IMG/VR virus record: IMGVR_UViG_3300038825_001284
Span: 8,153-33,807 of that record
Reading direction: 5' to 3' (one strand)
Source: a virus
Length of the DNA: 25,655 bases
Under the pieces are notes generated by a model. That model was not told the origin of the DNA. It did no database searches and worked only from the letters and a program-made list of their open reading frames with translations. A program made the position numbers and the translations under genes. Each line of letters opens with the position of its first letter. Position 1 is the first letter of the stretch. Below, one piece after another: positions 1-25,655 of the stretch.

Positions 1-2
1 AA

Positions 3-515
3 GTTTTCAAATCAAATGCACATGCACAAATTTTACACATTTACAAAAACAAACCTGGTGCTAATCCAGACAGTTCTTGGCTTTGGCATTACGACGATTG
101 CCCAGAACAATTTTTAAAACTAGTTATTTATTTAACTGATGTCACTGAAGACAATGGCTGTTTCCAGTATTTACAAAATAAAGATGGAGACTTCCCAATG
201 GTTCCAACAAACAGAACCTACCCTGGTCACAATGGTATGCCATATCACTTTAAAGGTAAACGCATACCACCAGAGGAAACTGAAAAAAGAATAGAAGAAG
301 GCTACGAAGTAAAAAGTCTTTTAGGTAAAGCCGGCACATACGCTTTAATGCACCCAAATATTTATCATAGAGCTACGGTTCCAGCCGAAGGGTCTACGCC
401 TAGAGAATGTTTATTTTTCTTTATTAGACCTTCAGTGCAAAAAAGAGAAGTTCGTAGCAAAAACATATATTCTGTTAAGCCAGAAATAAATGTTAAAATG
501 TATCCATTAGACTAA
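3..515 (+). CDS. 2OG-Fe(II) oxygenase (phytanoyl-CoA dioxygenase-like), 5' end outside window
   Basis: The reading frame is open from the first bases of the window to the stop at 513-515, so the N-terminus is missing; the ATG at 198 is internal. The visible 170 residues show the double-stranded beta-helix iron site of 2-oxoglutarate oxygenases. An H-Y-D triad at bases 87-95 sits in the context SWLWHYDD, a distal histidine lies in IYHRA, and a 2OG-binding arginine follows in TPRECLFFFIRP. The family hydroxylates small molecules, sugars or protein side chains using Fe(II), O2 and 2-oxoglutarate. The next gene starts directly after the stop and belongs to a sugar-modification cassette, so a role in glycan or surface modification is inferred. 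The fold is fairly sure; the substrate is unknown. Confidence 0.7.
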   Translation, partial: VFKSNAHAQILHIYKNKPGANPDSSWLWHYDDCPEQFLKLVIYLTDVTEDNGCFQYLQNKDGDFPMVPTNRTYPGHNGMPYHFKGKRIPPEETEKRIEEGYEVKSLLGKAGTYALMHPNIYHRATVPAEGSTPRECLFFFIRPSVQKREVRSKNIYSVKPEINVKMYPLD

Positions 516-1310
516 ATGAAATTAGACGAAAGAACATGGGAGAATTGTTCTAATAGAAAAATTGCATCCTTTGTTTCTACCAAAGAAAATTTTATAAATT
601 CCATTAGAGGTTTAAGATACTTAACTCAATTCGTAAAACAAGACAAAGGTATTCATTGGTCTACAAACGATGAATATATATATGAAACTAAAGAATATTT
701 ATCTAAATTTAAAGATAGTAAAATTCTTGTGGTATGTGGGGGTCCTTCAGCTAAAGACTTAGATTGGAATACTGATGATTATGATTACATCTTTTCTTGT
801 AATCATTTTTATGAATTTGAAAAACTTAAAGATAAAAAAGTAGATTTATTTTTTCTTGGGAATGAAGTGGACATACAGTCTAAAGAATTTTTAAATTACT
901 GCACTAAATTTAATCCAATCATAAGTATAGAAGATATACCACAAGTAGAAAAGTATTTACATTTAAAGGAAAAATTTAAAGACAATGTTTTGTTGTGTGC
1001 GTCTAGATATCAAGCAAAATTTACTGGAGTGGGTGGTAAATTAATTATATTTGCATTATCGTTAGAACCAAAACAAGTTGATTTTGTTGGTTTAGATGGT
1101 ATTACTAAAAAACAAAGCTTTAATTCAAAAATGCCACATTCTTTTCAAAGTTCAAAACTTTTTAGAGCTAATAAGATACAAACATATGAAGAAGTTTTAA
1201 GTCATTATAAATTATTAGAAAAATATATTGACATTACGTTTCCACATGTTATCGTAAATAACTTAGGAAAAAAACATAAAGATAACTGTTTAAATGAAAT
1301 CAATCTCTGA
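516..1310 (+). CDS. GT42-like (sialyltransferase-type) glycosyltransferase
   Basis: 264 residues. Residues 70-99 read KILVVCGGPSAKDLDW, then YDYIFSCNHFY. This parallels the nucleotide-binding start of Campylobacter Cst-type sialyltransferases (I-I-A-G-N-G-P-S, then D-V-F-R-C-N-Q-F-Y). Further on are a G-V-G-G segment followed by VDFVGLDG, and a PHS motif that could hold the catalytic histidine. GT42 enzymes move sialic acid from CMP-sialic acid to a sugar acceptor. The downstream gene is a CMP-sugar-forming cytidylyltransferase type, which supports the reading. The ATG follows the previous stop without a gap and without a Shine-Dalgarno sequence. The related MAF/DUF115 fold is the main alternative. 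Confidence 0.5.
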   Translation: MKLDERTWENCSNRKIASFVSTKENFINSIRGLRYLTQFVKQDKGIHWSTNDEYIYETKEYLSKFKDSKILVVCGGPSAKDLDWNTDDYDYIFSCNHFYEFEKLKDKKVDLFFLGNEVDIQSKEFLNYCTKFNPIISIEDIPQVEKYLHLKEKFKDNVLLCASRYQAKFTGVGGKLIIFALSLEPKQVDFVGLDGITKKQSFNSKMPHSFQSSKLFRANKIQTYEEVLSHYKLLEKYIDITFPHVIVNNLGKKHKDNCLNEINL

Positions 1311-1977
1311 TATAGTATTTATAATTCAAGCTAGATTAAACTCTGAAAGAGTTCCCCAAAAAATGATAAGACCTTTTGGTGATTCTAATTTATTTAATAT
1401 AGCAATTAAAAAACTTTTAAAATCAAAAGTGCTACCAAAAGAAAATATATACGTTTCTGTTTATGAAGATACTTTAAAAGATATAGCTAAAGATCATGGC
1501 GTAAATATATACGAAAGAAGTAAAGAGTCAGCGAACAACGACAACTCACTTCAAAAAATTTATGAGTGGCACGACAAGTTACCCTTTAAATACGTTATAA
1601 AACTAAATGCTTGTTCCCCATTACTAAAAACAGAAACAATAGATAAATTTTTAAAAACTTTTTTAAATCAAGAAGAAGAGAATCTTTTTGGGGTTATAGA
1701 GCAAAAGGATTATTTTTGGAATTCAAAAGGTAAACTAATAACACCTTGGCCTAGTGACCAAACTTTAATGAATACAAAAGCTGTAGAACCAACCTATAAA
1801 GGCGCTCACGTTTTATATGCATCTAGAATGGATTTAATATCTGAAAATAAATTTATGGGAGACTTCCAAAAAGAAGGAGGTATTAAACTATTTCCAATGA
1901 ACGAGTTAGAATGTTTTGATATAGATTATGAATGGCAATTTAAAGTAGGAGAATTATTATATGGTAATATACGTTGA
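1294..1977 (+). CDS. Cytidylyltransferase (NeuA/SpsF-like, CMP-sugar synthesis)
   Basis: 227 residues, starting inside the end of the GT42-like gene (17-base overlap). The N-terminus IVFIIQARLNSERVPQKMI is the nucleotide-binding signature of the acylneuraminate cytidylyltransferase superfamily (I-x-A-R-x-x-S-x-R-x-P-x-K). Later, YVIKLNACSPLLKTETID matches the region that follows the CTP-binding loop, where these enzymes have an L-N-P-x-x-P-L-L type sequence. Members activate sialic acid, KDO or related acids with CTP to give the CMP-sugar donor. Residues 180-215 (FPMNELECFDIDYEWQF) resemble the usual C-terminal D-x-D metal site. Together with the upstream gene it could supply and transfer a nonulosonic-type sugar. 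The exact sugar is not determined. Confidence 0.65.
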   Translation: MKSISDIVFIIQARLNSERVPQKMIRPFGDSNLFNIAIKKLLKSKVLPKENIYVSVYEDTLKDIAKDHGVNIYERSKESANNDNSLQKIYEWHDKLPFKYVIKLNACSPLLKTETIDKFLKTFLNQEEENLFGVIEQKDYFWNSKGKLITPWPSDQTLMNTKAVEPTYKGAHVLYASRMDLISENKFMGDFQKEGGIKLFPMNELECFDIDYEWQFKVGELLYGNIR

Positions 1978-2254
1978 TATAGATAATACAATTTTAGATA
2001 CGGACGGTGTTAATTATGAAAACACTAAACCAATGAAAGATAGAATACAAAAGATAAATGACCTGTATGACGAAGGACACACGATAGTTTATTGGACAGC
2101 TAGAGGAACTTTAAGTGGTATAGATTATTATGACTTAACTAAAAGCCAGTTAGATAAATATGGCGTAAAATATCACGAACTTAAGTTGAAAAAACCATAT
2201 TACGATTTATTTATAGATGATAGAAACGTAAACTCTGAGGAATATTTTAAATGA
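1961..2254 (+). CDS. Small HAD-superfamily phosphatase
   Basis: 97 residues. All short HAD motifs are visible: D6-x-D8-N-T (motif I, nucleophile and acid/base), T46 in VYWTARG (motif II), lysines around 76-78, and the motif IV acids D86-D87 in DLFIDDR. It has no cap domain, like small capsule or sugar phosphatases of the HAD family. A good AGGAGA ribosome binding site (1947-1952, 8 bases from the ATG) lies inside the previous gene. It overlaps the cytidylyltransferase by 17 bases and the next gene by ATGA. It probably dephosphorylates a sugar intermediate of the cassette; the substrate is inferred from context only. Confidence 0.7.
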   Translation: MVIYVDIDNTILDTDGVNYENTKPMKDRIQKINDLYDEGHTIVYWTARGTLSGIDYYDLTKSQLDKYGVKYHELKLKKPYYDLFIDDRNVNSEEYFK

Positions 2255-3300
2255 AAAAAGCAATAGTAACAGGTGTAACAGGTCAAGTCGGTTCTTATAT
2301 GGCCGAGTTCTTATTAAAGTATACAGATGTGGAGGTATATGGCGCTATTCGTAGATTGAGCGTACCAAACCACAAACATATAGAACACTTAAAATTAGAC
2401 CCAAGATTTCATTTAATTGAGATGGATTTAGGAGATGAGCATAGCATCAACGCTTGTATTGAAGAAATTAAACCAGACTATTTTATGAACTTTGCGGCAA
2501 ATTCTTTTGTTGGTTTAAGTTGGAAGATGCCAGTAAATCATTTTCAAAATAATACAATGGGAGTGCTTCATCAATTAGAAGCTATCAGAAAACACTGCCC
2601 CAAATGTCGTTATTACAACGCTGGATCATCTGAAGAGTTTGGTGATGTTGTTTATAGTCCACAAGACCTTAATCATCCATCTAGACCTCGTAGTCCCTAT
2701 GGAGCATCTAAAGTAGCAGCAAGACAGATTGTTAAAGTTTGGCGCGATTCTTACAGTTTATTTGCTATACAAGGTTATTTATTTAATCACGAATCAGAAC
2801 GTCGTGGCGAAGAGTTTGTTACAAGAAAAATTACAATGAATGTAGCGAGAATTAAAAAACAACTTGCTGAAGGTAAAAAACCAGAATATTTTGAACTAGG
2901 TAATTTAGAAGCCAAAAGAGACTGGAGCCACTCAGAAGATTTTGTTAGAGCTGTATGGTTAATGCTTAAACAACATCAACCAAAAGACTATTTATTAGCG
3001 TCTGGAGAAACACATTCTGTTAAAGAATTTGTAGAAAAATCTTTTGAGTACGCAGGCATCTCTGTTAGATGGCATGAAGAAGATAATCCAATGGATACAA
3101 AGTTAATTCATAAAGACACTGGAGCTATTTTGTTAAAAATAAACAAAGATTTTTACAGACCAGCAGAAGTAGAACTTTTATTAGGTGATCCATCAGAAGC
3201 ACAAAAAGATTTAAATTGGGAAAAAAGTGTTGACTTTTCTACATTAGTCCGTAGGATGGTTGATAATGACATTAAAGAATCGCAAAGAAATATTAGCTAG
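2251..3300 (+). CDS. gmd: GDP-mannose 4,6-dehydratase
   Basis: 349 residues, full family length. It is an extended short-chain dehydrogenase. An NAD(P)-binding G-V-T-G-Q-V-G lies at residues 8-14, the catalytic region is NAGSSEEFG, the Y150-x-x-x-K154 pair sits in PRSPYGASK, and the GMD-specific LFNHESERRGEEFVTRKIT substrate segment is intact. The enzyme turns GDP-mannose into GDP-4-keto-6-deoxymannose, the precursor of fucose, rhamnose and perosamine-type sugars used in LPS O-antigens. GAGGA at 2237-2241 gives a ribosome binding site 9 bases from the ATG. No fucose synthase or reductase follows here, so the keto sugar would be finished by the host or by genes outside the window. Confidence 0.93.
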   Translation: MKKAIVTGVTGQVGSYMAEFLLKYTDVEVYGAIRRLSVPNHKHIEHLKLDPRFHLIEMDLGDEHSINACIEEIKPDYFMNFAANSFVGLSWKMPVNHFQNNTMGVLHQLEAIRKHCPKCRYYNAGSSEEFGDVVYSPQDLNHPSRPRSPYGASKVAARQIVKVWRDSYSLFAIQGYLFNHESERRGEEFVTRKITMNVARIKKQLAEGKKPEYFELGNLEAKRDWSHSEDFVRAVWLMLKQHQPKDYLLASGETHSVKEFVEKSFEYAGISVRWHEEDNPMDTKLIHKDTGAILLKINKDFYRPAEVELLLGDPSEAQKDLNWEKSVDFSTLVRRMVDNDIKESQRNIS

Positions 3301-3604
3301 ACTAATAGAAATACCAGACAAAGGCAAAAGAGTGTTTTGGTCTAGAGAAATGATGTTCTTGAAAAAACTAGAACAAAGATATTCTTTAGAGTTTTTGCAA
3401 ATTGTTACTTTTCCTAAGAAATATGATAGCCTTGCATACTTGGTATCTGACGCTCTCAAAGAAACAATGGATAGAAAATGGAAAAATTTTAACTTTAAAG
3501 TTGACTTATCAAAATATACAATATATGATATATCAGAAAAATGTGGAAAAGATTATGAGTCCATATATAATAAACCGAAAAATACAAAAGATTTATTTAA
3601 ATGA
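3266..3604 (+). CDS. Hypothetical protein upstream of the recombinase
   Basis: 112 residues from the ATG at 3266, which has AGGA at 3253-3256 nine bases upstream; an in-frame TTG at 3260 is less likely. It overlaps the gmd 3' end by 35 bases and the recombinase start by 4 (ATGA). The protein is basic, helical and without membrane segments. Notable stretches are KRVFWSREMMFLKKLEQRYS and FPKKYDSLAYLVSD. I do not recognise a family. The tight coupling to a RecA/UvsX-like gene suggests translation with it, but gives no function. Confidence 0.7.
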   Translation: MTLKNRKEILARLIEIPDKGKRVFWSREMMFLKKLEQRYSLEFLQIVTFPKKYDSLAYLVSDALKETMDRKWKNFNFKVDLSKYTIYDISEKCGKDYESIYNKPKNTKDLFK

Positions 3605-4713
3605 GTGATACAGATTCAGAATTATTAGATAAGTTTCTCAAAGCAAAGAAGGATGATCATTACAACTTTGAGAAATCAGTAGATTATAAAGCATCAAGCG
3701 GTTCCTTACAACTTGATTTAAACCTAAATGGTGGGTTTGGCCCAGGCTTACATAGATTTGTTGGCATGAACGAAGGTGGTAAAACTAGTGCTGCTTTGGA
3801 AGTAATGAAAAATATGCTCAACACACAAAAACAATCAAAAGGTTTTTATATTAAAGCTGAAGGTCGTCTATCCAATGAAATGGTAGCTAGATCTGGTGTT
3901 AAGTTTGTATACGACGCAAAAGAATGGAAAACTGGCACTTGTTTCGTCTTTGAAAGTAATATTTACGAAGTTGTCGTTGATGCAATTAAGACTTTAGTAG
4001 AGCAAAACGAAGATGAGCATCAATATTGCTTTATCCTAGATTCAGTGGATGGTTTAATTTCTAAACAAGATATAGATAAATCCTTCTATGATTCTAATAA
4101 AGTTGCAGGTGGAGCTGTAATCGCAGCCAACTTTATGAAGAGAATGTCTATATCTCTTGCAAAAAGGGGCCATATGGCTATTTTCATCAGTCAAGTGAGG
4201 GCAGACATCAAACTAGACCCATACACGAAAGCTCCGATACGTCAGACGTCAGCAACGGGTGGAAATGCGTTGTTGCACTTTGCCAATTACATCATAGAGT
4301 TTGAACCAAGGTTCAAATCAGACCTAATTTTGCAAAATCCATCAATTAAACAGCCAGATCCCAAAACAAATCCAATTATTGGACATTGGGCAAAAGCTAC
4401 AATCAAAAAATCACCCAATGAAAAAACCAATAATACAATTGCTTATCCAATTAGGTATGGCAGAACTGGCGGAAAATCAGTTTGGGTAGAGAAAGAATTG
4501 GTAGATTTGCTTTATATGTGGGAATTTGTTACCAAAAAAGGTGCTTGGATCACAATTGAAGAAGAATTTAGAGAATTGGTAGAGGAGTCCGCTCCAGATC
4601 TACCAGAAAAGATACAAGGAGAAGCTAATTTATTCAAATTAATTGAAGATAATGAAGCATTATGCACTTTCTTGATCAATTATTTCAAAACAAACATAGC
4701 CGAACTAGTGTAA
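3601..4713 (+). CDS. RecA/UvsX-like recombinase
   Basis: 370 residues. The Walker A motif is G55-M-N-E-G-G-K61-T62, and YCFILDSVDGLI is the Walker B strand. HMAIFISQVRADI and the Q-T-S-A-T-G-G-N-A-L loop match the region of RecA folds that contacts DNA (L2 and following). The N-terminus lacks the RecA polymerisation helix sequence and begins instead with SGSLQLDLNLNGGFGPGLHRF, as in phage UvsX-type proteins. It would form filaments on ssDNA and drive strand exchange for recombination-dependent replication or repair. The C-terminal tail from about residue 320 is acidic, a usual feature of these recombinases. The ATG overlaps the preceding stop. Confidence 0.85.
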   Translation: MSDTDSELLDKFLKAKKDDHYNFEKSVDYKASSGSLQLDLNLNGGFGPGLHRFVGMNEGGKTSAALEVMKNMLNTQKQSKGFYIKAEGRLSNEMVARSGVKFVYDAKEWKTGTCFVFESNIYEVVVDAIKTLVEQNEDEHQYCFILDSVDGLISKQDIDKSFYDSNKVAGGAVIAANFMKRMSISLAKRGHMAIFISQVRADIKLDPYTKAPIRQTSATGGNALLHFANYIIEFEPRFKSDLILQNPSIKQPDPKTNPIIGHWAKATIKKSPNEKTNNTIAYPIRYGRTGGKSVWVEKELVDLLYMWEFVTKKGAWITIEEEFRELVEESAPDLPEKIQGEANLFKLIEDNEALCTFLINYFKTNIAELV

Positions 4714-4721
4714 AGGCTATC

Positions 4722-4740
4722 TAACCCTCAGTAGGGGTTG
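4722..4740 (+). promoter_or_regulatory. Hairpin covering the Shine-Dalgarno-like sequence of the outer-membrane gene
   Basis: TAACCC (4722-4727) can pair with GGGTTG (4735-4740; the outer pair is U-G), leaving a 7-base loop. The AGGGG at 4733-4737 lies 12 bases before the ATG at 4750 and is partly inside the stem. No T-run follows, so a terminator is unlikely. A translational control role for the beta-barrel gene is inferred. Confidence 0.35.
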
Positions 4741-4749
4741 ATTTAAGTT

Positions 4750-5463
4750 ATGGAAATACTAAAAAATAATAAGATTAAAGTAGGACTTGTTGTCGCAGCT
4801 ATTGCAGCTTTCTTCATTTTTGGAGGCAATAAAGCAGAGGCACAGGAACTAGAACAAACGGTGAAGTCTTGGGACATTGACGTACAAGTAGGTAACTACG
4901 AAAAACGTATTGATGGCGGACTTTACGGATCTGCAGACGTTGAGTATATTAAAGCGTCTTCAGAACTAGGAGTAATTGGTGGCTTATCACTTGTCGGCTC
5001 AATCGAGCAAGTAAAAGCTGATGAAGAAGAATTGTATGGTACTATTGGTACTGTTCTTTCTACTTTCATTGGTGATATTGCTACAGAGCTATATGTTACT
5101 TCTATTGATGATGTAAATGCTTATGAGTTAGTTAGTTCTTATGCGGTAAACTTGTTTGGTATTGATTCACTTGTTTCTGTTACAACAGAAGAGGGTGGTC
5201 AATATACAGCAGATATTGCAGTAGGAACAGATCTAGATCTTACTGAGCATTTTGCTATCGCAGTTGGACTAGAGTATGGTCAATCATTTCAATATGAAAC
5301 AGATTACAGCTATACTTTAGCTACAGTTGGTGTTCAAACAACATTAGATCACCTTACAGTGTTCGCTAATTTAAATTATCTAAACAATGATTTAAATACA
5401 GCTCAAGGCACTAACGGAGAGTGGGAATCAACCGCTGACTTTGGGGTCGCTCTCAACTTTTAA
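4750..5463 (+). CDS. Predicted secreted outer-membrane beta-barrel protein
   Basis: 237 residues. An N-terminal Sec signal peptide is clear: positive N-region (K5, K8, K10), hydrophobic core at residues 11-25, and an A29-E-A31 signal peptidase I site before Q32. The mature 206 residues are acidic, have almost no Cys, and alternate polar and hydrophobic residues in strand-length blocks rich in Gly, Thr and Tyr. The protein ends in GVALNF with a terminal Phe, the usual BAM-recognition end of outer-membrane barrels. This points to a Gram-negative host and to insertion in its outer membrane, for example for superinfection exclusion or altered permeability (inferred). The gene stands alone between a hairpin and a strong terminator, so it is probably expressed on its own or at the end of the upstream transcript. 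Confidence 0.7.
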   Translation: MEILKNNKIKVGLVVAAIAAFFIFGGNKAEAQELEQTVKSWDIDVQVGNYEKRIDGGLYGSADVEYIKASSELGVIGGLSLVGSIEQVKADEEELYGTIGTVLSTFIGDIATELYVTSIDDVNAYELVSSYAVNLFGIDSLVSVTTEEGGQYTADIAVGTDLDLTEHFAIAVGLEYGQSFQYETDYSYTLATVGVQTTLDHLTVFANLNYLNNDLNTAQGTNGEWESTADFGVALNF

Positions 5464-5464
5464 C

Positions 5465-5492
5465 TTGAAAATAACCGAGCCCTCTCTATAAT
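5465..5492 (+). promoter_or_regulatory. Sigma70-type promoter lying across the terminator
   Basis: TTGAAA at 5465-5470 (5 of 6 to TTGACA), a 16-base spacer, and a perfect TATAAT at 5487-5492. The -10 box is the loop of the terminator hairpin at 5478-5503. The start point would be near 5499-5500, which leaves only about 10 bases before the ATG at 5510. Confidence 0.6.
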
Positions 5493-5509
5493 AGGAGAGG
5501 GCTTTTTTT
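5478..5509 (+). terminator. Rho-independent terminator after the beta-barrel gene
   Basis: AGCCCTCTC (5478-5486) pairs perfectly with GAGAGGGCT (5495-5503) around an 8-base loop, followed by a run of seven T (5503-5509). This is the strongest terminator in the window. It ends exactly where the next gene's ATG begins. Confidence 0.9.
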
Positions 5510-5917
5510 ATGAATTTTATAACTTTATACGGCAAAGAAAAACCTGTTAGAAATGCACACAGGTACAAAATTAAATGGAATGGTAAATGCAGAAGCAAAT
5601 TCCAACGTACAGTAAGATCTTATTTGTACAAGCATTGGCGCTACGATGCCGTATATGAGGAGTTTAAGGTCGCAGGTACACAACTTAGCCTAGACTTCTA
5701 CAATCACACTAAAAAGGTAGCTATAGAGGTGCAGGGCGCACAACACCTTAAGTTTGTAAAGCATTTTCACAAAACCAGAGCTAATTTTGTACGTCAAATA
5801 CGTAGAGATAACAAAAAAATGGAATTTTGTGAACTAAATGAGATCAAACTGATAGAAATTTACCCAGATGACGAATTATCCGAAGAATATTTTGATAAAA
5901 TTTTAACTGAAGTGTAA
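5510..5917 (+). CDS. Vsr-fold / EDxHD-type endonuclease-like protein
   Basis: 135 residues. The core LDFYNHTKKVAIEVQG..H matches the Vsr-like restriction-fold nucleases related to the EDxHD homing enzymes (I-Bth0305I type). D62 is in the first strand, E73-V-Q-G-A-Q-H79 follows, and D100 is in a helix followed by the closing strand IKLIEIYPD. The N-terminal 45 residues are very basic, fitting DNA binding. Function could be a free-standing homing endonuclease or a repair/recombination nuclease. The ATG lies directly after the terminator T-run and has no separate Shine-Dalgarno; AGGAG at 5493-5497 is in the hairpin arm. Its own promoter and self-contained position suggest an inserted cassette. 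Confidence 0.65.
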   Translation: MNFITLYGKEKPVRNAHRYKIKWNGKCRSKFQRTVRSYLYKHWRYDAVYEEFKVAGTQLSLDFYNHTKKVAIEVQGAQHLKFVKHFHKTRANFVRQIRRDNKKMEFCELNEIKLIEIYPDDELSEEYFDKILTEV

Positions 5918-5926
5918 ATCTATAGG

Positions 5927-6175
5927 ATGAGTAAGCCAAAATTTGAAAAATTTAACGTTCCAGAGAGGCTTTTAGAGCAGTTATATGAATTAAGTGGCAA
6001 ATCAAATGCCTATAAAGGCTTTATTATAGCCTATTCAACAGAAAACGGTGAACCACTAATACACACCAAATGCGACACACAAGTTACTGAATATGGGCTT
6101 AAGAGAGCCTTAGAAACATTTTTAACAAGTGGCGTAGAAGAGCCTTTTGAATTAGAAGATTCAGAAAATACTTGA
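5927..6175 (+). CDS. Small hypothetical protein
   Basis: 82 residues, acidic at the C-terminus (last 15 residues mostly E, D, S). No signal peptide, membrane segment or known motif. It starts 9 bases after the nuclease gene, and its stop lies just inside the -35 box (6172-6177) of the helicase promoter. The AGG before the ATG is too close to act as a normal ribosome binding site. The function is unknown; I call it real because of its position and tight spacing. Confidence 0.6.
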   Translation: MSKPKFEKFNVPERLLEQLYELSGKSNAYKGFIIAYSTENGEPLIHTKCDTQVTEYGLKRALETFLTSGVEEPFELEDSENT

Positions 6176-6200
6176 CTTTTTGATTTTTTTGCACAATATT
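6172..6200 (+). promoter_or_regulatory. Promoter for the helicase operon, apparently leaderless
   Basis: TTGACT at 6172-6177 (5 of 6), a 17-base T-rich spacer, and AATATT at 6195-6200 (4 of 6). Only 8 bases separate the -10 box from the ATG at 6209, so the expected start point falls at or within about two bases of the start codon. Confidence 0.6.
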
Positions 6201-6208
6201 AGGTGCAT

Positions 6209-7726
6209 ATGATTTATAGTTACGAGATCGAAAAGCAAGTTCTAGCTGCTTTTTTACAAAAACCTAACACATTTGTTAATTATCTAAATATCTTAAGTGA
6301 GAAGGATTTCTACGACAAAAACTCTTTGTTGCATAAAACTCTTTTTCTCATACTGAAAAAGTCTTTAGAGAAAAACGAAAGTATTGATGAAATAGTTATA
6401 GTCCAAAGAATTAAAGACTTGGGTATAAAATTTGAAGAGGACATTAACATACTTGATTATGTTAGGTCTTTATCAATGCGTAAAATACATTCTGACGATA
6501 AGATAGAAACGTCAATCAAAGAGCTAAAAAAATATAGCGTGCGCAGAGAAATTTTTGCTACTGGAAACAAGATAGCTGATCAAATGAAAAATGTCAGCAC
6601 AGACGTTTCTTATCTTGAGATTATAGAATTAGCAGATCAACTTTATAACGAAAAGATAAATCTATTTGAAGTTGGAGATGATGTACCTCAAAACATTTAC
6701 GATGAGATGGAGGACTTTATTGAAGAGCGTGGCAACAATCCAGTAGAAGAGTTTGGTATGATGGGCCCACACCAAAAAGTTAACGATATCTATGGTTCAT
6801 TATTAAGACCTGGGAATATTACAGTTATTGTCGCTCGTTCCGGTGTCGGTAAAACCCAATTTTGTATGGACTACGCTACTAAGGTAGCACTTAAATACGA
6901 TGTTCCAGTTCTACATTTTGATAACGGAGAAATGAGTAAAGAAGAATTAATTGTTCGACAATGTGCTGCAATATCTGGCGTACCTTCTCATTTGTTAGAA
7001 AGTGGTAAATGGAGACAAGCTGGTGAAGAAGTTGTTAATAAAGTTCGTTCTGTTTGGAGTAAAATTAAAACACTAAAATTTTATTACTATAATGTTGGTG
7101 GTATGGATGTTGATTCAATGATAAACACATTAAAAAGATTCTACTACTCTAAAGTTGGTCGTGGCAACAGAATGATTTTTTCTTTTGATTATATTAAAAC
7201 ATCTTCTGACAAAACATCTGGCAATAAGTCAGAGTGGCAAATGGTTGGAGAGATGGTAGATAAATTTAAAAAATGCATACAAAAAGAAGTCTTGGAAGAC
7301 GGCTTGCCGGTCATACCAATGATTACATCAGTTCAATCTAATCGTAGTGGTATTACCAATAACCGTAATGCACAAAACATTATTGATGATGAATCTATTG
7401 TATCATTATCAGATAGAATTACTCAGTTCTGCTCTCACATGTTTATTCTAAGACAGAAGACCACAGATGAGGTTGCTGATGATGGTTCTTCTTTTGGTAC
7501 ACATAAATTAATTAACGTAAAAGCTAGACACCTTGGTAAAGATATTGCGGGTGCTTGTGAACCAGTACAAGTTGATGACAATCTTCGTAGGAATTTTATC
7601 AATCTACAATTTAGAAACTTTAATATTACAGAGTGTGGTGACCTAAGAGACATTGTTGCTTTCAGAAACACTGGTGGCGACTTAATCAACACACAATCTG
7701 ATTTACCTTCATTCGATGACCTATAA
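6209..7726 (+). CDS. dnaB: Replicative DNA helicase, DnaB family
   Basis: 505 residues from the ATG at 6209; an in-frame GTG at 6203 would lie upstream of the predicted transcript start. The N-terminal helical domain (residues 1-140, EKQVLAAFLQKP, IDEIVIVQRI) is DnaB-like. The RecA-type motor domain follows, with Walker A R-S-G-V-G-K215-T, H-F-D-N-G-E-M, Walker B IFSFDYIK, the switch segment PMITSVQSNR, and an arginine-finger region D-D-E-S-I-V-S-L-S-D-R. DnaB hexamers unwind the fork on the lagging strand and recruit primase. The gene overlaps the primase gene by 11 bases, so the pair is probably translationally coupled. No helicase loader is visible. Confidence 0.92.
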   Translation: MIYSYEIEKQVLAAFLQKPNTFVNYLNILSEKDFYDKNSLLHKTLFLILKKSLEKNESIDEIVIVQRIKDLGIKFEEDINILDYVRSLSMRKIHSDDKIETSIKELKKYSVRREIFATGNKIADQMKNVSTDVSYLEIIELADQLYNEKINLFEVGDDVPQNIYDEMEDFIEERGNNPVEEFGMMGPHQKVNDIYGSLLRPGNITVIVARSGVGKTQFCMDYATKVALKYDVPVLHFDNGEMSKEELIVRQCAAISGVPSHLLESGKWRQAGEEVVNKVRSVWSKIKTLKFYYYNVGGMDVDSMINTLKRFYYSKVGRGNRMIFSFDYIKTSSDKTSGNKSEWQMVGEMVDKFKKCIQKEVLEDGLPVIPMITSVQSNRSGITNNRNAQNIIDDESIVSLSDRITQFCSHMFILRQKTTDEVADDGSSFGTHKLINVKARHLGKDIAGACEPVQVDDNLRRNFINLQFRNFNITECGDLRDIVAFRNTGGDLINTQSDLPSFDDL

Positions 7727-8753
7727 AGAAGCATTAGAAGACTTAGGTTATACACTTCAAGATTGTGGTTCACATTGGAGGAGCAACGCTATTTATAGAA
7801 GTGGAAAAAACAAAACTGCTCTTATAATATACAAAGACACTGGTGTTTGGAAAGATTTTGGCACAGATAATGAAGCTAAACCTTTTACTGCGTTAGTTAG
7901 AGAAACCCTAAAAACAGAAGATCCAAAGGCGATTCAAAAGTATGTTGATTACATACCTAGATCACCAGACCTAGCCAAAAAAGTAGCAGAAAAAATAGAA
8001 ATGGAAAAAATATACCCAAAATCTTTTTTAGAAAAACTTTTACCGATTAGGACTTTCTACAATCAAAGAGGTATTTCAAATGAAACACAAAAAACATTTG
8101 AGTGTGGTTATGCTGGTAATGGTAAAATGTACAGACGTATAGTTTTTCCTATTTATGATTTAAATAATCAAATACACGGATTTTCTGGCAGGACTGTTAT
8201 AGATGGTGAAAATATTCCCAAGTGGAAACATATGGGTCGTAAAACAGATTGGGTTTACCCACACCATCTTGCGCACGATAATATAGAAGAATCTGGTGAA
8301 GTTATTTTGGTAGAAAGTATTGGCGACTGTATGGCTCTCTATGAAGCTGGTTTTAAAAATGTTCTGATGCTTGCTGGTCTAGATATATCATCTAAAGTTA
8401 TGTCTTATCTTAACAGTTTTGATTTGGATAGAATTATCGTATCAATGAATAACGACAAAGATAAGGAAACTAATTCTGGTGGAATAGCTACAATTAAAAC
8501 CGTTGCTAAACTATCTCAAATATATGATTTAGATAGAATATGTGTCAATCCACCACTTGCAAATGATTTTGGAGATATGTTACAATCGAACCCATCTAAC
8601 ACTAATATATTTTCTAAGTGGCACGCTAGAAAGTGCAAATGGAATTTGTCAGAAGGAAAAACACAAGACTGGATCAAAGAACAAATTAAATCAACAGACG
8701 CACTACGAAAAAATGGCAACTGTAAAAAACTAATTAAAATTTTAGATTCATGA
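7716..8753 (+). CDS. DnaG-like primase with Toprim domain
   Basis: 345 residues. The Toprim catalytic core is clear: E200 in VILVESIGDCMALYEAG and D247-K-D249 in IIVSMNNDKD. Upstream, TFECGYAGNG and RRIVFPIYDLNNQIHGFSGR are the typical RNA-polymerase-subdomain segments of DnaG. The N-terminal region has the shape of the zinc-binding domain (HWRSNAIYR, then YKDTGVWKDFG) but lacks its cysteine set; only C17 and H20 are present. It makes RNA primers together with the overlapping upstream DnaB. The C-terminal 50 residues are basic and helical, a possible helicase-binding tail. It lies in the helicase operon and ends in ATGA with the next small gene. Confidence 0.85.
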   Translation: MTYKEALEDLGYTLQDCGSHWRSNAIYRSGKNKTALIIYKDTGVWKDFGTDNEAKPFTALVRETLKTEDPKAIQKYVDYIPRSPDLAKKVAEKIEMEKIYPKSFLEKLLPIRTFYNQRGISNETQKTFECGYAGNGKMYRRIVFPIYDLNNQIHGFSGRTVIDGENIPKWKHMGRKTDWVYPHHLAHDNIEESGEVILVESIGDCMALYEAGFKNVLMLAGLDISSKVMSYLNSFDLDRIIVSMNNDKDKETNSGGIATIKTVAKLSQIYDLDRICVNPPLANDFGDMLQSNPSNTNIFSKWHARKCKWNLSEGKTQDWIKEQIKSTDALRKNGNCKKLIKILDS

Positions 8754-8917
8754 AAAAGGTAGTAATATGGAGAGTTCTCTCAATAGTTCTTTGTACCCTA
8801 ATGGCTAGGTTATGGTTTGGGGATTGGCATGTTACCCTTTTCGGTATTTTTATTTCATTTGTTATGACTATTGTTCATTACTATTTTGAAAAACTTTGGA
8901 ACATTTATGATCTCTAA
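8750..8917 (+). CDS. DUF2061-like small membrane protein
   Basis: 55 residues, overlapping the primase stop by ATGA. It has two hydrophobic segments (about residues 5-22 and 28-45). The pattern W-R near the N-terminus, a G between the segments, and a closing HYYFEKLWN matches the DUF2061 family (W-R, two membrane helices, then Y-Y-x-H-E-R-x-W). Members are short inner-membrane proteins of unknown function. Here the second H of the usual YYxHER motif is replaced (YYFEKLW). Its place inside a replication operon suggests a membrane-linked role, but nothing in the sequence shows one. Confidence 0.65.
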   Translation: MKKVVIWRVLSIVLCTLMARLWFGDWHVTLFGIFISFVMTIVHYYFEKLWNIYDL

Positions 8918-9581
8918 AATTATAAAAGATAAAAATTATATTGCTCCAGTTATAGAACGAATTGACTACAAGAGTTGTGAAATTCAATCTGGACTATGGG
9001 GCCACAAAGATGATAGAACATTGTTTATTGATGGTAAAAATATGAACTATACAAATCTAAAAAGTTTAATAACTTATTACGAACATCTTGTAGACTATAA
9101 CTTAGCTTATGGTCATTGCATCTGCACAGGTTTAGGATTTTTAATTAGAGAAAGTCTTCTTCTATCAAATCCCCAAGTAGACAAGATAACTATATTGGAA
9201 AATTCTCAAGATTTAATTGATTTACAATATCAAATGAATCCCAAAATAATGAATCACCCCAAAATTAATGTTGTTTGTATTGATGCAAACGAATACATTG
9301 GAGAATGTGATTTTTTATCTATTGATCACTACAATGACCCCTCTGATGTAGACGAAATACATAACACTATAACAAAGCTTACGAAAAACATAAAACATAA
9401 AGTAATGTGGTATTGGACTCTACTCAATGACATAGACGGTTTTCAAAGCATGGAGAAAAGATACGCTTCACTGAGGGGAAAATACAATACCTTACCAAAA
9501 TTGAATTTTAACGAATTACTTGAGTATATTCTTTTAACAGACTTTAAAAAAATTAAAGCAATAACACTAAGAAAGTTATAA
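8907..9581 (+). CDS. Rossmann-fold SAM-dependent methyltransferase-like protein
   Basis: 224 residues from the ATG at 8907; a TTG at 8871 in frame lies deep inside the DUF2061 gene and is unlikely. Residues 70-80 form a glycine loop C-T-G-L-G-F-L, followed by KITILENS with acidic E98 in the ribose-binding place, then HPKINVVCIDANEYIGECDFLSIDHYND. This resembles spermidine synthase and class I methyltransferase folds. No N-P-P-Y/F motif is present, so a DNA amino-methyltransferase is unlikely. The target is unknown. Its stop overlaps the next ATG (TAATG), placing it in the replication transcript. Confidence 0.6.
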   Translation: MISKIIKDKNYIAPVIERIDYKSCEIQSGLWGHKDDRTLFIDGKNMNYTNLKSLITYYEHLVDYNLAYGHCICTGLGFLIRESLLLSNPQVDKITILENSQDLIDLQYQMNPKIMNHPKINVVCIDANEYIGECDFLSIDHYNDPSDVDEIHNTITKLTKNIKHKVMWYWTLLNDIDGFQSMEKRYASLRGKYNTLPKLNFNELLEYILLTDFKKIKAITLRKL

Positions 9582-10570
9582 TGGAAGTAAAATTATCAGC
9601 AAGCCGTATAAAAACGGCTCAATCTTGTAGTTGGCTGTATTGGTCTAAATACAAATTAAAACTACCAGAAAATGGTAATGATGGCGCCAGAAGAGGTACT
9701 GTTTGTCACAATGTTTTCGAGCATCTATCTAAACAAAAAACCAAAACACAATTTAATAAAATAGTTAAAGCTAAAGATCCTTTTGCATGTAAGGCGGTAA
9801 AAGATTTAATTATGTCTGATGCTACAGAGCTTGGTGTTACGGACGAAGATAACATGACGCTTATAAAACAAATGATTCTCAATGGTTTGAGTTGTAATTT
9901 TCACGGAGAAGAATTAGGTATACCAGACGAAGCTCACGCAGAGTTAGATTTTGACATAGAAAAAAACGGTTATCATATAAGAGGTTTTATAGACCAGTTG
10001 TTTTTATACAAAGACAAAAAGATCGCTATAATCAGAGACTATAAGACGAGCAAAAAAATGTTTGAGGGTAAAGAAAAAGATGACAACCTTCAAGACTATA
10101 TGTACTGTTTAGCTGTTAAGCATTTATTTCCAGAGTATGTAAACAGAAGTGCAGAGTTTTTATTTTTAAAGTTTGACCTAAAGAAAAAAGGTTTGATGAA
10201 AATGAAACCATTAGACGAAGATGATTTAGAGGGTTTTGAAATGCAGTTGGCAAATGTTCAAAACTATTTAGAGAACTTTGATGAGTGTGATGCTGTTGGT
10301 AATTTTGCTTACGACAAAGGCTTTCCAGATGATGGTACATTCAGCGGTAAATTACAATGTGGATTCGCAGAGAAGAAAGGGCAACTAAAGAAAGATGGTT
10401 CTTTAATGTGGCATTGTCCGTTTAAGTTTGATTTCTTTTATGTAGAAATATTAGATGCAGAAGGTGTACATATTTCCTCTTGCTTCCAAGATGACTTTGA
10501 CAAAAGCATGGTGCCCGAAGGTGGCAAACATTCAATTAAATATTATAAAGGGTGTCCAAAACATTTATGA
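9581..10570 (+). CDS. PD-(D/E)XK nuclease (RecB/Cas4-like)
   Basis: 329 residues. LSASRIKTAQSCSWLYW followed by ARRGTVCHNVFEHL is the N-terminal signature of RecB-family nucleases. The active site is D138 in IRGFIDQLF and D153-Y-K155 in IIRDYKTSK, followed by the Q-D-Y-M-Y helix (the usual Q-x-x-x-Y). Cys16 and Cys279, Cys301 and Cys325 are arranged as one N-terminal and three C-terminal cysteines, which recalls the iron-sulfur cluster of Cas4/AddB nucleases. The spacing is loose, so this is only a suggestion. It probably trims DNA ends for recombination or degrades DNA. The gene ends in ATGA with a second nuclease-like gene. Confidence 0.75.
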   Translation: MEVKLSASRIKTAQSCSWLYWSKYKLKLPENGNDGARRGTVCHNVFEHLSKQKTKTQFNKIVKAKDPFACKAVKDLIMSDATELGVTDEDNMTLIKQMILNGLSCNFHGEELGIPDEAHAELDFDIEKNGYHIRGFIDQLFLYKDKKIAIIRDYKTSKKMFEGKEKDDNLQDYMYCLAVKHLFPEYVNRSAEFLFLKFDLKKKGLMKMKPLDEDDLEGFEMQLANVQNYLENFDECDAVGNFAYDKGFPDDGTFSGKLQCGFAEKKGQLKKDGSLMWHCPFKFDFFYVEILDAEGVHISSCFQDDFDKSMVPEGGKHSIKYYKGCPKHL

Positions 10571-11043
10571 AAAAATTTAAAGTTACAAAAGACCAACTAA
10601 ATAGAGCTAAAAAACTTTTTGATTTTAAAGAGTTAAACAACAGCATTACAAAAGGTGAAGGTAATCTTGCGGGCGCTGTTGGAGAAATTGTAGTTAAAGA
10701 TGCGTACAAAGGAACTGGTGAGAATACATATGATTACGATACAATTATTAAAGATTATAAAGTAGATATAAAAACAAAAAAGTTCTCAGACCAATTTACC
10801 CCAAACAAAGATTGGAATTTAAATGTTTCTGATTATAATACTAGGCAAAAATGTGATGCTTATTGCTTTGTTGGTGTTAATGAATCTAACACTTTAGCCT
10901 ATGTTTACGGTTTTATGAAAAAGAAAGATTTTTACGATAAAGCTGTATTTGGTAAGAAAGGGCAGATAGACCCTAGAGGCAACGGTAAATGGAAGTTTAA
11001 ATCAGATTGTTACAATATTTTAATTAAAGATTTAGCGATATAA
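10567..11043 (+). CDS. PD-(D/E)XK-type nuclease-like protein
   Basis: 158 residues from the ATG at 10567, which overlaps the previous stop; a GTG at 10552 is in frame but inside the previous gene. LAGAVGEIVVKDAY, then YDYDTI and YKVDIKTK, give E40, D58 and D67-I-K69, the usual acid helix plus D-x-K pattern of restriction-type nucleases. The later DAYCFVGVNE strand also fits that fold. The target is unknown; host DNA degradation or phage repair are both possible. A new promoter begins 3 bases after its stop, so it is the last gene of the helicase transcript unless there is readthrough. Confidence 0.6.
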   Translation: MKKFKVTKDQLNRAKKLFDFKELNNSITKGEGNLAGAVGEIVVKDAYKGTGENTYDYDTIIKDYKVDIKTKKFSDQFTPNKDWNLNVSDYNTRQKCDAYCFVGVNESNTLAYVYGFMKKKDFYDKAVFGKKGQIDPRGNGKWKFKSDCYNILIKDLAI

Positions 11044-11045
11044 TC

Positions 11046-11073
11046 TTGACAAATTAGTATTACTATCTATATT
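11046..11073 (+). promoter_or_regulatory. Strong leaderless-type promoter for the polymerase operon
   Basis: Perfect TTGACA at 11046-11051, a 16-base spacer, and TATATT at 11068-11073 (5 of 6). Six bases then lead to the ATG at 11080, so transcription should start on or next to the start codon. There is no Shine-Dalgarno sequence. Confidence 0.75.
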
Positions 11074-11079
11074 GGTAGT

Positions 11080-11775
11080 ATGATTCCATTTTTTAAAACA
11101 CATTCTTCTATTGGTAAAAGTATTTTACGCATAGATGATGTACACGAGTTGACAAAAGACTTCGAAGAGGTTCACTTTGTTGAAGATAGTATGACAGGTT
11201 TCCCAGAAGCCTTTAGAAAGTTTGAAGATAGATTACGTTTTGGTTTGCGTTTTTCTATGTACAACGACGACCATAGCGAAGAATCAGAAAGTAAAATGAT
11301 TGCTTTTGCAAATGGTGATGCTGGTGCAAAAGAATTGTACAGCCTTTACACCCAACAATCGGATACTAAGATCACAAGGCCTTGGGATTCTACAAAAAAT
11401 TTGCAGTATGTTGTACCCTTTTACGATTCTTTTTTACATAAAAACTTAACAACCTTTTCTAATTGTGTTGTTGATTTACCTTTTGACGTCCCATTTATGA
11501 TTGAAGATAATAATCTCCCTTTTGATTGTTTGATTGAGGATAAGATTTTAAGTTATTGTAAGAATCACCCAAACGAATATTTTAACGCAAAGTCAATATA
11601 TTATAAAGACAAAGAAGATGTTTTGGCTTTTCAAACTTATAAATTAATTTGTAACCGCAGGATAGGTAGAACTTATGATCTATCGAACCCTGGACTAGAT
11701 CACTTTGGTAGTGACGAATTTTGTTTCGCATCATGGAAGAATTACTTAGGTACAACTTTAAACAACGTTATATAG
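11080..11775 (+). CDS. PHP-like N-terminal domain of DNA polymerase III alpha, as a separate gene
   Basis: 231 residues. The start FFKTHSSIGKSIL, the middle segment MIAFANGDAGAKELYSLYTQQ and the end NAKSIYYKDKEDVLAFQTY with GSDEFCFASWKNYL line up in order with the PHP domain of DnaE (H-x-H-x-x-Y-S-x-L-D-G; L-L-A-x-N-x-x-G-Y-x-N-L; N-D-V-H-Y, E-D-A; F-x-S-D-E-F-Y-L-K-S). Most metal-binding histidines are lost: only H8 remains, and the HY of the last motif is YY. It is therefore probably structural. The protein stops where DnaE would continue into its palm and fingers; that part is encoded at 12914. It probably binds the catalytic gene product. The proofreading exonuclease starts inside its 3' end (43-base overlap). 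Confidence 0.75.
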   Translation: MIPFFKTHSSIGKSILRIDDVHELTKDFEEVHFVEDSMTGFPEAFRKFEDRLRFGLRFSMYNDDHSEESESKMIAFANGDAGAKELYSLYTQQSDTKITRPWDSTKNLQYVVPFYDSFLHKNLTTFSNCVVDLPFDVPFMIEDNNLPFDCLIEDKILSYCKNHPNEYFNAKSIYYKDKEDVLAFQTYKLICNRRIGRTYDLSNPGLDHFGSDEFCFASWKNYLGTTLNNVI

Positions 11776-12362
11776 TTTTTGATACCGAGACAGAGGGATT
11801 AAATTTAATCACCTCTAAACCTTGGCAGATAGCTTGGATTGAATGCGAAGGTAAAAAAGTCATCAAAAAACATAATCGTTTTATCAAGTGGGACGACTTG
11901 AACGTATCTCCAGATGCTGCACGAGTTACTGGATTTGATAGAGATTATTACGAATCTGTTGCAGAAGATCCAATGGTTGTTTGGAAAGACTTTGAAAAAG
12001 CCTTGTATGGTAATAACATTGTTCTTGGTCACAATATTCTTGGTTATGACATTTATATCTTAGGCGTTTGGCTTAGAAAGATGGGCGTAAGAATTAGTTA
12101 CGAAAATTTTATTGGTCAACTTTTAGATACGAATATTTTAGCAAAAGCTATAGCAAAAGGTGATAAAAATCCAGGTGGTGAACTACTTGCTTGGCAAATG
12201 AGATACCTTCACTTTAGAGAACGTGGTTTAAAAACAAACCAGAAACATCTATTACAGCATTATAATATTGACTTTGATGAAAAAAAGCTACATGATGCTT
12301 TATACGATATAGAAAAGAACTTCGAAATATTTCAAAAACAAATATGGGAACTGGAGATATAA
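11733..12362 (+). CDS. DEDDh 3'-5' proofreading exonuclease (DnaQ-like)
   Basis: 209 residues from the ATG at 11733; an in-frame TTG at 11721 is also possible. The four acids and the histidine are present: D17-T-E19 in YIVFDTETEG (ExoI), D106 in VLGHNILGYDIYIL (ExoII), and H187 with D192 in LHDALYDIEKN (ExoIII, DEDDh type). The family uses two metal ions to remove mismatched 3' nucleotides. The order PHP, exonuclease, polymerase recalls the domain order of PolC, in which the exonuclease is inserted in the PHP domain, so it probably works with the flanking polymerase parts. The 43-base overlap with the PHP gene implies coupled translation. Confidence 0.88.
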   Translation: MEELLRYNFKQRYIVFDTETEGLNLITSKPWQIAWIECEGKKVIKKHNRFIKWDDLNVSPDAARVTGFDRDYYESVAEDPMVVWKDFEKALYGNNIVLGHNILGYDIYILGVWLRKMGVRISYENFIGQLLDTNILAKAIAKGDKNPGGELLAWQMRYLHFRERGLKTNQKHLLQHYNIDFDEKKLHDALYDIEKNFEIFQKQIWELEI

Positions 12363-12366
12363 ACAA

Positions 12367-12921
12367 ATGGTAAAAGATTTTGATACAATTATATTTGATA
12401 GACCAGAGGCTTTTTTGCATACAGTGCAATGGGGATCCTTTGTATTACTTAGGGAGATTGAAAGAGATATTGCTTTAACTAATCTTTTTCAAACTTATGA
12501 TTTTAAACAAGAAAATAACGACTATACTATAACTTTAGATGGGTTGTTAATGCTTGAGGGTCATATTACAGATTTTAATGGTTCGTTTTCTATATTTAGT
12601 ATAGTTCAATCTTTGCAATACAATTATTATATAGAATTTAAATTATTCTTTGATTGTGGTCGCTTAAGAAAAGCTAGTTGCGAAGATGTTAAAAAAGTAT
12701 CTATAAATTCAGACAAACTTAGGCACGATTTTAACAACCACATTGAAGATTTAAAAAAAGAATTTAAAAAATTCTTAAAAGAACGAATTACCTTAGAAAA
12801 AAAACACATGCAGGCTTTGCACGAAGTCGACATGGAAAAGTTCAAAAGTGAGCAATTAATTATTTTTAATAATAAGCTTGCAGAAGAAATTAAAAACATT
12901 AGTATCATTATAAATGCTTAA
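12367..12921 (+). CDS. Hypothetical protein with C-terminal coiled coil, between exonuclease and polymerase
   Basis: 184 residues. Residues 1-110 look mixed alpha/beta, with no known motif. Residues 115-180 are long, highly charged and helical, with regular leucines (FKKFLKERITLEKK), probably a coiled coil. GGAGAT at about 12353-12358 gives a good ribosome binding site. It overlaps the polymerase start by 8 bases. Being locked between the proofreading exonuclease and the polymerase makes a polymerase-holoenzyme role possible (a tether or small-subunit-like part), but this is inference from position only. Confidence 0.65.
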   Translation: MVKDFDTIIFDRPEAFLHTVQWGSFVLLREIERDIALTNLFQTYDFKQENNDYTITLDGLLMLEGHITDFNGSFSIFSIVQSLQYNYYIEFKLFFDCGRLRKASCEDVKKVSINSDKLRHDFNNHIEDLKKEFKKFLKERITLEKKHMQALHEVDMEKFKSEQLIIFNNKLAEEIKNISIIINA

Positions 12922-15484
12922 ATTAGAATCATTTAAACAACCAATGCCAGTTGGTGTTAGATTACCAGGAATTGAAGTGGAGCAAAGATTCTACGATGAG
13001 TTAGGTATTTCTAATACATCATCTAATTATGACTTGCTTCGTGAGCTATGTCTAAAGGGGGTTAAAGAAAGAGGTGTAGATAAGTTAGATAACAAACAAG
13101 AATATTACGACAGAGTTAAGATGGAGCTGTCCGTTTTGAAAGATTTGGGGTTTATTGATTATATACTTTTAAACTGGGATGTTTTAAACTTTTGCCATGA
13201 GAATAAAATACCAACTGGGCCAGGTCGTGGTTCTGCGGCCGGCTCGTTGGTATTATATCTATTAAAGGTTACAAATATCGATCCAATCAAGTATGATTTG
13301 TTTTTTGAGCGATTTGTATCCAAAAGCAGAGCTAAAAAGACCATTGTTGACGATATAACGTACCTAGACGGCTCTTTGTTGGCTGACGTGGACAATGACA
13401 TCAGTTACGACAGAAGAGCCGAGGTGATCAAATATATTGAAGAAAAGCATAAAGGTAAGACTTGTAAGATATTAACTTTAAACACATTGAGTAGTAAATT
13501 GTGTGTAAAGGAGTGCGGAAAGATCGTGGGAGGGTTCTCAGAAGAGGAGGTTAATGACATTAGCGCCTCTATACCAAAACAGTTCGGAAAGGTATTTAAG
13601 TTGCAAAAAGCTTACGATGAAAGCGAGAAACTTAAAAAGTTTTGCGATGACAACCCTAAAGTATTTAACATTGCCAGAAAACTAGAAGGATTAAACAAGA
13701 ATACTGGCGTTCACCCATCGGGGATTGCGATTAGCTTCTATAACATACAAGAAGTTATGCCAATGCAAAAAACTAATGACGGTAATTATGTATCTGGTTA
13801 CGACATGAATGACGTTGCATCTTTGATGGTTAAATTCGATATCTTAGGATTAAGAACATTATCTGTTGTTTATGACACTCTTAAACAACTTAATATGGAC
13901 ATAGAAACTATAGATGTTGAGTCAGATAACATATATGAAAACTTCAAATTCATTGAGGCACCAAAGGGTCTCTTCCAGATTGAGGCGGATACAAACTTTA
14001 AGGCGGCTAGGAAAATTGCTCCTCGTAATCTTGAAGAATTATCTGCCGTGGTTGCTATTGCCCGTCCTGGTGCTCTTGATTATTTAGATACATACGCAAG
14101 TTATATAAAAACTAGCGTGTTCAGTTCTGTCCACGAGTTTTTTGATGATATTTTATCATATACTGGTGGTATTCCTTTATACCAAGAACAGTTGATGAAG
14201 ATGGCTGTTAAGGTTGGATTCACACTTGATGAAGCGGAACAACTTAGACGTATTGTCGGTAAGAAAAAAGTAGATCAAATGCCAGCATGGAAAGCTAAGA
14301 TCGAAGAAAAGATTGAAGAAAATAATTTACCAAAACAAGTTGGTGATGTTCTTTGGAAAGTTGCTGAAGACTCAGCTAATTACTCATTCAATAAGTCACA
14401 CTCAATTAGTTATGCTACTTTGGCGGCTATAACAACTTACTTAAAATTTAACCACTCAAAAGAGTTCTTTTTATCTTTGCTTAAAATGACAAAACATGAG
14501 CCAGACTCTCATGCAGAGATAGCTCTCATCAGTCAAGAGCTTTGTTTATTTAATATGAAACTCTTACCACCAGACTTAGCCAAATCAGATATTGAATTTT
14601 CTATTGAAGGTGATAACATTAGATATGGTTTAAATAGTATTAAAGGCGTATCTGAAAAAACATTAGAAAATGTTGTTGAGTTTAATAAATCTCAATTGAT
14701 AGAACAAAATAAATATGATGTGTTTTTAACAGCTAAAGACTCTGGCATCAATATTGGTATACTATCTGGCTTGATACAAGGCGGTATGATGGACTCTTTT
14801 TGTGATAACTCTAGCGGTGTACCAAATCGTTGCAGGCTTGTACTAGAAGCTCAATCTTTCAACCTACTTACAGATAGAGAAAAAAGAAACTTCACACAAT
14901 TAGGTCAAAAGTTTAATTATGACATACTAAACTCTATAGCTTCAGTTAGAAAAGAAGCTTGGCCAGCAGATGACGGTAGACCATTAATAAAAGACTCCAG
15001 ATTTAAGACATTTAAGAGGGATTATGACAAATATCGCCAAATTTACGATAAAAATAAAGAACATTTAGTTTTTGCTAATTGGTTCTTTGAGCGCAAGTAT
15101 TTGGGGTATAGCCACTCAAATGAGATTAAAAAAGTGTTTCAAGACACAAAGAATCTTGTGAATAGCTTAGAATTAAAGTCAATTGAGCAAAATGACCGTG
15201 TAAAGTATGTTGGAGTCGTAACAGATTGCGTTTCCAGAACAAGTAGAGCAGGTAATAAGTACATGAGAGTCGAGATACAAGATGATTATGGTAAAGTTAA
15301 TTTTATGATGACCAACAACAGAAGGTCAGCTACTCTAGATAATTATCTAAATGAAGGCGGTAAAAAGCCCAAAGAAGGTCAAATTGTTTTCATTTATGGT
15401 ACGAAAGGTGAAGATATAATCTTCGGTGAAAAGCTAAACATTCTAGATGAAAAAATCTATACAAGACTATCAGAAATTAAATGA
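12914..15484 (+). CDS. dnaE: DNA polymerase III alpha catalytic body (C-family) without PHP domain
   Basis: 856 residues. G102-P-G-R-G-S-A-A-G-S starts the nucleotide-binding palm. The catalytic acids are D158 and D160 in LLADVDNDIS and D309 in MVKFDILGLRTL; the D160-D309 spacing of 149 is close to E. coli DnaE (403-555). HPSGIAIS, GLFQIEAD, ARPGAL, GGIPLYQEQLM, EQLRRIVGKKK and SANYSFNKSHSISYATLA are all classic DnaE finger and thumb motifs. The C-terminus (about 755-850) is an OB-fold. It begins with about 70 residues before the palm, and the PHP domain is a separate gene at 11080; together 1,087 residues match a whole DnaE. A segment of about 13 extra residues lies before D158 (around 142-157). 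It replicates the phage genome; no clamp is visible in the window. Confidence 0.93.
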   Translation: MLKLESFKQPMPVGVRLPGIEVEQRFYDELGISNTSSNYDLLRELCLKGVKERGVDKLDNKQEYYDRVKMELSVLKDLGFIDYILLNWDVLNFCHENKIPTGPGRGSAAGSLVLYLLKVTNIDPIKYDLFFERFVSKSRAKKTIVDDITYLDGSLLADVDNDISYDRRAEVIKYIEEKHKGKTCKILTLNTLSSKLCVKECGKIVGGFSEEEVNDISASIPKQFGKVFKLQKAYDESEKLKKFCDDNPKVFNIARKLEGLNKNTGVHPSGIAISFYNIQEVMPMQKTNDGNYVSGYDMNDVASLMVKFDILGLRTLSVVYDTLKQLNMDIETIDVESDNIYENFKFIEAPKGLFQIEADTNFKAARKIAPRNLEELSAVVAIARPGALDYLDTYASYIKTSVFSSVHEFFDDILSYTGGIPLYQEQLMKMAVKVGFTLDEAEQLRRIVGKKKVDQMPAWKAKIEEKIEENNLPKQVGDVLWKVAEDSANYSFNKSHSISYATLAAITTYLKFNHSKEFFLSLLKMTKHEPDSHAEIALISQELCLFNMKLLPPDLAKSDIEFSIEGDNIRYGLNSIKGVSEKTLENVVEFNKSQLIEQNKYDVFLTAKDSGINIGILSGLIQGGMMDSFCDNSSGVPNRCRLVLEAQSFNLLTDREKRNFTQLGQKFNYDILNSIASVRKEAWPADDGRPLIKDSRFKTFKRDYDKYRQIYDKNKEHLVFANWFFERKYLGYSHSNEIKKVFQDTKNLVNSLELKSIEQNDRVKYVGVVTDCVSRTSRAGNKYMRVEIQDDYGKVNFMMTNNRRSATLDNYLNEGGKKPKEGQIVFIYGTKGEDIIFGEKLNILDEKIYTRLSEIK

Positions 15485-16872
15485 CCGATTTTTCAAGCTA
15501 CAATCTAACACCCTCCGCTAAAGAAGCCTTGGTAAGAGCGCAGGAAATCGCGGGTGAAAACGGTCACTTAAAAGTTATAGATGTTCACTTAATATACTCC
15601 ATCTTTAAAGGCGAGCAAAACAATATAAAATTTGCAATGGACATGAATGGTTGGTTGCCAGAGGGTTTTATGACAGCTTTAGAGTTAGTCTTAGAATCAT
15701 ATAAAGAACCCAAAAGAAAATATAGAATTTTTGCAAAAGAAATATTTGAAATATTAGATAAATCTAGAGAACTAGCCGAAAAAACAAAAGATGATTTTAT
15801 AGGCGTAGACCACATGCTTATTACCATCTTAAAAACAAGAAACGAGCTAAGAACATTTTTTATAGGTCTAAGAATAGATGTTGATAAATTTTGCAGTACA
15901 TTATTGTACGTAATTAAAAATGGAATCGACTACAACTCTCCACCTCCAATGGTGGAGGTTGTTGCTCCGTCTTCTACAACCAGTAACACAAAAACCAAAC
16001 CAGATATTGATGATTGGTGTGAAAATATTAATCAAACAATTAAAGATCGTGGTACATTCGAAATCTTTGGTAGAGAAAAAGAAATAGAAAGATCTTGCGA
16101 AGTGTTGTTGAGAAAAAATAAGAGTAATATTATTTTAGTTGGTGAAGCGGGTGTTGGTAAAACTGCTATCGTGGAAGGATTAGCGGAAAGAATAGTGCAA
16201 AACAAATGTCCCAAATTCTTAAAGCATAAAAAAATTCTTTCTTTAGATATGACCTCTGTTGTCGCGGGAACAATGTATCGTGGCCAAATGGAAGAAAAGG
16301 TAAAACAAATCATTGACAAAATATCAAACAGTGATGAATACATCTTGTTTATCGATGAGATACATACAATTGTAGGCTCTGGAAGTTCTGAGGGCAGTCT
16401 AGACTTAGCTAATAGCTTAAAACCAGTTTTATCTAGAGGCGGTTTTTCTTGTATTGGAGCTACAACAAAAGATGAATACAATAAATACTTTAAAGGCGAT
16501 TCGGCTTTAAATCGTCGTTTTGAAAAAGTAGATGTATTAGAACCCACCAAAGAAGAAACTGTTAAACTAATGCTCAAGGCAAAATCTTCTTATGAGAAGT
16601 TTCACGATGTTAGATTTACTCCTACAATCATTAGACAATTAGTTGACCTTTGTGAAGAGTATCTACCAGAAAAGAAGTTTCCAGATAAAGCGTTTGATAT
16701 TATAGATGAGGCTGGCGCTAAAACTAGAATTTTAAACTGTGATTCTCAAGATGTTACTAAAGTAGAATTAAATACAATACATACTATTTTTGCTCAAAAA
16801 TTAAACACTACGGTAGATAATGTAAGAAACAATACAAATATTTCTGTTGGAAAACAGATAGGTTTTATTTAA
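15481..16872 (+). CDS. Clp-N plus single AAA+ (D1-only) Clp-like ATPase
   Basis: 463 residues. Two Clp-N repeats (residues 7-150; LTPSAKEALVRAQEIAGENG and RIFAKEIFEILDKSRELAEK) are followed by a linker rich in P, S and T and by one AAA+ module. Walker A is G-E-A-G-V-G-K227-T, Walker B is ILFIDEIHT (D292-E293), sensor 1 is GATTKDEY, and the arginine finger region is NRRFEKV (R345-R346). It matches the D1 ring of ClpA/ClpC/ClpB, but there is no second AAA domain, no ClpP-docking loop and no middle coiled coil. It overlaps the polymerase stop by ATGA. It might remodel the replisome or hijack host Clp; neither is shown by the sequence. Confidence 0.85.
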   Translation: MTDFSSYNLTPSAKEALVRAQEIAGENGHLKVIDVHLIYSIFKGEQNNIKFAMDMNGWLPEGFMTALELVLESYKEPKRKYRIFAKEIFEILDKSRELAEKTKDDFIGVDHMLITILKTRNELRTFFIGLRIDVDKFCSTLLYVIKNGIDYNSPPPMVEVVAPSSTTSNTKTKPDIDDWCENINQTIKDRGTFEIFGREKEIERSCEVLLRKNKSNIILVGEAGVGKTAIVEGLAERIVQNKCPKFLKHKKILSLDMTSVVAGTMYRGQMEEKVKQIIDKISNSDEYILFIDEIHTIVGSGSSEGSLDLANSLKPVLSRGGFSCIGATTKDEYNKYFKGDSALNRRFEKVDVLEPTKEETVKLMLKAKSSYEKFHDVRFTPTIIRQLVDLCEEYLPEKKFPDKAFDIIDEAGAKTRILNCDSQDVTKVELNTIHTIFAQKLNTTVDNVRNNTNISVGKQIGFI

Positions 16873-16875
16873 TAT
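16847..16875 (+). promoter_or_regulatory. Weak candidate leaderless promoter for the kinase-like gene
   Basis: TTGGAA at 16847-16852 (4 of 6), a 17-base spacer, TAATAT at 16870-16875 (4 of 6), then 6 bases to the ATG at 16882. It has the same geometry as the stronger promoters but poorer boxes, and it lies in AT-rich sequence where such matches arise by chance. Confidence 0.3.
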
Positions 16876-16881
16876 ATAAAT

Positions 16882-17973
16882 ATGTTACAAGATAATTTAG
16901 ATAGTAATTTGAGTTTTTCTGATTTATTGAGAGGGAGGTTAATTGGCCAATCAAAAGATATGTCACTTAGTAATATTGAGTTACAACAAATTCAATATAT
17001 CTTCGAAGACCACTTTAAGCTTTCAACTCAATTTGATTTTCAAAAAGTAAAAAATATATCACTGGTCGATAGAAATTTTGCGTGGGATAGTCTTAAATTT
17101 GATTATGACGGATTAAGTTATCTTTTTAAGTTAGGAGATGAGGAAGACAATTATATTTTTTCAAAAGAATTTAAGTGTTTAAAAAAATTAGAAAAAGATT
17201 TTCAATTAGCACCAAAACCAATTTTGAATGGAGTTGGGCCAGACTATGCTTTCCTTATCACAACTTACGAATACGGTAATCCTATAAAAGATTTAGGTCA
17301 ATCAGAATTATTATCAAGATTAAAGCAATTTGCTTCATGTTTAAGATTATTACATACTAATAAGTCAGAATCTTCTGATTTTGAATTTTTTCTTGAATAT
17401 TATTTTACTCAAGGATCTTTCGAAGAAATTTTAGATGAAGAATTGTATAATACTCTAACTAAAACTAAATATTTTAAAAAATGTCAATCTATATTAAAAG
17501 AATTAAATAGAACAATTAAACTTCAAGTTAAGAATTTGGTAGATTCAAATATATCAATCTGTCACATGAATTTTACAGAATCAAATATTTTAGTAAGAGG
17601 GCGAATGATGAAATTTATTAATTTTGACAAAAGCCTTGCCTTAAACCCATTGTGGGACTTAGCCATGGCTTCAATAAAATTAGATTTAGTAAGTTATCCC
17701 AAATTAGAGTCAAAGTTTTTAATGTATTATGATAAATTTAATTACGACTATAATTGTGAAGCTTTACCAGCCTATAAAGATGTAGCGTTCAAAATAATTT
17801 TACACGATTTAATTTGCAGTTATTTTTTTAAGATAATTATTAAAATAGATAGGAATAGTGTTTACAATTTATACAAACAATATGAAACAATTAGACATTT
17901 AATTCATAATGAGTTTCCATCTTTTTTAGAGGTTTTAGATGAAATGTTTGGAGATTTTCAAAAACAACTTTAG
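16882..17973 (+). CDS. APH/choline-kinase-like protein, possible pseudokinase
   Basis: 363 residues. It has the eukaryotic-like kinase fold of the aminoglycoside phosphotransferase family. A nucleotide-binding lobe (LVDRNFAWDSLKFDYDGLSYLFKL) is followed by the hinge ITTYEYGNPI, LRLLHT, and the catalytic loop H228-M-N230-F-T-E-S-N235-I-L, then FINFDK with D249 and a W-D-L-A motif. The usual H-x-D catalytic Asp is Asn at position 230, while the metal-binding N235 and D249 remain. It may therefore be inactive or bind without phosphorylating. The C-terminal 110 residues are helical. It follows the Clp-like gene by 9 bases and ends 4 bases into a convergent gene. Confidence 0.6.
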   Translation: MLQDNLDSNLSFSDLLRGRLIGQSKDMSLSNIELQQIQYIFEDHFKLSTQFDFQKVKNISLVDRNFAWDSLKFDYDGLSYLFKLGDEEDNYIFSKEFKCLKKLEKDFQLAPKPILNGVGPDYAFLITTYEYGNPIKDLGQSELLSRLKQFASCLRLLHTNKSESSDFEFFLEYYFTQGSFEEILDEELYNTLTKTKYFKKCQSILKELNRTIKLQVKNLVDSNISICHMNFTESNILVRGRMMKFINFDKSLALNPLWDLAMASIKLDLVSYPKLESKFLMYYDKFNYDYNCEALPAYKDVAFKIILHDLICSYFFKIIIKIDRNSVYNLYKQYETIRHLIHNEFPSFLEVLDEMFGDFQKQL

Positions 17974-18605
17974 TAACTCCAATCTGAGTCACCAAATAGC
18001 TCAAAAGGTTGCTCCAACCATTCTTTATCCCAAACAGCATTTTCTGCTACTTTCCATTTAGGTATTCTTTTTATAGCTTCAGTGCTACTTAAAGATTCTG
18101 GAATCCATTTTAACCTATTGTTAGGATAGATAGCTATCTGACCATTTTTAAGACGAATTACGTTCATTTCTTTATGTTCGTCTAGTAAATCAGAGTCACC
18201 TACATCCATATATCCAAGTGATTGTTTTTCTGGAATGCAATCAATAGTAAACCAGTAATTGCCTTCTTCAAAGTCTCCATCGCCCATATTAACTAACATA
18301 GGTACGTCTGCAAGTTGAGCTTTTTGGAATAATTCTATATCGTTAGATAAACATTCCCACATTTGCACATCAACTAAATCTAGTTTTTCGTGGTCTTTTT
18401 CTGGTTTTTTCCAGTATAAACAATCGGGTCTTACTTTATCGTAACAAGCACAGTGACTATCTACCCACACTTGAAAGCAAAAAGGTCTACCTCTTAACGC
18501 TCTTACAGAAACTAACCACGCGGGCTCAAACTCCTCTTCAGAACCTCCCCACATATCTTTTCTTACGAAAACTCTAGCTTTAGGTAAATTAATATTTCTA
18601 GGCAT
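17970..18605 (-). CDS. Hypothetical Trp- and Cys-rich protein on the minus strand
   Basis: 211 residues, ATG at 18605-18603, the only minus-strand gene inside the plus-strand block. The protein holds 11 tryptophans and 6 cysteines, mostly in the first 135 residues (WVDSHCACYD, DCLYW, MWECL). There is no signal peptide and no recognised family. The C-terminus ends in ELFGDSDWSY. It converges with the kinase-like gene (4-base overlap) and diverges from the ssDNA-binding candidate across a 58-base gap. Its own promoter is probably in that gap. This isolated, oppositely read arrangement is typical of accessory (moron-type) genes, which is an inference. Confidence 0.6.
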   Translation of the reverse strand: MPRNINLPKARVFVRKDMWGGSEEEFEPAWLVSVRALRGRPFCFQVWVDSHCACYDKVRPDCLYWKKPEKDHEKLDLVDVQMWECLSNDIELFQKAQLADVPMLVNMGDGDFEEGNYWFTIDCIPEKQSLGYMDVGDSDLLDEHKEMNVIRLKNGQIAIYPNNRLKWIPESLSSTEAIKRIPKWKVAENAVWDKEWLEQPFELFGDSDWSY

Positions 18606-18612
18606 ATAAAAT

Positions 18613-18618
18613 ATAATA
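18613..18618 (-). promoter_or_regulatory. Candidate -10 box for the minus-strand gene
   Basis: Read on the minus strand, TATTAT (5 of 6) lies 7 bases before the ATG at 18605. I see no convincing -35 box, so this is weak. The geometry resembles the leaderless promoters on the plus strand. Confidence 0.3.
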
Positions 18619-18646
18619 AATTAACTATAGAATTTTACACTTTGTA

Positions 18647-18655
18647 TGGTATAAT
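18647..18655 (+). promoter_or_regulatory. Extended -10 promoter of the ssDNA-binding candidate, leaderless type
   Basis: TGGTATAAT is a perfect extended -10 (TG-n-TATAAT). The region 17 bases upstream has no good -35 box, as is normal for extended -10 promoters. Eight bases separate it from the ATG at 18664, so transcription should begin within a few bases of the start codon. Confidence 0.65.
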
Positions 18656-18663
18656 AGTCTCAA

Positions 18664-19128
18664 ATGCAGTACAATCTTTACAAACCAAACGCAAAATCAA
18701 CAGGTTGCGCTTTCTCTTTCAAAATCATTACAAAAGACAAAGAAGGCAATCCATCAAAGCCAACATTCTTAATTCAAGCGATTAAACAAGCTAGTTGGGA
18801 TTCTAATAAAAGAACTGGATCATTTAGTGCTAATGCAAAAGATCCAGAAAAAAATATTTATTGTAAAATTAACGAGGGTGAAGCTGGTGCGATCATTGAT
18901 GCTATTGAAAAGTATACAGATTGGTCAGCTTATCATACATATAATGATGATAAAACCACAATGTCATTTAAACCATACACAAAACCTAATGGTGTGGATG
19001 CTTGGTCTTTTGGAGTTATTAAAAACTCAGCACTTAAGTTTGGTATTGGAATTGAAAAAGGGGAAGCTCGAACTCTTAAAACTTTATTAGAACTATATCT
19101 TGTTAAATTATTTGATTACAATGGATGA
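18664..19128 (+). CDS. Candidate ssDNA-binding protein with Whirly/PC4-like fold
   Basis: 154 residues. The sequence repeats one plan twice: beta-rich stretches, then an E-x-x-E-A-like turn and a helix. The first helix is at 73-84 (EGEAGAIIDAIEK), the second at 133-149 (EKGEARTLKTLLELYLVKLF). Between them lie MSFKPYTKP and a basic/aromatic FGVIKNSALKFGIGI strand pair. This duplicated beta-sheet-plus-helix design is that of Whirly folds, and one half resembles PC4; both bind ssDNA. The window has no OB-fold single-strand-binding gene, and this gene has its own strong promoter, as an abundant SSB would. The assignment comes from pattern reading, not from a search. Confidence 0.45.
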   Translation: MQYNLYKPNAKSTGCAFSFKIITKDKEGNPSKPTFLIQAIKQASWDSNKRTGSFSANAKDPEKNIYCKINEGEAGAIIDAIEKYTDWSAYHTYNDDKTTMSFKPYTKPNGVDAWSFGVIKNSALKFGIGIEKGEARTLKTLLELYLVKLFDYNG

Positions 19129-19286
19129 AAGAAATCGAATACATGCTAGATCTTTTAGAAAAAAGGAAAGCAAGTTGTTTCTGTGATAAAAGAGAATTGA
19201 TCAGAATCAAAAGATCTATAGAAATATTAAATAACCTTAAACAAGTTTTTATAGAAGCGGAAAGAATAAGAAATCAAGTTAAATGA
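19125..19286 (+). CDS. Small coiled-coil protein
   Basis: 53 residues, too short for most gene callers. The ATG at 19125 overlaps the preceding stop (ATGA) and the stop at 19284-19286 overlaps the next ATG (ATGA), so it fits exactly between its neighbours. It is helical and basic, with a central CFC motif (residues 18-20) and a regular leucine/isoleucine spacing (YMLDLLEKRK, IKRSIEILNNLKQ). No family is recognised. The perfect double overlap is the main evidence that it is translated. Confidence 0.6.
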   Translation: MKEIEYMLDLLEKRKASCFCDKRELIRIKRSIEILNNLKQVFIEAERIRNQVK

Positions 19287-20968
19287 AAACCATTTTATAT
19301 CACAGTAACAATTCCAAAGCATTTACTGGCTTTGGTAAACATTGTAAAAATATTTTAAAATATTTACATAAGACTGGTAAATACAAAATTATCGAGTTTG
19401 CAAACGGCTCATCTTGGTCAGATCAACAACATCAATTTAAACCTTGGAAATGTGTTGGTTCTTTGCCGGATGACCCCGCTGTTTTACAACAACTAAATAT
19501 GGATCCCAATAGAGGTAGACAAGCTGGATATGGTGGCGAAATGATCGACAACGCTATTGCACATTTTAAACCAGATATTTATATTGGTGTTGAAGATATT
19601 TGGGCTTTTGGAGGATATTGGAATAAACCCTGGTGGGACAATATTAATCACATGATTTGGACTACATTAGATAGTCAACCTATGCTACCTCAAGCTTTAG
19701 AAGCCGCACCTAAAGCCAAAAACTTTTTTACTTGGGCATCTTTTGCAGAAAAAGATATGGCTAAAATGGGTCACGAACATGTTAAGACTTTGCATGGGAC
19801 AATTAATACAGATGATTTTTATAAGCTATCAGATACTCAAAGATATCAACTTAGAAATAAATTTAATTTAGCCAATAGTTATATTGTGGGTTTTGTTTTT
19901 AGGAATCAATTACGTAAAAGCGTTCCTAATATATTAGATGGTTTTAAGACGTTTAAAAAAGATTGTAGAAATGCAAAGTTGTTGCTGCACACTCACTGGA
20001 AAGAAGGATGGGATATACCTAGACTTTTAAAAGAAAAAGAGATAGATCCAGTTGATATTTTAACTACATATTTTTGTAAGGCGTGTGGTCAGTATGAGGT
20101 AAGACCATACACAGGCGAGAAACAAACCTGTGGGCACTGTGGAACTAAAGAAGCTTTAAATACTACAAATGTTGGCGCAGGAGTTAACGAAGAACAGCTT
20201 AACGAAATATATAATATGATGGATGTATACTGTCATCCGTTTACCAGTGGAGGTATGGAAATACCAATTTTTGAAGCTAAATTAACTGAGTTAATTACTT
20301 TGGTTACAAACTATTCTTGTGGAGAGGATTCCTGTACGCCAGAAAGCGGTGGACTCCCATTAGAATGGGCGGAGTATCGTGAACCAGGAACACAGTTTAT
20401 TAAGGCATCTACTTATGCTTCTAGCATAGCCAAACAATTAAAGAAAGTTTGGCAAATGAAAAGAGATAGAGTTTTAGAAATGGGTAGAAAAGCTAGACAA
20501 TTTACCATAGATAATTATTCCGTAGAAAGCGTTGGTAAAAAACTGGAAGAAATATTAGATAATATGCCAGACATAGATTATGATTTTGTTTTTGGCGAAG
20601 AAAGAAAAGGTAGAGATTTATCAGAGTTGCTTGACGATGGCAAAAGACTTGCTATATTTATGCCAGATTCTGCTGGTGATGTTTTATGGATTAATAGTTT
20701 AATTGATAATACAAAAAAACTTTATCCAGATCATGATATTTACGTCTTCACAAAACCACATTTTAATCCTTATATCGAGGATAATGAAAACGTGTATAAA
20801 GTCTTACCTTATGCTAGGGAAATAGATAACGCTCATTTCTTAGAGGGAAAATATGATCATAAAGGTTACTTTGATTATGCATTTTTACCACATATTCCTA
20901 CACAAGCTTATCAAAATTATCACCACAATGGGTCAGATAAAACACAATTAGAATTATATGAAAGTTAG
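19283..20968 (+). CDS. GT4-type glycosyltransferase with zinc ribbon, fused to the N-terminal half of a GT9 domain
   Basis: 561 residues. Residues 1-440 form a GT-B glycosyltransferase: an N-terminal GFGKHCKNILKYL helix and a GGMEIPIFEAKL motif with the E-x7-E type donor-binding acids. A zinc ribbon with C265-x-x-C268 and C283-x-x-C286 is inserted in the second domain. From residue 455 the protein starts again with RLAIFMPDSAGDVLWINSL and YPDHDIYVFTK, the first Rossmann domain of GT9 (heptosyltransferase-like) enzymes, but it stops at YES before the second GT9 domain. That second domain begins the gene at 21319. It probably acts on LPS-type or virion glycans. The ATG overlaps the preceding small gene. 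Confidence 0.75.
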   Translation: MKTILYHSNNSKAFTGFGKHCKNILKYLHKTGKYKIIEFANGSSWSDQQHQFKPWKCVGSLPDDPAVLQQLNMDPNRGRQAGYGGEMIDNAIAHFKPDIYIGVEDIWAFGGYWNKPWWDNINHMIWTTLDSQPMLPQALEAAPKAKNFFTWASFAEKDMAKMGHEHVKTLHGTINTDDFYKLSDTQRYQLRNKFNLANSYIVGFVFRNQLRKSVPNILDGFKTFKKDCRNAKLLLHTHWKEGWDIPRLLKEKEIDPVDILTTYFCKACGQYEVRPYTGEKQTCGHCGTKEALNTTNVGAGVNEEQLNEIYNMMDVYCHPFTSGGMEIPIFEAKLTELITLVTNYSCGEDSCTPESGGLPLEWAEYREPGTQFIKASTYASSIAKQLKKVWQMKRDRVLEMGRKARQFTIDNYSVESVGKKLEEILDNMPDIDYDFVFGEERKGRDLSELLDDGKRLAIFMPDSAGDVLWINSLIDNTKKLYPDHDIYVFTKPHFNPYIEDNENVYKVLPYAREIDNAHFLEGKYDHKGYFDYAFLPHIPTQAYQNYHHNGSDKTQLELYES

Positions 20969-21335
20969 TATACCAGTATCAGTTGGAGAACTTGTTGATA
21001 AATTAACAATTCTCGACATTAAATTAGAAAACATTACGGATGAAAATAAATTAATACACATCCGTAAAGAAAAAGAAGCATTAGAAAAACTTTATGTAGA
21101 TTTTGCAGAAATGCAGGCTAACCGAGATGTATTGTATCAAATCAATAGAGGACTTTGGGTTGTGGAAGATGAACTTAGAAGAAAAGAAAAGGAACAAGAG
21201 TTTGATTCTGAATTTGTAAGACTTGCAAGAGATGTATATCATATCAATGACAAAAGATTTGAAATTAAAAGCAGAATTAATATTTTAACACGATCAGATA
21301 TAAAGGAGATGAAATCATATGAGTCATATAGCTGA
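20958..21335 (+). CDS. DUF6165 family protein
   Basis: 125 residues. The start VSIPVSVGELVDKLTILDIKLENI, the middle LWVVEDELRRKEKEQEF and RLARDVYHINDKRFEIKSRIN, and the end EMKSYESY match the whole length of the DUF6165 family, which is found near LPS glycosyltransferases in Proteobacteria. It is mainly helical; the function is unknown. It overlaps the previous gene by 11 bases and the next by 17. It sits exactly at the break between the two halves of the GT9 domain. Partner or accessory protein of the glycosyltransferase is an inference from position. Confidence 0.75.
   Translation: MKVSIPVSVGELVDKLTILDIKLENITDENKLIHIRKEKEALEKLYVDFAEMQANRDVLYQINRGLWVVEDELRRKEKEQEFDSEFVRLARDVYHINDKRFEIKSRINILTRSDIKEMKSYESYS
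21303..21310 (+). promoter_or_regulatory. Strong Shine-Dalgarno for the GT9 C-terminal gene
   Basis: AAGGAGAT lies 8 bases before the ATG at 21319, inside the DUF6165 gene. It is the best ribosome binding site in the window, whereas most genes here have none. It shows that the C-terminal half of the GT9 is meant to be translated separately. Confidence 0.75.
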
Positions 21336-22443
21336 GGTTTATGCAAAAGAGTTGGGCGTTAAAATAGGTCGCCCACAAATTACAGAACATTATTATCCTG
21401 GTTTACCAGATCGTTATATTACTTTACATTCTTCCAATAAAATGCCAGCCTCTGTTTACAAGTATTGGGATATTGTTACGTGGTTATTGAGTGGTCATTT
21501 AATTGACAACGATATTCAAATTGTTCAAGTAGGAGGCCCTAAAGATAAACCAATTCAAGGTGCTGTGCATAATGCGCTCGGAGCTTCATTTAAACAAATG
21601 AATTATATTCTTAAGGGTAGCATGGCTCACGTTGGTTGCGACAGTTTACCAGGACATGTTTCAAGTGTTTATGATGTGCCATCTGTAATTCTTCACTACA
21701 ACTTGTATAAGGAAAACTCAAAACCATTATGGCACCAAAAAAATAAATGCATAAGTCTTGAACCAGATTTTTCTAAAATAAAACCATCATTTTCAGATAA
21801 ATGTCAAAGAATCAATGACATCAAACCAGAAGATATAGCTCAGTCAATTTTAGATCAACTAAACATAGATAAAAAAATAAATTTTAAAACATTAAGAATT
21901 GGCAGAACATTTCAAGAAGAATCAATAGATATTGTCCCTAACTTTTTTGGTCAATCAGAAGCTTTGTATCAAAGGCCAATTAATCTTAGAGCGGATTTAC
22001 ACTTTGACGTAAACAATATCATACAATGGTGTCAATTTTCCATCGTCAACTTACATACTGATACAGTTATCCCTACGGAGGCTTTAAATTATTGCGCCAA
22101 CTTAAAACAAATTATTTTTCGTTACTCGGACAAACATGACGATCTTGATTTAAATACTTTCTTCAAAAACTTAAAAAGAAGAAAAATGAATTTAATAATT
22201 AAATATGAAGGCACCAAGGATATATCAGATGTTAGATTTAAATATTTTGATTATCCAGTAGCCCCTACTGTAAAAGTAGAAACAGAACACAAACAATGTA
22301 AATTTCTATCAAAAAAATCCTTCATTACAAACTCTCAGCAATTTACAGCAGAATTTTCTGCAAAAAAACTTGACAATTCGGACAACTTCGTCTATGATGA
22401 TATCTCATCAGAAGAATTAGAAAGTTTTTATTTATATGAGTAG
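21319..22443 (+). CDS. GT9 C-terminal half fused to an unknown domain
   Basis: 374 residues. Residues 1-145 are the second Rossmann domain of GT9 heptosyltransferase-like enzymes: YITLHSSNKMPASVYKYW, IQIVQVGGPKD, and a closing ILKGSMAHVGCDSLPGHVSSVYDVPSVILHY, where the usual conserved D-S-x-x-x-H motif is intact. The N-terminal start SHIAEVYAKELGV would follow directly from the end of the gene at 19283. Residues 180-374 are a second part, mixed alpha/beta with many F/Y and charged residues, which I do not recognise. It overlaps the next gene by 8 bases. The two halves would need to associate to form an active enzyme. Confidence 0.65.
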   Translation: MSHIAEVYAKELGVKIGRPQITEHYYPGLPDRYITLHSSNKMPASVYKYWDIVTWLLSGHLIDNDIQIVQVGGPKDKPIQGAVHNALGASFKQMNYILKGSMAHVGCDSLPGHVSSVYDVPSVILHYNLYKENSKPLWHQKNKCISLEPDFSKIKPSFSDKCQRINDIKPEDIAQSILDQLNIDKKINFKTLRIGRTFQEESIDIVPNFFGQSEALYQRPINLRADLHFDVNNIIQWCQFSIVNLHTDTVIPTEALNYCANLKQIIFRYSDKHDDLDLNTFFKNLKRRKMNLIIKYEGTKDISDVRFKYFDYPVAPTVKVETEHKQCKFLSKKSFITNSQQFTAEFSAKKLDNSDNFVYDDISSEELESFYLYE

Positions 22444-23167
22444 TCCAGAAAAATACAAAAGAAACGAGCATGGTTTACTAGAATCAGTTGACTATGTTTT
22501 TAATCAAGATGGCTCTGTTAATTGGAGAGCCATGATCAATCCAGAGCATTTATATCCAAACAAAGATTGGTTTGAGTATAGAAAAATGCCTGTCCCAGAT
22601 TCCGTTGAGGGTCTAGACGATAATCAGCTTTTAATTAAGTTGAGCGGTATTAAAGAGTTAGCCAGACTTCGTGGTTTTCATAATGTAACATACGATGTTT
22701 CAGAATCATCTGATAGTCGTGTTGTAGTCCAATGTATGATTAGTTGGATAGAAAACTATGAAAGTAACGGCACACAAGCTTTTGCCTCCATTGCAAACGC
22801 TACAACAAACAATACAAATGGTTTTGCCGCAAAATTCTTAGAATGTATTGCAGAAAACCGTGCTTTTGTACGTTGTGTTCGCAACTTTTTAAACATTCAT
22901 ATTGTTGGTGGTGACGAGATCGACAGTTCCAAGAATAAAGCTCCAGTTGAAATAGCTCCAAAATCGACTGATATTACGCCTCAAGGCATCTTAGCTAAGA
23001 ACCTTAATGATAAGCTATCAGTTACTACTTTTGACGGCTTTAAGGACTGGTTACGTGCTTTATACAAAGATGGTCAGTATGACGGAGATACAGATCAAGT
23101 TAAGACTTGGAATAGTTTTAAAGATATTCCAGCAAAAGAATGTCGCAAGTTACTTAAATTATTGTAG
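22436..23167 (+). CDS. Possible Rad52-like ssDNA annealing protein
   Basis: 243 residues. Residues 65-155 read LLIKLSGIKELARLRGFHNVTYDV, a V-V-V-Q-C-M-I-S-W strand, then AAKFLECIAENRAFVRCVRNFLNI. The pattern strand, E/N-x-R-A-x-x-R helix, hydrophobic end is like the DNA-binding core of Rad52/Erf/Sak annealing proteins, which have E-x-R-A-x-x-R-A-L. The N-terminal DGSVNWRAMI..EHLYPNK and a Pro-rich linker (residues 160-180) precede a small helical C-terminal domain. An annealing protein would fit with the RecA-like gene and the nucleases. It is the last plus-strand gene and overlaps the convergent tail gene by 14 bases. Confidence 0.4.
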   Translation: MSSPEKYKRNEHGLLESVDYVFNQDGSVNWRAMINPEHLYPNKDWFEYRKMPVPDSVEGLDDNQLLIKLSGIKELARLRGFHNVTYDVSESSDSRVVVQCMISWIENYESNGTQAFASIANATTNNTNGFAAKFLECIAENRAFVRCVRNFLNIHIVGGDEIDSSKNKAPVEIAPKSTDITPQGILAKNLNDKLSVTTFDGFKDWLRALYKDGQYDGDTDQVKTWNSFKDIPAKECRKLLKLL

Positions 23168-25655
23168 TATTGTAGTAACTTGTATCTATAGTTTGCTCGT
23201 TCTGGATTAGATCAAATCGTAACTCGAAACCAGTATTCATTTGCCCGTAAGTCAATCTGTTTTGAACTTCAGTAAATGTGTACTGGTTTCTTTTTTGATT
23301 TTCTTGAACTAAATTATAATTTTCTCCTGTTTTTGCATAAACATTAATAGAAAAATCAGATTGAGAAATCGTTATATTTCTTCCATAAACATCAACTACA
23401 TCAACATTATAGGTGCAGTCGTTTGATAAAGATTTAACTTCCCCATAACCAGTACCATCTAGTCTTGTTTGGGATACATTTACATCGCCATTAATTTTTT
23501 GTATCAAAGGTTTTATGTATTGTTGTCTTGGACTTGCTATAGTAAAATTTTTAGATTCACTTGGTGAAGATTCTGGATTTTGTAAAGCCGTTACTCTCAC
23601 ACTATAAGATCCATCAATCAACCCGTTTATTCTAAACTGAGTCCCTTCTGCTGAAGAAACGTCATCTTTCATAAATGTTTTTTGTATGTATGGTGCTGAT
23701 CTATTTGTTTTTAAAACTGTAACTCTATATTCTGTTTCGTTACTTCCAGCCGCACCAATAATATTTCCTGTAACAGAAAAAGTTAAATTAGGAGTTTCAA
23801 TTATATCAAAATTAAATTCTGGCGCACTTGGTTTGTTTACAGTATGCAGCGGTATTCCAATGTTGTAGTTATTTTCTTCTAAATCAAAGTCTTCAGACTC
23901 TATCATACTAAATTTTCTTCTTTCGTATTGTAAGGCTTCAATGCTATATAAATTATCCTCACTTGGTTTTATTGATACAACTTTAAACTCACCAGTTGTA
24001 TTATTGTTTAGTTCTACGTTGGCGAAAGTTCCATGTCTAACTCCAGTTATAGAATCAAAATTTTCGTCATCTCTATTTAGATATAATCTTAATGCATTTG
24101 GCACTTTATTAAAACCAGTAATATAAAATTTAGATAACCTTGGTTGATTATGATCGCGTATTGTTTCAAACGGTATTTTACCAGTCACAATATTATCATC
24201 GGCTCCAAAAGTGTGTTGTGAATTAAATGTACTTATGTCGTATAGTTCTTCTAAAGGTGTGTGAGGTTCGCTGTTGTACGCATATATTCCCCCTACATCT
24301 GTTCCTGTAATAATTGAACCAGTATTGATTTGATCCTCTATGTCGAAGTATGCAGGAGTTGCTCCAGGTGCACCGGTTTCTATTTCTAAAATTCTTCCGT
24401 AATTGATTTCAAAATTTTTGATTTCATCATCTATTCTGATAACATCACCAGGCTCTAATAATATTCCCTCGTGACCAACTTTAAATGAAACTATTTCTGT
24501 TTCTAGTTTATTAGAAAGCATAATGTATTTACCCAATCTTCTTGCTTGAGATTTGGACGTGCAACCAATTCCATTAACTTTGTTAGTTATTATTCCGTAT
24601 TGCCTTATTCTTTCTTCATCTTCAATGTATTCAATCTTCATTGTGTATTCGTCTTTAGCATCTGCATATGGAACTTCTACCCTCGTAAATCTAGCGTTGG
24701 ATAAAATATCAGCGTAATTAAAAAATCCATCATATACATTTCCATTATTAAATATAGCGGAAACAGGTTTATCTCTATCAGAATTAAATGTCAATGATGA
24801 TCCGTCCCAGAAAGATATGGCTCTAAATACGGATCCTAAATTACCCAAAATTTCATAAGCATTTTTTGGTTCTGCTAATCTAATATTACAAGAAAATCTT
24901 GGTTCTAATCCCCGCGTTGAGTCTGGAACTCCATCAAATAATCCATCTTCATCTACAGCATCACAATGTCTAGCTATTTCAAAAAGTTGAAATATATTAA
25001 TGTCTTCGCGATCATCTAAGTTATTACCTACACCATACATTGGATTAATCATTAAATCATACAAAATCCAAGCAGGATTGTCTGTCCAACCTAATTTAAA
25101 TGTACCGTCCCAATGTCCGTTGTATATAACTTCTTTGTTTTTACCAAATTGAAAATCTTCATCCGCAACAACAGATCCAAAATTTCCACCACCTACTGGT
25201 GTATTTCTTAAATCTGCATGAGAGCCACCAACTTTATCTTTTAAAGCTATAGAGGCGTTACTATCTTCTCCTATGCCTCTTCGTAAAGTTTTTATAATTG
25301 TTCCGTCCCACCAATTAATTATTTCGTTATTTTTCTTTATTATTAAATCAGCTATTTGAGTGCCAGCCGAAGTAACTGAGGCTAAATTAAAAGCAGCTCC
25401 AATCACAAGCCTTGTTTCATTTATAACACTATATTCGGTACTATCGTTACTATAACCAGTGTCGGTTGATTCACCTATAAGTTCGCCAGTTTCATAGTTG
25501 TGTATCGAAAGTGTTAATTTATCCCCAACCCTTTTAATTTTGATTTGATATACAATACTTGTAGATAATCCAGCTGGTATATCTATAACAGTATCTCCCT
25601 CGTTCGGACTGTATAAAACTAGCTGTGGGTTGACGTCTGTATCATTATCAGCATC
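23154..25655 (-). CDS. Phage tail tip attachment protein J-like (gpJ), 5' end outside window
   Basis: At least 833 residues. The frame stays open from the stop at 23154-23156 to the window edge; the GTG at 25406 is internal, so the N-terminus is missing. The first visible 100 residues (SIHNYETGELIGESTD, RLVIGAAFNLAS, ADLIIKKNNEIINWWDG) look like a LamG/concanavalin-type lectin domain. The gpJ core follows: WILYDLMINPMYGVG, FSCNIRLAEPKNAYEILGNL, a DGSSLTF strand and YTMKIEYIEDEERI, with LEPGDVIRID, a typical gpJ central region. A fibronectin III-like segment lies about 250-130 residues before the C-terminus. The protein is the tip of a long non-contractile tail and is likely to touch the host receptor. 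It opens the structural block on the opposite strand. Confidence 0.8.
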   Translation of the reverse strand, partial: DADNDTDVNPQLVLYSPNEGDTVIDIPAGLSTSIVYQIKIKRVGDKLTLSIHNYETGELIGESTDTGYSNDSTEYSVINETRLVIGAAFNLASVTSAGTQIADLIIKKNNEIINWWDGTIIKTLRRGIGEDSNASIALKDKVGGSHADLRNTPVGGGNFGSVVADEDFQFGKNKEVIYNGHWDGTFKLGWTDNPAWILYDLMINPMYGVGNNLDDREDINIFQLFEIARHCDAVDEDGLFDGVPDSTRGLEPRFSCNIRLAEPKNAYEILGNLGSVFRAISFWDGSSLTFNSDRDKPVSAIFNNGNVYDGFFNYADILSNARFTRVEVPYADAKDEYTMKIEYIEDEERIRQYGIITNKVNGIGCTSKSQARRLGKYIMLSNKLETEIVSFKVGHEGILLEPGDVIRIDDEIKNFEINYGRILEIETGAPGATPAYFDIEDQINTGSIITGTDVGGIYAYNSEPHTPLEELYDISTFNSQHTFGADDNIVTGKIPFETIRDHNQPRLSKFYITGFNKVPNALRLYLNRDDENFDSITGVRHGTFANVELNNNTTGEFKVVSIKPSEDNLYSIEALQYERRKFSMIESEDFDLEENNYNIGIPLHTVNKPSAPEFNFDIIETPNLTFSVTGNIIGAAGSNETEYRVTVLKTNRSAPYIQKTFMKDDVSSAEGTQFRINGLIDGSYSVRVTALQNPESSPSESKNFTIASPRQQYIKPLIQKINGDVNVSQTRLDGTGYGEVKSLSNDCTYNVDVVDVYGRNITISQSDFSINVYAKTGENYNLVQENQKRNQYTFTEVQNRLTYGQMNTGFELRFDLIQNEQTIDTSYYNTTII

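Follow-up and report, generated by a model that had tools for sequence, protein, structure and literature searches.

Can the PHP domain of a replicative DNA polymerase be cut loose as a gene of its own and still serve the enzyme, and from which polymerase family would such an arrangement have come? The window analysed here, the whole stretch of 25,655 nucleotides from IMG/VR virus record IMGVR_UViG_3300038825_001284 (positions 8,153 to 33,807), raises this question between its positions 11,080 and 15,484. A first-pass annotation, made from the sequence, read this region as a split C-family polymerase: a free PHP gene, a DEDDh exonuclease gene, a gene for a coiled-coil protein, and a polymerase body beginning at the palm, all under one promoter. 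The open reading frames are present as it listed them, all on the plus strand, and the overlaps of 43 bases between the PHP and exonuclease genes (11733-11775) and of 8 bases between the last two genes (12914-12921) are correct. The split itself also stands, with the free PHP gene followed by the exonuclease gene and then the PHP-less body in one transcription unit.

Parts of the split polymerase

The first gene (11080-11775) encodes a stand-alone protein of 231 residues (PHP) that itself has no Pfam or PHROG support, and its naming was at first a guess from the sequence. Structure prediction, which had been put forward as a check on that guess, returned a PHP fold: the AF2 model (pLDDT 85, pTM 0.83) superposes on residues ~6-252 of E. 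coli DnaE with a Z score of about 20 over 220 residues (VIA-align), and Foldseek matches it to E. coli Pol III alpha (E 3e-9). PolC is matched at Z 16-17 only when the alignment spans the PolC exonuclease insert. Profile alignment with bacterial DnaE PHP domains covers 224 columns at a probability of 98.3-99.1% (hhalign), and PF02811 scores above cut-off in contigs from 13 of the 19 large relatives, each time within an unfused ORF some 250 residues long. By model and profile, 11080-11775 is a PHP fold, the counterpart of E. coli DnaE residues ~6-252.

Active PHP nucleases carry the metal-binding motif HHDHEH[C/H]DH (PMC12926913). The phage protein departs from it at all eight mappable positions, each replaced or lost; the C/H position is not confidently alignable, and any single deviation fails the motif. 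In no fewer than 93% of 235 alleles, four of the ligand positions are occupied by basic residues (K6, K/R13, R57, K72). Because every mappable metal-ligand position has been lost, the PHP subunit is, judged on its residues, very unlikely to be a nuclease. The PHP domain of E. coli DnaE is catalytically dead as well; unlike in E. coli and Thermus DnaE, the phage PHP is a separate polypeptide and its metal site has given way to conserved basic residues.

The second gene (11733-12362) encodes a DEDDh 3'-5' exonuclease (EXO) of 209 residues, matching Pfam RNase_T (8.6e-14) and PHROG 192, the DNA polymerase exonuclease subunit (4e-23). Its residues D17, E19, D106, H187 and D192 are invariant in 18 relatives, so the catalytic set is complete. 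The methionine at 11733 is the conserved EXO start in alignment A3; the longest ORF starts earlier, with a TTG at 11721. EXO is probably the proofreading subunit. In all 18 aligned rows it ends about 17 residues past the last catalytic aspartate and so, unlike DnaQ/epsilon, is without an epsilon-like C-terminal tail. In E. coli this tail is the part that binds the PHP domain of alpha, and the docking mode of the phage exonuclease would therefore differ from that in E. coli.

The polymerase body (POL, 12914-15484) has 856 residues and matches DNA_pol3_alpha (PF07733, 3.4e-63), the finger domain (PF17657, 6.6e-29) and HHH_6 (PF14579, 4.6e-12) above the curated cut-offs. Its catalytic residues D158, D160 and D309 are invariant in 19 relatives and align with E. 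coli D401, D403 and D555. As first read, the polypeptide starts just before the palm and the PHP domain is absent; a short linker remnant leads into palm/NTPase, fingers, HhH and a weak C-terminal OB (PF01336 at 0.0013, below cut-off, and a further faint match to the OB region of DnaE). Inteins and homing elements interrupt polymerases in this group, and some relatives have split-intein halves within the polymerase body.

Between EXO and POL lies a gene for a protein of 184 residues (12367-12921). Its AF2 model is good and combines a beta-rich N-terminal domain with a long C-terminal helix (115-183), in support of the coiled-coil character noted earlier; Foldseek against the PDB finds no known fold (best match E 0.38). 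Compared with relative L062, the gene amounts to an inserted segment of about 570 bp, and it is missing from most relatives, close ones included. The first-pass annotation had all four proteins in one complex, a view left unsupported because the fourth is such a lineage-specific insertion, and a three-protein complex of PHP, EXO and POL is likely instead. Downstream (15481-16872, plus strand) follows a ClpA/B-like AAA+ protein of 463 residues (Pfam AAA / AAA_lid_9; PHROG 4871, 'ATP-dependent protease', 8e-99). Its gene adjoins the polymerase gene in most loci, and its function is presumed to be separate from the polymerase.

A sigma-70-like promoter, TTGACA-N16-TATATT (11046-11073, plus strand), had also been read correctly: it matches the consensus at 11 of 12 positions and is conserved, recurring with unchanged spacing in 77% of the upstream regions of 231 relatives compared with 2.6% of shuffles. 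Its -10 box ends 6 nt ahead of the PHP start codon, and the operon mRNA is for this reason predicted to be leaderless, starting at that codon. Few Shine-Dalgarno-like motifs occur in the relatives' upstream regions.

Origin of the polymerase

By its sequence the polymerase is DnaE-type, not PolC-like. A profile search of the PDB with POL gives about 4e-114 for DnaE against ~1e-7 for PolC; the PHP protein is uninterrupted, without PolC's exonuclease insert, and the domain order is DnaE-like. With the DnaE and DnaQ/epsilon of E. coli and Thermus the phage system shares the palm/finger/HhH body, the catalytic aspartates, the PHP fold and a separate DEDDh exonuclease, although the body is only ~30-33% identical to other DnaEs; among isolate phages, too, the closest POL relatives are only 30-33% identical.

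The first-pass annotation had entertained the fission of a PolC-like ancestor, with the gene order PHP, exonuclease, polymerase as a relic of the PolC domain order. PolC does likewise combine PHP, DEDDh exonuclease and C-family polymerase, and its exonuclease lies inside the PHP domain. It does so in a single chain with an N-terminal OB and extra domains, and the sequence match is very weak; the PolC hallmarks looked for here (N-terminal OB or KH domains, an exonuclease within PHP, one chain) are absent. Nor is the gene order an echo of PolC, since in PB1-like and Wifcevirus phages, too, a DEDDh exonuclease gene directly precedes that of the fused DnaE polymerase. A tree had been proposed as a further check. 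In it the split polymerases form one clade (SH-aLRT 100), in line with a single origin; the stem of this clade is long and the rows of DnaE1 and DnaE2 fall outside it, in a tree without a DnaE3 row. An AU test that included one PolC sequence does not reject a branch with the split group and PolC together on one side (p 0.24), a result that early branching of the split group fits too. Given the far stronger DnaE match and the uninterrupted PHP, descent from PolC is very improbable. The polymerase of Lactococcus phage 949, considered as a PolC, groups with DnaE-type rows in the tree.

DnaE-type polymerases are also found in PB1-like Pseudomonas phages, Wifcevirus, Stanwilliamsviridae and Moorella phage MTATph1. 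In the known phage DnaEs examined, unlike here, the core starts after ~260 or more N-terminal residues, which correspond to a fused PHP region, and the C-family polymerases examined among 50,697 annotated phage records are fused. Cyanobacteria with a split-intein DnaE likewise make a replicative DnaE from two genes, but in their case protein splicing through the intein joins the halves into a single chain, whereas the phage PHP-palm junction has no intein and an exonuclease gene lies between the parts.

Conservation and distribution of the split

The same block recurs widely in IMG/VR. Among 245 distinct PHP alleles from many metagenomes, PHP is a separate gene in all, with no fusion, and the order PHP, exonuclease, polymerase on one strand is kept in 211 of the 213 loci with enough downstream sequence. 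In 227 loci, PHP adjoins EXO in 148 and EXO adjoins POL in 125; one or more genes separate PHP from EXO in 79. Nineteen contigs of 107-194 kb each hold exactly one PF07733 gene and no ORF long enough for a fused PHP-polymerase, so that the fusion elsewhere in the phage that would have spoken against a split was found neither there nor among the alleles. No contig with upstream sequence has the polymerase without PHP.

These numbers bear on the notion that the split arose by accident in one contig, through frameshift, assembly error or homing-element damage, and has no lasting meaning. Interruption of this group's polymerases by inteins and homing elements lends it some plausibility, yet another gene stands between the two parts and the 245 distinct alleles come from many metagenomes, making such an accident scarcely credible.

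The lineage is known from metagenomic contigs alone, of up to 194 kb, with at least 562 contigs confirmed, and we propose that it is a large uncultured group of tailed phages of bacteria. No beta-clamp gene was recognised. In the collection of 50,697 annotated phage records no relative of the PHP protein was found, even at E 10, besides unrelated matches. Foldseek against viral models found fused or truncated phage DnaEs and one PHP-domain protein of 175 residues (TMq 0.39), and no close counterpart of the 231-residue protein. In the literature consulted, which covers work on virus replicases in part, we found no description of a PHP domain with a gene of its own; the separate-gene arrangement, with a dead PHP beside a proofreading nuclease, seems to be undescribed. 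In locus L013, identities of ~95% in PHP and EXO against 81% in POL hinted at module swapping between EXO and POL, an idea we rejected: along the DNA, similarity stays level across EXO and two thirds of POL, then drops near 14805.

Proposed working of the split replicase

We propose that an ancestral DnaE-type polymerase broke once, long ago, at the PHP-palm boundary. The three genes would be expressed from one promoter on an mRNA that is leaderless from the PHP start codon, and the PHP subunit would dock on POL in trans, just as the fused domain of an ordinary DnaE does in cis. The docked, dead PHP would serve as a scaffold holding the DEDDh exonuclease, which would carry out proofreading, and PHP, EXO and POL together would make up the phage's main replicase. 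A single split at this boundary, with PHP docking in trans and holding the exonuclease, is in our judgement quite probable.

The free PHP protein may instead have ceased to work with the polymerase, as a leftover recruited elsewhere (for example as a regulator, or as a nucleic-acid binder via its basic cluster) while the body works with the exonuclease alone. The conserved Lys/Arg cluster in place of the metal site would suit such a role, as would the genes lying between PHP and exonuclease in roughly a third of loci. Covariation with the polymerase is weak as well: mean-field DCA on 95-193 sequences (effective 60-80) gave 1.4-fold for PHP-POL against 0.8 for PHP-Clp in one run, and 1.0, near background, in the larger run. 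We nevertheless regard recruitment elsewhere as unlikely, given the almost invariant gene order, the constant company of polymerase and PHP, and a fold kept over the entire length that packs on the polymerase in DnaE. It is similarly doubtful, though conceivable, that PHP acts as an exchangeable proofreading adaptor whose Lys/Arg cluster, by binding DNA or a partner, determines whether the exonuclease stays on the polymerase; if it did, fidelity could be altered by subunit exchange in trans.

The split replicase, in which PHP would dock in trans, offers a natural case for asking what the PHP domain is for, as a dead nuclease domain that is otherwise always kept attached. That it has been detached and kept next to the exonuclease across more than 200 distinct loci, with the metal site lost, points to a structural, exonuclease-holding role, which may be tested by adding or omitting one subunit. 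The arrangement extends the known replicase architectures to a phage lineage common in metagenomes and not represented among the annotated phage records searched.

A stand-alone PHP subunit

The open frames proposed for the window (G000:C1:8153-33807 of a 33,807-bp IMG/VR virus record) in a first-pass annotation are correctly placed. The polymerase body POL, at 12914-15484 (+), has Pfam matches to DNA_pol3_alpha (3.4e-63), finger (6.6e-29) and HHH_6 (4.6e-12), while the exonuclease EXO, at 11733-12362 (+), matches RNase_T (8.6e-14). The 231-aa product of 11080-11775 (+) has no Pfam or PHROG match, so its annotation as a free PHP domain required proof.

A polymerase scan of viral contigs gave 60 relatives; wherever their sequence extends upstream of the polymerase, a homologue of the 231-aa protein is encoded there. 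An AF2 model based on 32 aligned homologues (alignment A1) reached pLDDT 85 and pTM 0.83. Its top PDB match by Foldseek was E. coli Pol III alpha (3.3e-9), and the first 20 were all Pol III alpha, alpha-epsilon chimera or PolC chains. In VIA-align, 220 residues align with E. coli DnaE 6-252 (Z 20); the PolC match (Z 16-17) is spread across residues 340-788 because PolC carries its exonuclease inside the PHP domain, whereas the phage protein has no such insert. Profile-profile alignment with bacterial DnaE PHP domains covered 224 columns at a probability of 98.3%, or 98.7-99.1% when larger sets were used. Among 19 contigs of relatives (107-194 kb), 16 have a PF02811 match in a free ORF of ~250 aa, which in 13 exceeds the curated cut-off; no contig has a second PF02811 match. 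The model and these family matches together show that the phage protein has a PHP fold, bearing out the annotation; a PHP domain fused to a polymerase, which would have spoken against it, occurs in none of the 19.

EXO has the full DEDDh set of five residues in 18 relatives, and the catalytic aspartates of POL are invariant. The metal motif of the PHP protein is lost. In alignments to DnaE PHP domains, K6 stands in place of motif I's second His, K/R13 in place of the next Asp, R57 in place of the Glu ligand and K72 in place of a later His. A hydrophobic residue occupies the first His position, Ser and Tyr take the places of the final Asp and His, and the TDH histidine aligns with a gap. Basic residues recur among 235 PHP alleles at positions 6 (K, 219/235), 13 (K or R, 234/235), 57 (R or K, 232/235) and 72 (K or R, 234/235). 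Judged from these alignments, the stand-alone subunit is catalytically dead, and the conserved basic cluster at the former metal site suggests that the pocket now serves a different, non-catalytic purpose.

Conservation of the gene order

Polymerase-seeded and PHP-seeded scans together yielded 245 distinct PHP alleles, of which 213 have at least 2.5 kb of downstream sequence. PHP, EXO and POL follow one another on the same strand in 211 of these 213. In the two exceptions, L253 and L278, other genes come after PHP or EXO, and these loci may be rearranged or cut; they are the only PHP-bearing loci with sufficient downstream sequence that have no polymerase nearby, and L278 has several other ORFs between PHP and EXO. 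Of the loci whose polymerase start is intact and that extend 3.5 kb or more upstream, all (90/90) have both PHP and EXO. In the loci of the 245-allele set, none of the three was seen fused to another. PHP adjoins EXO in 148/227 loci and EXO adjoins POL in 125/227; elsewhere, variable inserted genes fill the slots.

The 184-aa gene at 12367-12921 (+), previously counted as the fourth member of a replicative complex, is one such insertion. It is found in only a few close relatives and is missing from locus L062, whose flanking DNA is otherwise 85% identical to the window. Its modelled product, a beta domain with a long helix, has no match in the PDB. The conserved unit therefore comprises three genes, not four. 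Gene insertions concentrate in the PHP-EXO and EXO-POL slots, where they fall into 19 and 16 clusters, respectively; by eye only, some resemble PD-(D/E)XK nucleases, SET-domain, IMPDH-like and cupin proteins. A small acidic protein (72-116 aa) lies between EXO and POL in ~78 loci.

Several polymerases are themselves interrupted. At four loci (L097:8372-11576, L104:8372-12250, L110:8712-12608 and L153:9614-12598) the body is cut at ..SANYSFNK / SHSISYA.., the first ORF ending in an intein N-half and a later one beginning with a C-half of ~37 aa. This is likely a naturally split intein, and it lies close to where the cyanobacterial DnaE split intein is found; L104 and L110 have extra ORFs of ~315 aa between the halves. 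A 1262-aa polymerase (L094:8926-12714) contains, at another site, an in-frame intein that includes a LAGLIDADG domain. L163 and L167, from a Lokiarchaeota MAG, contain two PF07733 polymerases whose N-terminal region is the size of a PHP domain; each is broken after ~625 aa, with the remainder in another ORF, probably through another intein or intron. The MAG contigs L151-L157, which carry the phage block, are labelled Lokiarchaeota, Woesebacteria, Verrucomicrobiales, Halobacteriovorax, Flavobacteriaceae and others; since the bins span very different genomes, these are most likely misbinned phage contigs that give no host information.

Transcription and neighbouring genes

The promoter proposed at 11046 is conserved among relatives. 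A sequence agreeing with the sigma-70 hexamers at 9 or more of 12 positions, its -10 box ending 5-8 nt ahead of the PHP start codon, was found in 77% of 231 distinct upstream regions versus 2.6% of shuffles, 3% at EXO and 5% at POL; the same holds for 66 of 99 mutually divergent regions. Shine-Dalgarno-like motifs precede PHP in 13/231 cases versus 88/224 for EXO. The -10 box spacing predicts a leaderless PHP transcript, beginning at or beside the start codon. Another promoter-like match (TTGAAA..TATAAT, 5465-5510, +), directly ahead of an HNH endonuclease-like gene (5510-5917), overlaps the arms of a strong hairpin, AGCCCTCTC..GAGAGGGCTT, and is more likely a terminator.

Upstream of PHP in the window group lies a gene for a 163-aa protein (10552-11043, +), whose KVDIKTKK stretch resembles a PD-(D/E)XK nuclease core; in L028, L042 and L050 the PHP-EXO slot contains a distant homologue. 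The ClpA/B-like protein (15481-16872, +) has 460-500 aa in the window's close relatives versus 755-840 aa in most other loci, so its C-terminal half seems lost or replaced. A minus-strand gene (17970-18605, -) that matches the PHROG 3704 'ferredoxin' family (2.9e-35) interrupts an otherwise plus-strand stretch.

Ancestry and predicted assembly of the split replicase

A POL profile reached 4e-114 against the Thermus DnaE structure and 2e-100 against that of E. coli, versus only 1e-7 for PolC. Phylogenetic analysis of 46 polymerases placed the split bodies in a single clade (SH-aLRT 100) on a long stem, separate from the DnaE1 and DnaE2 rows; the phage polymerases closest to them are fused. An AU test, in a set with a single PolC sequence, did not reject grouping of the split bodies with PolC. 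The DnaE phages examined have a PHP-sized N-terminal region ahead of the palm, whereas the window's POL has none. Fission of a PolC-like ancestor had been suggested from the gene order. The order itself demands no such ancestor, because PB1-like and Wifcevirus phages also have an EXO gene directly upstream of the polymerase.

In E. coli Pol III, epsilon docks on the PHP domain, which also supports the fold of alpha. In the simplest model, drawn from that enzyme, the phage PHP subunit would rejoin the DnaE-type polymerase body in trans and, once reassembled, hold EXO. EXO lacks the C-terminal tail of epsilon and so must dock in another way, for which an invariant L-L/I-R motif at its N-terminus is a candidate site. 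Covariation of PHP-POL column pairs (effective sequences 60-80) was 1.4-fold over-represented in one run, versus 0.8-fold for PHP-Clp, and near background (1.0) in a larger one. No beta-clamp gene was found in the 19 large contigs, so the enzyme may use a host clamp or an unrecognised one. We infer a three-protein assembly in which PHP docks on POL and holds EXO. A split replicase with a stand-alone PHP subunit is absent from the annotated phage collection searched and is apparently undescribed; the gene fission of a DnaE-type replicase in these phages is real, ancient and widespread, and has been conserved.
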